The notes under the pieces were generated by a model. That model was not told where the DNA came from and made no database searches. It worked only from the letters and a program-made list of their open reading frames with translations. 52,508 bases of DNA from Myxococcaceae bacterium (GTDB lineage: Bacteria > Myxococcota > Myxococcia > Myxococcales > Myxococcaceae). The stretch is from positions 1 to 52,508 of the forward strand of contig JAIBBQ010000023.1 in the NCBI GenBank assembly GCA_019694595.1, in the 5' to 3' direction. This document shows positions 1 to 52,508 of the stretch, in pieces (positions within the stretch are counted from its first letter, which is position 1; each line of letters opens with the position of its first letter). The translations under genes and the position numbers were made by a program.

Positions 1-650
1 TGAGCGAGGAGCGGGGCCGGGTGCTGGAGCGGCTGTGCGCCGGCGTCCGCGAGCACCTCGACGCCCTGCGGTTGCCCGGCGCGCGCTTCAGCGCCCGGCT
101 CACGCCCGCGGAGCTCGGGCCTTCGGGGGCCGACGCGCTGGCGCTGGAGTTCTCCGCCAACCCTGGCGAGGCGCCCCGGAGGCTCGAAGACGTGGCGTCG
201 GGCGGCGAGGCGTCGCGGCTGCTGCTCGCGGTGCGCGCGGCGGTGGCGCCGGGGCAGGGCGCGGGCTGCGTGGTGCTCGACGAGGCCGACCAGGGGGTGG
301 GCGGCGCGGCGGCGGAAGCGGTGGGCCGGCTGATCCACGAGCTCTCGTGCCACCGGCAGGTGCTCTGTGTCACCCACTCGCCTCAGGTGGCGGCCTTCGC
401 CGACGCCCACCTCAAGGTGGAGAAGGCGCAGGCCAAGGGGCGCACCCGCGCGAGCGTCACCACCCTGGGCGACGAGGCCCAGAAGCTCTCGGAGCTGGCG
501 CGCATGCTGTCGGGCGCGGCGGTGGGGCCGGAGGCGCGGGCCGCGGCCGCGGCGCTGGTGCGCAGCGCCCACCGGGGCCGGCCCGCCCGCAGGGCTGCCC
601 GGGGGCGGAGCGAGGTTCAGGCCCGACGACGAAATGCTGCCTTGCCCTGA
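1..650 (+). CDS. recN: DNA repair protein RecN, C-terminal part (5' end outside window)
   Basis: The reading frame enters from the left edge (first full codon at base 3) and stops at TGA 648-650, leaving about 215 codons. RecN is a cytoplasmic SMC-like ATPase that gathers at double-strand breaks and helps recombinational repair. Seen here is the distal ATPase half: an ABC-type signature SGGEASR near fragment residue 65, a Walker B stretch VVLDEADQGVGG (the family usually has FDEVDVGIGG), then the switch region THSPQVAAFAD. About 30 basic residues follow the family domain as a loose tail. The next gene starts 28 bases downstream on the same strand. The family call is firm; the missing start prevents any comment on total length. 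Confidence 0.93.
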   Translation, partial: SEERGRVLERLCAGVREHLDALRLPGARFSARLTPAELGPSGADALALEFSANPGEAPRRLEDVASGGEASRLLLAVRAAVAPGQGAGCVVLDEADQGVGGAAAEAVGRLIHELSCHRQVLCVTHSPQVAAFADAHLKVEKAQAKGRTRASVTTLGDEAQKLSELARMLSGAAVGPEARAAAAALVRSAHRGRPARRAARGRSEVQARRRNAALP

Positions 651-678
651 TGGGTCACCGGGCCTACCATCCCGCGCC

Positions 679-1470
679 GTGTCCAAGACGGCAGGGGATG
701 CGGGGCTCAAGGCGATCTCGGCGGGGCTCACCGACGTCGGCCGCAAGCGCAACCACAACGAAGACAGCTTCCTCATCGACGAGGATCTGCAGCTCTTCGT
801 GGTGGCTGACGGCATGGGCGGTCACGCCGGTGGCGGTACCGCCTCGCGCATCGCGGTGGAGACCATCGACAAGGAGCTGCGTCGGGTGCGTGACCTGCCC
901 GACTCGCCTTTCAAGGCCGAGACCAACCTGCAGGACTCTCCGCTGCCCGAGTTCCTGCGCGGCGCGGTGGAGCGCGCCTGCCTGGAGATCTTCAAGGCCG
1001 CCCAGGACGACCCCCGCCTCAACGGCATGGGCACCACCGTCATTTCCCTGTGCGTGCGCGGCGGGCACGCGCTCTTCGCCCACGTCGGCGACAGCCGGGC
1101 CTACCTGGTCCGCGGCGAGCTCATCCAGCAGATCAGCGAGGACCACTCGCTGGTGAACGAGCAGATCAAGGCCGGCATGATCACCCGGGACGAGGCCAAG
1201 CACTCCCGGTACAAGAACATCATCACCCGGTCGGTCGGCTTCGAAGAGGAGGTGCAGGTCGACGTCATGGGCCTGGTCTGCGAGCCGAACGACTACTTCG
1301 TTCTCTGTTCGGATGGATTGGCGAACCTCGTGGAAGACAAAGAGATTCGCGAGGTCGTCGGCGCCACCACGGACATCAAGGATGCCCCCAAGCGGCTCAT
1401 CGAGCTGGCCAACGAGCGCGGGGGGGATGACAACATCACCGTGATCGTGGTGAAGGCCGTCACTGCTTAG
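679..1470 (+). CDS. PP2C-family Ser/Thr protein phosphatase (Stp/PrpC type)
   Basis: This is a metal-dependent phosphatase that removes phosphate from Ser/Thr residues, the usual partner of bacterial eukaryote-like kinases. The 263 residues cover the single domain with all hallmark motifs: NHNEDS near residue 26, DGMGGHAGG near 45, GMGTT near 116, HVGDSRAYL near 136, CSDGL near 210 and GGDDN near 250. Metal-binding aspartates are present in each. I chose the GTG at 679 because the domain begins about 15 residues later; the frame stays open upstream into recN, so the start is not proved. No signal peptide or membrane segment is seen, so it is cytoplasmic. No kinase is adjacent; the nearest in the window starts at 17931. 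Confidence 0.93.
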   Translation: MSKTAGDAGLKAISAGLTDVGRKRNHNEDSFLIDEDLQLFVVADGMGGHAGGGTASRIAVETIDKELRRVRDLPDSPFKAETNLQDSPLPEFLRGAVERACLEIFKAAQDDPRLNGMGTTVISLCVRGGHALFAHVGDSRAYLVRGELIQQISEDHSLVNEQIKAGMITRDEAKHSRYKNIITRSVGFEEEVQVDVMGLVCEPNDYFVLCSDGLANLVEDKEIREVVGATTDIKDAPKRLIELANERGGDDNITVIVVKAVTA

Positions 1471-1563
1471 CTTTTTGGTTGCAGGGCCGAGCCGTTTTCG
1501 GTTTGTCTGCGCCACTTTTTGAGTTTCCCCGAACGTTTCGGGCGGGGAACGCGAGGCCGTGAG

Positions 1564-1570
1564 GGAAGGA
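1564..1570 (+). promoter_or_regulatory. Ribosome binding site supporting a TTG start
   Basis: The purine-rich GGAAGGA ends 7 bases before the TTG at 1578. It decides the start of the M23 peptidase gene, because no ATG or GTG in this frame lies at a better distance. Confidence 0.6.
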
Positions 1571-1577
1571 CAGCGCG

Positions 1578-2498
1578 TTGGCCAACGAGACCTTCACCCT
1601 GATCGTCGTTCCCGAGCACCACGCCGCGGAGGTGAAGCGTTTCCGCTTCCACCGCCGCTGGCTGACCCAGCTCGGCATCGTCGCCCTGGCGCTCCTGCTG
1701 CTCGCGGTGGGCGGCTTCGTCCACTACTTCAGCGTGGTGGGGGCGGCGAACGAGAACCCCGCGCTGCGCGACGAGAACGTGAAGCTCAAGGCCGAGCTGC
1801 TGGCCATTCGCGAGCGCCTGGAGCACATCGGCACCACGCTCGACCGGGTCGAACGCTTCGACCAGAAGCTGCGCGCCATCACCCTGCTGTCGGACCCCCA
1901 GCGCAACCTCGCCATGGGCCCCACCGAGAGCGAGCCGACCACCAACCTGCCGGCGAGCGACAACCAGTTCGTGCGCTCCAAGCCGTCGGAGACCCCCAAG
2001 GCGCTGTCCGAGAAGCTCGACAAGCTCTCCGCCGAAGCTGTGCGGCAGGAGCAGAGCCTCCAGGAGCTGCAGGCCTACTTCCAGGACCAGCGCTCGCTGC
2101 TCGCCTCGACCCCGTCGGTCTGGCCGGTGCGTGGCTGGGTGACGTCGGACTTCGGCCCCCGGGCCGACCCGTACACCGGCGAGCGCGTGATGCACGCCGG
2201 CCTCGACATCGCCGGCCCGCACGGCAAGGAAGTGCTCGCTCCTTCCGACGGCACGGTGGTCTTCGCCGGCCTCGAAGGCGGCTACGGCAACGTGCTGGTC
2301 ATCGACCACGGGTACGGCATCAAGACCCGGTACGGCCACCTGTCGTCGCTGCGCGTGAAGGCGGGCGAGAAGGTGAAGCGCGGGCAGCTGATCGCCGGGC
2401 TGGGCAACACCGGCCGGTCGACCGGCCCCCACCTGCACTACGAGGTGCGGGTCAACGGCATCGCGCAGAACCCCCGCAAGTTCATTCTCGACGAGTGA
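1578..2498 (+). CDS. M23-family murein endopeptidase (LytM/NlpD-like), membrane anchored
   Basis: This is a zinc peptidase predicted to cut peptidoglycan cross-links, or to activate amidases, from the periplasmic side of the inner membrane. The 306 residues run: a short cytoplasmic N-terminus, one membrane span at about 31-52, a coiled-coil-rich stretch at about 58-170, and a C-terminal LytM domain. The metal ligands are visible in HAGLD near residue 206 and HLHYE near 284, so it is probably an active enzyme rather than a degenerate LytM factor. The start is TTG, supported by a good Shine-Dalgarno at 1564-1570. It stands alone between the PP2C gene (107-base gap) and moaC (70-base gap). Confidence 0.9.
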   Translation: MANETFTLIVVPEHHAAEVKRFRFHRRWLTQLGIVALALLLLAVGGFVHYFSVVGAANENPALRDENVKLKAELLAIRERLEHIGTTLDRVERFDQKLRAITLLSDPQRNLAMGPTESEPTTNLPASDNQFVRSKPSETPKALSEKLDKLSAEAVRQEQSLQELQAYFQDQRSLLASTPSVWPVRGWVTSDFGPRADPYTGERVMHAGLDIAGPHGKEVLAPSDGTVVFAGLEGGYGNVLVIDHGYGIKTRYGHLSSLRVKAGEKVKRGQLIAGLGNTGRSTGPHLHYEVRVNGIAQNPRKFILDE

Positions 2499-2568
2499 GG
2501 GGCCAGCGGGTGACGCCCCACGGGCGCGCCTGCGGCATTCTTCGCCCGGCTGTGAGAAGACCTCCGCC

Positions 2569-3045
2569 ATGAAGATGGTCGACGTCGGCGGCAAGGCCAA
2601 GACGGACCGGTTGGCGGTGGCGACCGCCCGGGTGCGCATGCAGCCCAAGACGCTGCGCGCGGTCCGCGAAGGCCGGGTGGAGAAGGGCGACGTGCTGGCC
2701 GCGGCCAGGCTGGCCGGGGTGATGGCCGCCAAGCGCACGCCGGACCTGGTGCCGCTGTGCCACCCCATCGCGCTGTCCGGGGTCGAGGTGCAGGTGACGC
2801 CGGTGGTGGTGGGCGTCGAAGTGCGGGCCGAAGTGAAGACGGTGGACCGGACCGGCGTCGAGATGGAAGCACTCACCGCGGTCTGCGCGGCCTGCCTGAC
2901 GGTGTACGACATGCTCAAGTCGATGGATCGCGGCATGGTGATCGAGAAGGTGCAGCTGGAGCACAAGAGCGGCGGCCGCTCGGGCGTGTGGACGCGCGCC
3001 AGCGAAGGGCAGGCCCGGCTCAAGGCCAAGCGGGGGAACCGGTGA
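2569..3045 (+). CDS. moaC: Cyclic pyranopterin monophosphate synthase MoaC
   Basis: MoaC performs the second half of the first step of molybdenum cofactor synthesis, turning the MoaA product into cyclic pyranopterin monophosphate. The protein is 158 residues, the usual length, and shows the family segments KRTPDLVPLCHPI near 55-67, DRTGVEMEALTAV near 92-104 and SMDRGMVIEKVQL near 124-136. No other Mo-cofactor gene is in the window, so the pathway genes are scattered. Its stop codon overlaps the GTG of the following WD40-like gene (3042-3045), which suggests the two are translated together although no functional link is obvious. Confidence 0.95.
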   Translation: MKMVDVGGKAKTDRLAVATARVRMQPKTLRAVREGRVEKGDVLAAARLAGVMAAKRTPDLVPLCHPIALSGVEVQVTPVVVGVEVRAEVKTVDRTGVEMEALTAVCAACLTVYDMLKSMDRGMVIEKVQLEHKSGGRSGVWTRASEGQARLKAKRGNR

Positions 3046-3977
3046 AGGCGCTCGCGCTGGCGCTGGCGTTCGCGGCGGTGCCTCCGGCGCTCCTGCCCGG
3101 CGCTCCCTCGGCGGTGCTCACCGGCCCCGGCCAGTCGCTGCTGGCCATCACCTACTCGCCCGATGGCGGGGCGCTGGTGGTCACCGGGCTCGACCGCACC
3201 GTGCGCGCCTGGGCGATGCCGTCGCAGGCCCCGCTCGCCGCGCTCGACGGCGGCGAGAACCCGGTCGACGCCCTGGCCTTCAGCCCCGACGGCACCCGGC
3301 TGGCGTACGGCGACCAGGCCTTCTGGGCGCGGGTGGTGACGTGGCCGTCGCTCGCGCCCGCCGGCGAGGTGATTCACCCGTCGGCGGTGGTCTCCCTCGC
3401 CTTCTCGCCGAAGGCCGACCGGCTGGCCGTTTCCAGCCCGAGCGGCACGGGCGGGCTCTACGCAGCGACGGGCGGCAAGCAGCTCGCCGAGGTGCGCTCG
3501 CGCTGCGCGGCGTTCCGCGCCGACGGGGCGAGCCTGGTGACCGCGCAGATCTCCGGTGCGCTGTCGGTGGTCGACGTGAAGACCGGCAAGGTCCGCTCGA
3601 GCTTCTCCACCAACGGCCACGTGCCCGCGGTGCTGGTGCTGGCCGACGACCAGACCGCGCTCACCGCCAGCCCGAAGGACGCGGAGATTCGCGTGTGGGA
3701 CCTCAAGGCGGGCAAGGCGCTGCGCGTCTTCCGCGGCCACGGCCAGGGTGTGCACTCGCTGTCGCTGTCGGCCGACCGCACGCTGCTCGCGTCGACCGGG
3801 GTCGACCGCACGGTGCGCGTGTGGGACGTGAAGAGCGGCCGCGAGCTCTGGCAGCGCCCGGTCGAGTATTCCGCCTTCGCCGCCCTCTCGCCCGACGGCA
3901 AGACGGTGGCGGTGGCCGACGGCGCGGTGGTCAAGCTGTGGCCGGTCACCTTGGACGCCGACGCCGGCACCCGCTGA
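3042..3977 (+). CDS. Exported WD40-like repeat protein
   Basis: The 311-residue protein has a hydrophobic N-terminus (about residues 1-22) that looks like a signal peptide, then a series of about six or seven beta-propeller repeats. Typical units are visible: SPDGGALVVTG, SPDGTRLAYG, SADRTLLASTGVDRTVRVWD and SPDGKTVAVADGAVVKLW. Such propellers are binding scaffolds; nothing here indicates enzyme activity. The GTG start at 3042 overlaps the moaC stop (GTGA), implying coupled translation. It ends 10 bases before the convergent NUDIX gene. The partner bound by the propeller cannot be told from sequence. Confidence 0.82.
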   Translation: MKALALALAFAAVPPALLPGAPSAVLTGPGQSLLAITYSPDGGALVVTGLDRTVRAWAMPSQAPLAALDGGENPVDALAFSPDGTRLAYGDQAFWARVVTWPSLAPAGEVIHPSAVVSLAFSPKADRLAVSSPSGTGGLYAATGGKQLAEVRSRCAAFRADGASLVTAQISGALSVVDVKTGKVRSSFSTNGHVPAVLVLADDQTALTASPKDAEIRVWDLKAGKALRVFRGHGQGVHSLSLSADRTLLASTGVDRTVRVWDVKSGRELWQRPVEYSAFAALSPDGKTVAVADGAVVKLWPVTLDADAGTR

Positions 3978-3978
3978 C

Positions 3979-4005
3979 GGCCGGCGCTCAGCCGACGGGC
4001 CGGCC
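3979..4005. terminator. Possible bidirectional hairpin between convergent genes
   Basis: GGCCGGC (3979-3985) and GCCGGCC (3999-4005) form a 7-bp inverted repeat around a 13-base loop, spanning the junction of the convergent WD40-like and NUDIX genes. There is no T tract on either side, so intrinsic termination is only a possibility. Confidence 0.3.
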
Positions 4006-4542
4006 GAGGCCTGCGAAGTAGAACGCGGACAGCACCAGGGCGTGGCTGATCTCGCCCCGGGCCACCAGCGCGCCCAGCTCGGCCTCGGGCACCACCACGA
4101 GCTCGAGGTCCTCTCCGTGGTCGGGGCGCCCGCCGTGGACCTGCACGCAGCCGGTCGCCAGGTAGGTGTGGAGCCGGTTGTCCTGGAGCGCGGGGTTGGG
4201 GTGGCAGACGCCCAGGGGCACGAGCTTCGCGGGCCGGAAGCCCGTCTCTTCTTCCAGCTCGCGGGCGGCGGCGGTGGCGGGCGCTTCGCCGGGGTCGACC
4301 ATGCCGCCGGGGATCTCCAGCGTCGGCGCGAGGATGCCGGCACGGAACTGCCGCACCAGCACCACGCGTCGATCGTCGGTGAGCGCCACCACGTTGACCC
4401 AGTCCGGGCACTCGAGCGTGACGCGGGGGTGCTCGCGGCCGTCGCGCGGGTCCTTCAGGGTGAGCTCCCGCAGCGTGAAGATGTGGAGGTCGAGGCGGCG
4501 GTGCTCGGCGACCACCGACCACGGGGCGATTCGGCTGGCCAT
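3988..4542 (-). CDS. NUDIX hydrolase, ADP-ribose pyrophosphatase-like
   Basis: This is a cytoplasmic hydrolase that cleaves nucleoside diphosphates linked to another moiety; ADP-ribose-type substrates are the likeliest. The 184-residue protein carries a complete NUDIX box at about residues 76-98: GGMVDPGE, seven residues, then RELEEETGF. The preceding region (VVLVRQFRAGILAPTLEIP) is typical of the ADP-ribose pyrophosphatase subgroup. The start at 4542 has an AAGGAG Shine-Dalgarno 7 bases upstream on the minus strand. It converges on the WD40-like gene and diverges from the protease gene at 4639. Confidence 0.9.
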   Translation of the reverse strand: MASRIAPWSVVAEHRRLDLHIFTLRELTLKDPRDGREHPRVTLECPDWVNVVALTDDRRVVLVRQFRAGILAPTLEIPGGMVDPGEAPATAAARELEEETGFRPAKLVPLGVCHPNPALQDNRLHTYLATGCVQVHGGRPDHGEDLELVVVPEAELGALVARGEISHALVLSAFYFAGLGRPVG

Positions 4543-4638
4543 GGGCTGGCTCCTTAGCAGGTGGGGTGTCAAGCCACCGTGTGGCGCACGGGGGGCAGCG
4601 CGCCGCCTCCAGACGCGGTTAGATGGAGCCCTCGTCCG

Positions 4639-5622
4639 ATGCCGCCGATCTCTCTCTTCCCGATGCCCGTCGAGCGGGCGGGCGCGCTGGTGGTGCTCGA
4701 GTTCCCCGAGACGTGGGGGCTGGGGTTCCTCGCGCCCGGCGGCCTCATCACCACCTGCTACCACGTGGTCACCGCGGAGAAGGCGGTCACCGCCCACCTC
4801 GCCGACGGCCGGTCGTTCTCGGTGCGGCAGGTGGTGAGCCTCGACCAGCGGCGCGACCTCGCGGTGCTGGCGCTCAACGCCAAGGTGGAGCCGGCGCTCG
4901 CGCTCGCGGCGCCCCGGCTGGTGGAAGAAGGCAGCAGCGTCTTCGCGTACGGGCTCGTGCCCGGCGCCCGGCGCCTGCGCTGGGTGGAAGCGAAGGTGGG
5001 GGCGATCCAGGTGCTGGGGGCCTCCCTCACCGCGTACCGGCTGGAAGGCGAGCTCCCGGCCGACGGCTCGGGCAGCCCGCTCCTGTCGCCCACCGGCGAG
5101 GTGGTCGGGGTGCTCACCGTGGCGGAGACGCCCGGCGGCAAGGTCTCGCTGGGGGTGCCCGCGCGCTACCTGCCGCCGATGTACGCCGCGCCGCAGCGGC
5201 TGCCGTTGTCGGCGCTGACGCCGGTCGAGAAGAAGACGCCCAAGCGCGAGGTGCCGGTGCACCCGCTGGCGATGCTCGAAGGGTCCAACGCCAAGGGGCT
5301 CGAGCAGCTGCTCCAGGGCATCGCCGGGGCCATCCGCGTCGGGGCGCCCGCCTACAACCAGGGCGACCACGAGCGGTGCTACCGGGTCTACGCCGACGCG
5401 GCCCACCGGCTGGTGGCCCAGTGCCGCGATTGCCCGGGCCCCTTGAAGGCGCTGCAAGACGGCCTCGAGCGCGCCGCCCAGCTGGCGGACTTCGATGCCC
5501 GCGCCTGGGCGATGCGCGACGCCTTCGACGGGCTGCTGGTGGTGATCGAGAAGTGGTTCCGCGCCCAGTCGGTGCGGGTCTCGAGCCCGCCGGCCAAGGG
5601 CAGCGGCTCGCTGCTCAACTGA
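4639..5622 (+). CDS. Trypsin-like serine protease with a Cys-containing C-terminal domain
   Basis: Residues 10-190 resemble the S1/HtrA fold. The catalytic His is in TTCYHVVT near residue 42, the Asp in RRDLAVLAL near 72 and the Ser in DGSGSPLLSPTGEVVGVL near 146. The nucleophile loop reads GSGSP instead of the usual GNSGGP, so activity is probable but not certain. There is no signal peptide, so unlike most HtrA proteins it seems cytoplasmic. No PDZ domain follows. Instead there is a helical region (about 210-327) with CYRVYADAAHRLVAQCRDCPG, whose function I do not recognise. I chose ATG 4639 because the homologous region begins within 10 residues; the frame is open to 4561. Confidence 0.78.
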   Translation: MPPISLFPMPVERAGALVVLEFPETWGLGFLAPGGLITTCYHVVTAEKAVTAHLADGRSFSVRQVVSLDQRRDLAVLALNAKVEPALALAAPRLVEEGSSVFAYGLVPGARRLRWVEAKVGAIQVLGASLTAYRLEGELPADGSGSPLLSPTGEVVGVLTVAETPGGKVSLGVPARYLPPMYAAPQRLPLSALTPVEKKTPKREVPVHPLAMLEGSNAKGLEQLLQGIAGAIRVGAPAYNQGDHERCYRVYADAAHRLVAQCRDCPGPLKALQDGLERAAQLADFDARAWAMRDAFDGLLVVIEKWFRAQSVRVSSPPAKGSGSLLN

Positions 5623-5667
5623 CGCCCGTCGAAGGCTTTGAGCTGCCCGCCCGGGTTCTGCTAGCGA

Positions 5668-6141
5668 GTGGCCACCGTGCGTCGGCTCGTGCTCCTGGTG
5701 TTCCTGTGCTGCGCCTGCGCCGGGCAGAAGGGCGCGCTGCTCACCGCCGAGGAGCAGCGGGACCACGGCGCCCGGGTGCTCCCGGCGCCCCAGCCCCAGG
5801 TCTTCGCCGCCGCCTCGGCCGCGTTGCGGTCGCTCGGGTACCCCCAGGCCATCGAGGAGCCAGGGCTCGGCCTGCTCAAGACGGGGCGCAAGCTGGTGCG
5901 CTCGGTGGTCCAGGCGGGGGTGGGGGAAGTGCCCGTCTCGCGACAGTACGCGCTGCACCTGCGGGCGACCGGCGCCGGCACCGAGGTGGTCGCCGAGCCG
6001 TTCCTGTTCATCGGGGAGCGCGACGTCTCGCGCGAGCCGGTGTGGCAGCTCGACGGCGATGACGGCGAGCGCGCGCTGTGGGACGCGCTGTTCAAGGAGA
6101 TCGCCGGGCTCCTGGCCCCGGCGCCGGCCCCGGGGCTCTGA
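5668..6141 (+). CDS. Small putative lipoprotein, unknown function
   Basis: The 157-residue protein begins with a hydrophobic stretch ending in a cysteine cluster (LVFLCCACAG), which reads as a lipoprotein signal with the modified Cys near residue 15-18. The remainder is soluble, with alternating hydrophobic strands (for example QYALHLRATGAGTEVVAEPF). I recognise no family. The start is GTG at 5668; another GTG at 5677 is equally close to the signal sequence. The YceI gene begins 2 bases after its stop, so the two are probably co-transcribed. It may be an envelope protein working near the YceI protein, but that rests only on proximity. Confidence 0.7.
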   Translation: MATVRRLVLLVFLCCACAGQKGALLTAEEQRDHGARVLPAPQPQVFAAASAALRSLGYPQAIEEPGLGLLKTGRKLVRSVVQAGVGEVPVSRQYALHLRATGAGTEVVAEPFLFIGERDVSREPVWQLDGDDGERALWDALFKEIAGLLAPAPAPGL

Positions 6142-6143
6142 CC

Positions 6144-6653
6144 ATGCCGACCTTCGATCTGCAGACCGCCGAGGTGCTCGTCTTCACCTTCAAGGAAGGC
6201 GCGCTGGCCGCGATGGCCCACGACCTCAAGCTCCGCTTCCGCCGGGGCACCATCACCGTCGACGGCGCTCAGGTGCGGGCCACGGTGGAGGCGGCCTCGC
6301 TCGCGGTGGTCTGCCCGCGCAAGGCAGGGCAGGACGCGCCGGGCGTGCTCCCCGAGCTGCTCTACGGCGAGATCGAGAAGAACGCCGCCAAGGACGTGCT
6401 CGAGGTCTCACGGTTCCCCGAGGTCCGCTTCGAATCGACGGCGGTCGACGCCGGCACCGTCCGCGGCCGGCTGACGCTGCACGGGGTCACCCGGGAGATC
6501 GCCGCAGCGCGCACCGACGACGCCACCTCGAGCCTCGCCCGCTTCGAGCTCGACCAGCGCGACTTCGGCATCACCCCGTACAAGGCGATGCTGGGCACGC
6601 TCAAGGTGAAGCCGAAGCTCGAGATCACCGTGCGCCTGCCGCGCCTTTCGTGA
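6144..6653 (+). CDS. YceI-family lipocalin-like protein
   Basis: YceI proteins form an extended beta-barrel that binds long polyisoprenoid or other amphiphilic molecules. This 169-residue version shows the family pattern: AHDLKLRF near residue 28, the SRFPEVRFES stretch near 90, GRLTLHGVTREI near 107, and the end-domain DFGITPYKAMLGTLKVKPKLEI. It lacks an N-terminal signal peptide from ATG 6144, so it may act in the cytoplasm, as some family members do. The upstream lipoprotein stop is 2 bases away, suggesting one transcript. Confidence 0.85.
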   Translation: MPTFDLQTAEVLVFTFKEGALAAMAHDLKLRFRRGTITVDGAQVRATVEAASLAVVCPRKAGQDAPGVLPELLYGEIEKNAAKDVLEVSRFPEVRFESTAVDAGTVRGRLTLHGVTREIAAARTDDATSSLARFELDQRDFGITPYKAMLGTLKVKPKLEITVRLPRLS

Positions 6654-6707
6654 GCCGCGCCTTTCGTGCATAAGCGGCGGGTCAGTCCCCCTCGCGCAGG
6701 AGCCGCC

Positions 6708-8345
6708 ATGATCTCGGGTCAGCAGCAGGTGCCGCCGCCGTCGAACGAGCCGGTGCTGTCGTACGCCCCCGGCAGTCCCGAGCGCGCCGAGCTCAAGGCG
6801 GCGCTCAAGACCGCCGCCGGGCAGCGCCCCGAGATTCCGCTGGTCATCGGCGGGCAGGAAGTGCGCAGCGGCAAGCTGCACGACGTGCGCTCGCCGCACC
6901 GGCATCAACACGTGCTGGCGCAGGTGCACGAGGCGTCGCCGGCCCACGTGGGGCAGGCCATCGAGTCCGCGATGAAGGTGAAGCCGCAGTGGGCGGCGAT
7001 GCCGTTCCACGAGCGGGCGGCGATCTTCCTGCGAGCGGCCGAGCTGGTGGCCACCCGGCGCCGCGCGCAGATCAACGCGGCCACCATGCTGGGGCAGTCG
7101 AAGACCGCCCACCAGTCGGAGATCGACGCCGCGTGCGAGGCGATCGACTTCCTGCGCTTCAACGTGCGCTTCGCCGAGCAGCTGCTGGCGCAGCAGCCGA
7201 TCTCCAGCCCCGGGGTGTGGAACTCCACCGATTACCGGCCGCTCGACGGGTTCGTGCTGGCCATCGCCCCGTTCAACTTCACCGCCATCGGGGTGAACCT
7301 GTGCACCGCGCCCGCGCTCATGGGCAACGTGGTGGTGCTCAAGCCGGCGCAGACCGCGGTGCTCTCGGCGTGGGCCTGGTACCAGGCGCTGCGCGACTGC
7401 GGCCTGCCCGACGGGGTGATCAACTTCGTGCCCGGGCCCGGCTCGGCCATCGGCGGGGTGGCGATTCCCCACCGCGACCTGGGCGGCGTGCACTTCACCG
7501 GCGGCACCGGCACCTTCAACGGCATCTGGAAGACGGTGGCGGAGAACCTGGGCACCTACCGCCAGTACCCGCGGCTGGTGGGCGAGACCGGCGGCAAGGA
7601 CTTCATCTTCGTGCACCCGTCGGCCGAGGGGGACCTCGACGCGGTGGCGGTGGCCATCGCCCGCGGCGGCTTCGAGTACCAGGGGCAGAAGTGCAGCGCC
7701 TGCTCGCGGGTCTACGTGCCGCAGTCGCTGTGGCCCAAGCTCGAGCAGCGCCTGGTGCCGATGATCGAAGGCCTCACCATGGGCGACGTGGCCGACTTCC
7801 GGAACTTCATGGGCGCGGTGATCGACGAGAAGTCGTTCGCCAACACCGAGCGCTACCTGGCGCTCGCGAAGTCGAGCCCCGACTGCGCGGTGCTCGCCGG
7901 CGGGCAGACCGACCGCCGCGAAGGCTGGTTCGTGCGGCCGACGCTGGTGAAGACCACCAACCCGACGCACCGGCTGATGGTGGAAGAGATCTTCGCGCCG
8001 GTGGTGACGCTGTACGTGTACCCCGACGCCAAGCTCGAGGAGACGGTGGCCTCGTGCGACCAGGCCTCGCCGTACGCGCTCACCGGGGCCATCTTCGCCC
8101 GCGACCGCGCGGCGGTGGCCATGCTCTCGCAGGGCCTGCGCCACGCTGCGGGCAACTTCTACGTCAACGACAAGCCGACCGGCGCGGTGGTGGGGCAGCA
8201 GCCCTTCGGCGGCAGCCGCATGTCGGGCACCAACGACAAGGCGGGCTCGATGCTCAACCTGGTGCGGTGGGTCAGCCCGCGCACGGTGAAGGAGACCTTC
8301 GTGCCGCCGACCCAGGTGGGCTACCCCTTCCTGGGGGCGGAGTGA
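6708..8345 (+). CDS. pruA: L-glutamate gamma-semialdehyde (1-pyrroline-5-carboxylate) dehydrogenase
   Basis: This NAD-dependent aldehyde dehydrogenase oxidises glutamate semialdehyde to glutamate, the last step of proline breakdown. The 545 residues match the stand-alone ALDH4 type in length. Visible motifs are APFNFTAIG near 188, the nucleotide-binding FTGGTGTF near 263, the general-base Glu in GETGGKD near 292 and the catalytic Cys in YQGQKCSACSR near 329. The start at ATG 6708 is set by an AGGAG six bases upstream. No proline dehydrogenase is adjacent, so the two steps are encoded apart. It is flanked by a 54-base gap to the YceI gene and a 34-base gap to the fur-type regulator. Confidence 0.93.
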   Translation: MISGQQQVPPPSNEPVLSYAPGSPERAELKAALKTAAGQRPEIPLVIGGQEVRSGKLHDVRSPHRHQHVLAQVHEASPAHVGQAIESAMKVKPQWAAMPFHERAAIFLRAAELVATRRRAQINAATMLGQSKTAHQSEIDAACEAIDFLRFNVRFAEQLLAQQPISSPGVWNSTDYRPLDGFVLAIAPFNFTAIGVNLCTAPALMGNVVVLKPAQTAVLSAWAWYQALRDCGLPDGVINFVPGPGSAIGGVAIPHRDLGGVHFTGGTGTFNGIWKTVAENLGTYRQYPRLVGETGGKDFIFVHPSAEGDLDAVAVAIARGGFEYQGQKCSACSRVYVPQSLWPKLEQRLVPMIEGLTMGDVADFRNFMGAVIDEKSFANTERYLALAKSSPDCAVLAGGQTDRREGWFVRPTLVKTTNPTHRLMVEEIFAPVVTLYVYPDAKLEETVASCDQASPYALTGAIFARDRAAVAMLSQGLRHAAGNFYVNDKPTGAVVGQQPFGGSRMSGTNDKAGSMLNLVRWVSPRTVKETFVPPTQVGYPFLGAE

Positions 8346-8379
8346 GCGTCTGGCCGGGCCTGGCGCTAGACTCCAGGGC

Positions 8380-8832
8380 GTGATGCGTGCGCGCAAAGCA
8401 GCGCCGGTGGCCACGGTCGACGTGCTGCGGAGCACCATCCGCGGGGCGGGGCTGCGCAGCACCGCGCCCAGGCTGGCGGTGCTCAAGCGCCTGATGGGGG
8501 CGGGCACGCCGGTGTCGCATTCCGAGCTCTACGACGAGCTGGCGCGCGAAGGCATGGACCGCACCACGGTCTACCGGAACCTGGTCGACCTCACCGACGC
8601 GGGGCTGGTCGAGCGCACCGACCTGGGTGACCACGTGTGGCGCTTCGAGCTCAAGCGGCTGGGCGAAGGCCCCAAGGTCGACAGCCACGCCCACTTCACC
8701 TGCACCGACTGCGGCACCGTGGCCTGCCTCGACGACGTCGAGGTGAAGGTGCGCGCCGGCCGGGCTCCGCGGGCGGTCGCCCGGCGAAAGGTGGAGGTCC
8801 AGCTGCGGGGCCTCTGTGACGACTGTGGCTGA
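8380..8832 (+). CDS. Fur-family metal-responsive transcriptional regulator
   Basis: The 150-residue protein has a winged-helix domain (about residues 15-85, with MDRTTVYRNLVDLTDAGLVER as recognition region) and a C-terminal metal-binding dimerisation part. Structural zinc ligands appear as CTDCG near 108 and CDDCG at the very end; a sensory-type His cluster HAHF precedes the first. Start is GTG 8380 or ATG 8383. The downstream DmeF exporter gene overlaps its last 17 bases, so this protein likely senses the metal that the exporter removes (zinc, cobalt or similar) and controls the operon. Fur, Zur and PerR subtypes cannot be separated from sequence alone. Confidence 0.9.
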   Translation: MMRARKAAPVATVDVLRSTIRGAGLRSTAPRLAVLKRLMGAGTPVSHSELYDELAREGMDRTTVYRNLVDLTDAGLVERTDLGDHVWRFELKRLGEGPKVDSHAHFTCTDCGTVACLDDVEVKVRAGRAPRAVARRKVEVQLRGLCDDCG

Positions 8833-9847
8833 GCTCGTGCACCAGGCGCCGGCCTCGCCGGTCTGCGTCGTCCACGAGGCGCCGGCGTCGCGCAAGAGCG
8901 AGGCGCGCACCCGGCAGGTGATCGCCGTCACCGGGCTGATGATGGTGGGCGAGATCGCCGCCGGGTGGTGGACCGGCTCGCTCGCGCTCCTGGCCGACGG
9001 CTGGCACATGGCCACCCACGTGGGCGCGCTGTCGCTCACCGGCTTCGCGTACTGGTACGCCCGGACCCGGGCGCGGCAGACCGAGTTCGCCTTCGGCACC
9101 GGCAAGGTCTACGCGCTCGCCGGCTACAGCAGCGCGGCGCTGTTGCTGGTGGCGGCGCTCGCCATGGGCTTCGAGGCGGTGCGGCGGCTGGCGACGCCGG
9201 AGGCGGTGGACTTCGCCGACGCGCTCCCGGTGGCGGTGCTGGGGCTCGTGGTCAACCTGCTGAGCGCCTGGCTGCTCGGCGACGGCGTGGAAGGCGGCCA
9301 CCAGCACGGGCCCGCGCACGACCACCATGGCCACGACCACCATGGCCACGACCACGACCATGCGCACGAGCACCACCACGCGCACGACCACGCCAAGGAC
9401 CACGGGCAGGGGCACGCTCACGGCCACGACGAGAACCTGCGCGCCGCGTACCTGCACGTGGTGGCCGACGCGCTCACCAGCGTGATGGCGATCGCCGCGC
9501 TGGTGGTGGGCCGCTGGCTGGGCTGGGCGTGGGCCGACCCGGTGGTGGCGCTCGTCGGCGGTGCGGTGATCCTCAAGTGGGGCATCGGGCTGATGCGCGA
9601 CTGCGCCGGCCAGCTGATGGACCTCGACCCCTCGGCGCCGAGCCGCGAGAAGATCCGCACCGCGCTGGAAGCCCACTCCCGGGTGCGGGTGGTCGACCTC
9701 CACCTGTGGTGCGTGGGGCCCGGCCGGTCGGTCTGCGTGCTCACGGTCGAAGCGCCGGCGGCACACACGCTCGACGAGCTGCGAGCGCTGGTGACGCGCA
9801 CGGTGAGCGTCACCCACCTGACGCTCGAGCTGCGGCCGCTCGGGTGA
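8816..9847 (+). CDS. dmeF: Cation diffusion facilitator (DmeF-like metal exporter)
   Basis: This inner-membrane proton/metal antiporter exports divalent cations such as Co, Zn or Cd. The 343-residue protein has six predicted membrane segments. The metal site is seen as LLADGWHMATH near residue 55 and its partner HVVADALTS near 218. A loop of nearly 50 residues between segments IV and V (about 162-208) is extremely rich in His and Asp (units such as HDHHGHD), a likely metal-collecting loop. FAFGTGKVYALAGYSSA fits DmeF more than other CDF subgroups. The GTG start at 8816 lies inside the regulator gene; GTG 8825 is an alternative. The next gene overlaps its stop codon. Confidence 0.9.
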   Translation: MTTVAELVHQAPASPVCVVHEAPASRKSEARTRQVIAVTGLMMVGEIAAGWWTGSLALLADGWHMATHVGALSLTGFAYWYARTRARQTEFAFGTGKVYALAGYSSAALLLVAALAMGFEAVRRLATPEAVDFADALPVAVLGLVVNLLSAWLLGDGVEGGHQHGPAHDHHGHDHHGHDHDHAHEHHHAHDHAKDHGQGHAHGHDENLRAAYLHVVADALTSVMAIAALVVGRWLGWAWADPVVALVGGAVILKWGIGLMRDCAGQLMDLDPSAPSREKIRTALEAHSRVRVVDLHLWCVGPGRSVCVLTVEAPAAHTLDELRALVTRTVSVTHLTLELRPLG

Positions 9848-10458
9848 GCGCGGCCTGGGACTTCCGCCTGCCCGGCGACGAGCCGGTGATGCAGGCGCTC
9901 AACGGCACCGGGCTGCGCGGCCTCGACGCGCTCGCCGCCGCGGCCTCGAGCCCCTGGTTCGGCCTGCCGGTGCTGCTGGTGATGGCCGTCTGGCTGCTGG
10001 TGCGGCGCACCCGCGCGCCGGGGTGGGCACTGCTGCAGCTGTTCCTCGCGGTGGGGGTCACCGACTTCGTGGGCTCGCACCTGCTCAAGCCCTGGGTGGG
10101 GCGGGTGCGGCCGTGCTTCAGCGGCTTCGCGGAGCACGTGCGGCTGATGGTGGTGGTCGGCCACGGCTCGCCGTCGATGCCCAGCCTCCACGCGGCGAAC
10201 GCCTTCGCGGTCGCGGTGACGCTGCGCTACCTGGCTCCGGAGACGGCGGTGGTGATGTTCCCGGTGGCGGCGGTGATCGCCCTGAGCCGCATCTTCGTCG
10301 GGGTGCACTGGCCGAGCGACGTGCTGCTGGGCTCGACGTACGGCGTGCTGGTGGCCGTCGGGCTGGAGCGCCTGGTCCGCAAGCTCCGGGAGCGCGGCGC
10401 TGCACCGGCGGTGGTCGCCCCGGCCGAGGCTCAGCCGTCGAGCCGTTCTCTGCCCTGA
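9844..10458 (+). CDS. PAP2-family membrane phosphatase
   Basis: This is a lipid-phosphate phosphatase type enzyme, embedded in the inner membrane, such as those that dephosphorylate undecaprenyl pyrophosphate or phosphatidyl substrates. All three PAP2 motifs are present in the 204 residues: KPWVGRVRP near 84, PSMPSLHAAN near 112 and SRIFVGVHWPSD near 150. Several hydrophobic segments surround them. The GTG start overlaps the dmeF stop (GTGA), making this the third gene of a coupled fur/dmeF/PAP2 unit; why a lipid phosphatase travels with a metal exporter is unclear. Its last 28 bases overlap the end of the convergent histidine kinase gene. Confidence 0.88.
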   Translation: MSAAWDFRLPGDEPVMQALNGTGLRGLDALAAAASSPWFGLPVLLVMAVWLLVRRTRAPGWALLQLFLAVGVTDFVGSHLLKPWVGRVRPCFSGFAEHVRLMVVVGHGSPSMPSLHAANAFAVAVTLRYLAPETAVVMFPVAAVIALSRIFVGVHWPSDVLLGSTYGVLVAVGLERLVRKLRERGAAPAVVAPAEAQPSSRSLP

Positions 10459-11984
10459 GCGTCGAGCGCTTCGCGCACCGCGAGCAGGAGTTCCTGAGGC
10501 GAGAAGGGCTTGCGCAGCAGCTGCGCGCCGGGGGCGAGCGCGCGGCGGACCTGCGGCGAGTCGGCAGCGTGCCCGGACATCAGGAGCACCCGGGCTTCCG
10601 CGCGCAGCGGCCTCAGGCGCCCCGCGAGCTCGCCTCCGCCGAGGTACGGCATCATCACGTCGGCGAGCAGCAGGTCGATGGGGCCGTGGTGCTTCTCGGC
10701 GATGACCAGTGCCTCGCCCGCGCTGTTGGCTTCCAGCACCTGATACCCGTGCCGCTCGAGGACCTCCCGGGCCACCGCGCGCAGGGCGGGCTCGTCCTCG
10801 GTGATGAGAATGGTCTCGGTGCCGCTCAGGCGCGGTGAGCGCAGCGGTGCCACCGCGGCGACCGGGCCGCTGCCCTCGCAGCACGGCAGGTAGATGACGA
10901 ACTCGGTGCCCCGGCCGGGGGCGCTCTCGACCCAGATGGTGCCGCCCGACTGCTGCACGATGCTGCGCACCGTGGCCAGCCCGAGACCGGTGCCACGCCC
11001 CGGCGCCTTGGTGGTGAAGAACGGCTCGAAGACCCGGGTCCGGGTGGCCTCGTCCATGCCGGTGCCGCTGTCGCGCACCCGCAGGCGCACGTGGGGGCCC
11101 GGGCGCACCCCGAGGTGCCGCGACGCGAAGTCGGCCCCCAGCAGCACCTGGGCGGTCTCGATGAGCAGCTCGCCGCCCCGGGGCATGGCGTCCCTGGCGT
11201 TGGCGGTGAGGTTGAGCAGCACCTGCTCGACGCTGCCCGGGTCGATCTTCACCGCGCCCAGCCCTTCGCCGAGCCGCACGGTGACCTTCACCGGGTCGTC
11301 GGCCATGCGGCGAACGAGCTTCTCGGCGCCGGCGATGACCGGGTTGAGGTCGATGACCTGCGCGTCGGCCTTCGCGGTGCGGCTCAGGCCGAGGAGCTGC
11401 CGGGTGAGCGCCGAGGCGCGCTGCGCGGCGCTCTCGATCTGCTCCAGCGCCTCGCGCTGCAGCACGCCGCCCTGTGCCCCCTGGGCCTCGAGCTTGAGCT
11501 GCCCCAGGCCCGCGTAGCTGAGGATGATCGACAGCAGGTTGTTGAAGTCGTGCGCCACGCCGCTCGCCAGCTGGCCGATGGCCTCGAGCTTCTGCGACTG
11601 GCGCAGCTGGGCCTCGGTCCGCGCGAGATCGGCCGCCGCGGCCCGGGCATCGGTGACGTCGATGGTGAGGATGCAGATGCCTTCGGGCACCGGCAGGCTG
11701 CGCACCTCGAACCAACGCTCGGTGCCGTCAGGGAAGCGGAACGGCGTCTCCAGCCTGCCGTGGACCCGCCGGTCCATGGAGTCCTGGAGCATCTGGTGGA
11801 GCGGGGTGCCTTCGAAGCCGGGGTACGCCTCCATCGCGTTGCGGCCGATGAGGTAGTCCGCCGTGGAGCGGCTCTGCACGAGCGCCGCCTTGTTCAGGTA
11901 CAGGAACTTCCAGTCGAAGCTGACGACCTGGCAACCTTCGAGCAGGCTGTCGAGGACCGCCTCGGCGAGATGTGGCGACGTCAT
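10431..11984 (-). CDS. Hybrid sensor histidine kinase: PAS, HisKA, HATPase and receiver
   Basis: The 517-residue cytoplasmic protein reads in order: PAS-like sensor (about 10-115), dimerisation domain with the phosphoacceptor His in GVAHDFNNLLS near 144, ATPase domain with N-box NLTANARDAM near 247 and TGLGLATV near 320, and a receiver domain (about 388-505) whose phosphoacceptor Asp is in LLLADVMMP near 442. No membrane segment is present, so the PAS domain senses an internal signal. No separate response regulator lies next to it, so the output partner is elsewhere. The start at 11984 has a GGGGGTGG stretch upstream. Its 3' end overlaps the convergent PAP2 gene. Confidence 0.93.
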   Translation of the reverse strand: MTSPHLAEAVLDSLLEGCQVVSFDWKFLYLNKAALVQSRSTADYLIGRNAMEAYPGFEGTPLHQMLQDSMDRRVHGRLETPFRFPDGTERWFEVRSLPVPEGICILTIDVTDARAAAADLARTEAQLRQSQKLEAIGQLASGVAHDFNNLLSIILSYAGLGQLKLEAQGAQGGVLQREALEQIESAAQRASALTRQLLGLSRTAKADAQVIDLNPVIAGAEKLVRRMADDPVKVTVRLGEGLGAVKIDPGSVEQVLLNLTANARDAMPRGGELLIETAQVLLGADFASRHLGVRPGPHVRLRVRDSGTGMDEATRTRVFEPFFTTKAPGRGTGLGLATVRSIVQQSGGTIWVESAPGRGTEFVIYLPCCEGSGPVAAVAPLRSPRLSGTETILITEDEPALRAVAREVLERHGYQVLEANSAGEALVIAEKHHGPIDLLLADVMMPYLGGGELAGRLRPLRAEARVLLMSGHAADSPQVRRALAPGAQLLRKPFSPQELLLAVREALDAQGRERLDG

Positions 11985-12002
11985 GGAACCACCCCCGGGA
12001 GG

Positions 12003-12024
12003 ATCCCTAGCGCATCCCAGGGAT
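12003..12024. promoter_or_regulatory. Inverted repeat upstream of the histidine kinase gene
   Basis: ATCCCT (12003-12008) and AGGGAT (12019-12024) form a 6-bp inverted repeat with a 10-base spacer, ending 19 bases upstream of the kinase start at 11984. Its position fits an operator or leader hairpin; no known consensus is matched. Confidence 0.3.
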
Positions 12025-12038
12025 TCCTGCAGGGGTCC

Positions 12039-12056
12039 GGCCTCGCCAGCGAGGCC
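12039..12056 (-). terminator. Strong hairpin just after the STN/beta-helix gene
   Basis: GGCCTCG and CGAGGCC form a perfect 7-bp stem with a 4-base loop, 8 bases beyond the stop of the minus-strand gene that ends at 12064. There is no T run after it, so termination efficiency is uncertain. It would close the three-gene sigma factor operon. Confidence 0.42.
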
Positions 12057-12063
12057 TTCCGGC

Positions 12064-13434
12064 TCAGGCCAGGGGTACGGGGTCGAGATCGGCGACCGGC
12101 AGGCTGCCGCGGGCGGTCTGCCCGAAGCGGGTGCGCACGATGGCCCCCAGGGTGGCGGTCACCGCGGTGCCGACCACCAGTGGCCCCAGCACGGGAATGC
12201 GCGAGAGCAGCAGCATCGCCAGGATGCCCAGGGCGAGCGCGCTGGCCTGGGTCTTCTTGAGGCGGAAGGCGGGCAGCCGGGCGCCCAGCAGGTTCGAGAG
12301 CACCACCAGGCTCGCCACCACCGCGAGCGCGGCGAGCACCCAGAAGACCAGCGCCACCGGAATGCCCACCACGGTGAGGATGAGGAAGAGCGTGAGCGGC
12401 ACCGAGGCGACGGTGGCCAGGAGCCCGATGACGCCGTTGCGCACCGGCGCCGCCGACAGCTCGGCCTCGATGGCCTTCATGCGCTGGGGCGCGAACATCA
12501 TCAGCACGAAGCCCAGGCCGAAGAGCGAGGCGAACTGGAGCAGGAAGAGCGCGAGCGCCGAGGCCTCGCCGGCGCCCGAGGGGCTCGACGGCGGGCGGGC
12601 GGCGCCCACCGCGCGCGCGGCCACCGCCTGGCCGAGGCCCGAGCCTCCGAAGCTGACCACCTGGCCACCGACCTTGGCGCCCGGCTCGCGCACCACCGTG
12701 CCACCGAAGCTCACCGCGTCGCCGCCGACCTGGGCCGTGGGCTTGAGCACCACGTCGCCGCCGAAGGCCACCACGTCGCCCTTCACCTTGCCCTGGTCTT
12801 CGACCGTCACCGGGCCGCCCCAGCTCACCACGCTGTCGAGCTCCTCGTCGGCGTGCACGGTGACCGGGCCGCTGTGGCTGACCGAGGTGGAGCGCAGCTT
12901 CGATTCCTCGGCGCGGGCGCGGGCTTCCTCGGCCTTGGCCTTGGCCTCTTCCTTGAGCGCCTTCACCTGATCGCGCTGGGCCTCGCGCAGCTCCTGGGCG
13001 CGGTCCCGCGCCTCCTCGGCCTGGTCACGCGCGGCCTCGGCCCGCTCGGCGGCGGCCTCGGCCTCGGCCTTCAGCTGCTCCGCCACCGCGGCCGCGCTCG
13101 GCTGGGCCACCGCGGCCGGAGGGAGAACCGGCGGCACGGGGGCGACGGCCGGCGCGGGGGCGACCGGGGCCTGGGCCGCCGGCCTGAGCACGAAGAGCGT
13201 GCCTTCCTGGGTGACCTCGAGGCCGTAGGCCTTGGCGACGGTGCGCAGCGCGTCTTCGGGGCGGACGTCGGTGAGCATCACCTCGGCGGGCACGTCGAGC
13301 GGGCCGGTCACCACCAGGTTGAGCTTGCCGTCCTTCGCGAGGTGCTGGAGCGCCTCGCGCAGGGTGCCGTGAAACTCGAGCGACACCGTGTCCGGCGCGG
13401 CGGCGAGGAAGAGGACGAGGGCGAGGGACGTCAT
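12064..13434 (-). CDS. STN-domain / beta-helix repeat membrane protein of an ECF sigma operon
   Basis: The 456-residue protein has an unusual layout. It has a signal peptide (1-15) and then a region at about 16-85 resembling the secretin/TonB short N-terminal (STN) fold (GTLREALQHLAKDGKLNLVV ... VMLTDVRPEDALRTVAKAYG). Next come a proline/alanine linker, a charged coiled coil at about 115-190, and four bactofilin-like repeats at about 200-275 built around V-x-F/W-GG with KVKGD, QVGGD and KVGG turns. Four or so membrane spans (about 300-440) follow. In TonB-dependent transducers the STN domain talks to an anti-sigma factor, so a sensor role here is an inference. Its ATG overlaps the previous stop (ATGA). 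No complete family match is known to me. Confidence 0.72.
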   Translation of the reverse strand: MTSLALVLFLAAAPDTVSLEFHGTLREALQHLAKDGKLNLVVTGPLDVPAEVMLTDVRPEDALRTVAKAYGLEVTQEGTLFVLRPAAQAPVAPAPAVAPVPPVLPPAAVAQPSAAAVAEQLKAEAEAAAERAEAARDQAEEARDRAQELREAQRDQVKALKEEAKAKAEEARARAEESKLRSTSVSHSGPVTVHADEELDSVVSWGGPVTVEDQGKVKGDVVAFGGDVVLKPTAQVGGDAVSFGGTVVREPGAKVGGQVVSFGGSGLGQAVAARAVGAARPPSSPSGAGEASALALFLLQFASLFGLGFVLMMFAPQRMKAIEAELSAAPVRNGVIGLLATVASVPLTLFLILTVVGIPVALVFWVLAALAVVASLVVLSNLLGARLPAFRLKKTQASALALGILAMLLLSRIPVLGPLVVGTAVTATLGAIVRTRFGQTARGSLPVADLDPVPLA

Positions 13435-13895
13435 CGGGACACCGGTGCGCGAGAGAGGACCAGGCGACGGAACATGAGGAGCGGGAGCACCATGGCGGTG
13501 AGCAAGGTGAGGGTCAGCGGGAGCGCGGCGACCTGCCAGAGCGCGCCCAGGGCGGTGCCGGCGGCGAGCACCAGCTCGCGCGCGTCGAGCACCAGGCGGG
13601 TGAAGGCGAGCCCGAGGCCGCCGGAGCCTTGCGCGGCCAGCGCGCCCAGCCCGGCAGCGCCGGTGACCACCACGATGAGCGCGGACAGCACCTGGTCGGT
13701 GCGCGAGAAGGCCCGGGCCGGCGACGCCTCGACCCGCGCCATCACCCCGCGCAGGAAGCCCGGCGGGGGCAGGGGGTCGACCAGCCGCGAGAGGTCGTGC
13801 TCCAGGAGCCGGTGGGCTTCGAGCACCTGCGCGCGGGTCTCGGGGTCGAGGCCTGCGAGCTCGTGCTCGATGGCGTCGTCGTGCTCGGTGCTCAT
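13431..13895 (-). CDS. Membrane protein, probable anti-sigma factor
   Basis: The 154-residue protein has a charged cytoplasmic N-terminus (about 1-65) and two or three hydrophobic segments (about 68-88, 108-142). It lies directly between an ECF sigma factor gene and the STN-domain gene, with ATGA overlaps on both sides (13892-13895 and 13431-13434), the standard place for a membrane anti-sigma factor. The usual zinc-binding HxxxCxxC motif of many anti-sigma factors is absent, and no recognised family domain stands out, so the role is inferred from gene order and topology. Confidence 0.68.
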   Translation of the reverse strand: MSTEHDDAIEHELAGLDPETRAQVLEAHRLLEHDLSRLVDPLPPPGFLRGVMARVEASPARAFSRTDQVLSALIVVVTGAAGLGALAAQGSGGLGLAFTRLVLDARELVLAAGTALGALWQVAALPLTLTLLTAMVLPLLMFRRLVLSRAPVSR

Positions 13896-14509
13896 GCGCT
13901 CACCTCGGCGCCGGTGGTGGGGGCGAGGCGCTGGCGCAGCTTCTCTCGCGCGCGGAACAGGCGGGCCATGATGGTGCCGGGCGCCACGCCGAGGATGCCG
14001 GCGATCTCCTTCGTGGTGCGCTTCTGCACGTAATAGAGCGCCAGCACCTCGCGGTCGTCGACCTTGAGCGTGGCGAGCGCGGCCTCGAGCGAGCGGTGCT
14101 CCTGGGCGGTGATGGCGAGCGCCTCGGCGGACGCGGCGGGGCTCTCGAGGGTGGGGGCGTGATCGTCCACGTCCTCGGTCTTCACCCGCGCCCGCTGGCG
14201 CAGCAGGTCGAGGCAGAGGTTGCGCGCGATGGCCAGCACCCAGACGTCGAAGGGCCGCGACTCGTCGAAGCGGTCGAGATGCTGCCAGGCGCGCAGGAAC
14301 GCTTCCTGGGCCACCTCGGTCGCCTCGGCTTCGCGCGACAGGAGCCGCAGGCACAGGCCGTAGACCGGGCGCTGCACCTGCTTCACCAGCGACTCGAAGG
14401 CGTGGCGGTCGCCCTTGCGCGCCTTGCGCACGTCTTCCACGAAAGGAAGCGCGTCGTCGCCCATGAACGCGAAGGACCAGGACCTCACTGCGGAAGCGAT
14501 GGCATTCAC
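13892..14509 (-). CDS. ECF-type RNA polymerase sigma factor
   Basis: The protein is up to 205 residues, with region 2 (about 36-100, including EVAQEAFLRAWQHLDRFD and ARNLCLDLLRQRARV) and region 4 (about 145-195, including DREVLALYYVQKRTTKEIAG and GTIMARLFRAREKLRQRL). These two domains alone define the extracytoplasmic-function class. It directs transcription of a small stress or envelope regulon once its anti-sigma partner releases it; the two following genes are coupled by stop/start overlaps. The start is uncertain: GTG 14509 or ATG 14464 both lack a good ribosome site. Confidence 0.92.
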   Translation of the reverse strand: MNAIASAVRSWSFAFMGDDALPFVEDVRKARKGDRHAFESLVKQVQRPVYGLCLRLLSREAEATEVAQEAFLRAWQHLDRFDESRPFDVWVLAIARNLCLDLLRQRARVKTEDVDDHAPTLESPAASAEALAITAQEHRSLEAALATLKVDDREVLALYYVQKRTTKEIAGILGVAPGTIMARLFRAREKLRQRLAPTTGAEVSA

Positions 14510-14574
14510 AGCCAGCAGTACGGCTCGAAGGCCCCCTCATTGCTCCGGGGGGCACGACGACAAAACATCAACGA

Positions 14575-16152
14575 TCACTTGCGCTTGGGGGCCTGGGCGG
14601 CGCGATTCGCGGCGCGCTGGGCCTTCTTCTGCCGCGCAGCCTCGCGGAAGCTCAGGGGCTTCTCGTCGCGCCTGGGCTCCTGGGCGGGGGCGGGGGGCCG
14701 GGAATGGTAGCGGGCGTCGCGGGGCGGGCGCAGGCCGTCCTTCCGGGGGCGCTCGTCGCCCGCGCGCGGCGGCGGAGCGTCGGGGGCCTCGGCGGCAGCG
14801 GCGTCGCGCTCGGGGAAGCGGGGCCGCCGCGGGCCCTGGCGGCGCTCGGCTTCCCGGCGGAAGCGATCGCGCGGCGGGGCGATGCGCTCGGGCTTGGGGG
14901 CGCCGTCGCTGCCGTAGCGGCCGCGCTCCTGGCGCTCGGAGAAGCCTTCGGGGGCGGCGGCGAAGGGCACGCCTTCTTCGCGCTCGGTGAAGTGGAACAG
15001 GCGCTTCACCACCAGGGTGGCGTAGCTGCCGGGGGGCAGGGTGAAGGCGATGTTCACCTTGAGGAGCCCCTTGTTGAGCTCGTCGGGGCGCGGCTTGCCG
15101 AGCACCAGCTTGGCGGGGTTCACCAGCACCGGCCGCGGCTCGTGCTTGAAGAACAGGCGGCCCTGGGCGCCGGGCACCACGAGCTGGTCGAGGCGCAGCT
15201 TTTCCTTGCCCAGCGCCCACAGCGCCGCTTCCTGGATGCGGGGGTCGTCGAAGGTGGAGTCGGGCCCCAGCAGCGGGAACTGCGCCTGGCGGAGGAAGTC
15301 GAGCACCTCGCCGGACGCCTCGCGGTGGAAGAGCACCGAGCCCGCCTGGTACGGCATCACGAAGAGCGATTCCCGCGGCAGGCACAGCTGGAGCAAGCGC
15401 CGCACGCCTTCGTTCCAGAGGTAGCTCTGGAAGGTGAACAGCTGCATCGCGCGGTAGGCCTGGTCGAACTGCATGAAGGCGCCCAGGTAGTCCGTCGGGT
15501 CGTCGCGCAGCGCCTTGAGCACCCGGTAGTACTTGCGGTTGCCGGCGTAGGGGCAGTGGGCGCCCCAGTCGCCCCAGTTGTCTTTCCAGAACTGCTTCAC
15601 CTTGGCGTCTTCGCTGCGGTCGAGCTCGGACGGCACCGCGAGCATGTTGCGCATCGCGGCCTCGAAGTCGCCGCGCAGCAGGTCCTTGGCGATGAAGCCC
15701 TGGCCGTGCTTGAGCGAGCCGAAGCGCTGGCTGTCGAAGTAGTTCACCACGCCGAGCCGCTCGACTTCCGCGGCGGCGATGGTGAGCGAGGGCAGCTCGG
15801 CTTCCTTCACCGCGCGGGCGGTGACCGAGAAGCGGTTGGAGGTGATGTTGCGGGCCGACAGCGGCGCGTCGGTGTACCCGAGCAGCTTGAGCCGCATCAG
15901 CTCGTCTTGCCAGGCGACGTCGTGGCCGTGCACGGCGATGAGCTGCTCGGTGCGGCCCTGCTTGTCCTTGAGGCCGCAGTAGCTGATGGCGTCGGGCTTG
16001 AGCCCGAACTTCTCGCGGATCTTGGCCAGGGCCTCGAACGTCGAGAGCTTCTGCTTGTCCATCAGGTAGACGCGGTAGTCGCCGTCGTCGACCTGGTCGA
16101 AGCGGAAGGACTCCTTGACCGAGAAGTCCTCGGGTTTCTGCTTGAGCCGCAT
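14575..16152 (-). CDS. truD: tRNA pseudouridine(13) synthase TruD with a long basic C-terminal tail
   Basis: TruD converts uridine 13 of certain tRNAs to pseudouridine. The 525-residue protein shows the family core: catalytic Asp63 in YCGLKDKQGRTEQ, the SNRFSVTARA strand near 108, and NYFDSQRFGS near 137 with HGQGFIAKDLLRGD just after. The core ends at about residue 400. A tail of some 125 residues follows, dominated by Arg, Pro, Ala and Lys and evidently disordered; such a tail is absent from enterobacterial TruD and may bind RNA. It is divergent from the cyclase gene (88 bases apart) and upstream of the ECF operon on the same strand with a 65-base gap. Confidence 0.93.
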   Translation of the reverse strand: MRLKQKPEDFSVKESFRFDQVDDGDYRVYLMDKQKLSTFEALAKIREKFGLKPDAISYCGLKDKQGRTEQLIAVHGHDVAWQDELMRLKLLGYTDAPLSARNITSNRFSVTARAVKEAELPSLTIAAAEVERLGVVNYFDSQRFGSLKHGQGFIAKDLLRGDFEAAMRNMLAVPSELDRSEDAKVKQFWKDNWGDWGAHCPYAGNRKYYRVLKALRDDPTDYLGAFMQFDQAYRAMQLFTFQSYLWNEGVRRLLQLCLPRESLFVMPYQAGSVLFHREASGEVLDFLRQAQFPLLGPDSTFDDPRIQEAALWALGKEKLRLDQLVVPGAQGRLFFKHEPRPVLVNPAKLVLGKPRPDELNKGLLKVNIAFTLPPGSYATLVVKRLFHFTEREEGVPFAAAPEGFSERQERGRYGSDGAPKPERIAPPRDRFRREAERRQGPRRPRFPERDAAAAEAPDAPPPRAGDERPRKDGLRPPRDARYHSRPPAPAQEPRRDEKPLSFREAARQKKAQRAANRAAQAPKRK

Positions 16153-16240
16153 CGCATGGGTTTACACCGGCCCACAGCGGCGCGCTGCATTCGCTGACCG
16201 CTTGGGGGAACGGCCCTGCGTGCTAGGGTTTGGCCCCAGC

Positions 16241-17920
16241 GTGGCCCAGCCCCCCATCCCGCTCACCGAGGAGGTCCCGACCGGCCAGCAGCCCCGCCCG
16301 GCGACCTTCTATGCGCCCGGGCAGCTCAAGGGGCCGCGGCTCGCGGGGCGGTTCGCCGACGGCAAGTACGGCGAGTTTCCCCTGGCGGCGAAGACGTCGA
16401 TGGGGCGGCACCCCAACAACACGCTGCGCCTGGTGGACCGGGAAGTCTCCAAGGAACACGCCACCATCGAGCGCATCGGGCAGAGCTACCTGCTGCGCGA
16501 CCTGAACTCGTCGAACGGCACCTTCGTCAACGGGCGCAAGGTGCGCGAGCTCAAGCTGCGCGACGGCGACGAGATCTCGCTGGGCAACAGCCGGCTGGTG
16601 TTTCACTCGGGCGACCTCGCGGCGCCGGGCATGACGCCTTCGACCTCGCCCGGCGTGACGGTGGTGGCGAGCGCGCAGTCGATGCCCGCCTTCCTCGCCA
16701 CGGTGGAGCAGAAGGAAGAAGCCGAGTTCCGCCCGGTCGAGAAGATGAACGACCTGCAGCAGCTGCGGCAGGACTACGAGAAGCTGCGCATCGCCAACGA
16801 GTTCCACCGGCTGGTCGGCATGGAGCGCGACCTGCGCAGCCTGCTGGACAAGATCCTCGCGGTGGCGTTCCAGCTGCTCGCGGCGGACAACGCGGTCATC
16901 TTCCTCTCGGAAGACGACGGCACCCTGGCGCCGGCGGCGGTGAAGAAGCGCAAGGAGACCACCGACGAGGTGGTGGTGTCGGACACGGTGCTCAAGCGGG
17001 TGGCGGAGACGCGCAGCGCGGTGCTGACCGCCGACGCGATCCTCGACTCGCGCTTCTCGAGCTCGGAGTCGATCGTCGCCCAGGGCATCCGCTCCGCGAT
17101 GGCGGTGCCGCTGCTGGTGAAGGGCTCCATCAAGGGCGTGCTCTTCTGCGACACCCGCGAGCGCACCAACGCCTTCTCGGAGAAGGACCTCAAGGTGCTG
17201 TCCGGCATCGCGTCCCAGGCCGCGATCGCGCTGGAGAACGCCGACCTCGCGCAGCGCGTGAAGCAGGAAGAAGTGACGCGGGCCGAGCTGTCGCGCTTCC
17301 TCTCGCCGGCGGTGGCCGAGGCGGTGGTGAAGGGGCAGGTCGAGCTCAAGCGCAACCGCAGCGCCGAGGTGAGCGTGATCTTCGCGGACATCCGCGGGTT
17401 CACCACCCTGGCCGAGGCGGAGGACGCCGACGAGACGGTGCTGATGCTCAACAGCTTCTTCACCGCCATGGCCAACGTGGTGTTCCGCCACGAAGGCAAC
17501 CTCGACAAGTTCATCGGCGACTGCGTGATGGCGGTCTGGGGCCCGCCGTCGGCGCACCCCGACGACGCCACGCGCGCGCTCAAGGCGGCGCTGGAGATGC
17601 AGACGGAGATCGCCGAGCTCAACGCCCAGCGGGTGGCCGAGGGGAAGTCGCCCATCCAGGTCGGCATCGGCATCAACACCGGCACCGCGGTCGTGGGCTA
17701 CATGGGCTCGGCCGAGCGGCACGAGTACACCGCCATCGGCGACTCGGTGAACACCGCCTCGCGCCTGTGTGGCCTGGCCAAGGGTGGCGAGGTGCTGGCG
17801 AGCGAGATGACGGTGCGCCGCGCAGGCCCCGGTTTCAAGGTGGAGCCCGTCTCGGTCCTGCAAGTGAAGGGCAAGGAGAAGGGCGTCAACACCTTCCGCG
17901 TGGTGGGGCTGACAGGGTAG
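16241..17920 (+). CDS. FHA-GAF class III adenylate cyclase
   Basis: The 559-residue cytoplasmic protein reads: an FHA phosphothreonine-binding domain (about 43-120; key residues in GRHPNN near 55, VSKEHATIE near 69 and SSNGTFVNGRK near 90), a short coiled linker, a GAF domain (about 195-345) and a class III cyclase domain (about 375-555). Metal aspartates are in FADIRGFT near 383 and FIGDCVMAVWG near 427. The Lys in NLDKFIGD and the GDSVNTASRL transition-state segment fit ATP rather than GTP as substrate. GTG 16241 is the best start just before VAQPPIP. A Ser/Thr kinase follows after 10 bases, so the FHA domain may read its phosphorylation. Confidence 0.92.
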   Translation: MAQPPIPLTEEVPTGQQPRPATFYAPGQLKGPRLAGRFADGKYGEFPLAAKTSMGRHPNNTLRLVDREVSKEHATIERIGQSYLLRDLNSSNGTFVNGRKVRELKLRDGDEISLGNSRLVFHSGDLAAPGMTPSTSPGVTVVASAQSMPAFLATVEQKEEAEFRPVEKMNDLQQLRQDYEKLRIANEFHRLVGMERDLRSLLDKILAVAFQLLAADNAVIFLSEDDGTLAPAAVKKRKETTDEVVVSDTVLKRVAETRSAVLTADAILDSRFSSSESIVAQGIRSAMAVPLLVKGSIKGVLFCDTRERTNAFSEKDLKVLSGIASQAAIALENADLAQRVKQEEVTRAELSRFLSPAVAEAVVKGQVELKRNRSAEVSVIFADIRGFTTLAEAEDADETVLMLNSFFTAMANVVFRHEGNLDKFIGDCVMAVWGPPSAHPDDATRALKAALEMQTEIAELNAQRVAEGKSPIQVGIGINTGTAVVGYMGSAERHEYTAIGDSVNTASRLCGLAKGGEVLASEMTVRRAGPGFKVEPVSVLQVKGKEKGVNTFRVVGLTG

Positions 17921-17930
17921 GCAGTCGTCC

Positions 17931-20003
17931 GTGCGGCCCTCGCGCGTCTCGGTCGTCAGCCAGGTCTGCCCCAACTGCCAACGCGTGCACGACGTGAGCG
18001 TGTACGTCAGCGGGCAGAAGGTCGCCTGCAGCTGCGGCATTCGCTTCGAGGTGAAGCGGCAGGAACTGCCGCGGCCCTCGCGCCCGGTGCCGGGCGGGGT
18101 GACGCCGCAGCCGGCGGCCACCGTGGGCACGCCGCCCGACCCGGTCCCCGCGCCGTCGGCCTCGCCGCCGACCACGCCCGGCAAGCCGGCGGTGGCGCGC
18201 GAGCTGCCGCCGGCGAGCCCTTCGCCGCAGGTCGATCTGGGCGCCTCGCTGTCGCCGACCGTCTCGCCCAGCCAGCGCGCGCAGGGGCCGGCGAAGCCCA
18301 CCATGGTGGCGGAGCGGCCGCCGGAGATTCCCGGGTACACGCTGCTCGAGCTGCTCGGGCGCGGCGGCATGGGCGAGGTGTGGCGGGCGCGGCAGCAGTC
18401 GCTCGACCGCGAGGTGGCGCTCAAGCTGCTGCCGGCGAAGCTGGCCAAGGACCAGGAGTTCATCAGCCGGTTCCAGAAGGAGATCACCGCGCTGGCGACG
18501 CTCTCGCACCCCAACATCACCCAGATCATCGACCGCGGGGCGACCGGCGGGCACTGCTTCTTCGTGATGGAGCTGGTGGTGGGCAAGTCGCTGCGCGAGC
18601 TCCTGGGCGAGGCGCGGCTCGCCCCCGCGGAGGCGCTGCGCATCGCGGCCCAGGTGTGCCGGGGCATCGAGCACGCGCACCAGCGGAACATCATTCACCG
18701 CGACCTGAAGCCCGAGAACATCCTCCTCGATGCGCACGGCACCGCGAAGGTGGCCGACTTCGGGCTCGCGGGCATGCGGGGCAGCGAGAAGAACCTCGAA
18801 CTGACCGCCACCGCGGTGGCGATGGGCACGGTCAACTACATGGCGCCGGAGCAGCGGCGCGACGCCAAGCACGTCGACCACCGCGCCGACGTCTACTCGC
18901 TGGGGGTGCTGCTGTACGAGATGCTCACCGGAGAGTTGCCGTTCGGCCGCTTCAAGCTGCCGTCGGAAAAGGTGCGCGGGCTCGACCGGCGGGTCGACGA
19001 GGTGGTGGGCCGGGCGCTGGAGCAAGACCCCGAGGCGCGGCTCGCGAGCGCGGGGGAACTGGCCAGCGCGCTGGAGGCGCTCATTCCCGAGGTGAGCAAC
19101 TCGGTGCCCCCGAAGAGCCACATCACCTCGCCCGCCCGGCCGGAGCAGATGGGCCTGTCGCGGCTCCCCGGGCCGTGGTGGAGCTCGAGCACCTTCAAGG
19201 CGGGGGCGCTGGTGGTGGGCGCGCTGGCGGCGCTCGCCTTCGCGCTCAAGGGCCTGCCGCGCTCCAAGGACGTGCCCGACGCCCCCAAGGCGCCGGCCTG
19301 GTACGGCGACACCGAAGACGACCTCTTCTCCACCGGCACCGCCACCGACAAGTCGGTGCGGGTGGACTTCGAGCCGGGCGGCAAGGAAGAGCTCAACGCC
19401 CACGCCGGCGACTGGCGCATCGACGACGGCGCGCTGATCGCGGTGCAGTACGGCGGGCCCACCGAGCAGACCGAGCACCCCAAGCTGGTGCCGCGGCTCT
19501 ACGTCGCCCACCGCTACTTCTCTTCCGACGACTTCACCGCCGAGGTCGACATGCAGGTGGAGGAGCTCTCGAGCGACTTCCCCAAGGTGCCGCCGGATGC
19601 GCAGCAGTTCTCCGAGCTGGCGTTCCGCATCAAGGACCTGCAGGTCAGCGTGTTCGCCATTCCCGACACCGGCATGCGGCTGATGTGGCGCTACTACAAG
19701 AAGGACGGTTCCGAGGTGGTGGACAACAGCGCCCGCGACCTGAACAACCTGGTGGAAGACGAGGTGCAGGTGCCGCCCGGGCGCTTCCGGGTGAAGCTCA
19801 AGCTGCAGGCGCTCAAGAACGACCAGGTCGACGTGGAGGCGTTCGTCAACGGCCAGCGCTTCGCCCACAAGGTGCTGCCTGGGCTCGGGGGCCAGGTGGG
19901 CAAGGTGGCGCTCGGCTGCCGCAACCTGTCGTGCCGGTTCGACGACCTGTCGGTCGACGGCAAGCCCGCGCCCCGGCCGCCGGCGAAGAAGATCGACCAG
20001 TGA
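17931..20003 (+). CDS. Transmembrane Ser/Thr protein kinase with N-terminal zinc ribbon and jelly-roll-like ectodomain
   Basis: The 690 residues begin with a small zinc-ribbon (Cys13, Cys16, Cys33, Cys35) and a Pro/Ala-rich linker. An eukaryote-like kinase domain follows (about 133-395) with glycine loop GRGGMGEVW, HRDLKPENILL near 256, DFGLAG and APEQ. After a membrane span at about 421-440 comes a 250-residue periplasmic region of alternating strands. Its pieces such as WRIDDGALIAVQYGG and KVALGCRNLSCRFDDLSVDG resemble concanavalin-like (DUF1080-type) ligand-binding folds. It is an RD kinase, probably activated by loop phosphorylation after ligand binding outside. Start GTG 17931 lies 10 bases after the cyclase stop. 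Confidence 0.9.
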   Translation: MRPSRVSVVSQVCPNCQRVHDVSVYVSGQKVACSCGIRFEVKRQELPRPSRPVPGGVTPQPAATVGTPPDPVPAPSASPPTTPGKPAVARELPPASPSPQVDLGASLSPTVSPSQRAQGPAKPTMVAERPPEIPGYTLLELLGRGGMGEVWRARQQSLDREVALKLLPAKLAKDQEFISRFQKEITALATLSHPNITQIIDRGATGGHCFFVMELVVGKSLRELLGEARLAPAEALRIAAQVCRGIEHAHQRNIIHRDLKPENILLDAHGTAKVADFGLAGMRGSEKNLELTATAVAMGTVNYMAPEQRRDAKHVDHRADVYSLGVLLYEMLTGELPFGRFKLPSEKVRGLDRRVDEVVGRALEQDPEARLASAGELASALEALIPEVSNSVPPKSHITSPARPEQMGLSRLPGPWWSSSTFKAGALVVGALAALAFALKGLPRSKDVPDAPKAPAWYGDTEDDLFSTGTATDKSVRVDFEPGGKEELNAHAGDWRIDDGALIAVQYGGPTEQTEHPKLVPRLYVAHRYFSSDDFTAEVDMQVEELSSDFPKVPPDAQQFSELAFRIKDLQVSVFAIPDTGMRLMWRYYKKDGSEVVDNSARDLNNLVEDEVQVPPGRFRVKLKLQALKNDQVDVEAFVNGQRFAHKVLPGLGGQVGKVALGCRNLSCRFDDLSVDGKPAPRPPAKKIDQ

Positions 20004-20022
20004 GCTGGTACAAGACGGGTCC

Positions 20023-20715
20023 GTGCTCGCTCCGCTGCTCCTGATCGTCGCCGCCGCCCCGCTGCAGGTGAGGTCCGCCGACCCGGTGGTGCTCGCCGCC
20101 GCGCGCGCCGCGGCCCAGGCGGTGGAGCTCACCCTCGCGGCGCCCGATGGCGGCACCGCCTGGCTGGTCGACGTGCAGGAGCAGGGCGGCTTCGCGGCGG
20201 TGGTGGTGGTGGACCCCGCGCGCAAGGGCGCCGACGGCCGCGCGCAGGTGAAGGTGACGCCGGTCAAGTCACAGTGGCGCGAGCGGGCGCTCACCGCCGC
20301 CTTCAAGCAGGCGCTCCCCCGGGCGCTCGAGGACCTCGAGCAGCGGGCGAAGGAGCTCAAGGGCCAGGGCGCGCGCAAGGTGCGCTTCTCGCTCGAGCTC
20401 AACCGCCTCGACGGCACCGCGCGCACCTTCGTGAAGGAGACCACGCTGCCGTGCCTCACCCACCGGCTGGAGCTCGTCGGCAAGGTGACCGGGGCGCTGG
20501 AGAGCCAGGGCTTCCTGGAAGAGGACGTGGAGTACGTGCCGTCGGCCGAGGAACCGCGCGACGGCCTCGCCTACCAGGTCGAGCAGGCGCAGCGCGCGCT
20601 CACCGGCGGGCCGCGGGAAGCGTGCAGCACCTTCGGCACGCCGCTGCAGGGGTTCTCGACGCACGTGCGCGCCGACGTGCTCAACCGCGCGGTGGTGGTG
20701 ACCTTCCGCCGCTGA
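20023..20715 (+). CDS. Exported protein, unknown function
   Basis: The 230-residue protein starts with a short hydrophobic signal (PLLLIVAAAPLQ), then a soluble Ala- and Lys-rich region with two Cys (about 146 and 205). I recognise no family. It starts (GTG 20023) 19 bases after the kinase stop on the same strand, so it is likely the last gene of the cyclase/kinase transcript and might contribute to the kinase signal in the periplasm; that is only suggested by position. It converges on the small exported protein gene with one base between the stops. Confidence 0.68.
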   Translation: MLAPLLLIVAAAPLQVRSADPVVLAAARAAAQAVELTLAAPDGGTAWLVDVQEQGGFAAVVVVDPARKGADGRAQVKVTPVKSQWRERALTAAFKQALPRALEDLEQRAKELKGQGARKVRFSLELNRLDGTARTFVKETTLPCLTHRLELVGKVTGALESQGFLEEDVEYVPSAEEPRDGLAYQVEQAQRALTGGPREACSTFGTPLQGFSTHVRADVLNRAVVVTFRR

Positions 20716-20716
20716 C

Positions 20717-21112
20717 TCACCCTTCGAGCGGGCACCAGGCGAGCGCACGGCTCGGGGTGGGCGGCGTGCAGACCTGCCAGGCGCGGCCGCTCACGGTGTC
20801 GAGCAGCAGGCCGGCCTTGGCGCCCGCGGTGGGGCTGACCAGCGCGTAGCGGCCGACGGGGCCCGAGGCGAGCGGGGTGGAAGGCGCCTCGAAGCGGCAC
20901 CACTTGCGCGGGTTGTCCTTGCAGACGGACCAGGTGGCGCCGGTCATGCTGTCGAGCTTGGCGAGCAGGCTGAGCGCGTCCGGGCCCTGGAGCTCCTTCA
21001 CCTGGAAGCGGCCGACCTCGGCGGGCGTCACCGGCGGCGACAGGTTCTGGTCGGCCTCGGCGCCCAGCGACAGGAGCACGGCGGGCAGGGCGATGAGGTG
21101 AAAGGTGCGCAT
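20717..21112 (-). CDS. Small exported protein with four cysteines, unknown function
   Basis: The 131-residue protein has a clear signal peptide (LIALPAVLLSLGAEA) and a mature part with two Cys pairs, VCKDNPRKWC near 82 and VCTPPTPSRALAWC near 113, probably disulfides in the periplasm. No family is recognised. ATG 21112 was chosen because the signal peptide begins there. It diverges from the FG-GAP lipoprotein gene with about 60 bases between starts, which must hold both promoters. Confidence 0.66.
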   Translation of the reverse strand: MRTFHLIALPAVLLSLGAEADQNLSPPVTPAEVGRFQVKELQGPDALSLLAKLDSMTGATWSVCKDNPRKWCRFEAPSTPLASGPVGRYALVSPTAGAKAGLLLDTVSGRAWQVCTPPTPSRALAWCPLEG

Positions 21113-21173
21113 GGAGCGGCGGACCTTACCCCCCTGCGGCGAGGCCCAGCATCGAGTAAAGCTGTGGGGCCCC

Positions 21174-23399
21174 ATGCGCTCCGCTCTCGCGTCCGTCGCT
21201 GCTCTGCTGGTCCTCGCCGGCTGCTTCCCCATCGACCCCAAGCCGGGCAGCCGCGGCGGAGGGACCGGGAGCACGGCGAGCGGCGGTGGGGCAGGCGCTT
21301 CCGGCGGCAGCGCAGGTGGCGGGGCGCCCGGCGGTGGTGCCCAGGGCGGCGGCAGCGGAGGCAACCTGCCGCCCACCCTCGACACGCCGGCCAACGAGAC
21401 GGTGGACGAGGACGCCCAGCCCATCGCCGTCGCGCTCACCAACGTGAGCTCGGGGAGCGCGCAGGAAGACGTCACCCAGTTCGTGGCGCTCGACGGCGGT
21501 CACGACGCGCCGGGCCTGCTCGCGCCGCTCCGGTGGTTCACCGACGGCGGCCGCGGCTTCGACGTGGTGCCGCTGCCCAACGCGAACGGCGTGGCCCACG
21601 TCAGCGTGAGCGCCACCGACAACGGCTTCCCGTCGCTCACCACCACGCGCACCTTCACGGTGACGGTGCGGGCGGTGAACGACGCGCCGACCTTCACCGC
21701 GCCCGCCCGGGCGGTGGTGCAGGCGCCGGGGCCGACCACCGTGCCGCTCACCGGCGTGGGCCCGGGCGGCGGCGCCGACGAGGCGAGCCAGCCGCTGTCC
21801 TTGAGCGTGACGGCGATGAACACCGCGCTCATCACCGGGGCCACCGCGACGCTCGACGGCAACGGCCTCGCCCACCTGAGCCTGTCGGCGCCCGCCGGTG
21901 CAGAAGGCGCCACCTCGGTGACCGTCACGCTGAGTGACGGTCAGAGCGCGAACTCGACCCGGCAGCTCGTGCTGCCGGTGGTGGTGAGTCAGCCTCCCGC
22001 GGTGGTGACGGGGGTGACGATTCCCTCGGGCACGCTGTCGGGCTGCGTGACCATCGGCTACACGATTTCCCAGCCCACCAGCCTCGCCGCCGACGTGCGG
22101 GTGGAGGTGGAGCGCGACGGCAAGCTGGTCCCCGGCCACGCGGTGGGGGCGGGGCTCACCGGGGTGACGACGTCGCCGGGCGGCGTGGCGCACGCGCTCA
22201 CCTGGAGCAGCGACACCGACTTCCCCGACGGCACCTACGGCAACGTGAAGGTGCGGGTGGTGCCCTCGCGGCTCGGCGTCGACGGTACGGCCGGCGAAGG
22301 GACCGCGACCTCGGTGAGCAACGCCTTCGCCATGGCGCCCAAGCGCAGCTTCGGCGGTGGACCGGGCACCTTCCAGGCGGTGGTCATCGACGTGGACAAG
22401 GACGGGGTGCTCGACGTGGTGACGGTGGACAGCTTCGTCAACGGGCTGTCGATCCTCCACGGCAACGGCGACGGTGGCTTCGCGCCGCCGCGCAGCTTCG
22501 TCACCTCGCCGTCGATGTGCGGGGCGAACCCCAGCAAGCCGTTCTCGGTGAACGTGGCCGACTACGACAACGACGGGAGATACGACTTCACGGTGGCCAA
22601 CGAGAACTGCGAGACGATGTCGCTGGTGCTGGGCCTGGCCGACGGCGGGGTGACGCCGTACGTGCAGATGGACGCGGGCAACACGCCGCTCCACGCCAAG
22701 ACGGGCGACTTCGACCACGACGGCTACCCCGACGTGGCGATGGCCAACTACGTGTCGAACGACGTCACCATCTTCCTCAACAACCGCGCCGGAGGCTTCC
22801 GCGGCTTCCAGGTGCCGGTGGGCCTCAACCCCAACAAGATCGAGATGGCGGACTTCAACAACGACGGCCACCTCGACCTGGTCACCGCCAACGCCACCAG
22901 CAACGACGTCACCTTGCTGCTGGGCAACGGCGACGGTGGGTTCTGGACGCGGCGCGACTTCGGCGCCGACGAAGGACCCCGCAACATGGGCGTGGGCGAC
23001 TTCAACGCCGACGGCCTGATGGACGTGGCGACCGCGAACCCGGGCCCGGCGAACACCGCCACCAAGGTCTCGGTGCTCATCGCCACCGACGCGGGCTTCT
23101 TCGCGCCGCCGGCGATGTACACGTCGCAGACCCACCCCCGCTCGGTGGGCGTGGGCGACCTCAACGGCGACGGGCTGCTCGACTTCGCCACCGGCAACGT
23201 CGACGCCGACTCGGTCTCGGTGTTCCTCGGGCGCGGCGACGGCACCTTCTGGCCCGGGCACCACATTCCCGTGGGGGGTGGGCCGCACAGCGTGGCGATC
23301 GTCGACCTCGACGGCGACGGCAAGCCGGAGATCGTCACCGGCAACACCGGCACCAGCGACGTCACCGTGCTGGTGAACCAGACCAAGGCCTGCCGGTAG
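21174..23399 (+). CDS. FG-GAP/VCBS repeat lipoprotein with Ig-like domains
   Basis: The 741-residue protein carries a lipoprotein signal (LLVLAGC, Cys17) and a Gly/Ser-rich flexible linker (about 22-60). Two cadherin/Ig-like domains follow (about 62-265; note VSATDNGFPSLTTTRTFTV and VRAVNDAPTF), then a spacer and a beta-propeller of at least seven FG-GAP repeats from about 390. Each repeat has a calcium-loop like pattern: VDKDGVLD, YDNDGRYD, FDHDGYPD, FNNDGHLD, FNADGLMD, LNGDGLLD, LDGDGKPE. Such proteins are surface-exposed binding or adhesion factors. It is monocistronic by position: convergent with the outer-membrane protein gene 17 bases beyond its end. Confidence 0.88.
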   Translation: MRSALASVAALLVLAGCFPIDPKPGSRGGGTGSTASGGGAGASGGSAGGGAPGGGAQGGGSGGNLPPTLDTPANETVDEDAQPIAVALTNVSSGSAQEDVTQFVALDGGHDAPGLLAPLRWFTDGGRGFDVVPLPNANGVAHVSVSATDNGFPSLTTTRTFTVTVRAVNDAPTFTAPARAVVQAPGPTTVPLTGVGPGGGADEASQPLSLSVTAMNTALITGATATLDGNGLAHLSLSAPAGAEGATSVTVTLSDGQSANSTRQLVLPVVVSQPPAVVTGVTIPSGTLSGCVTIGYTISQPTSLAADVRVEVERDGKLVPGHAVGAGLTGVTTSPGGVAHALTWSSDTDFPDGTYGNVKVRVVPSRLGVDGTAGEGTATSVSNAFAMAPKRSFGGGPGTFQAVVIDVDKDGVLDVVTVDSFVNGLSILHGNGDGGFAPPRSFVTSPSMCGANPSKPFSVNVADYDNDGRYDFTVANENCETMSLVLGLADGGVTPYVQMDAGNTPLHAKTGDFDHDGYPDVAMANYVSNDVTIFLNNRAGGFRGFQVPVGLNPNKIEMADFNNDGHLDLVTANATSNDVTLLLGNGDGGFWTRRDFGADEGPRNMGVGDFNADGLMDVATANPGPANTATKVSVLIATDAGFFAPPAMYTSQTHPRSVGVGDLNGDGLLDFATGNVDADSVSVFLGRGDGTFWPGHHIPVGGGPHSVAIVDLDGDGKPEIVTGNTGTSDVTVLVNQTKACR

Positions 23400-23416
23400 G
23401 CGCCGCGCGCCGCCGT

Positions 23417-23944
23417 CTAGAAGCCGAGGCCGAGCATCAGCACGAACGACGTGCGCTGCCCCGACTGCAGCCACTGGTGCTGCAGTCCCAGCTCGAGGTG
23501 GATCGGCAGGGTGACGTCGACCGCCTGGAAGCCCAGACCGCCCCTGACGCCGCCGCCCGAGCCCGGGAAGAGGTCGTCGTCGAGCGAGAGCAGGGGGCCG
23601 GCGTGGGCGTACACCGCCCAGCGCACCAGCAGCACCGAGCCGGGCCCCGGGAAGCGGTCGAAGAGCTCCCCTCGCAAGGACAGTGACAGCCGGTGGTGGC
23701 CGCCGCCGCCTTCCACCGCGCGCTCGTAGCCCACGGTGAGCGCGGCGCCGAAGTCGGCGGTGAAGCCCGCGCGGACGCCGGCGCGGATGCTGCCCCCGGC
23801 GCCAGGGCCCCCGTTGCCGACCTCGAAGACGCCGTCGGCGGTGACCGTGGGGCCCAGGAGGAACCCGCTCGGGCCTGGCTCGTCGGGCGGCGGAGCGTCG
23901 AACTCGCCTCCGAGCGCGAGCGCCAGGAGCGACATCAGCAGCAT
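23417..23944 (-). CDS. Small outer-membrane beta-barrel-like protein
   Basis: The 175-residue protein has a signal peptide (LLMSLLALALG), a Pro-rich start, then alternating hydrophobic strands with glycine turns. It ends in Phe, as barrel proteins recognised by the assembly machinery do (final residues LMLGLGF). No specific porin or OmpA motif is seen. ATG 23944 has GGGAG six bases upstream. The downstream neighbour is convergent, and the tyrosine phosphatase gene upstream on the same strand is 34 bases away, so shared transcription is possible but functions look unrelated. Confidence 0.62.
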   Translation of the reverse strand: MLLMSLLALALGGEFDAPPPDEPGPSGFLLGPTVTADGVFEVGNGGPGAGGSIRAGVRAGFTADFGAALTVGYERAVEGGGGHHRLSLSLRGELFDRFPGPGSVLLVRWAVYAHAGPLLSLDDDLFPGSGGGVRGGLGFQAVDVTLPIHLELGLQHQWLQSGQRTSFVLMLGLGF

Positions 23945-23978
23945 GGGGCGCTCCCGGTGCGCATGCCCAGACGACGCC

Positions 23979-24812
23979 TCAACGGGGGAAGCCGGGGATC
24001 TCGCCCGCCTGCAGCTTGGCGGAGAAGTCCCGCAGGAAGGCGATCTGCGCGGGGTCGGAGAGGCCGAAGGTCTTCGCCTCGTCGATGGCCTGCTGGGCGG
24101 TGAAGTGGCCCACCGCCATGCGGTACGCGGCGATCATGGTGCCGGTGCGGCCGATGCCTGCGCGGCAGTGCACGTACGCCGGCTGGTTCTCGGGCGCGGT
24201 CACCAGCGCGAGGAACTGCTTCACCTGGTCGAGCGTGGGCGGGTGGAAGTCCTGCACGGGGATGCGCACCACCTTCACCTGCTCGGCGTCGGCCTTGCCC
24301 CGGTTGGCGTCGCGCACCAAGGCCTCGTCCCGGTTGAACTTGTCTTCCTTGGTCTCGCGCAGGCTGATGATGAGCCTGGGGTGCTGGTTCTGGAGCAGCT
24401 CCGCGAGGTCACCGGCGTCGTTGATCGAGCTGCCGCGCCACACCCGGTCGTCGACGGCCTGCCGGTAGTGCTTGGCGTCGTAGCTCTGCGAATCGCCCCA
24501 CAGCACCTGGGTGTCGGCTGCGTAGGACACGAAGGGCTGTTGCTGGAGCGAGGTGACGTCGAAGCCGCGCTGCTTCAGCGCTTCGATGGCCACCGAGCCG
24601 GTGAAGACGTCTTCGCCATCGGTCTGCTGCTTCCAGGTGAGGGGCAGGTCCTCGATGTGGCCCTTGGCGTCGTACAGGTGAACCGACGCCTTGTTGTCGG
24701 TGCCGAGATCCGCGGTGCGCACCTCGAGCTGCAGCTGGCCGTGGTCGTCGAGCCGGTCCATCGCCAGGCGAACGCGCGCAGGATCTTTTCGATTCTGGAT
24801 GGGCGGAGCCAT
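23979..24812 (-). CDS. Dual-specificity / tyrosine phosphatase-like protein
   Basis: This 277-residue protein has a C-terminal phosphatase domain of the eukaryote-like Cys-based superfamily: the P-loop HCRAGIGRTGT holds the catalytic Cys near 217 and Arg six positions later, matching CX5R. A general-acid Asp is likely in PVQDFHPP about 30 residues earlier. The N-terminal 100 residues (VRTADLGTDNKASVHLYDAK) form a separate region I do not recognise. No signal peptide is apparent. Substrates could be phosphotyrosine, phosphoserine or phosphoinositide; sequence does not settle this. Confidence 0.85.
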   Translation of the reverse strand: MAPPIQNRKDPARVRLAMDRLDDHGQLQLEVRTADLGTDNKASVHLYDAKGHIEDLPLTWKQQTDGEDVFTGSVAIEALKQRGFDVTSLQQQPFVSYAADTQVLWGDSQSYDAKHYRQAVDDRVWRGSSINDAGDLAELLQNQHPRLIISLRETKEDKFNRDEALVRDANRGKADAEQVKVVRIPVQDFHPPTLDQVKQFLALVTAPENQPAYVHCRAGIGRTGTMIAAYRMAVGHFTAQQAIDEAKTFGLSDPAQIAFLRDFSAKLQAGEIPGFPR

Positions 24813-24854
24813 GGCGTGAAGTCTGGCGCACGGCCCGGCGCGACGCGAGCGGGG

Positions 24855-25268
24855 TCAGCCCACGCTCGGCCCGTCGGGAAACCAGACGCTGGTCTCGGCC
24901 AACGTCATCGCGCGTTCGATGAGCTCGTAGGTGAAGAGGCCGCGCTTCGGGAGCTCGAACAGGAGCTCCTGCCCTCCCGCTGCTTCGAGGGGAATGAACA
25001 CCAGCTGGTCGGTGTCCTCGAGCCAGAGCACCAGGGCGTCCGAGAGGCGTGGCTCGATCTTCAGGCGCACGCGCCTCACGCTCCGCCAGGGGACGGTGGT
25101 GGTGGCGACGCGCTCACGCGAGAGTTCGAGGTGAATGCCTTCGTCGTCCCACGAGACCTTGAACCAGTCGGCGAGGCGCGCAGGCTGCTTCGCTCGCAGC
25201 GACAGACGAGCGCCGAGCAGCACGCCAGCGACGAGCGCCACCGCGGCAATCAGCAAGGCCAGCGACAA
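24855..25268 (-). CDS. Membrane-anchored small protein, unknown function
   Basis: The 137-residue protein has one N-terminal membrane span (ALLIAAVALVAGVLLGA) and a compact soluble part with strands such as IHLELSRERVATTTVPWRSV. It shows no known motif. The start is TTG 25268, preferred because a GAGGTGAG ribosome site sits just upstream, overlapping the stop codon of the previous gene. It is the fourth and last gene of the metallo-hydrolase/sigma-54 activator cluster. Confidence 0.62.
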   Translation of the reverse strand: MSLALLIAAVALVAGVLLGARLSLRAKQPARLADWFKVSWDDEGIHLELSRERVATTTVPWRSVRRVRLKIEPRLSDALVLWLEDTDQLVFIPLEAAGGQELLFELPKRGLFTYELIERAMTLAETSVWFPDGPSVG

Positions 25269-25270
25269 GG

Positions 25271-25278
25271 CTCACCTC
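25271..25278 (-). promoter_or_regulatory. Ribosome binding site deciding a TTG start
   Basis: On the minus strand this reads GAGGTGAG, with the GAGG core six bases before the TTG at 25268 and the TGA stop of the upstream gene embedded in it (25274-25272). Confidence 0.55.
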
Positions 25279-26053
25279 GACCTCAGACGCACCGAGCGCG
25301 CCATGCCGAGCAGTTCGTCGCGCAGCGCCGGGTAGGTGTGCACGTCGCGCTCGCCGCGGCGGAAGCCCGCGCCGGCCCCGTAGATGACCAGCAGCGCGTG
25401 GTGCTCGCGGTCGACGTGCGCGGTGGCGAAGCCTTCCAGCGCCATGGGGTGGAACGGGCTCAGGTCGCCGCGCCACCGTGCCTCGGGCGGCATCCCGAGC
25501 ACCTTCGCCATGGTGGTGCTCGCCACGCTCAGCGTGGAGTGCGTCGCCACGTCGCCTTCGAAGAGCGGCGCGTCCTGCCCCAGCACCGCAAGCGTTCCCG
25601 TCTGCTTGGCGTGGACCACCTCGGCCTGCGGGTCGGGGTCGCCCATCGTCTTGAGCCACCGCCGCTGGTCGCTCTCCAGGAAGCCCTTGATGCGCGGCCC
25701 GAGGTGCTCGAGGTCGGTCTTCTCGGGGTCGAGGTCGACGACGTACACCCCGAACCACGCCTGGTACCGGCGGGCCCCGGGGTCGAGCTGGGCGGGGGCG
25801 TCGGCGAGCGGCGCCACGTAGTCGCCGATGACGAAGTAGTTGAGGCCCGCGGCGCCGTCGTGCTTCCAGGCGTCGTCCATGTCGGTGCGGATGACCGGGC
25901 TCCAGCCGCTCGGCACGTCGAACTCGGGCCGGAAGCCCGCCTTCACCTCGCGCGCCTCGCTGCGGTGGTTGGCGACGGCGATGCCCAGGCGCAGCACCAG
26001 CGGGCGGTGCACGGCGACGAGCAGCAGCACCGCCAGCAGCGTCGCGGCCTTCT

Positions 26054-26057
<4 letters not shown>
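25272..26057 (-). CDS. Membrane-anchored or exported protein, unknown function
   Basis: The 261-residue protein begins with a hydrophobic segment (LLAVLLLVAVHRPLVLRLGI) that could be an uncleaved anchor. The rest is soluble, with GWSPVIRTDMDDAWKHDG and a late segment ALEGFATAHVDREHHALLVI. I recognise no family. The GTG start at 26057 overlaps the stop of the sigma-54 activator gene (GTGA), so it is translated with the regulator and may be part of its output or sensing. Confidence 0.65.
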
Positions 26058-27625
<1,568 letters not shown>

Positions 27626-27634
27626 CGCCGGCAC

Positions 27635-28462
27635 CTAGAGGACGACCCGCTTGCCTTCGCGGGCGGCCTCCGTCGGGCGGTGGTGCGCGCGGGCGAGCTC
27701 CACCAGGTCTTCCACCTGGTCGTCGGTGCGCGCCGGGTCGTGGTGGAAGAGGAAGAGCCGCTCCGCGCCCGTCGCCTTCGCCACCAGGGCGGCGTCGGTG
27801 ACGGTGGAATGGCCCCAGCCCTTCTTGCAGGGGCCCTTGAGTCCTTCGTACTCCTCGCGGGTGTACTGGGCGTCGAGCACCAGGAGGTTCGCCCCTTCCA
27901 TCGCCTGGCCGACCGACGGCGCGAGCGCCTGCGCGTCGAGCTCCACGTCGGTCATGTAGACGATGGCCTGGCCGCCCGACTCGATGCGGTAGCCGAGGCA
28001 GCCGTTGGGGTGCGGCACCTCGAAGGGCGTGATGCGGAACGGGCCGCGCTCGAAGGCCTGGCCGGGCTGCGCGGAGCCGAAGGTGAGCTGCGAGCGCATC
28101 GCCGCCAGGGGCACCGGGAAGGTGGGCGGCGTCATCTGGCGGTCGAGCACATCGCGCAGGGCCTGCTCGCCGTTGGCGCCGGGGCCCAGCAATTCGAGCC
28201 TGGAGCTCGGCATCCACGCCGGGGCGAAGAAGGGAAAGCCCTGCACGTGGTCCCAGTGCAGGTGGCTGAAGAGCACGGTGGCCGTCACCGGCCCCCTGGG
28301 TGCCAGCGCGTCGCCCAGGCCGCGCAGGCCGGTGCCCGCGTCGAGGATCAGCCGGTGCTCGCCGTGCGTCACTTCCAGGCAGGAGGTGTTGCCGCCGATG
28401 CGCGCCACGTGGGCGCCGGAGGTGGCCACGCTGCCGCGAACGCCCCAGAACTTGAGCTCCAT
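27635..28462 (-). CDS. Metallo-beta-lactamase fold hydrolase
   Basis: The 275-residue enzyme has the MBL zinc motif HLHWDH near residue 67 and further ligands in FEVPHPNG near 150, VYMTDVELD near 170 and a final LFHHDP near 240. The start MELKFWGVRGSVA and GGNTSC are typical of the MBL subfamily that includes cyclic-nucleotide phosphodiesterase-like and PhnP-like proteins. Likely substrate is a phosphodiester or similar ester in the cytoplasm. ATG 28462 follows a GGGAG. It leads an operon with a sigma-54 activator; the GAF domain there might sense the substrate or product, which is inference. Confidence 0.86.
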   Translation of the reverse strand: MELKFWGVRGSVATSGAHVARIGGNTSCLEVTHGEHRLILDAGTGLRGLGDALAPRGPVTATVLFSHLHWDHVQGFPFFAPAWMPSSRLELLGPGANGEQALRDVLDRQMTPPTFPVPLAAMRSQLTFGSAQPGQAFERGPFRITPFEVPHPNGCLGYRIESGGQAIVYMTDVELDAQALAPSVGQAMEGANLLVLDAQYTREEYEGLKGPCKKGWGHSTVTDAALVAKATGAERLFLFHHDPARTDDQVEDLVELARAHHRPTEAAREGKRVVL

Positions 28463-28630
28463 GTGTGACTCCCGTGGTCGCCGCGGCCGGAAGTGGCCTG
28501 GCGAGTCGGAGCCAGAGCAAGGCGGTGGCCACCAATGGGCCCGAGCGATTCCAGGGGGCTGGGCGCGCGCGGTGCTCCAGGGTGGATCAGCGCCTGCGCC
28601 ACGCCGGAGCAGCGTGTCGCGGTGGGGCCG

Positions 28631-29641
28631 TCAGTCCTTCCAGAAGACCTTCCACGGATGTGCGCGGAGGTCGCTGAGCAGCCCCTTGAGGTCGTCGTAG
28701 ACCTGCTTGTCCTTCATCGCCGCACCCAGGGTGCCGTCGCCGGCCTCCAGCTTGGCGAGGATGCGGTCCGCCCGGCCGGCGAGCGAGTCGAGCTTCTCGC
28801 CCGCGGCGGCGTACCTGGCGAGCGCCGCCTTGAGCTTCACGCCGTCGTCGGGGGTGAAGCTGCCGGTGACTGCGGCGATGCCGGTGAGCGCGGTCTGCGC
28901 CTGCTTCGACAGCGCCGGCACGTCGGTCTTGAGCTGGGCGGTGACGCTCGAGACGTCGTCGATGAGCCGGGCGCCCTTGCCGCCGGGCTCCAGCTGCGCG
29001 CGGGCGGTGGCGGACAGGGCGCGCAGGTCCTTCGCGGTGGCGGCGAGCTCCTGGGCGATCTGCCGCACCTCGTCCTTGTTCTCGATCAGCATTCCGTCGA
29101 CGGTGTGGGTGAGGCCGGAGACGCCGGTCACCAGGCGGCGCAGCGCGTCGGGGTCGTCTTCCAGCACCTTGCTCGAGGCTTCGAGGAAGCGCGCGAGCTG
29201 CTGCGACACCAGGTCGATGCGCGGCGAGTCGGTGCCGCGCAGCGCGGTGCCTTCGGGCCACGCCCCCTGCGCCTGCCCGGGGTTGAGCTCGAGGTACGGC
29301 TCGCCCAGGGGCCCCTGAGAATTCACCGTGACCGAGGCGTCGGCGCGCAGCGAGAGCAGCGCTTCCTTGGACAGCGACAGCGTCATCTTCACCGGCATCA
29401 CCGAGCCGCGGGCGTCGCGGCGCTCGGGGACCAGGGCGATCTCCGACACCCGGCCGACCGGCACGCCGCCCAGCTTCACCGGCGCCCCGCGCACCACGTT
29501 GCCGGTGTGGGCGAAGTCCACCGTCAGCGAGGCGCTCTTGCCGAGGCTGATCTCTCCCATGAGGAGCAGGAGCCCGACCGCGCCCACCACGGCGGCGAGG
29601 ACCAGCGCTCCGACCTTCAGCTCCAGCTTCGACTCGTCCAT
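28631..29641 (-). CDS. mlaD: MCE-domain protein (MlaD-like), substrate-binding part of a lipid ABC transporter
   Basis: MCE proteins form a hexameric ring on the periplasmic side of an MlaE/MlaF transporter and pass lipids between membranes. The 336-residue protein has one N-terminal membrane span (about 10-30) and a single MCE domain (about 38-120; DFAHTGNVVRGAPVKLGGVPVGRV). A long helical C-terminus (about 140-320) follows, likely a tunnel, ending in HPWKVFWKD. The length exceeds enterobacterial MlaD because of the helical extension. It is the last gene of the operon that starts with the STAS protein at 36232, 13 bases after the large lipoprotein gene. Confidence 0.9.
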   Translation of the reverse strand: MDESKLELKVGALVLAAVVGAVGLLLLMGEISLGKSASLTVDFAHTGNVVRGAPVKLGGVPVGRVSEIALVPERRDARGSVMPVKMTLSLSKEALLSLRADASVTVNSQGPLGEPYLELNPGQAQGAWPEGTALRGTDSPRIDLVSQQLARFLEASSKVLEDDPDALRRLVTGVSGLTHTVDGMLIENKDEVRQIAQELAATAKDLRALSATARAQLEPGGKGARLIDDVSSVTAQLKTDVPALSKQAQTALTGIAAVTGSFTPDDGVKLKAALARYAAAGEKLDSLAGRADRILAKLEAGDGTLGAAMKDKQVYDDLKGLLSDLRAHPWKVFWKD

Positions 29642-29653
29642 CGCGCGCTCGTT

Positions 29654-32134
29654 CTACTGGCAGGTGCCGCTGCCGATGAGGAAGGTGTAGCCGTTGACCA
29701 GCACCAGGAACACCTCGCCGTTGCCGGCGTACAGCTTGGCGCCCACGTACGCACCGTCGACCGCAGGAAGCCCTGGGAGCTTCACCCACCCGCTCGCGGC
29801 GAGCTGGAAGACGCCGTTGTCGGTGAGCGCCAGGGTGCGTCCGCACAGGCGCACGAAGTCGTGGGCGACCTCGTCCTTGGGCAGCAGCGCGCCCACCTCG
29901 GTGCGGTTGGGCAGGGTGTAGATCTGCCCGCGGTCGAAGGCGATGAAGGCGCGCCGCTGGGGGCCCACGCCGTCACCGAAGACCTCGACCGGGGTGCCCA
30001 CCAGGTTCTCCACCGACAGCGGCTCCGGGTACCAGGACAGGTCGTCCACGTTCATCGAGAACTGCACCAGCTCGGCGCCGGCGAGCGCGAAGCCGATGAG
30101 GTCGGTCTTGTAGGCCGATCCCATGCCATCGGCCGTGGCCACCACCGGAGCGGCGACCGCGAAGCTGGCGATGGGAATGCCGGGAACCGGAGACAGGCGA
30201 GGCGTGAGGAGCGCGCCCGCGATGGGGTCGACCGCCGCGCGCTGGGCCTTCACGTCGGCGGCGAAGAGGCGGTCGTTGGAGGCGACCACCAGCAGCCCCG
30301 CGTCGGCGACCTCGATGAGGTCGGCGGAGAACGGCGAGGAGATGGTCGCCGTCTGGCCGCCGAAGCCGGCGATGGGCCGCGGGCTGTCGGCCCCGTAGTC
30401 GACGTGGGTGAGGTCGAAGACGTGGAGGTTGGTGATCACCACCGTGGGGTCGCTCACCGCGAAGGCCACCACGTGCTCGTCGCCCTGCGTCTGTGAATTG
30501 CTGATGAGTCCGGCGCCCGGGTAGTACGAGAAGAAGCGGCTGCTCGTGCCGGCGATGATGCCTTGGTAGGGGGTGCCCGTCGGGCCGCGAACGATCAGCG
30601 CCGGCGCCTCGTCGAGCATGAGCGGGCGCATGGAGGCGAAGCCTTCGCCGCTGGCGTTCACGTACCCTTCGGGAACGTAGAGCTGTCCGCCGGCGGCGGC
30701 GGTGACGGTCGACTCCGGGTTGGCGAGGCTCGAGATCGGAGCCCCCGAGACGCCCTGGCTCACGCTCGGGTCGACGACCACCACGCGGCGGCACTGCTCG
30801 AAGCCCTGGCCGCTCCCGTTGAATTGCAGCTGGAAGGTGCGCTGCTCCCCGCTGGTCCCCTTGCAGGCGGCGAGCAGGCCCGGGCCGGTGTTCGACTCGT
30901 AGCTGGCGAGCGGCACCACGGTCGACGGGGCCGAGCCGTCGGGGCAGATGGAGCAGATCGAGTACTGCACGGTGTTGCACTCGTTGGTCGGGCCACCGGA
31001 CCCGCGGTCGAGCGACGAGACCATCATGGCGTAGGCCGGCTCGGCGCCGTCGCGGCTGAGCAGCACCACCGACGAGGTGGCGCCGGTGTCGATGGTCGGC
31101 AACAGCACCCGGGCGACCGTGTACGTGCCGCCGTCACCGACGGCGCCGGTCTGGCACCCGGCGTGGTGCGACACGTTCGACGGCAGCTGGGCGTAGCGCA
31201 GCGAGGCTTCCACCGGGCTGTTGGAGTTCATGTCCAGCCCCAGCCCGCCGTTGCGGTCGATGATCAGGTAGCGCTCGCCGCGCATGTTGGCGGGGCGCAC
31301 CCGGGCGATGTCCGCCACGTCGTCGGCCGAGATGCAGTGGGTGCCCGCGTCCCACAGCGGCGCCCCCAGGATGGTGCGTGCGCCCGAAGGGGTGAGCACG
31401 ACCACTTCCGGCCCCAGCGCCCTCAGGTGCGAGCCCTGGGGAGGCGTGGGCAGGTCGACCCCGCCGGCGTCGGGCAGCCCGGTCTCCAGCCGGAGCGTGC
31501 CGTTCTTGCGCAGGAGCACCGCGCCGATGCTCGACATCGCGAGCTCCGAGACGTCACCCCCGTCGACCGCGACCTGGAGCGCCGCCCGTTCCTCGTAGGT
31601 GAGCGCCAGCACGTCGTCGCCGAGCCAGGCGAAGGCGTGGCGGCGATCGTTGCCCACGCTCAGGGCGACCGCGCGGGGCGGGCCGAGCACGCCGGGCGAC
31701 AGGAGCCCCACGGAGAACGTGGCGGCGGGCCGCGTCTCCTTGGCGACGTCGTCCTGCACGCACCGCAGGGTCGAGAGGTTGCAGCGGAACTGGCGCGCCA
31801 CCGCGCAGTCCCCGTCGGAGTAGCAGACGTGCGACCTGGCGGCGTCGATCTGCTGGCAGGTGCCGTCGTAGCTGCCCTCGGAGGCGCCCGGAGGCGTCAC
31901 GCACTTCCACACCTCGACCGGGCGCGGCTTGTCCGACGGGCAGTCGCGCCGAGCACGGCAGGTCGCTCCCTCGGCCCGCCGCTCGGGGTCGAAGCAGACG
32001 CCGTCTTCGCCGCAGCTCCAGCCGCTCAGGCACTCGCTGTCGTCGGTGCAGGAATACGCGCGGCCTTCCTCGACGTTGACCGTGCTCTTGCAGGCGGCGA
32101 GCGCGAAGAGCGTCACCAGGGTTGCGCGCCTCAT
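29654..32134 (-). CDS. Large Cys-rich lipoprotein of the lipid-transport operon
   Basis: The 826-residue protein has a lipoprotein signal (LFALAACKS, Cys15) and a Cys-rich N-terminal region of about 110 residues with EGF- or disulfide-knot-like spacing (for example SCTDDSECLSGWSCGEDGVC). About 700 residues of beta-rich, low-similarity sequence follow, perhaps a propeller. This combination is common in myxobacterial surface lipoproteins of unknown role. Its ATG overlaps the TolB-like gene stop (ATGA), and the MCE gene follows 13 bases on. Being between transporter genes, it may be an outer-membrane partner of the transporter; sequence alone does not show this. Confidence 0.75.
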   Translation of the reverse strand: MRRATLVTLFALAACKSTVNVEEGRAYSCTDDSECLSGWSCGEDGVCFDPERRAEGATCRARRDCPSDKPRPVEVWKCVTPPGASEGSYDGTCQQIDAARSHVCYSDGDCAVARQFRCNLSTLRCVQDDVAKETRPAATFSVGLLSPGVLGPPRAVALSVGNDRRHAFAWLGDDVLALTYEERAALQVAVDGGDVSELAMSSIGAVLLRKNGTLRLETGLPDAGGVDLPTPPQGSHLRALGPEVVVLTPSGARTILGAPLWDAGTHCISADDVADIARVRPANMRGERYLIIDRNGGLGLDMNSNSPVEASLRYAQLPSNVSHHAGCQTGAVGDGGTYTVARVLLPTIDTGATSSVVLLSRDGAEPAYAMMVSSLDRGSGGPTNECNTVQYSICSICPDGSAPSTVVPLASYESNTGPGLLAACKGTSGEQRTFQLQFNGSGQGFEQCRRVVVVDPSVSQGVSGAPISSLANPESTVTAAAGGQLYVPEGYVNASGEGFASMRPLMLDEAPALIVRGPTGTPYQGIIAGTSSRFFSYYPGAGLISNSQTQGDEHVVAFAVSDPTVVITNLHVFDLTHVDYGADSPRPIAGFGGQTATISSPFSADLIEVADAGLLVVASNDRLFAADVKAQRAAVDPIAGALLTPRLSPVPGIPIASFAVAAPVVATADGMGSAYKTDLIGFALAGAELVQFSMNVDDLSWYPEPLSVENLVGTPVEVFGDGVGPQRRAFIAFDRGQIYTLPNRTEVGALLPKDEVAHDFVRLCGRTLALTDNGVFQLAASGWVKLPGLPAVDGAYVGAKLYAGNGEVFLVLVNGYTFLIGSGTCQ

Positions 32135-32919
32135 GGGAACACCCCCGCCAGGCCGACGCCGTTTCCGGTGGGCACCAGCGTCACCGCGTTGGCGAGCGGG
32201 TCCTTGGGCCAGAGGAAGATGCCGGCGCCCACCAGCACCGCGCCGGAGATGCCCGCCACCAGGCCGATGGTCTTCTCGGTGCCGATGGCGGTGGCCTGCG
32301 CGCGGTAGCTCTGCGCGTCGAGGAGCCCCTTCGAGCGCTCGAGCTCGCTGGCGAGCTGCCCGTCCTTCGAGAAGCCGTCGACGGTGAGGATGCCGGCGGC
32401 CACCACCGCGGCGCCGCCGGTGATGAGCAGCGTGAGCGGCAGCACCTTGCTCGGCGGCGCGGGCAGCGGCGTGGCGGTGGCCTCGGCGACCGCGTACGGC
32501 ACGATGCCGCGCAGCTGCTCGAGGTCCTTGGCGATCTTCACCGCGCGCCCCACCGGCTGCGCCTTCTGCGAATCGATGCCCTGCAAGGTGAGCTGGTAGC
32601 TGTCGCCCAGCTTGGCGAGCGTGCCCGAGAGCACGAAGCGCGAGCCCACCGCGTCGGCCACCTCGGCGAGGCAGGAGCTGCCTTCGCTGCAGCCGAGCAG
32701 CTGCTTCTGGCGCTCGACGCTGAGCAGGGTGCGCAGGTCCGCCGAGCTCACCACCTCGTAGTAGCCGCGGCGGCTCACCTCGGCGACCACCGAATCGGTG
32801 AGTGCCTGGGACACCGCGGAGTCGGCGCCGCCGGTGGTCTGCAGGTCGAGCACCGCGAGCCGCGGGCGTTCTCCCGCCGAGGCGGCAGCGAGCAGGGATG
32901 CGAGGAGCGGAGCCAGCAC
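32131..32919 (-). CDS. TolB-N/CsgG-like exported protein of the lipid-transport operon
   Basis: The 262-residue protein has a signal peptide (1-16) and a region at about 18-125 resembling the TolB amino-terminal domain (RPRLAVLDLQTTGGADSAVS, then SRRGYYEVVSSADLRTLL). Two hydrophobic segments follow, at about 170-185 and 225-245. Members of this group act in the periplasm on outer-membrane assembly or signalling. The start is GTG 32919, with GGGGGA ten bases before it. The stop overlaps the start of the lipoprotein gene; ATPase 1 ends 37 bases upstream. A role as an envelope accessory to the transporter is inferred from this position. Confidence 0.7.
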   Translation of the reverse strand: MLAPLLASLLAAASAGERPRLAVLDLQTTGGADSAVSQALTDSVVAEVSRRGYYEVVSSADLRTLLSVERQKQLLGCSEGSSCLAEVADAVGSRFVLSGTLAKLGDSYQLTLQGIDSQKAQPVGRAVKIAKDLEQLRGIVPYAVAEATATPLPAPPSKVLPLTLLITGGAAVVAAGILTVDGFSKDGQLASELERSKGLLDAQSYRAQATAIGTEKTIGLVAGISGAVLVGAGIFLWPKDPLANAVTLVPTGNGVGLAGVFP

Positions 32920-32955
32920 GGGTGGAGTCCCCCTGGGGAAGGAAGCGGGCGAAGG

Positions 32956-33633
32956 CTACTCGACGCCCAGAGGCGTGAGGCCCCGAAATGCCTTGGCCGG
33001 CCCGTGGTAGCCCTTCTTGCCCCGGTGCACCTCGAGCACGGTGTCGGCGAAGGTCTGGGCGGCGGCGAAGTCGTGGCTCACCACCAGCGCCCCCAGCCCC
33101 TGGGCGCGCAGCTCGGCGAGGGTGGCGTTCACCTGGGCCGCGGCTTCCCGGTCGAGGCCGGTGGTGGGCTCGTCGAGCAGCAGGAAGCGCGGCCTGAGCA
33201 TCAGCGCCCGCGCGATGGCGGCGCGCTTGCGCACTCCGGGGCCGACCTCGGCCGGGCGCTTGTCACCCAGCGCCGAGAGGCCGACCCGTGCGAGGTTCTT
33301 TTCCACCTCGGCGGCCGTGCCCCCGGGCAGGGCGACGTTCTGGGCGAGGGTGAGCCAGTCGAGCAGCGCCGGGCTCTGCACCAGGTATGGCACCTGTTCC
33401 CGGGTGCGCTGCAGCGCGCGCTCGGGCAGGGTGTCCACGCGGCCGCCGTCGAGCGCGATCTCTCCTGCGTCCAGCCGCAAGAGCCCCACCGCCGCGCGGC
33501 AGAGCACGCTCTTGCCGCTGCCCGAGCGGCCGACCACGAAGGTGAGCCCCTGGAGCGGCACCTCGGCGCTGAAGCCCTGCAGCACCGGCACCCCGTCGAA
33601 GCTCTTCTTCACCTCGTGGAAGGTGAGGCTCAC
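32956..33633 (-). CDS. ABC ATPase 1 of the Mla-type transporter: good Walker motifs, degenerate signature
   Basis: This is the cytoplasmic ATPase of the lipid transporter, 225 residues. Intact: Walker A GRSGSGKS (35-42), Q-loop Gln86, Walker B with catalytic Glu155 in LLLDEPTTGLD, and switch His187 in VVSHD. Degenerate: the position of the LSGGx signature reads VGPGV (130-134), so the conserved Ser is lost. Because the signature of one subunit completes the ATP site of the other, this protein would make a poor site with its partner's Walker motifs but a good one with its own. GTG 33633 overlaps the permease 1 stop (GTGA). Confidence 0.88.
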   Translation of the reverse strand: MSLTFHEVKKSFDGVPVLQGFSAEVPLQGLTFVVGRSGSGKSVLCRAAVGLLRLDAGEIALDGGRVDTLPERALQRTREQVPYLVQSPALLDWLTLAQNVALPGGTAAEVEKNLARVGLSALGDKRPAEVGPGVRKRAAIARALMLRPRFLLLDEPTTGLDREAAAQVNATLAELRAQGLGALVVSHDFAAAQTFADTVLEVHRGKKGYHGPAKAFRGLTPLGVE

Positions 33634-34370
33634 AGCCCGAGCCCCAGGAACACCAGCGTCACCAGGAAGTCGAGCACCAGCACCAGCAGACACGCGTCGA
33701 CCACGCCCGCGGTGACCGCCTCACCCACCGCCGCCGCGCCGCCGCGGGCTTCCAGCGCCCGGCCGCACGCCGCGAGGGGAATCGCCACGCCGCACACCAG
33801 CGACTTGGCGAGCGCGCTCAAGAGGTCGCCGCCGGTGAGGTAGCGCGGGTCGATGAAGGAGGAACCGTCGCCGCCCAGCGCGAACACGGTGCCCGCGGCC
33901 GCCAGCGCGGCGGCCACCGTGCCCACCACGCACAGGAGCGGAACCGCGAGCGTGGCGGCGATCAGGCGGGGAGCCACCAGCTCGCTCAAGGGGTCGATCG
34001 CCGACAGCTCGAGCGCCTCCAGCTGCTCCTGCACGCTCATCGCCGCCAGCTCGGCCGAGGCACCGGCTCCGGCGCGGGACGCGGTGAGCAGCGCGGCCAC
34101 CACCGGCCCCAGCTCGCGCACCAGGAGCTGGAAGTAGGCCGGCCCGGCGAAGGCCACGTTGCCGATGTACTTGCGGGCCTGCATCCACGCGATGGTGGTG
34201 AGCACCGCGCCGAAGAAGGCCATGCCGGCCGTCACCAGCCAGATCGACCGGGTGCCGAGCTCGTCGAGCTGCGCCAGCACCAGCTTGAGCGGAGGCCGCT
34301 GGTGGCGCAGCGCGCGCACGGTGCGGGTCAGCAGGAGCCAGTGCCTGCCGGCGACGTGGACCGGCGTCAC
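33630..34370 (-). CDS. mlaE: MlaE-type lipid ABC transporter permease 1
   Basis: The 246-residue integral membrane protein has five or six hydrophobic segments and the MlaE signature: RELGPVVAALLTASRAGAG near 95, followed by the cytoplasmic coupling loop SVQEQLEALELSAIDPL with the usual Glu-Gln pair. MlaE permeases form the dimer through which lipid passes to or from the MCE ring. The GTG start overlaps the stop of permease 2 (34367-34370), and its own stop overlaps ATPase 1. It is more canonical than permease 2. Confidence 0.9.
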   Translation of the reverse strand: MTPVHVAGRHWLLLTRTVRALRHQRPPLKLVLAQLDELGTRSIWLVTAGMAFFGAVLTTIAWMQARKYIGNVAFAGPAYFQLLVRELGPVVAALLTASRAGAGASAELAAMSVQEQLEALELSAIDPLSELVAPRLIAATLAVPLLCVVGTVAAALAAAGTVFALGGDGSSFIDPRYLTGGDLLSALAKSLVCGVAIPLAACGRALEARGGAAAVGEAVTAGVVDACLLVLVLDFLVTLVFLGLGL

Positions 34371-35140
34371 GTGAGCCACCTGGTGAGCGGGCCGGTGAGG
34401 GCGAAGTCGAGCGCGAAGATGGCGAAGGCGCCCGCCACCACGCTGGCCGCCGCGGCGCGGCCCACCCCGGTGGCGCCGCCGCGGGCGCGCAGCCCGATGG
34501 TGGTGGACACCACGGCGATCGCCAGCCCGAAGGCGGTCGACTTGCAGAGCCCGCCGAGCGCGTCGCGCCAGGTGAGCAGGTCGGCGAAGGAGTCGATGAG
34601 CACGCGGATCGGCAAGCGGAGCAGAAAGAAGGCCACGGTGGCTTCCACCACCACCGCCACCATGAAGGTGAGCCCGGCGAGCGCGGCGACGCTCAGCGTC
34701 GCGGCCACCACCCGGGGCGCCACCAGGAGCCGGAACGGGTCGAGCGAGATGCCGCGCAGGCCTTCGAGGGTGCCGCCGACCTGGAGCAGCGCGAGCTCGG
34801 CGGCGTTGCGCGCGCCCACCCGCGCGGCGAGCAAGAGCCCCAGGAGCAAAGGGCCGAACTCCCACAGCACCGCGTAGCCGCCCGCCCAGCCGGCGTACTG
34901 CCGGGCGCCGAAGCGCTCCGCGTACACGCCCGCTTGCAGCACCACGGTGGCGCCGGTGAGCACCGCCACCCCGAGCGACAAGGGGAGCGAGTCGAACCCG
35001 AAGTGCACCAGCGCGCGCAAGAGCTCGTGGCGGCGCAGGCGCGGCAGGTGGAGCAGCGTGCGCGCGAGGACCAGCGCGAGTGCGCCGGCTCCTCGGCTCA
35101 CGACGAGCACCAGCCGGCCGAGCAGCCGCACCGGGTTCAC
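34367..35140 (-). CDS. MlaE-type lipid ABC transporter permease 2, non-standard coupling loop
   Basis: The 257-residue membrane protein resembles Mla[21 protein letters not shown] near 95, then a loop [17 protein letters not shown]. The Glu-Gln pair normally found in this loop (EQ in permease 1) is replaced by Gly-Thr. It likely pairs with permease 1, giving a heterodimer as in mycobacterial YrbE pairs. GTG 35140 overlaps the stop of ATPase 2; the stop overlaps permease 1. These overlaps imply balanced translation of the four transporter subunits. Confidence 0.87.
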
Positions 35141-35778
35141 TCGAGCCTCCCGTCGGCCAGGCGGCGGTGCGGCATGGGCAAGGCAGGCGACGGGTCGGGC
35201 AGCGCGACGAGCAGGGTGCGCGCGCTGGCGACCTCGAGCAGGAGCGCCGCCATCTCCCGTTCGGTGTCGGGGTCGAGTCCGGCGAAGGGGTCGTCGGCGA
35301 GGAGCACCTCGGGCGCGGTCACCACCGCCCGCGCCAGCCCGACGCGCTTGCGCATGCCGCCCGAGAGCGACTCCGGCCGCTTGAGCGCCGCCGCGGTGAG
35401 CCCCACGCGCTCCAGCGCCTCGCGCGCCCGCGCGCGGGCCTCGTCGTCGGGCACGCCGCGCCGCTCCAGCGGCAGCCGCACGTTGTGCTCCACGGTGAGC
35501 GAGTCGAACAGCGCGTCGGACTGGAAGACGAAGCCCAGGTGCCGCTGGTGCGCGCGCCGGTCGGCGCTGGTGAGCGCCCAGGGGTCGAGCGCGTCCCAGC
35601 GCACGGTCCCGGTGCTGGGGCGAATGAGCCCGGCCAGCGCCTTGAGGAGCGTGGTCTTGCCGCCGCCCGCCGGCCCGTGGATCTGGAGGTGGTCGCCGCG
35701 CTCGAGCTTCAGGCTCACGCCGTCGAGCGCCGGGGTCCGGCCGCGCACCACGGTGAGGGCCTGGGTCGAGAGCTGCAC
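35137..35778 (-). CDS. ABC ATPase 2 of the Mla-type transporter: good signature, degenerate catalytic residues
   Basis: This 213-residue ATPase is the mirror image of ATPase 1. Intact: Walker A GPAGGGKT (35-42), Q-loop Gln86 and signature LSGGM (138-142, within LSGGMRKR). Altered: the catalytic Glu after Walker B is Asp163 ([11 protein letters not shown]), and the switch His position is Leu193 in VALPD. Thus its own Walker site is probably non-hydrolytic, while its signature can complete the ATPase 1 site. This is the pattern of asymmetric heterodimeric ABC proteins. GTG 35778 starts it, 43 bases after the STAS gene; its stop overlaps permease 2. Confidence 0.88.
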
Positions 35779-35821
35779 GGGCGGGCGAGGACCTTAGCGA
35801 AAGGCCTTCGCCAGCGGGCGC

Positions 35822-36232
35822 TCAGGCGCCGGTGCCGCCGTCGTTCCCGCCCGGGCCCGGGTCGACGCGCACCACGGCAGGGGCCAGCTCGCGCAGCGTC
35901 TCGAGCCGCGCGCTCTGCCAGCGGTGGGCGGCGTTGCTCAGGAAGTGCACCTCGTACGGAGGCTTCGCGCTGCGCTCCCGCACGCTGGTCAGCCAGTTCG
36001 CGAGCAGCTTGAAGCACGGCGCCGACAGCAGGAGCAGCGCGCGCAGGTCGACCATCACGACGGCGCGGCTGGTCTCCAGGAGCCGGCGGTCGAGCAGCTC
36101 GAGGTACGGCGCGAGCGGCCCCGCGGCCTGCGGGTCGGCCAGGCCCGTGAGCCGCAGCGTCCACAGGCCGTCGGGCGCAGCGGTGACGGTGGCACTGAAG
36201 CCAGGGAGATGAACACCGGTTCCGAGTGGCAT
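35822..36232 (-). CDS. STAS-like small protein, possible MlaB analogue
   Basis: The 136-residue protein has the strand-helix pattern of STAS domains (WTLRLTGLADPQAAGPL, then SRAVVMVDLRALLLLSAPCFKLLANWL). In MlaFEDB transporters the STAS protein MlaB binds and stabilises the ATPase. Position supports a similar part here: it is the first gene before ATPase 2, 43 bases apart, same strand. Similarity is weak and the usual conserved Asp-Ser region is not exact, so an anti-sigma antagonist-type function is also possible. ATG 36232 has no clear ribosome site. Confidence 0.6.
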   Translation of the reverse strand: MPLGTGVHLPGFSATVTAAPDGLWTLRLTGLADPQAAGPLAPYLELLDRRLLETSRAVVMVDLRALLLLSAPCFKLLANWLTSVRERSAKPPYEVHFLSNAAHRWQSARLETLRELAPAVVRVDPGPGGNDGGTGA

Positions 36233-36416
36233 GACGAGGGCGAGAAGCTGAAGTGTGACATTGCCAGAACGCGCGCGGAATGAGCGGTCTCCTCAAACCG
36301 GCCAGTTCGCGCCTCCGCAGCCACACCAGGGTTACCCGCAGGTGACGATGAGGCGGGCCCCGAGGTCTGGTGTGAAACGCGACCCTGGTGAGGTCGCGAA
36401 CTGCCCCATGTCGAGG

Positions 36417-38123
36417 TCAGCGCCCCTTGCCGAGCCAGCGGGCGAGCGAGACTTTTCCCAGGCGGGGCGCGACCACGTACCAGGCGAGCGCGGCGCCGAA
36501 GAGGAAGCCGGCGGCCACCACGCCGAGGACGCCCAGGGCGGGCACGCCGCCGATGACCCAGTCGCTGCGCGCGAAGCTGATGAAGGCGCCCACGATGAAG
36601 CCGCACGCACACAGGCCCACGAAGGCCACCATCGCCAGCGAGCGCAGGTTCTGGTTGAGCTCCTTCATCTGCTCGGAGTGCACCGAGATGGTGAGGCGCC
36701 CCGACTCGAGGTCGAGCATCAGCTGCGAGAACTGGGTGGGCAGCTCGTTGGCGGCGTTCGACAGCCGCAGCGCCGCCTTCCACAGGCCGCCTTCGAGCTG
36801 GGTGGGCGCGAAGCGGTCCTGGAGGAGCTTCTTGGCGTGGGGTAGCGCGACCTCGCCGATGTTGAGCCCGGGGAAGAGCGAGCGGAGCACGCCTTCGGTG
36901 GCGACGGAGGCCCGCGAGAGGATCGCGTATTCCTTGGGAATGCGGATGCGGTACTTCACCGCGAGGTCGAGCAGGTCGCGCAAGAGCTGCTTGGCGTTCA
37001 CCTCGCCCAGCGTCGTGGGCAGGTACTGGCGGAGGATCTGATCGACGTCGGCCTTGAAGGCCACCAGGTTGGCGCGGCGGTCGGGCTCGCCCAGGCGGTA
37101 GAGCTGGCGGGCGACCGACTCCGAGTCCTTGATCGCCACCGCGAGGACCAGCTGCACCAGCTGCTCCTGCATGCCGCGGGTGAGCCGGCCCACCACGCCG
37201 AAGTCGATCAGCGCCAGCACCGGCGCGTCGGGCGGGCTGCCGTCGAGCACCAGCAGGTTCCCGGGGTGGGGGTCGCCGTGGAAGAGGCCGTCTTCGAACA
37301 GCTGCTGGAAGGCGGTGCCCACGATGGCCTTGGCGAGGTGCTCCTTGCCTGCCTCGGTGAGCTTGGCGCTCGAGAGCTTGACGCCCGGCAGGTACTCCAT
37401 GGTCAGCACCGTGCGGCTGGTGAGCGCGTCGATGACCGTGGGCACGCGCACCGCGGGGCGCTCGCGGTGGTTGCGGTGGAAAGCGTGAATGTTCTGCGCC
37501 TCGTTGAGGAAATCGAGCTCGTCGCGGATGGCGTGGTCGAACTCCTCGATGATGCCGGTGGGGCTGTAGAGGCCCGCCTCGTCGACCACCGCCTCGAGCG
37601 CGCTGGCGAGCGAATGGAGCACCGAGAGGTCGGCGCGGATCTGCTCTGCGATGCCGGGCCGCTGCACCTTCACCACCACCTCTTCGCCCTGCACGGTGGT
37701 GGCCCGGTGGACCTGGGCGATGGACGCGGCGGCGATCGGCGCGGAGTCGAAGCGCGCGTAGAGCGTCTCCAGGCTCTTGCCGAAGGCGCCTTCGATCTGC
37801 GCCCGCACCTGTTCCATGGGGAAGGGGGGCACGTGGTCCTGCAGCGCGCCGAGCTCTTCCACCACCTCCGCCGGCAGGAGGTCGGCGCGGGTGGACAGCA
37901 CCTGGCCCAGCTTGACGAAGGTGGGCCCGAGCTCGGCGAGCAACGCGCGGAAGCGCTTGGCCCCCGAGAGCGCCCGGGCCTCGGGGGTGGGCTCGACCGT
38001 CTCCTTCTTGCCCAGCTTGCTCCAGAAACCGCCGCGGTCGAGGAGGTCGGCGTAACCGTAGCGCGCGGCGATGACCGCGATCTGTCGCACGCGGTTCAGG
38101 TCCTGGAACGCTTCGCGGATCAT
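36417..38123 (-). CDS. UbiB/AarF-family (ABC1) atypical protein kinase
   Basis: The 568-residue protein matches the ABC1/UbiB group, ATP-binding proteins needed for ubiquinone and other isoprenoid-lipid metabolism. Features seen: the family KxGQ motif in FVKLGQVLSTRADLLP near 70, the A-rich loop AAASIAQVHRA near 132, VVVKVQRPG near 150, HGDPHPGN near 290 and IDFGVVG near 315. The last 60 residues hold two membrane spans. I chose ATG 38123 (MIREAFQDL), where family similarity begins, over an upstream ATG. It is separated from the STAS gene by 184 bases and divergent from the small lipoprotein gene. Confidence 0.9.
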   Translation of the reverse strand: MIREAFQDLNRVRQIAVIAARYGYADLLDRGGFWSKLGKKETVEPTPEARALSGAKRFRALLAELGPTFVKLGQVLSTRADLLPAEVVEELGALQDHVPPFPMEQVRAQIEGAFGKSLETLYARFDSAPIAAASIAQVHRATTVQGEEVVVKVQRPGIAEQIRADLSVLHSLASALEAVVDEAGLYSPTGIIEEFDHAIRDELDFLNEAQNIHAFHRNHRERPAVRVPTVIDALTSRTVLTMEYLPGVKLSSAKLTEAGKEHLAKAIVGTAFQQLFEDGLFHGDPHPGNLLVLDGSPPDAPVLALIDFGVVGRLTRGMQEQLVQLVLAVAIKDSESVARQLYRLGEPDRRANLVAFKADVDQILRQYLPTTLGEVNAKQLLRDLLDLAVKYRIRIPKEYAILSRASVATEGVLRSLFPGLNIGEVALPHAKKLLQDRFAPTQLEGGLWKAALRLSNAANELPTQFSQLMLDLESGRLTISVHSEQMKELNQNLRSLAMVAFVGLCACGFIVGAFISFARSDWVIGGVPALGVLGVVAAGFLFGAALAWYVVAPRLGKVSLARWLGKGR

Positions 38124-38221
38124 CGGTGCGCGTGAAGGTGTCACGCGCGCCCGGCTGCGGCAACCCGCGCCGTTCATGCGGGGCTCGACAAGGCGCGAGG
38201 GCCGCGTCCAGGCTCCAGGCC

Positions 38222-38491
38222 ATGCGCACTCTCACCGTCGTCCGCGCGGTCACCTTCCTGCTGCTCGCCGCCCCCGCGTGCGCCACGCTGAACACCGCGG
38301 GCATGAGCGAGCACTGCAAGGCGCTCTACAACGCGTGCCTCAACGCCTGTCCCGGGGCGCAGCGCGAAGGCCGCCAGGAGTCCAACGTCACCCGCCTGCC
38401 CAACGGCGCGGAGATGGACACCGCCCAGTGCGTGAACCGGTGCAACGAGCAGGGCCGCGCCTGCAAGGAACCGGCGCCCGCGGTGCCCTGA
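38222..38491 (+). CDS. Small lipoprotein with a mirror-symmetric twin CX3C cysteine pattern
   Basis: The 89-residue protein has a lipoprotein signal ending at Cys20 (LLLAAPAC). The mature part has six Cys arranged as C32-x6-C39-x3-C43 and C70-x3-C74-x6-C81, an exact mirror image. Two helices stapled by disulfides (a hairpin like eukaryotic twin-CX3C proteins) would fit; I know no bacterial family for it. It is monocistronic, starting 98 bases from the divergent UbiB-type gene and ending 12 bases from the convergent 790-residue protein gene. Confidence 0.75.
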   Translation: MRTLTVVRAVTFLLLAAPACATLNTAGMSEHCKALYNACLNACPGAQREGRQESNVTRLPNGAEMDTAQCVNRCNEQGRACKEPAPAVP

Positions 38492-38503
38492 AGTGCTCCG
38501 CGC

Positions 38504-40876
38504 TCAGGGCGCGACGTACTCGAGGCCCGCGGCGAGCGGGGCGACGTAGCGGCGGTCGGCGACCTCGGCGGCGAAGCGCACCGTGGCCACCACCATCATG
38601 CCGCCGAAGAGCGCGGGGGCGAGCGGGCCGCTCGACGCGGTGAGTGCCAGGCCCACGCGCAGCCCGCCCGAGGCCATGGAGCTCACACCCTTCAGGCGAT
38701 CGAAGCGGGTGTCGCCCTTCGCGGTGTCGTAGGCGCCCTGCGCGAGGTCGAGCCCGGCGCGGCCGGCCCGGAGCCGACGGCCCCAGAAGGACGCGGCCCC
38801 GAGGTACCCGGCCGCCTGGGCGCCGGTCTGCACCGCCTGGCTCATCGCGCGGGCGCCGCGCAGGCCGCCGCGCAGGTACTCGCCCTGGCGGATCTGGTTG
38901 AGCGCGTCGACCGCGTCGCAGCCGATGGAGATGAAGTCGATGCCGTTGCCGATCTCGTCGAGCAGGCCCGGGGTGGGGCCCGCCTCGGGCATCACCGGCT
39001 TCGAAGGCACGCCGGAGATGATGTTCACCGACCGGTCGACCTGGTCGGTGACGAAGCCGATGGCGTCCTGGGCGAGCGAGAAGCGGTCGGCCAGCGCCAT
39101 GCCCCACTGCACGCGGTCCTTCACCGTCTCCACGCCGGGGGCCTTCTGCACCGAGGCGGCGAACATCTGGGAGCGGCTCGCTTCCTTGAGCACCACGTCG
39201 AGGCCGATGAGCGAGCTCTGGGTGAAGGCCGTGTTGAGCTGCTTGAGGCCCTGGGCCGGGTCGTCGGGGAACTCGAGCGCCTTGCCGTTGAGCTCGAGCA
39301 CCAGCGCGCCCGAATCGGGGCGGGTGCTCAGCTTTCCCGCGGAGACCTGGGCGCCGTCCTTGGCCACCGAGTACTCGACGGTGCCCTTCACCATGGCGAG
39401 CTTCAGCGTGCGGTCGCCCTCGGTGACGCGCAGCGAGTCGAGCACCGGGCCGTCGTCGGTGTCCCGGCTCACGCGGAGCGCCTCGGAGCGCTGCGGCTTG
39501 CCCTTCACGGTGCGGGTGTCGACGGACAGCTCCGAGGTGGTGCCGTTGGCGCGCTTGCGCTCGTAGAGCGTCTCCTCGCCGCCCTTCTTGGGGTCCTTGG
39601 TCACCTGGTGCTGGTAGTCGAGCGCGCCGTCGGAGCCGTAGGTGCGGTCGGCGGTGGTGCGGCGCAGCTCCTTGCTGTTCGCCTCCGCGGCGCCCACGCG
39701 GTCGTTCTCGGAATCCCACAGCACCTGTTCCTGGTGGACCTTGCCGTCGGGGGTGGCGGTGGTGGTGGTGCGCACCGTCTGCTGGGTGCCGGGCACGAAG
39801 AGCTGGGCTTCCTTGCGGCGGCCGGGGTCGATCTCCCGCTCGAGCTGGATGGCGCTCTTGCCCTGGTAGGGGACCTGGCTGGCGCACACCGTGCCCTGGG
39901 CCCAGGTGGTCTCCGAGAACACGGTCTTCTTGGTCCGTCGGGGCTCGTCGACGGTGAAGGTGGCCTGGCGCCGGGTCACCGGGGCCGCGGGGTCGAAGGC
40001 CTGCTCGATCTGCCCGGGGAGCTTGAGCTTCCCTTCGGGGATGAGGTCGAGGCTCACCGAGCTCGCCTCGCGGCGGGTGCCCTTGCCGGTGGGCACCTCC
40101 AGCGTCTCCACGCGGGAGACGGAGGTGAGGGTCGACTCGAAGCGCAGCGTGCTCTCGCGCAGGGGCTTGTCCTTGCGGAGCCCGGCGGTGTCGGGGAGCG
40201 CGCCCGGCTTCGACGGCAGCTCGCGGGTGACGACTTCTACCGCGGCGTCGGGGCCCGAGCGTTTGGAAGAGCGCTCCACGCTCAGCCAGTGGTCGCCCAG
40301 GCGCTCGAGCTCGGTGAGCGCGACGCGCCCGTCCTTGCCCTGGACGAGCGACATCTGGCTCTGCGGCGCGCCGGCCGCGTCGAGCCGGGTCACCGTGGTG
40401 CGCTCGCCCTGGCGCTCCACCCGGCAGGCCGGGTCCTTCTCCAGCGCGGGCAGCTCGGCGAGCCAGGTCTGCACGTCGCCCGCGAGCTCGGTCTCGAGGT
40501 GGTGCAGGCCGTCGGCGATGGCGTCGCGCTCGGCGAGCACGCCGGCGTCGGACACCGCGACCTCCGCGGCGGCGGCGGTGGCGGCGGCGTGGCGCGGGGC
40601 CTCGACGACGTGGGAGCCCGGGCCGAAGAGCTCGAAGGCCGCGGGGGGCCGGGTGAGCGCGGGGAGCGAGACGGCCGCGGTCTCCACCTTGGGCGCGGCG
40701 GCGGGGCCGTCGAAGGCCGCGGGCGTACGAAAGGCCTCGGGCGAGGCGGCGGGGGACGCGGCGCCCGGCTTCCAGGCGCGCGCCTCGGCGGGAGTCTGGG
40801 CCTTCACCGGAGCATTGCCGTTGCCCAGGCGATCGAAGGTGCCGCGCAGCTTCTTGCCGAGACCGTCGATCGCCAT
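38504..40876 (-). CDS. Large protein of unknown function (790 residues)
   Basis: There is no signal peptide; the N-terminus (AIDGLGKKLRGTFDRLGNGN) is polar and an Ala/Pro-rich linker covers about 25-130. A long beta-strand-rich middle (about 130-560) is rich in Thr, Arg and Glu, and the C-terminal 200 residues contain several hydrophobic helices (SGPLAPALFGGMMVVATVRF). Such a layout is seen in some secreted or cell-contact effectors, but I find no toxin motif, so I assign no function. It has neither clear promoter nor partner; a thioesterase gene is divergent 60 bases away. Confidence 0.7.
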   Translation of the reverse strand: MAIDGLGKKLRGTFDRLGNGNAPVKAQTPAEARAWKPGAASPAASPEAFRTPAAFDGPAAAPKVETAAVSLPALTRPPAAFELFGPGSHVVEAPRHAAATAAAAEVAVSDAGVLAERDAIADGLHHLETELAGDVQTWLAELPALEKDPACRVERQGERTTVTRLDAAGAPQSQMSLVQGKDGRVALTELERLGDHWLSVERSSKRSGPDAAVEVVTRELPSKPGALPDTAGLRKDKPLRESTLRFESTLTSVSRVETLEVPTGKGTRREASSVSLDLIPEGKLKLPGQIEQAFDPAAPVTRRQATFTVDEPRRTKKTVFSETTWAQGTVCASQVPYQGKSAIQLEREIDPGRRKEAQLFVPGTQQTVRTTTTATPDGKVHQEQVLWDSENDRVGAAEANSKELRRTTADRTYGSDGALDYQHQVTKDPKKGGEETLYERKRANGTTSELSVDTRTVKGKPQRSEALRVSRDTDDGPVLDSLRVTEGDRTLKLAMVKGTVEYSVAKDGAQVSAGKLSTRPDSGALVLELNGKALEFPDDPAQGLKQLNTAFTQSSLIGLDVVLKEASRSQMFAASVQKAPGVETVKDRVQWGMALADRFSLAQDAIGFVTDQVDRSVNIISGVPSKPVMPEAGPTPGLLDEIGNGIDFISIGCDAVDALNQIRQGEYLRGGLRGARAMSQAVQTGAQAAGYLGAASFWGRRLRAGRAGLDLAQGAYDTAKGDTRFDRLKGVSSMASGGLRVGLALTASSGPLAPALFGGMMVVATVRFAAEVADRRYVAPLAAGLEYVAP

Positions 40877-40936
40877 GCCCGTGAGAGGGTCGACGGTAGC
40901 CCAGGAGCCGGCCTTTCGAGTAGGTCCCCCGAAGGC

Positions 40937-41425
40937 ATGTCGAGCGCCGACGACTTCGTGGTGGATCTGGAAGCCCTGCGGCTCGCGTTCCGCGACTTCG
41001 TGCCCCACAACCAGGCGCTGGGGCTCACCTTGCTCGACGCCGGCGTGTCCCCGGCCTTCGCCACCATGAAGCTGCCCTACGACGCGCGCTTCGCGGGGCA
41101 CGACGCCACCGGCGTGCTCCATGGCGGCGTCATCACCACGTTGCTCGACGCGACGTGCGGGGCCTCGGTGTTCCTCAAGCTGCGCACGCCGACGCCCATC
41201 GCCACGCTCGACCTGCGGCTCGACTACCTGAAGCCGGCCACGGTGGGCCGCGACGTCATCGCCCGCGCGGAGTGCTTCAAGGCGACCCACAACGTGGCCT
41301 TCGTGCGCGCGCTCGCGTACCACGACGACGCGAACGACCCCATCGCGGCTGCTGCGGGCACCTTCATGCTGTCCACCCCGGGCGTGGCGGCCACCCAGCG
41401 CGCGAAGGAAGCGCTCGGCCGATGA
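40937..41425 (+). CDS. PaaI-type hotdog thioesterase, first of a tandem pair
   Basis: The 162-residue protein has the hotdog-fold motif GVLHGGVITTLLDATCG near residues 54-70 and the following strand TLDLRLDYLKPA, typical of PaaI-like acyl-CoA thioesterases that hydrolyse aryl or short acyl-CoA in the cytoplasm. ATG 40937 was taken, as the homology starts about 20 residues on. The next gene starts at the overlapping ATGA (41422-41425), so the pair is translated together and may form a heteromer. Confidence 0.88.
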   Translation: MSSADDFVVDLEALRLAFRDFVPHNQALGLTLLDAGVSPAFATMKLPYDARFAGHDATGVLHGGVITTLLDATCGASVFLKLRTPTPIATLDLRLDYLKPATVGRDVIARAECFKATHNVAFVRALAYHDDANDPIAAAAGTFMLSTPGVAATQRAKEALGR

Positions 41426-41877
41426 GCACGCTCCTGGAGCAGCTCGAGGCCGCCCACGAGAGTGGCGACTTCTCGGCGCTGGTGGCCGCGGTGCCGTACG
41501 CCCGCTTCCTCGGGGTGACGCTGGAGACGCGCGGCGGCGAGCTCGTGGGCCGCATGCGCTACGGCGACCACCTGGTGGGGAACCCCACGGTGCCGGCGCT
41601 CCACGGCGGCAGCTTGGGCGCGCTGCTCGAGCTCGCGGCGCAGTTCGAGCTGCTCTACCGGGCGGACAGCGTGCTGGTGCCCAAGACCATCACCCTGACC
41701 ATCGACTACCTGCGCTCGGCGAAGCCGGTGGACACCTGGGTGCGCGCCAAGGTGGTGCGGCACGGCCGGCGGGTGGCGACGGTGCACGCCGCCGCCTGGC
41801 AAGACGACGAGGCCCGGCCGGCGGCGACGGCGAACGTGACGATGCTGGTGAAGGCCGAGCCGGTCTCGCCGGGGTGA
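41422..41877 (+). CDS. PaaI-type hotdog thioesterase, second of a tandem pair
   Basis: The 151-residue protein shows LHGGSLGALLELAAQ near 53 and the strand TLTIDYLRSAKPVDT, again hotdog thioesterase features, but with Glu in place of the Asp found in the first copy (LLELA versus LLDAT). Paired hotdog genes often encode subunits of one enzyme, so a mixed oligomer is plausible. Substrate is unknown. It ends exactly where the oppositely oriented antitoxin-like gene ends (41877/41878). Confidence 0.87.
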   Translation: MSTLLEQLEAAHESGDFSALVAAVPYARFLGVTLETRGGELVGRMRYGDHLVGNPTVPALHGGSLGALLELAAQFELLYRADSVLVPKTITLTIDYLRSAKPVDTWVRAKVVRHGRRVATVHAAAWQDDEARPAATANVTMLVKAEPVSPG

Positions 41878-42084
41878 TCAGGGCGCGGCGAGGGCCTCGA
41901 GCACCTCGACCACCGCCTGCACGCCTTCGAGTGTCTCCGCGAGCGCGTACGGCACCGCGCCGTCGAGCGCGGGCTGGGGCGCGGCGAGCCAGGCCTCGGC
42001 GCGGGCGCGGTCGCCCAGGGCGCGCGTGCCGACCAGGAGCATCCGCTCCCGGCGCAAGCGCAGCATCGGTACGCCACAGCCCAT
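41878..42084 (-). CDS. Orphan MbcA/ParS-like antitoxin toxin-binding domain protein
   Basis: The frame encodes up to 68 residues, of which about 45 match the shape of the Xre/MbcA/ParS toxin-binding domain: RARAEAWLAAPQPALDGAVP, then YALAETLEGVQAVVEVLEAL (compare the family pattern A..WL..P...L.G..P......T.EG...V...L). These domains bind and block RES-type toxins. No RES toxin or XRE helix-turn-helix is present around it, so the gene is an orphan or a remnant. ATG 42084 gives the longest form; ATG 42042 has a GGGAG site and gives 54 residues, the whole domain. Confidence 0.5.
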   Translation of the reverse strand: MGCGVPMLRLRRERMLLVGTRALGDRARAEAWLAAPQPALDGAVPYALAETLEGVQAVVEVLEALAAP

Positions 42085-42151
42085 GGGAGGCACTCTCGCA
42101 CGGCCTGGAAGGCTTGGCTCCCGGGCGCGGGCGCTGGTACGCCTCGGGACC

Positions 42152-43249
42152 GTGACCACCCCGACCGGCAAGAGCCCCCTGCAGCGCACGGTGACCGAGA
42201 CGCCGACGTCGTTCTGGAACGACAGCTGCGCCATCGCCGAGCTCCAGTACGCCATCGCGCACGGCGCGGTGGGCGCGACGTCGAACCCCAGCATCGTGGG
42301 CGAGGTGCTCAAGAAGGAATGGGACACCTGGGCGCCGAGGGTGAAGGCGCTGGGCAAGGAGCACCCCGACTGGAGCGACGTCGACGTCACCTGGGCGGTG
42401 ATCCACGAGATGGCGGTGAAGGGCGCGAAGCTGCTCGAGCCCATCTTCGAGAAGGCCCAGGGCCGCTCGGGGCGGCTGTCGATCCAGACCAACCCGACCT
42501 TCCACGGCTCGGCGGAGAAGATGCTGGCGCAGGCCAAGCACTTCCAGACGCTCGCGCCCAACATGCAGGTGAAGTTTCCCACCACGCGCGCCGGCGTGAA
42601 GGCGATGGAAGAGGCGACCTTCGAGGGCATCGCGATCAACGCCACGGTGAGCTTCACGCTCCCGCAGGCGCTGGCGGTGGCGGAGGCGGTGGAGCAGGGG
42701 CTCAAGCGCCGCGAGGCGAAGGGGCTCGACGTCTCCAAGCTCAACCCGGTGTGCACGCTGATGATCGGCCGCATGGACGACTGGGTGAAGCAGGTCTGCG
42801 AGCGCGACGACCTGACCATCGACCCCGCGGCGGCGAACTGGGCGGGCCTGGCGGTCTTCAAGCGCGCCCACGCGCTGTACCGGGAACGCGGCTACCGCAC
42901 CAAGCTCCTCGCCGCGGCGTACCGGCACCACCTGCACTGGTCGGAGCTCATCGGCGGCGACGTGGTGCTCACCATGCCGGCGGTGTGGCAGCGGCGCTTC
43001 AACGCGTCGTCGGTCGAGGTGAAGCCGCGCTTCGCCGACCCGGTCCCCGCGAAGTTCGTGGAAGAGCTGGTGGCGAAGGTGCCCGACTTCGTGAAGGCGT
43101 ACGAGCCGAACGGGCTGACGGCGGCGGAGTTCGACACCTACGGCGCCACGGTGCGCACGCTGCGCACGTTCATCTCCGCGTACTGGGACCTGGTGAAGAC
43201 GGTCGACGACTTGCTGCTCCCCAACCCCGACGTGAAGCCCAAGGCGTGA
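42152..43249 (+). CDS. Transaldolase family protein
   Basis: Transaldolases move a three-carbon ketol unit between sugar phosphates via a Schiff base. The 365-residue protein shows GATSNPSIV near 44 (typical TSNP), the Schiff-base Lys in MQVKFPTTRAG near 141, and INATVSFTLPQALAVAEA near 168. It is longer than the usual ~315-residue enzyme, mainly in the C-terminal part, so substrate range may differ. GTG 42152 was chosen because the homologous part starts about 18 residues later. A GH1 lipoprotein gene begins 2 bases after its stop, suggesting a small sugar-use operon. Confidence 0.86.
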   Translation: MTTPTGKSPLQRTVTETPTSFWNDSCAIAELQYAIAHGAVGATSNPSIVGEVLKKEWDTWAPRVKALGKEHPDWSDVDVTWAVIHEMAVKGAKLLEPIFEKAQGRSGRLSIQTNPTFHGSAEKMLAQAKHFQTLAPNMQVKFPTTRAGVKAMEEATFEGIAINATVSFTLPQALAVAEAVEQGLKRREAKGLDVSKLNPVCTLMIGRMDDWVKQVCERDDLTIDPAAANWAGLAVFKRAHALYRERGYRTKLLAAAYRHHLHWSELIGGDVVLTMPAVWQRRFNASSVEVKPRFADPVPAKFVEELVAKVPDFVKAYEPNGLTAAEFDTYGATVRTLRTFISAYWDLVKTVDDLLLPNPDVKPKA

Positions 43250-43251
43250 GC

Positions 43252-44787
43252 ATGCGGCGCGCGCTGCTGTGGTGCCTGCTGGTGACGGGCTGCAGCTCGC
43301 AGGACCTGGTGTTCCCCAAGGGGTTCCTGTGGGCGGTGGCGACCTCGGCGCATGAGAGCGAAGGCCGCAACACCAACAGCGACTGGGCGGCGTTCGAGGA
43401 GATGGGGAACGCGCCGCCAGCGGGCTGGGCGCAGAACTCGCTCGACCTGTACGACACCGACGCCGCCGACGCGAAGGCGGTGAACCTGAACGCGTTCCAG
43501 CTGGGCATCGAGTGGGCGCGGGTGGTGCCGCGCAAGCCGGCCGACCCGTTCGCGCCGCTGACCATGGCCGACGTCGACGCCGACGCGGTGGCGCACTACC
43601 ACAGGGTGCTCGAGTCGATCCGCAGCCGGGGCATGACGCCGATCGTCGCGGTGACGCACTTCTCGTTCCCGCGCTGGGTGCAGAACCCGAAGGCGTACGA
43701 CGAGAAGACGTTCGCGTACACCGACGGGAGCCTGGGTGGCTGGGCGAGCGAGGACACCGCGAAGGCGATGGCGCGCTACGGCGAGTTCCTGGCGAAAGAA
43801 TACGGCGCCGAGGTGCACTGGTGGATCACGCTCGACGAGCCGCTGGTGGCGTTGCTCGCCGGCTACGCGGCGGGGAACTTTCCGCCCGGGTTCGTCAACC
43901 TCTCGCTCGACGCGCGCAACACGCCGGGGCAGCAGACGGCGTTCGAGATCATGAAGCACATGATCTCGGCGCACGCGCAGACGTACAAGGCGATGAAGGC
44001 GGTGCGCAGCGACTTCCAGATCGGGTTCGCGCACAACACGGTGAACTGGGTGCCGCTGCACGAGCCGCGCGACACCGCGGCGGCCGCGCGGGTGAACCAG
44101 GCATACAACCTGCTGTTCCTCGACGCGGTGGTGAAGGGCGACTTCGACACCAGCTCCGTCGGCCTGGGGCCCAACGAGTCTCACCCGGAGTGGGCGGGCA
44201 CCGCGGACTACCTGGGGGTGAACTATTACGACAGCGCCTGGGTGGTGGACTCGAAGGGCTTCCTGCCGCCGCTCGACGCGGTGCCGTGCAGCCCGGCGTT
44301 CAAGGACGCGCTGCCCGAGCTGTTCGCGTCGCTGGGCTGCCCGAAGGACGGGCCCCCCGAGCCGCCGGGCATGACCAAGGTGCTCCTGATGTACCAGGCG
44401 CGCTACGGGATGCAGCAGCTCATCACCGAGAGCGGGTTCATCGACACGCCGGACGGCAAGGCGAAGAAGGTGGTCGAGATCCTCGCGGCGGTGCACGACG
44501 CCATCAAGCAGGGGGCGCAGGTGGTCGGGTACAACTACTGGACGCTCAACTACGACTACGAGTGGAACGGCGGCTGGGAGCAGGACATGGGCCTGTACGG
44601 CATCAAGGGCTTCGAAGGGAAAGCCGGCACGCTGCTCCCCGACGGCGGCGCCTGGTTCCCCGACGAGACGACCGACTTCACCCGCGTGCCGCTGAAGCCC
44701 ATCACCGACGTCTACGGGCAGATCGCGAAGGAGAACGCGATCGCGAAGTCGCTGCTCACGAAGTACGGGGTGACCGCGACGCCGTGA
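43252..44787 (+). CDS. GH1 glycosidase-like lipoprotein
   Basis: The 511-residue protein has a lipoprotein signal (LLVTGCSS, Cys14) and a glycoside hydrolase family 1 barrel beginning PKGFLWAVATSAHESEG. The acid/base Glu is in WWITLDEPLVALLAGY near 196, but the preceding residue is Asp where nearly all GH1 enzymes have Asn (NEP). The nucleophile Glu is in LITESGF near 392. It probably hydrolyses beta-glycosides in the periplasm or at the cell surface, unusual for GH1, which is usually cytoplasmic. It is coupled to the upstream transaldolase (2 bases). Confidence 0.87.
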   Translation: MRRALLWCLLVTGCSSQDLVFPKGFLWAVATSAHESEGRNTNSDWAAFEEMGNAPPAGWAQNSLDLYDTDAADAKAVNLNAFQLGIEWARVVPRKPADPFAPLTMADVDADAVAHYHRVLESIRSRGMTPIVAVTHFSFPRWVQNPKAYDEKTFAYTDGSLGGWASEDTAKAMARYGEFLAKEYGAEVHWWITLDEPLVALLAGYAAGNFPPGFVNLSLDARNTPGQQTAFEIMKHMISAHAQTYKAMKAVRSDFQIGFAHNTVNWVPLHEPRDTAAAARVNQAYNLLFLDAVVKGDFDTSSVGLGPNESHPEWAGTADYLGVNYYDSAWVVDSKGFLPPLDAVPCSPAFKDALPELFASLGCPKDGPPEPPGMTKVLLMYQARYGMQQLITESGFIDTPDGKAKKVVEILAAVHDAIKQGAQVVGYNYWTLNYDYEWNGGWEQDMGLYGIKGFEGKAGTLLPDGGAWFPDETTDFTRVPLKPITDVYGQIAKENAIAKSLLTKYGVTATP

Positions 44788-44834
44788 GGCGCGACGGGAA
44801 ACCCTTCGCAGTGCCTCGGTGTCAGACTGCCCAC

Positions 44835-45527
44835 ATGCGCGTCGTACTGCTGGTCGCCGGGGCTCTCCTCTCGTGTCAGCGGGCCCCGGTGCCTGCCGAG
44901 CCAGGGCGTGAGCCCCCGCGCGGACCGGTCGCCCAGCCAGCGCCCAGGTCGGAGAACCCGTTTCCTTCGGACCGCCCGCGCAGCGCGTACCTCTGTCAGG
45001 GACTCCAGCCCGACCCTCGCAGGTGGGGGTATTTCCCGGAGCCCCAACCGGAGCCGGCCATCGAGATCAACGCGAAGCAACTTTCGCTGTGTGATTCGTT
45101 CGTCGCCGAGGTGGTCGACGTCTCCGAGGGCCCAGCGACCAACGACACCCCGGCCGCGCTGATGCTGCGCATCACCGAGCCGCTGCTCGGCGGCGAGGTC
45201 GGGGAGCTGCGGCGCGCGGTGTTCACGCCGGAGCTGGCTCCAGAGCCATGTGGGGCCGAAAGGCAGTTGTCGGAGGCGCGATTCGCGAAGGAGCCGGCGT
45301 CGATTCCACTCATCGGCAGTCGCTACATCGTCACCGGCGGGTGGTCGGCGGGGAAGCGCTGGTTCGTCGCGCCCGAGTGGGCTGCGGTGCCGTACACCGC
45401 GGTCTGGTGGCGAGAATGGAAGTCCGCCGTCGAGAAGGCGATGGCGAAGCTGCCCAAGCTCGCGGCCGAGCGCGCTGCGGCCGACGTTCAAGTGGGTGAC
45501 GCTGCCCTCGACGCGGGGCAACGGTGA
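44835..45527 (+). CDS. Lipoprotein of unknown function
   Basis: The 230-residue protein has a lipoprotein signal (LLVAGALLSC, Cys14), a Pro-rich linker and a mature part with TPAALMLRITEPLLGGEVGELRRAVF and a second conserved-looking strand YIVTGGWSAGKRWFVAPEW. I recognise no family. It overlaps the next gene by the GTGA at 45524-45527, so both exported proteins are made together. GC is visibly lower than in flanking genes. Confidence 0.72.
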   Translation: MRVVLLVAGALLSCQRAPVPAEPGREPPRGPVAQPAPRSENPFPSDRPRSAYLCQGLQPDPRRWGYFPEPQPEPAIEINAKQLSLCDSFVAEVVDVSEGPATNDTPAALMLRITEPLLGGEVGELRRAVFTPELAPEPCGAERQLSEARFAKEPASIPLIGSRYIVTGGWSAGKRWFVAPEWAAVPYTAVWWREWKSAVEKAMAKLPKLAAERAAADVQVGDAALDAGQR

Positions 45528-47332
45528 GTCACCTCTCGCTGCTGGTGTCGGCGTCGGTGGCGCTGGCTGCGACGACGAGCGTCGCCGCGCCCCAGGAAGC
45601 GTGCGACCCCCGGGTGCCCAACGTGATGCCACGGCGCCCGACCGTGGGGCTCGCCCACCAGGCGTGGGTGCCAAGCGTCGACCCCGAAGTCTGCCCCGCA
45701 GCACAGATGGGAACCCTCTCTCGGTCCGGAAGCGCGTGGGTCATCACCAGGGCCGACGGCCCGAGCTGCGAGGTCTGGCTCGGTGGGGAGACCCGCAGCT
45801 CGGAGAACAACGGAGTCCCCTCGCAGTACTGTCGCTTCTGCCGTGGGACCGGGAAGGTGCCGGTGGCCATCGATGCAGACGCGGGGACCGCCCGCATCAA
45901 CGCCGACTCGTGCCTCGATCGAAGCGAGCCACCGCCTCCGCAACCGCGCCAGGTCAAGCAGTGTCCTCCGCAGATGAGTCCCGAACGTGAGTGCATGTGT
46001 GACGCGGAGTGCGTGCGGCGTGGGTTTGCTTCGTGCCAGCTCCCGGCTGGGAGCCCGTTGTGTGGCGGGCAGTGCTCGACGTCAGCGCCGAGGCAGCCGA
46101 ACCTGTGTGGCCGAGGAGCTGACCGCTACCTGGTGGAGCCGTTCCCTCACGTGGCGAAGGAAGGGAAACCCGCGGCGCGCGTCTCACAGGGGACGCTGTC
46201 GGTCGAGAGGTACGCGTTCGATGGCGGACTGCCAACCGGGGCCTGTGCTGCCAGTTGCTCGGCGTTCGAGCAGCGGGGGCCCTTGGTGGACCTCGCGCCG
46301 AGTTCCCCCGATTCGCTCGAGGGTGCCGTCGTGATCTTCGCCAGCGGGTCCTGGTACGTGGCCTGGGGGGGGCGACCGGACCACGTGGGCTTGCTCCAGC
46401 GCTTCACGGCCGATGGTGCCATCGCCGGGCCGACGATGAGGATCGACGGGGTGACTCCGTTCCACTTCGTGTGGAGCGAGGCGAACGGCGGCGAACTTGT
46501 GCTCGTGTCATGGGTCGATCAGGCCCCCACGCCGGGCGGAATCACGCAGGCCGTGCATCGGTTCAGCCCGGCCCTCGAGCCCCGAGGTGCTCCATGGCTG
46601 GTGCGGGGGCCGGACCGCGCCATCGGGCCACACACGGTCGTCACGTCTTCCGGCGTGCTGGTCTCGACGATCCGAGCCCGCGACTTCATCCGAGAGATCA
46701 GCATCGCGCTCGCGGCCTCGCCGGGAGACGTCGCCTCGATCCGAGATCTGCCGGTGCGGGCCCCTCCGACGTACTTCGATTTCCTGGAGTGGAACGGCGA
46801 CTACGTCACGCCCGCCCTGGGAGGAGGCAGCGTCGTGTTGCGCAGCTCAGGGTTCGCGCGGCCGGGGCGCGTGACTGAGATTCCCATGGCGGGCGTGAAG
46901 GCCTCGACCCGTTCCTCGGTCTTCCTGGCGAAACAGGGTGACAGTCTCTGGGCGCTTGCGCTTTCAGGGCAGCCCGGAGCTTCGTCGGCACTGATGGAAT
47001 TGCGAGGGACGCCGTTGAAGGCTTCGCGGCCTCTGGAGTTCGCCCACGTGGACCAGAACACCTCGATGCTGACTTCGTTCGCAGGCACGTTGTTCATGTC
47101 GGGGAGCTCGTCCGTGTTCGGAGCGCCCAAGAGCCCGTCGCTGGTCCCCTTCGATCAGAAGCAGAAGGCGTGGTGCCCCGCGACCGCGTTTCGCCTCGGC
47201 GAGAGCGCGGACTCGCACGAGGCCTTCCTTGGCTCGTACGCCAACGGTGATGAGCTCGGCGTCGCGCTCCACGTGTGGGGGCGCGAAGGGAAGCCCAGGC
47301 TTTTCTTCACGCGCGTGGGGTGCAAGCGCTGA
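45524..47332 (+). CDS. Large exported Cys-containing protein, unknown function
   Basis: The 602-residue protein has a signal peptide (SVALAATTSVAA), a Cys-rich middle part (about 100-190, for example CMCDAECVRRGF and CGGQCST) and a beta-rich C-terminal part of about 350 residues. No motif is recognised. Start GTG 45524 overlaps the lipoprotein stop. Codon use is less GC-extreme than in the surrounding genes, hinting at weaker selection or later arrival. It ends 42 bases from the convergent zinc-ribbon membrane protein gene. Confidence 0.7.
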   Translation: MSHLSLLVSASVALAATTSVAAPQEACDPRVPNVMPRRPTVGLAHQAWVPSVDPEVCPAAQMGTLSRSGSAWVITRADGPSCEVWLGGETRSSENNGVPSQYCRFCRGTGKVPVAIDADAGTARINADSCLDRSEPPPPQPRQVKQCPPQMSPERECMCDAECVRRGFASCQLPAGSPLCGGQCSTSAPRQPNLCGRGADRYLVEPFPHVAKEGKPAARVSQGTLSVERYAFDGGLPTGACAASCSAFEQRGPLVDLAPSSPDSLEGAVVIFASGSWYVAWGGRPDHVGLLQRFTADGAIAGPTMRIDGVTPFHFVWSEANGGELVLVSWVDQAPTPGGITQAVHRFSPALEPRGAPWLVRGPDRAIGPHTVVTSSGVLVSTIRARDFIREISIALAASPGDVASIRDLPVRAPPTYFDFLEWNGDYVTPALGGGSVVLRSSGFARPGRVTEIPMAGVKASTRSSVFLAKQGDSLWALALSGQPGASSALMELRGTPLKASRPLEFAHVDQNTSMLTSFAGTLFMSGSSSVFGAPKSPSLVPFDQKQKAWCPATAFRLGESADSHEAFLGSYANGDELGVALHVWGREGKPRLFFTRVGCKR

Positions 47333-47374
47333 CGGTGCGGTCGCCCGCCCGGGCGGCGTGTGCTCCGGCCGTCG

Positions 47375-47911
47375 TCAGCCTTCCCAGCGCGCCTCGAGCG
47401 CCTGGGGAGCGAGCGGGTGCTTGAAGCGGTTGCGGATGCGCATGGCGCTCTGCACGAAGACGAAGAGCGTGAGGCCCGCGGCGACGAAGCCTCCGCCGTA
47501 GCGCCACCCGGGCGAGTCGGCCTGGGTGAAGAAGGCCACCGAGATGGCGGCGATGATCAGCCCGGCGAAGGTGGAGAAGATGTGGCCCCAGGGGCTCTCG
47601 ATGGTGAACTCGACCTTGCAGGTGTCGCAGGTGAACTCGCTCTCGGTGCCGGTGGGAATGCCGCGGCTGGTGTTGCGCGTCACCTTCACCAGGCGCGCCT
47701 GGGTGCCGCAGGTGCCGCAGAGCCGGCGTGGAGGGCCACCGGGGAAGCGCAGCGCGGGGAAGGGGGCGCCGGGGACGACGGGCACGCGCTCCAGGGCCTT
47801 CGAGCGCCAGCGCGCGTAGAGGAGGAAGGGGAACATCAGGCCGCAGGTCGCGAAGGTGACCAGCGCGCCGCCGATCCACAGGCCGGTGATGACGGCCTTG
47901 GGCTTGACCAC
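47375..47911 (-). CDS. Membrane protein with a cytoplasmic zinc ribbon
   Basis: The 178-residue protein has an N-terminal span (about 7-33), a four-Cys zinc ribbon (CGTC near 65 and CDTC near 95) and two more spans (about 113-131 and 138-156). It lacks any enzymatic motif, so a regulatory or scaffold role is likely. The start is GTG 47911, 12 bases after the stop of the 40-residue zinc-knuckle gene, itself overlapping the hydrolase gene, which makes this the last gene of a three-gene operon. Confidence 0.72.
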   Translation of the reverse strand: MVKPKAVITGLWIGGALVTFATCGLMFPFLLYARWRSKALERVPVVPGAPFPALRFPGGPPRRLCGTCGTQARLVKVTRNTSRGIPTGTESEFTCDTCKVEFTIESPWGHIFSTFAGLIIAAISVAFFTQADSPGWRYGGGFVAAGLTLFVFVQSAMRIRNRFKHPLAPQALEARWEG

Positions 47912-47923
47912 GGTGAGGGCGCC

Positions 47924-48046
47924 TCAGCGCTGGCAGCGAAGCTCGAGCTCCTGCTGGCCGTAGTTCAGGTCCCAGGCGAAGACCTGGACGACGGCGGCCT
48001 CGCCGCAGCGGTGGCACTTGCGGACCTCGCCCGTCGCCGTCGTCAC
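47924..48046 (-). CDS. 40-residue zinc-knuckle microprotein
   Basis: This very short frame encodes 40 residues starting GTG 48046: VTTATGEVRKCHRCGEAAVV, then a strand region and a final ELELRCQR. A CxxC knuckle (Cys11, Cys14) and Cys38 are visible; the usual fourth ligand after Cys38 is missing because the protein stops two residues later, so metal binding would need a His or a second molecule. Its start overlaps the hydrolase stop (GTGA) and the next gene begins 12 bases on, which supports it being translated. Confidence 0.55.
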   Translation of the reverse strand: MTTATGEVRKCHRCGEAAVVQVFAWDLNYGQQELELRCQR

Positions 48047-49305
48047 GGGAGGGCTTCGAGGATCCGGTCGAAGGTGCGGAAGTCCTTCCACGTCGACAGG
48101 TGCGTCTTCGCTTCCTCGTCGCGCACCACGAAGGTGCCGAAGGGCGCGTCGGCGCTCACCACGCCGTCGGTGGAGCCGCCGGTGTCCTTCTGGAGGAGCT
48201 TGCCGGTGAGCTTGAAGAAGGGCTCGACCTTGTCGCCGCCGCCATCGACCTTCGCCTGGTAGGCGACGTCGACCAGGGCGGGGGTGAGGCCGAGGTCGGC
48301 GATCATCTGCGAGACGAAGTCGGGGTCGTTGGCGCCGATGGTGCGGCGGCCGTCCTCGTGGTCGACCTGGCCGAGGATCCGGGCGCCGATCGCGGCGGCC
48401 TTCTCCATCAGTCCGGAGCGGTGGTGCTGCACGTCACCCACGTCGGCGAAGGGTGTGCCGGAGAACGAGCCGGCGACGGAGACCACGCGGTCGATGAGCG
48501 CGCCGCGGCCGTGGTCGTCGAGGCGCTTGCGAGCGGCGGCGACGGAGACGGCGCCCTGGCTGTAGCCGACGACGGTGACCTTGGCGTCGTGGAGCGACTT
48601 CACCTCGGACAGGCCCGGGCTCTGCGCCTTGAGGTTGCCGAACTGCTGCTCGAGGACCGAGAGCTGCTCGAGGAAGAGGTCCGAGGCCTGAGGCCAGGGG
48701 ATCATGTTGGGCGAGAGGTCGCCGATGGCGAAGAGCTTGCCCTTGAGTTCGGGCGGCACCGGCGTGCCCCAGAGTTCGGTGAGCGGACGCATGCGCAGGC
48801 CGTCGGTGCCCGACGGATTGCTGCTGGCGATGACCAGGGCGCCCTTGGTGGCCATGGCGAGGCGGAACATCGACGCCGGCGTGGAGACGAGGTTCAGCAT
48901 GCCGTTCACCACCACGGTCACGTCGCCGAAGGACTTCGGGGCGCCGGCGGCGTCGGTGGGGAGCGGGGTGGAGAGCGCGGTGGCGACCTCTTTGGGCGTG
49001 TCGAGGTCGTGCTGGTGGAAGAGCTTGTTGAGGAGATGGGTGAGGGCGGTCTTGTCGTAGAAGCGGTAGCCGTTCTCGAGCGCGCGGCCGCCGAAGGTGT
49101 TGGACCAGGTGCGGCTCGCGGGGGCGTCGAGGCGGGGAATCTTGGCGCCGGCGACGTCGATGGGACCGGCGCCGGTGGCGGCCGCGAAGGCGTCGGTGAT
49201 CTGGGTGGTGACGGTCGTGGAGGTCGGGCGCGCCTCGGCAGGGGCGTTGACGCCGCTCACGCTGGTCGCCGGGAGGGGCTTGGGGCTGTTGTCGATCCGT
49301 CGCAT
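48043..49305 (-). CDS. Lipase-like alpha/beta hydrolase
   Basis: The 420-residue protein has the nucleophile elbow VVGYSQGAVSVAAARKRL (Ser near 249), the GxSxG motif of lipases and esterases, and an Asp/His region towards the end (VRDEEAKTHLSTW). The N-terminal 100 residues are polar and disordered-looking with no signal peptide. Substrate is unknown. ATG 49305 is taken; GTG 49320 is possible. It heads a three-gene operon with a zinc-knuckle microprotein and a zinc-ribbon membrane protein, both coupled or tightly spaced. Confidence 0.72.
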   Translation of the reverse strand: MRRIDNSPKPLPATSVSGVNAPAEARPTSTTVTTQITDAFAAATGAGPIDVAGAKIPRLDAPASRTWSNTFGGRALENGYRFYDKTALTHLLNKLFHQHDLDTPKEVATALSTPLPTDAAGAPKSFGDVTVVVNGMLNLVSTPASMFRLAMATKGALVIASSNPSGTDGLRMRPLTELWGTPVPPELKGKLFAIGDLSPNMIPWPQASDLFLEQLSVLEQQFGNLKAQSPGLSEVKSLHDAKVTVVGYSQGAVSVAAARKRLDDHGRGALIDRVVSVAGSFSGTPFADVGDVQHHRSGLMEKAAAIGARILGQVDHEDGRRTIGANDPDFVSQMIADLGLTPALVDVAYQAKVDGGGDKVEPFFKLTGKLLQKDTGGSTDGVVSADAPFGTFVVRDEEAKTHLSTWKDFRTFDRILEALP

Positions 49306-49520
49306 CGGGCTGCCGAGCACCCTACCGTGAGGAGGAGGGGCGCACCAAACCCGCGTGGCGCGGCGACGGGCGGTGGTGCTGGCGGGGGGGCCGCTCCAGA
49401 TGGCGCTTCGGGAACGCCCTGTCTCGGCCCACTTCTTGAAACCTCGTCGCTTCTAGCCGCGCCGCACCCTGGTCGACTGCTGCGCAGCTCGGGCACCAGA
49501 GCACGTCCCTCCCATCCACC

Positions 49521-50006
49521 TCAGCGCTGAGCGCGCAGATGCTCGGCGCACTTCTCGAGCGTCTGGTACCCCAGCTCGACCGCGCCGAAACCGATCACCG
49601 CTTCCCTCCGCGCCTTCGTGGGGTGCAGCTGCCTCAGCGTGACGACCGTCTTCTTGTCCGCCTGCTCATCGAACGTGATGGTCACGTGGAACCGGTTCGG
49701 ATCGTCATCCACGTCGCTGCCGTGCTCGTAGACGAGCCGCTCGTTGGGGAGGATCTCCAGGTACTTCATTCGATTCGAATAGACGGTGCCGTCCGGCGCG
49801 CGCATCTCGAACCTCCAGTGTCCGCCCACGCGCAGGTCGCTCGAGAGGTTCTTGCAGGTGAAGCCCTTCGGTCCGAACCACCGGCAGGCCTGCTCGGCGT
49901 CGGTCCATGCCTTGAAGACCAGCGCGCGAGGCGCCTCGAAGACGCGGGAGAGGACGATCTCGCGGTCGAGGGCCCAGGTGTGACGGTCAGCGTTGCTTGC
50001 GGTCAT
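49521..50006 (-). CDS. SRPBCC/AHSA1-family protein
   Basis: The 161-residue protein fits the START-like AHSA1 group (VFEAPRALVFKAWTDAEQAC near 23, WFGPKGFTC near 43, GGHWRFEMRAPDG near 62, LRQLHPTKA near 126). Such proteins bind hydrophobic ligands in a deep pocket and are often paired with an ArsR regulator, as here. The start ATG 50006 has AAGGAG eight bases before it. It overlaps the ArsR gene by 20 bases, so both come from the same message. Confidence 0.9.
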   Translation of the reverse strand: MTASNADRHTWALDREIVLSRVFEAPRALVFKAWTDAEQACRWFGPKGFTCKNLSSDLRVGGHWRFEMRAPDGTVYSNRMKYLEILPNERLVYEHGSDVDDDPNRFHVTITFDEQADKKTVVTLRQLHPTKARREAVIGFGAVELGYQTLEKCAEHLRAQR

Positions 50007-50367
50007 GGTGCTTCTCCTTGGTGGGGCGTGAAGGGGCGGGGGAGGGCGCGTGCGCCTGGACCTCGCGGAGGTGGGCATCGAGGCGGTCGAAGCGCTCTTC
50101 CCACTCGCGCCGCGTGTCCTCGGCCCAGCGGGTGACCTCGGTCAGCGCTTCGACCACCAGGGAGCACGGCCGCCGGTTCGCGTCGCGCTCCCGGGCGATC
50201 AGCCCCGCCTGCTCCAGCACCTTGAGGTGCCGGGAGATGGCCGGGAGGCTGATGTCGAACGGCGCGGCGAGCTCGTTCACCGTCGCGTCGCCCTGGGCCA
50301 GCCGGGCGACGATGGAGCGCCGCGTGGGGTCGGCGAGTGCAGCGAAGGTGGCGTCGAGGGATCGCAT
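49987..50367 (-). CDS. ArsR-family winged-helix repressor
   Basis: The 126-residue protein has the ArsR helix-turn-helix (about 10-85): FAALADPTRRSIVARLAQG, NELAAPFDISLPAISRHLKV. No metal-binding Cys pair is seen, so this is one of the ArsR proteins paired with SRPBCC ligand-binding proteins, sensing something other than a metal. A palindrome lies directly upstream of its start and most likely is its own operator. The basic C-terminal tail overlaps the SRPBCC gene. Confidence 0.9.
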   Translation of the reverse strand: MRSLDATFAALADPTRRSIVARLAQGDATVNELAAPFDISLPAISRHLKVLEQAGLIARERDANRRPCSLVVEALTEVTRWAEDTRREWEERFDRLDAHLREVQAHAPSPAPSRPTKEKHHDRKQR

Positions 50368-50375
50368 GGTCGTAT

Positions 50376-50391
50376 TTAACTAATCGGTTAA
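50376..50391 (-). promoter_or_regulatory. Palindromic operator of the ArsR/SRPBCC operon
   Basis: TTAACTAATCGGTTAA is an inverted repeat of TTAAC with six bases between the halves, eight bases upstream of the repressor start at 50367. It is an AT-rich island in a GC-rich sequence, so it probably overlaps the promoter and is bound by the repressor itself. Confidence 0.5.
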
Positions 50392-50446
50392 GTACGGCAG
50401 GCCGAGGCCTTCGGTCAAGCGGTGCCTGTCGGGCGCGGGCAACCCG

Positions 50447-50458
50447 CTGACATGTCAG
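50447..50458 (+). promoter_or_regulatory. 12-bp perfect palindrome upstream of the SbcD-like gene
   Basis: CTGACATGTCAG reads the same on both strands and lies 28 bases before the ATG at 50487. CTG...CAG ends resemble the general layout of LexA-type sites, but no myxobacterial LexA consensus is matched, so any SOS link is a guess. Confidence 0.35.
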
Positions 50459-50486
50459 GGGGGAAGGGTAGGTTCCGCCGCCCGAA

Positions 50487-51710
50487 ATGATCCGCGTCCT
50501 CCACGCCGCCGACCTCCACCTGGGGAGCACCTTCAAGGGGTTGCCCGACGGAGCGGCGTGGCCCGCGGCCACCGCCAAGGCCACCCTGCGCGCCTTCACC
50601 CGGCTGGTCGAGCTCGCCCTGGCAGAGAAGGTCGACGCGCTCCTCCTCGCGGGCGACGTGTTCGACGAGCGCGACCGGCCGCTCGACGCCCACCTTCACC
50701 TCTTCGACGAGCTCTCCCGGGTGAGCGCCGCCGGCATTCCCACCTTCGTGGTGCACGGCAACCACGACCCGCTGGGGCCGGGCCAGCGCTGGCCGGCGGG
50801 GGTCACCGTCTTCGGGCCCCAGTGGAGCGAGCACCTCGTCCTCGGGCCTCACGGGGAGACCCGCTTCCGGGTGCAGGGCATGAGCTACCCGGCGCGCGAG
50901 GTGCGCGAGAACCTCGCCCTTCGCTTCAAGCGCCAAGGGACCGAGCCCACCATCGGGCTCCTCCACGCCAACCTGAGCGACTGGCCCGGCCACGCGAACT
51001 ACGCACCGTGCACCGCGGCCGACCTCGACCGCGCGCAGCTCGACTACTGGGCCCTGGGCCACGTCCACACCCGCGGCGAGGTCGCACTCCCCCACGGCGG
51101 GCTCGCCGCGTACCCGGGCAACCTCCAGGGCCGCCACCATCAAGAGCTCGGCCCGCGCGGCGCGCTCCTCGTCGAGCTCGACGACCAGACCACCCCGCGC
51201 GCCCGCACCACCTTCGTGCCCCTGGGCGTCGTGCAGTGGGAACGGCTCGAGGTCTCCATCGACGGCCTCGAAGGGCCCGAGGAGCTCGCCGGCCGCGCCA
51301 CCGCCGCGCTCGACGCGCTGCCGCCCTTCGACGGCTACCGCGCGGTGCGCGTCGCGCTCACCGGCGCCGGGCCCGTGCACCACCAGCTCGAGCGCGCCGA
51401 GGCCGTGGAAGCCCTCGAGGCCTCGCTGCGCGAGGTGCTGCTGCGCCGCCAGGCCGCGCTCGAGCGCGTCGACGACGGCACCCGCCCCCAGCTCGACCTC
51501 GACCGGCTCGTCGCCTCCGGCGGCTACACCGGCGAGCTCGCGCGTCTGCTGCTCAAGCCGGGCAACGGCGAGTGGGTGAAGCGCGAGGCCCTCGAGCCGC
51601 TGCAGGTCGCGCTCGGCCGGGCCCAGCTCGAGCCGCTCGAGCTCTCCGCGCTCCTCGAGCCCGCGCTCAAGGCCGCCCTCGACGCGCTGCTGGAAGACGG
51701 TGCCCCGTGA
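50487..51710 (+). CDS. SbcD/YhaO-like DNA repair exonuclease
   Basis: The 407-residue protein has a calcineurin-type metallophosphoesterase domain in the first 260 residues with all five motifs: HAADLHLGS near 8, AGDVFDE near 56, GNHD near 91, LLHAN near 156 and LGHVHTRG near 189. The remainder is an alpha-helical region where the partner ATPase binds. It is a nuclease subunit like SbcD/Mre11 that works with a long coiled-coil ATPase on DNA ends. ATG 50487 has GGGAAGG upstream. The following gene overlaps by GTGA, completing the pair. Confidence 0.9.
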   Translation: MIRVLHAADLHLGSTFKGLPDGAAWPAATAKATLRAFTRLVELALAEKVDALLLAGDVFDERDRPLDAHLHLFDELSRVSAAGIPTFVVHGNHDPLGPGQRWPAGVTVFGPQWSEHLVLGPHGETRFRVQGMSYPAREVRENLALRFKRQGTEPTIGLLHANLSDWPGHANYAPCTAADLDRAQLDYWALGHVHTRGEVALPHGGLAAYPGNLQGRHHQELGPRGALLVELDDQTTPRARTTFVPLGVVQWERLEVSIDGLEGPEELAGRATAALDALPPFDGYRAVRVALTGAGPVHHQLERAEAVEALEASLREVLLRRQAALERVDDGTRPQLDLDRLVASGGYTGELARLLLKPGNGEWVKREALEPLQVALGRAQLEPLELSALLEPALKAALDALLEDGAP

Positions 51711-52508
51711 GCGGCCCGTTCCTCCGCCTGCAGCGCATCAACGTCGAAGGCTTCGGCGCGCTGCGCGACGTGAGCGTCGAGCCGGGACCGGGCCTCACGG
51801 TGCTCCACGGGGCCAACGAGGCCGGCAAGAGCACGCTGTTCAACTTCGTGAAGGGCGTGCTCTTCGGCTACGGGCGTCGCGGCAGCCCCGGGCGCTTCGC
51901 ACCCGCGGTGGGGGCCATGGGCGGCTCGCTGGCGGTGCTCAGCCACCACGGGCGCTACACCATCGGCCGGCACGTGCGCCGCAAGCACGACGAGCTCCAG
52001 GTGCTCAACGGCGTCATGGCGCTCGAGCCCGAGTCGCGGCTCAACACGCTGCTCGGTGGCCTCGAGCCCGCGCACTTCAGCCAGTACTTCGCCTTCGACC
52101 TCGAGGCGCTGCAGGCCGCGGCCGACCTCTACTCCGGCGACCGCATGTACGAAGGGCTCCTGGGCGCCGTGGTGCCGGGCGCCGCCGCGCTGCCGGGCGC
52201 GCTCGCGACGCTGTCCACCTCCGCGGGGGAAATCTTCGCTCCCACGGCACGCAAGAAGCCGCTCAACGAGGCGCTGGAAGAGCTGCAGGAAGTGCAGGCC
52301 GAGCTGCGCGGGCTGGCAGGCCGCGTCGCCGAGTACGCGAAGACCGAAGGGCGCGCCGCCGAGCTGCGGCAGGCGATCCCCGCGCTGCGTGAAGCCCAGG
52401 CCTCGGCCCGCGCGCTCGCCGCCCGGGCGCAGCAGCGCCTGGCCGCCCGCCCGCTCGTCGAGCGGCTCCTCGCCGCGCGTGCCCAGCTTTCGCGGCTGCC
52501 CGCGGTCG
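51707..52508 (+). CDS. SbcC/YhaN-like ATPase, N-terminal part (3' end outside window)
   Basis: The frame opens at GTG 51707, overlapping the nuclease stop (GTGA), and stays open to the right edge (267 codons). Walker A is clear: LHGANEAGKST (Gly35-Thr43), preceded by LQRINVEGFGALRDVSVEPG, which is the AAA_23/YhaN opening. After about residue 175 the sequence turns into a long Ala/Glu/Leu/Arg coiled coil, as expected for SbcC/Rad50-type arms. The Walker B and distal ATPase half must lie beyond the window. Confidence 0.88.
   Translation, partial: MSGPFLRLQRINVEGFGALRDVSVEPGPGLTVLHGANEAGKSTLFNFVKGVLFGYGRRGSPGRFAPAVGAMGGSLAVLSHHGRYTIGRHVRRKHDELQVLNGVMALEPESRLNTLLGGLEPAHFSQYFAFDLEALQAAADLYSGDRMYEGLLGAVVPGAAALPGALATLSTSAGEIFAPTARKKPLNEALEELQEVQAELRGLAGRVAEYAKTEGRAAELRQAIPALREAQASARALAARAQQRLAARPLVERLLAARAQLSRLPAV

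Follow-up and report, generated by a model that had tools for sequence, protein, structure and literature searches.

Organization of the operon

The window, that is, the whole stretch of 52,508 nucleotides analysed here (contig JAIBBQ010000023.1 of a Myxococcaceae bacterium, assembly GCA_019694595.1), carries on its minus strand an operon for an ECF sigma factor, a small protein with two transmembrane (TM) segments and a larger membrane protein. Its features are as follows.

12064-14509, minus: whole operon, the ECF sigma gene, then the two-TM gene, then the third gene, with ATGA overlaps
14519-14543, minus: operon promoter GCAAT-N16-CGTA, 9 nt before the GTG start, conserved in orthologous upstream regions
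13892-14509, minus: ECF sigma factor (Pfam Sigma70_r2 4.8e-20, r4_2 1.7e-14), start GTG at 14507-14509
13431-13895, minus: putative two-TM anti-sigma factor by descent, zinc motif lost (orthologue motif, hhalign, AlphaFold, RsiW similarity)
13722-13895, minus: presumed cytoplasmic anti-sigma region, residues 1-58 (modelled helices, conserved block; putative role)
12064-13434, minus: STN / coiled-coil / beta-helix / TM-bundle protein (orthologues in 50 of 60 relatives; AlphaFold)
13180-13386, minus: STN fold, residues 17-85 (orthologue Pfam, AlphaFold, VIA-align)
12889-13095, minus: long helix / coiled coil, residues 114-182 (AlphaFold, one predicted helix)
12649-12882, minus: bactofilin-like beta-helix, residues 185-262 (orthologue Pfam, AlphaFold, VIA-align)
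12133-12570, minus: membrane part, residues 289-434, five predicted helices (TM prediction, AlphaFold, loop charges)

An earlier note on this DNA had described three translationally coupled genes at these coordinates, and the window sequence bears this out, as each of the two gene junctions is an ATGA overlap. The encoded proteins have 205 (sigma factor), 154 (middle protein, with two TM segments) and 456 residues (third protein, a membrane protein). Upstream lies a TruD gene (14575-16152), which is also a frequent upstream neighbour of the operon in the neighbourhoods of 14 relatives. Downstream, at a distance of about 80 nt from the third gene, a PAS-HisKA-HATPase-receiver hybrid histidine kinase is encoded on the same strand (10431-11984); it was not seen after the operon in the 14 neighbourhoods. 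In the openly licensed literature searched, we found no earlier description of the operon or of the third protein; the component parts are of known kinds, and no description was found of their combination or its spread.

The sigma factor

The first gene encodes a short protein having sigma-70 regions 2 and 4 only, as in members of the ECF family. We dropped the start chosen by the gene caller, ATG 14464, in favour of GTG 14509, because the VNAL N-terminus and the distance to the promoter are conserved. In the PDB comparison, the closest solved sigma factor was SigW of B. subtilis (3.8e-23). The scores on the two NCBIfam SigW equivalog models are far under their cut-offs (114.1 bits versus 209 for NF007223, and 101.8 versus 243.1 for TIGR02948), and therefore we describe the protein as one that "works like" SigW and not as one that "is" SigW. 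It may have a group number in the main ECF reclassification. As a lead only, it may correspond to Myxococcus RpoE1 (Ward 1998, motility).

Architecture of the third protein

We modelled the third protein with AlphaFold using 32 sequences (mean pLDDT 83.7). Behind a signal-peptide-like start, the model shows an STN region with the order E-H-E-E-H-E-E (block pLDDT about 93-96), one uninterrupted helix, a beta-helix and five TM helices. Thus the STN-like domain, coiled coil, bactofilin-like repeats and multi-span membrane part, all of which had been read from the letters in the earlier note, are present in the predicted structure.

The STN assignment comes from orthologue profiles together with the fold, the Pfam match of the window protein alone being sub-threshold (E = 0.035). 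STN (PF07660) was matched at E ≤ 0.01 in 12 of 21 aligned orthologues, with a best value of 1.6e-18. VIA-align placed the region close to EscC (Z 10.2), BDI_1681 (10.1), PupR (10.0), PilQ (9.6) and FecA (8.5), whereas Foldseek gave weaker results (best E 1.0e-3, PilQ N0). Residues 16-88 also match the N-terminal part of the NCBIfam PilQ model at 5.9e-05, far under the cut-off of that model.

The beta-helix could be superimposed on Thermus bactofilin by VIA-align with a Z of 9.4 and an rmsd of 2.2 (78 residues aligned, 30% identity). The window protein does not match the bactofilin family (PF04519) at E ≤ 1, and 6 of the 21 orthologues match it at E ≤ 0.01. Known bactofilins are cytoplasmic filaments, whereas the helix described here is predicted to lie outside the cytoplasm, because of the signal-peptide-like start and the TM bundle.

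STN was absent from most third proteins examined outside Myxococcota. As most of the distant third proteins examined do not have it, the beta-helix and the TM part look like the shared core, to which STN is an add-on. The sister-family proteins L066, L070, L071 and L119 appear to have tandem STN-like domains; two Pfam STN stretches (5.6e-21) are shown for L119 alone, which is labelled Anaeromyxobacter.

The presence of an STN domain raises the question of TonB-type cell-surface signalling, in which an outer-membrane receptor encoded at another locus would make contact and STN would relay this to the anti-sigma factor. The fold is indeed nearest to signalling and secretin N0 domains, and the operon shares with FecI-FecR-FecA an ECF sigma factor, a membrane anti-sigma factor and an STN domain outside the inner membrane. 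However, the STN domain resides here on an inner-membrane-type protein with a beta-helix and a five-helix membrane part in place of a barrel, and Pfam gave no match to a TonB-dependent barrel domain or to FecR in any of the three operon proteins. Moreover, STN is missing in most of the distant members examined, and the predicted targets (see below) are membrane-stress genes, with no receptor or siderophore gene seen among those listed. We consider this route very improbable. The suggestion in the earlier note of envelope signalling without a TonB receptor agrees with these observations.

Probable descent of the middle protein from zinc-binding anti-sigma factors

In the AlphaFold model of the middle protein (mean pLDDT 82.4), three short N-terminal helices (2-13, 18-39 and 47-57) are followed by two long ones that span the membrane segments, and almost nothing remains outside. 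RsiW was its only plausible PDB match, with a sub-threshold E of 0.032; Foldseek with the model returned nothing useful.

The earlier note had described this protein as devoid of the zinc anti-sigma (ZAS) motif, HxxxCxxC. This is correct for the window protein, which has no cysteine, but it is misleading for the family: 33 of 49 distinct orthologues keep HxxxCxxC, and in the other 16, the one from the window among them, the zinc segment is deleted. The zinc-bearing and zinc-less sets can be aligned almost end to end (hhalign probability 100, E 1.7e-42). With distant zf-HC2 proteins, the zinc-bearing orthologues align at a probability of 98.3 over 83 columns, whereas the zinc-less forms, taken alone, give a weak match to distant zf-HC2 anti-sigma factors (probability 88 over 27 columns); the connection runs through the zinc-bearing forms. 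In the gene located between those for the sigma factor and the third protein, zf-HC2 exceeds its gathering score at Chloroflexi/Anaerolineae, Eisenbacteria, Armatimonadetes and Thermoflexales loci; the intermediate genes of L114, L149 and L065 miss this score.

As most orthologues have the motif and an alignment of the two sets covers nearly their full length, the motif was probably lost within the sub-lineage of the window, and the middle protein appears to descend from a ZAS anti-sigma factor whose zinc site has disappeared. We therefore rejected a new zinc-independent class of anti-sigma factors. Of the earlier interpretation, the STN fold, the bactofilin-like beta-helix and the operon stand, and the zinc-independent kind of middle protein does not.

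With its zinc site gone, the middle protein might also have ceased to inhibit the sigma factor in this lineage, control being exerted in another way. The lack of cysteine and the deletion shared by 16 orthologues would fit such a loss. However, the helices that flank the deletion are strongly conserved, with R29, L35, L38, P43, P44 and V51 invariant in 29 sequences, and zinc-less anti-sigma domains are known to function elsewhere, which make a loss of inhibition improbable.

A conserved promoter precedes the operon

G[CA]AAT-N16/17-CGTA was found in 55 of the 57 distinct orthologous regions having enough upstream sequence (6 more were too short), 48 of them with N16. The same elements spaced by 13, 14, 18, 19 or 20 nt occurred in none of the 57, and the two regions without the N16/17 form are L002 and L040. 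Among the 20 upstream regions that passed the length and anchor filter and were used for the promoter logo, GTG is located 9 nt past CGTA in all 19 N16 rows; one row has GAAAT. Because CGTA sits so close to GTG, the operon transcript is probably leaderless. A GGAAC/TGAAC-type promoter, considered as an alternative, matched in one of these 20 regions and was discarded.

Outside Myxococcaceae (L111 onwards), AA[TC]-N16-CGTA was present at 16 of 27 loci and the N17 form at 7, compared with 3, 0, 1 and 1 for the control spacers N13, N19, N22 and N10, all among the matches listed. The conservation of G[CA]AAT-N16-CGTA suggests that it is read by the sigma factor of the operon; another ECF sigma factor could share this promoter.

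Spread of the operon

The third protein was found in 50 of 60 relatives and the middle protein in 36 of 60. A profile search of contigs with the third-protein alignment yielded, among the matches listed, 96 confirmed loci, of which 80 were kept. We counted sigma genes at 61 of these at least 80 loci, namely those with 2.8 kb or more of upstream sequence: among the matches listed, an ECF sigma gene lies within 3 kb upstream on the same strand at 50 of the 61, including 25 of 36 more distant loci (L111 onwards), and just one sigma match was on the opposite strand. No ECF sigma gene was found nearby at the remaining 11 of the loci listed (L123, L128, L130, L131, L133, L134, L138, L143, L144, L146 and L147). 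The cyanobacterial L134, L143 and L144 encode relatives of the beta-helix/TM part, with no ECF sigma gene found within 3 kb upstream.

The labels of the sigma-bearing loci include Myxococcus, Corallococcus, Archangium, Anaeromyxobacter, Zixibacteria, Eisenbacteria, Chloroflexi, Armatimonadetes and Acidobacteriota. At some distant loci, a DUF4097 or toastrack-type gene resides within the operon. At L117, L118, L124 and L129, a signal-peptide-like protein of ~350-365 residues is encoded between the sigma factor and the third protein, that of L129 matching DUF4097; at these four loci, a separate small anti-sigma gene was not picked out by the script. A sigma factor operonically linked to some Toastrack operons is mentioned in PMC11237479, whose text contains neither "bactofilin" nor "anti-sigma".

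Genes behind the promoter motif

We then considered the genes that lie behind this motif elsewhere in the genomes. The genome of the window has eight promoter sites, seven of them at most 54 nt ahead of an ORF and one intragenic. Besides the operon itself, the seven precede a YccF and a DUF1232 gene, each at 9 nt, and genes for an SPFH/Band-7 protein with SHOCT (31 nt), a small membrane protein of the transglycosylase-associated type (39 nt), a probable lipoprotein (7 nt) and a secreted protein (54 nt).

In the 11 genomes analysed from this family, we observed 163 N16 sites versus 69 for N13 and 73 for N19. The excess over N13 and N19 is strong in G008 (20 versus 4 and 0), G022 (15 versus 2 and 9) and G030 (18 versus 4 and 7), and weak in G007 (20 versus 17 and 17), G028 (17 versus 16 and 11) and G021 (21 versus 11 and 13). 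We examined 119 of the 163 sites, which for most genomes were the sites listed except those of sigma operons already identified, the site set being partial for G017, G018, G021, G028 and G035; as controls we used the 60 sites, of 142, with loci given. Sites located within 100 nt upstream of an ORF and outside called genes made up 86 of the 119, compared with 9 of the 60 controls (Fisher p 1.4e-13, a value that is overstated because the genomes are related). Many of the 86 targets are singletons, and some of the sites will be due to chance.

Families downstream of the sites, for which one representative each was checked against Pfam, include PspC, PspA_IM30, Band_7, YccF, DUF1232, DUF2807 and DUF4097. 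By protein count, the larger target clusters are MacB/FtsX permeases (9), PspC (6), DUF2807 (6) and secreted beta-helix proteins (6), followed by small DUF5683-like proteins (5), SPFH (4), Yip1 (4), YccF (3) and one gene each for PspA and DUF4097. No sigma genes other than those of this operon occur among the 86 predicted targets. The representative of the secreted beta-helix cluster had no Pfam match, and all six members are similar to the helix of the third protein (E 4e-17 to 2e-10). Small secreted bactofilin-like proteins are encoded behind GCAAT-N16-CGTA at L188, L200, L227, L237, L276 and L288, in several genomes ~8-10 kb from the sigma operon.

The pattern recurs in five genomes from another family of the order, in whose sigma operons GAAAT replaces GCAAT. 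Here GAAAT-N16-CGTA occurs at 25 sites versus 3 for the N13 form, and 19 of the 25 lie upstream of ORFs, the sigma operon of each of the five genomes included. The targets also comprise three genes for PspC-like proteins and two for secreted beta-helix proteins, which we named by eye from their sequences.

A candidate membrane-stress response resembling that of sigma-W

The consensus of sigma-W promoters has a CGTA -10 element with a 16-nt spacer, which is also the arrangement observed here. Differences from SigW-RsiW are the low equivalog score of the sigma factor (114 of 209 bits), the two-TM, zinc-less anti-sigma factor, the additional STN/beta-helix membrane protein and a -35 element that is GCAAT or GAAAT. 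In E. coli, RpoE, RseA and RseB likewise represent a sigma factor, a membrane anti-sigma factor and a third regulator in one operon; however, RseB is a soluble, periplasmic, lipid-binding-like protein, whereas the third protein here is a TM protein with STN and beta-helix. The sigma-W regulon of B. subtilis holds pspA-ydjGHI, yvlABCD and yuaFGI (PMC3498285). Of their products, YdjI belongs to the SPFH proteins (PMC8581546), and DUF4097 and PspC domains occur in YvlB and YvlC (PMC9239133); the predicted PspA, PspC, SPFH and DUF4097 targets match this set. A sigma-W-like membrane-stress response is thus suggested by SigW as the closest solved sigma factor, the faint likeness to RsiW, the CGTA promoter and the PSP-type targets.

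The computation supports the domains, the conservation of the operon, the promoter motif and the identity of the genes behind it. From these, we infer that the sigma factor reads the motif, that the middle protein inhibits the sigma factor, that the third protein senses, and that the signal is membrane stress. We lean towards reading the locus as the control operon of a sigma-W/PSP-like response in which the third protein reports to the anti-sigma factor without a TonB receptor. In the proposed mechanism, the two-TM anti-sigma factor would retain the sigma factor at the inner membrane. The third protein would adjoin it, its STN domain, coiled coil and beta-helix lying in the periplasm, and would signal the condition of the membrane or envelope through its TM bundle to the anti-sigma factor. 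We assign the reporter role to the third protein because hardly any of the anti-sigma factor lies in the periplasm. Upon stress, the freed sigma factor would act at GCAAT-N16-CGTA to produce a leaderless mRNA of its own operon, and would also turn on the genes for PspC, PspA, SPFH, YccF, DUF1232, GlsB-type and DUF2807 proteins and the secreted bactofilin-like helices. Transcription of the PspA, PspC and SPFH genes by this sigma factor under membrane stress is predicted from the promoter sites.

Alternatively, the third protein could be an effector, that is, a membrane-anchored periplasmic scaffold that braces the envelope and is encoded in the operon because the sigma factor drives it, the roles of sigma and anti-sigma factors being unchanged. 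Consistent with this, the predicted targets also include secreted proteins that have a beta-helix of this sort (the six described above), and DUF4097 genes, which are predicted targets too, are found inside the operon at some distant loci. However, the third position beside the anti-sigma gene is kept across several phylum labels, the third gene is translationally coupled in the window, and the short outside part of the anti-sigma factor would leave sensing to another protein. Judging from gene position and from this short outside part in the model, we somewhat favour a sensor over an effector, the latter role being possible and rather unlikely.

A broader and quite speculative extension of the sensor reading is an ECF stress module shared across phyla. 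Its sensor, which would control a membrane anti-sigma factor, would be a bactofilin-like helix that faces the periplasm and is fused to a TM bundle, with STN added in myxobacteria and feedback through the secreted helices. If so, mechanical effects or self-assembly would let the sensor read the envelope, and the sigma factor would answer with more secreted helices of the same kind and with PSP proteins; this would close a feedback loop and make the third protein a sensor for a periplasmic polymer of its own relatives. The analysis points to an extracytoplasmic bactofilin-like helix on a membrane bundle as a widespread, apparently undescribed partner of ECF sigma and anti-sigma factors. The operon also offers a testable candidate for the control of PSP-type membrane repair in Myxococcota, namely an ECF sigma factor with a precise promoter, from which the predicted regulon can be read in many genomes. 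It can be tested in Myxococcus xanthus, where the operon is present in one strain examined (L083).

Follow-up and report, generated by a model that had tools for sequence, protein, structure and literature searches.

A gene cluster on contig JAIBBQ010000023.1 of a Myxococcaceae bacterium is predicted to encode a type VIII (MCE/MlaFEDB-like) ABC transporter whose permeases and ATPases would both be heterodimers, with one ATP site hydrolytic and the other degenerate. From the motifs, phylogeny, and gene neighborhoods of its homologues, we put the probability of this reading at about 0.86. The window, meaning the whole stretch of DNA that was analyzed, is 52,508 nucleotides long. The cluster contains MlaE-family permeases, an MCE-domain protein in the operon, and an MlaF-type ATPase with the signature LSGGM (Met instead of Gln), and SGGM is kept in the homologues of this ATPase (ATPase 2). 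The system departs from a strict MlaFEDB complex in that neither ATPase has the complete motif set for a homodimer with two complete sites and in that an MlaB (STAS) subunit is not conserved in the operon. It departs from the TAP/CFTR/ABCB-ABCC exporters in that its permeases belong to the MlaE family and not to an exporter-type transmembrane domain.

The genes are encoded on the minus strand in the order UbiB-like kinase, STAS-like protein, ATPase 2, permease A, permease B, ATPase 1, two genes without a family, and MCE protein (Table 1). Neighboring core genes overlap by a few bases at the ATPase 2/permease A, permease A/permease B, and permease B/ATPase 1 joints, which fits a translationally coupled operon. 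The two permeases are 35% identical to each other (BLASTP), and an NCBIfam search of both ATPases returned just generic ABC matches under the cutoff. The only MCE gene in the operon encodes an N-terminal transmembrane helix, a single MCE domain, and a helical C terminus of ~180 residues. In the structural model, of low confidence overall, the MCE domain has a pLDDT of ~70 to 88 and the helical tail is poorly modeled; such a tail might possibly span the periplasm, and the confidence of the model is too low to support a periplasm-spanning tube. On the 3' side of the MCE gene (26054-28462, minus strand), a metallo-beta-lactamase-fold hydrolase and a GAF-sigma54-Fis activator are encoded, and their place is conserved in Myxococcaceae.

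Table 1. Features of the two-ATPase locus and its neighbors in the window
Feature	Coordinates	Strand	Length and evidence
ABC1/UbiB-like atypical kinase	36417..38177	-	PF03109 1.7e-73; upstream neighbor of ATPase 2
STAS-like small protein, possible MlaB analogue, membership uncertain	35822..36232	-	NF047705 2.5e-5
ATPase 2 (NBD)	35137..35778	-	213 aa; Pfam ABC_tran 1.3e-32; motifs; 85 distinct homologues
Permease A, MlaE family	34367..35140	-	PF02405 6.1e-47; own clade, 100/96 support
Permease B, MlaE family	33630..34370	-	PF02405 8.7e-46; own clade, 100/100 support
ATPase 1 (NBD)	32956..33633	-	225 aa; Pfam ABC_tran 5.8e-24; motifs; 77 distinct homologues
Two genes between ATPase 1 and MCE	29654..32134, 32131..32919	-	without family match
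MCE (MlaD-family) protein	28631..29641	-	PF02470 4.1e-14, residues 38-122

In translation, ATPase 1 has an intact Walker A motif (GRSGSGKS, G35 to S42, with lysine K41), Q86, Walker B D154-E155, and switch residues S186-H187-D188. Its signature is VGPGV (V130-G131-P132-G133-V134, in the context E-VGPGV-RKR), and the LSGGM of MlaF is absent. ATPase 2 has the Walker A motif GPAGGGKT with K41, the Q-loop residue Q86, and an intact LSGGM signature (L138-S139-G140-G141-M142), and its Walker B reads D162-D163, with Asp163 where the catalytic Glu is expected. These coordinates, frames, and motifs agree with the original prediction, which had described ATPase 1 as good in Walker A, Glu155, and His187 with a VGPGV signature, and ATPase 2 as carrying LSGGM with Asp163 in place of Glu. 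The prediction was one residue off at the switch of ATPase 2, where it had named Leu193; the region reads L-P-D, and alignment places Pro194 in the switch-His column. Misalignment or wrong start codons were rejected as a source of the defects, since the motifs line up over many homologues in several alignments.

Conservation of the paired defects in relatives, which had been put forward as a check, was borne out by 77 distinct ATPase 1 and 85 distinct ATPase 2 sequences, which show the same kind of split. Every ATPase 1 retains the Lys, the Gln, the Walker B Asp-Glu, and the switch His (77/77 each), and none has S-G-G in its signature, which is LGPG in 41 and VGPG in 22, the remainder being LG[AQHK]G, CGPG, [VLA]SAG, MSSG, and VSPA. 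ATPase 2 keeps the Lys and S-G-G in 85/85 sequences; its Walker B is Asp-Asp in 74, Asp-Glu in 10, and Asp-Gly in 1, and its switch position is occupied by Pro (56), Ala (9), Thr (7), Asn (6), His (4), Ser (2), or Gly (1). The Glu, the His, or both are lost in 84 of the 85. A search for relatives in which both ATPases are complete, which would have counted against the original prediction, yielded none: the signature is altered in every ATPase 1, and the sole ATPase 2 that keeps both Glu and His (L186, genome G146) has a partner ATPase 1 that still reads VGPG. All motifs are complete in 47/47 single-ATPase controls of the MlaF type from outside the two-ATPase system, including the ATPases that this genome encodes for two additional MlaE systems (L149/L205 and L150). 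One ATPase 2 with His in the switch column, that of G027 (L158/L039), reads AAHD where the sister genome has AAPD, and its Walker B residue is Asp. The ATPase 2 proteins of L196 (G168) and L198 (G157) have lost the Walker B Glu (to Gly or Asp) and the Q-loop Gln and have kept the His; by these motifs, they represent a different route to a degenerate site. In G191 an ATPase 2 was not found, and in G157 an ATPase 1 was not found adjoining the permeases.

In ABC ATPases, two chains associate in a head-to-tail fashion, and the Walker motifs of one together with the signature of its partner enclose each ATP. The residues that are kept (Lys, Gln, Glu, and His of ATPase 1 and LSGGM of ATPase 2) would meet in one composite site and those that are lost in the other, which argues for a heterodimer. 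As had been proposed for this gene cluster, such a heterodimer would have one complete and one double-degenerate site, and complementary motif sets of the same kind are found in the homologues. Four different core chains would make up the predicted machine. Permeases A and B would sit in the inner membrane above ATPases 1 and 2, and the MCE protein would form a ring in the periplasm. The complete site would be made of Walker A, Q-loop, Walker B Glu, and switch His of ATPase 1, would be closed by LSGGM of ATPase 2, and would hydrolyze ATP. At the degenerate site, Walker A, Asp163, and Pro194 of ATPase 2 would face the VGPGV of ATPase 1. Because none of the 85 ATPase 2 proteins has lost the Walker A lysine, this site probably binds ATP, with hydrolysis that may be slow or nil, and it might act as a clamp or pivot. 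About one ATP would then be hydrolyzed per cycle, at a single site, as in TAP-like transporters, and membership in the MlaE and MCE families suggests that the cargo is lipid.

The same conserved lysine, together with the Glu retained in 10/85 ATPase 2 proteins, would also suit a single complex whose degenerate site turns over usefully, by Asp in place of Glu or by the retained Glu, so that both ATPs are used; Glu-to-Asp sites do still hydrolyze slowly (PMC7756269). We regard this as improbable, because the switch His is missing in 81/85 ATPase 2 proteins, the partner signatures are altered in 77/77, and degenerate sites are far slower than the transport cycle (PMC7756269).

Because ATPase 1 is recognized partly by its signature, the ATPase tree was rebuilt without the signature, Walker B, and switch columns. 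On this motif-free tree, all ATPase 1 proteins fall into a single clade (100/98) that contains no intact sequence, and this clade groups with MlaF-type ATPases encoded beside MlaE genes. When the changes are mapped, signature loss occurs once, switch-His loss twice, and change of the Glu within ATPase 2 at least four times. The defects are thus not fixed as a set: the ATPase 1 signature change is universal, and Glu loss in ATPase 2 takes several changes on the tree. Part of the evolutionary order is readable, from the universal signature change through His loss to the changes of Glu, which bears on the origin of degenerate sites. ATPase 2 is 35% identical to ATPase 1 and, as judged from the tree, is a deep lineage of its own and not a recent copy of ATPase 1. 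It falls on the side of the LolD outgroup, and an AU p of 0.35 neither rejects nor proves that the ATPase 2 proteins form one clade. Permease A and permease B form separate clades, which is compatible with a membrane part that is heterodimeric, like YrbE1A/YrbE1B (PMC9882608).

The orthologue set was assembled from genome searches, fetched neighboring regions, and a scan of named genomes. The conserved unit, ATPase2-permA-permB-ATPase1-MCE, recurs throughout Myxococcaceae and beyond, with the gene order kept in Myxococcus xanthus AM003 (L093), Corallococcus, Pyxidicoccus, and Archangium, and the MCE gene lies directly 3' of ATPase 1 in most relatives. Order-wide scores of a permease A profile are two-peaked, mostly ≥240 bits for the two-ATPase system versus ~178 bits or less for ordinary MlaE; an exception is the broken gene of G037, which scores 171 bits in pieces. 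Across the phylum, a permease A match at an E value of ≤1e-53 was found in 95/195 genomes (weakest, 187 bits), a count that is approximate because one of the weak matches, in G164 (L197), had permease B as its best-scoring assignment and no ATPase was found next to it. A lineage-specific oddity was rejected on this presence across the phylum.

The six-gene frame of the original prediction is less solid than the five-gene conserved unit, since homologues of the STAS-like gene and of genes 32131-32919 and 29654-32134 are absent from the loci of relatives. The latter two genes were accordingly rejected as transporter subunits. The STAS-like open reading frame was found only in this genome, with no homologue near the operons of relatives (diverged copies elsewhere in those genomes are possible). 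Its single-sequence model has a pLDDT of 68, and its top Foldseek matches are STAS proteins (RsfB, a SpoIIAA complex, SiaC, and RsbS), none at an E value of ≤0.001; an MlaB-like STAS subunit is not supported as a core part, given the lack of nearby homologues and a fold that is no more than suggestive. Insertions of 1 to 6 kb occur at differing operon joints in different genomes (permA/permB, permB/ATPase 1, ATPase 1/MCE, and ATPase 2/permA), examples being 29654-32919 in the window, L037/L039, L103, L033/L073, L041/L104, and L031.

Complementarity is also seen where the genes are unlinked. In genus g35 (G044, G049, and G053), the permease pair and each of the two ATPases have a place of their own (L055/L057/L060, L199/L200/L114, and L208-L210), and the motifs are complementary. 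In families f12, f26, f28, f29, and f31, ATPase 2 has no neighboring permease and its His is replaced by Asn or Thr (L212, L213, L214, L219, L222, and L223), and ATPase 1 adjoins the permeases with the signature LG[APKHQ]G. Over all unlinked cases, ATPase 1 has LG[APKHQ]G or S[AS]G with DEP and SHD, and ATPase 2 has [LI]SGGM with the His changed to Asn, Thr, or Ala; for the families furthest away, the assignment of ATPase 2 used score, motif, and lack of a neighboring MlaE and not linkage, which is partly circular. The idea that distant genomes miss one ATPase was rejected when orphan ATPase 2 genes with lost switch residues turned up. The two ATPases are also absent together: 12 same-family genomes without permease A were also without ATPase 1 orthologues (best E value of ~1e-33 or weaker versus 1e-64 or better where the system is intact) and ATPase 2 orthologues (best score of 206 bits or less versus 269 to 306 in three positive controls).

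Composite-site logic, synteny, and joint absence together lead us to predict that the two ATPases form a heterodimer. The gene order, which places ATPase 2 by permease A and permease B by ATPase 1, would also suit two complexes, one of an ATPase 2 homodimer with permease A and the other of an ATPase 1 homodimer with permease B, and canonical MlaF and MceG are homodimers. We consider such an arrangement even less probable than useful turnover at both sites, because pairing either chain with itself would give two damaged sites (closed by VGPGV, or without Glu and His), just one MCE gene is present, and two complexes would leave the strict complementary conservation, its persistence in unlinked genes, and the joint absence unexplained. 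Linkage, complementarity, and joint absence point instead to both ATPases belonging to one complex, as originally supposed.

Both genes are under purifying selection, with dN/dS of ~0.02 to 0.15 for ATPase 1 and 0.03 to 0.35 for ATPase 2. With the same split throughout the 77 and 85 sequences, this led us to reject chance or annotation error and, with the conserved complementary motifs, pseudogene decay. Neutral decay of redundant genes, to which the somewhat faster evolution of ATPase 2 than of ATPase 1 in most close pairs might point, is very improbable given this selection, reading frames that are open in relatives, absolutely conserved complementary motifs, and four-gene synteny over many genera.

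The single-ATPase build that the original prediction had taken as usual for MlaF/MCE-type transporters agrees with what is described for the characterized relatives. Escherichia coli MlaF is a homodimer with LSGGM at residues 145 to 149 in which K47 and E170 are needed (PMC7367683), and MceG of mycobacterial Mce1 is likewise a homodimer (PMC9882608). MlaFEDB resembles the present system in its MlaE-family permeases, LSGGM ATPase, and MCE (MlaD) protein, and a STAS-like gene is nearby in this genome; however, its permease and its ATPase are each of a single type and homodimeric, whereas here there are two of each with complementary lesions, and neither ATPase of this system has a long C-terminal extension. 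Mce1 shares with our proposal the heterodimeric MlaE-family permeases (YrbE1A/YrbE1B) but has a heterohexameric MCE ring, in contrast to the single MCE gene here.

One consensus and one degenerate site, as proposed here, are found in TAP1/TAP2, CFTR, the MRPs, TmrAB, BmrCD, and PatAB (PMC7756269), in keeping with the earlier remark that such asymmetry is known from exporters. All human degenerate sites carry an altered signature in one NBD, Glu-to-Asp ranks second, and loss of the H-loop is a frequent companion of it; in TAP1/TAP2-type transporters, one NBD is without the Glu and often the H-loop His and the other is without the signature (PMC7756269), a pattern matched here. These transporters have the exporter fold, and since the MlaE/MCE family is another transmembrane family, the asymmetry here probably arose independently. 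The sterol transporter ABCG5/ABCG8 is also a heterodimer with a degenerate site, but it is of a different family, and its signature change goes with a Walker A change (PMC7756269) and not with Walker B and H-loop changes as here. An asymmetric MlaF/MCE motor, put forward as undescribed, was not reported in the open-access literature searched, to which the claim of novelty is limited.

If this is correct, degenerate-site asymmetry would have arisen independently in a family whose motor has been described as a homodimer. It would allow a comparison that is impossible within exporters, namely, of the reason for having one switched-off ATP site and of whether such a site suits lipid handling. The presence of the system in the genetically tractable Myxococcus xanthus makes the single-site predictions testable. 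That ATPase 2 is often unlinked is a warning for annotation pipelines in which MlaF is located solely from synteny.

A functional link of the UbiB-like kinase with the ATPase 2 system is likely from gene neighborhood, and we treat the kinase as a candidate partner rather than a proven subunit. Homologues of the ABC1/UbiB-like kinase were found in 37 loci from several Myxococcota families (some of these loci being the same genome fetched twice), and in three g35 genomes (L208-L210) the kinase gene stays by ATPase 2 although the latter is unlinked from the permeases. No match to it was found in the ordinary MlaE loci searched, and it is absent within the ~6 kb read upstream in Myxococcus/Corallococcus loci (L083-L095). 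In yeast, the UbiB-family member Cqd1 has an effect on phospholipid homeostasis (PMC10214851). We suggest, very tentatively and as a rather doubtful extension, that the degenerate half of the motor could be a regulatory input through which the UbiB-like kinase and ATPase 2 control or load an asymmetric lipid transporter. If so, UbiB-like proteins would become parts of a bacterial intermembrane lipid transport machine, a lead on these poorly understood kinases.

Other loci in the survey include further ones with a kinase gene upstream of ATPase 2 (L052, L054, L063, L064, L190, and L198). At L217 (G157:C168) there is a second MlaE system with two permeases, whose one ATPase is complete (LSGGQ) and whose arrangement resembles that of mycobacterial YrbE/MceG. 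A record titled Comamonas sp. KCTC 72670 is probably misnamed, because its copy of the operon (L100) is Myxococcus-like.
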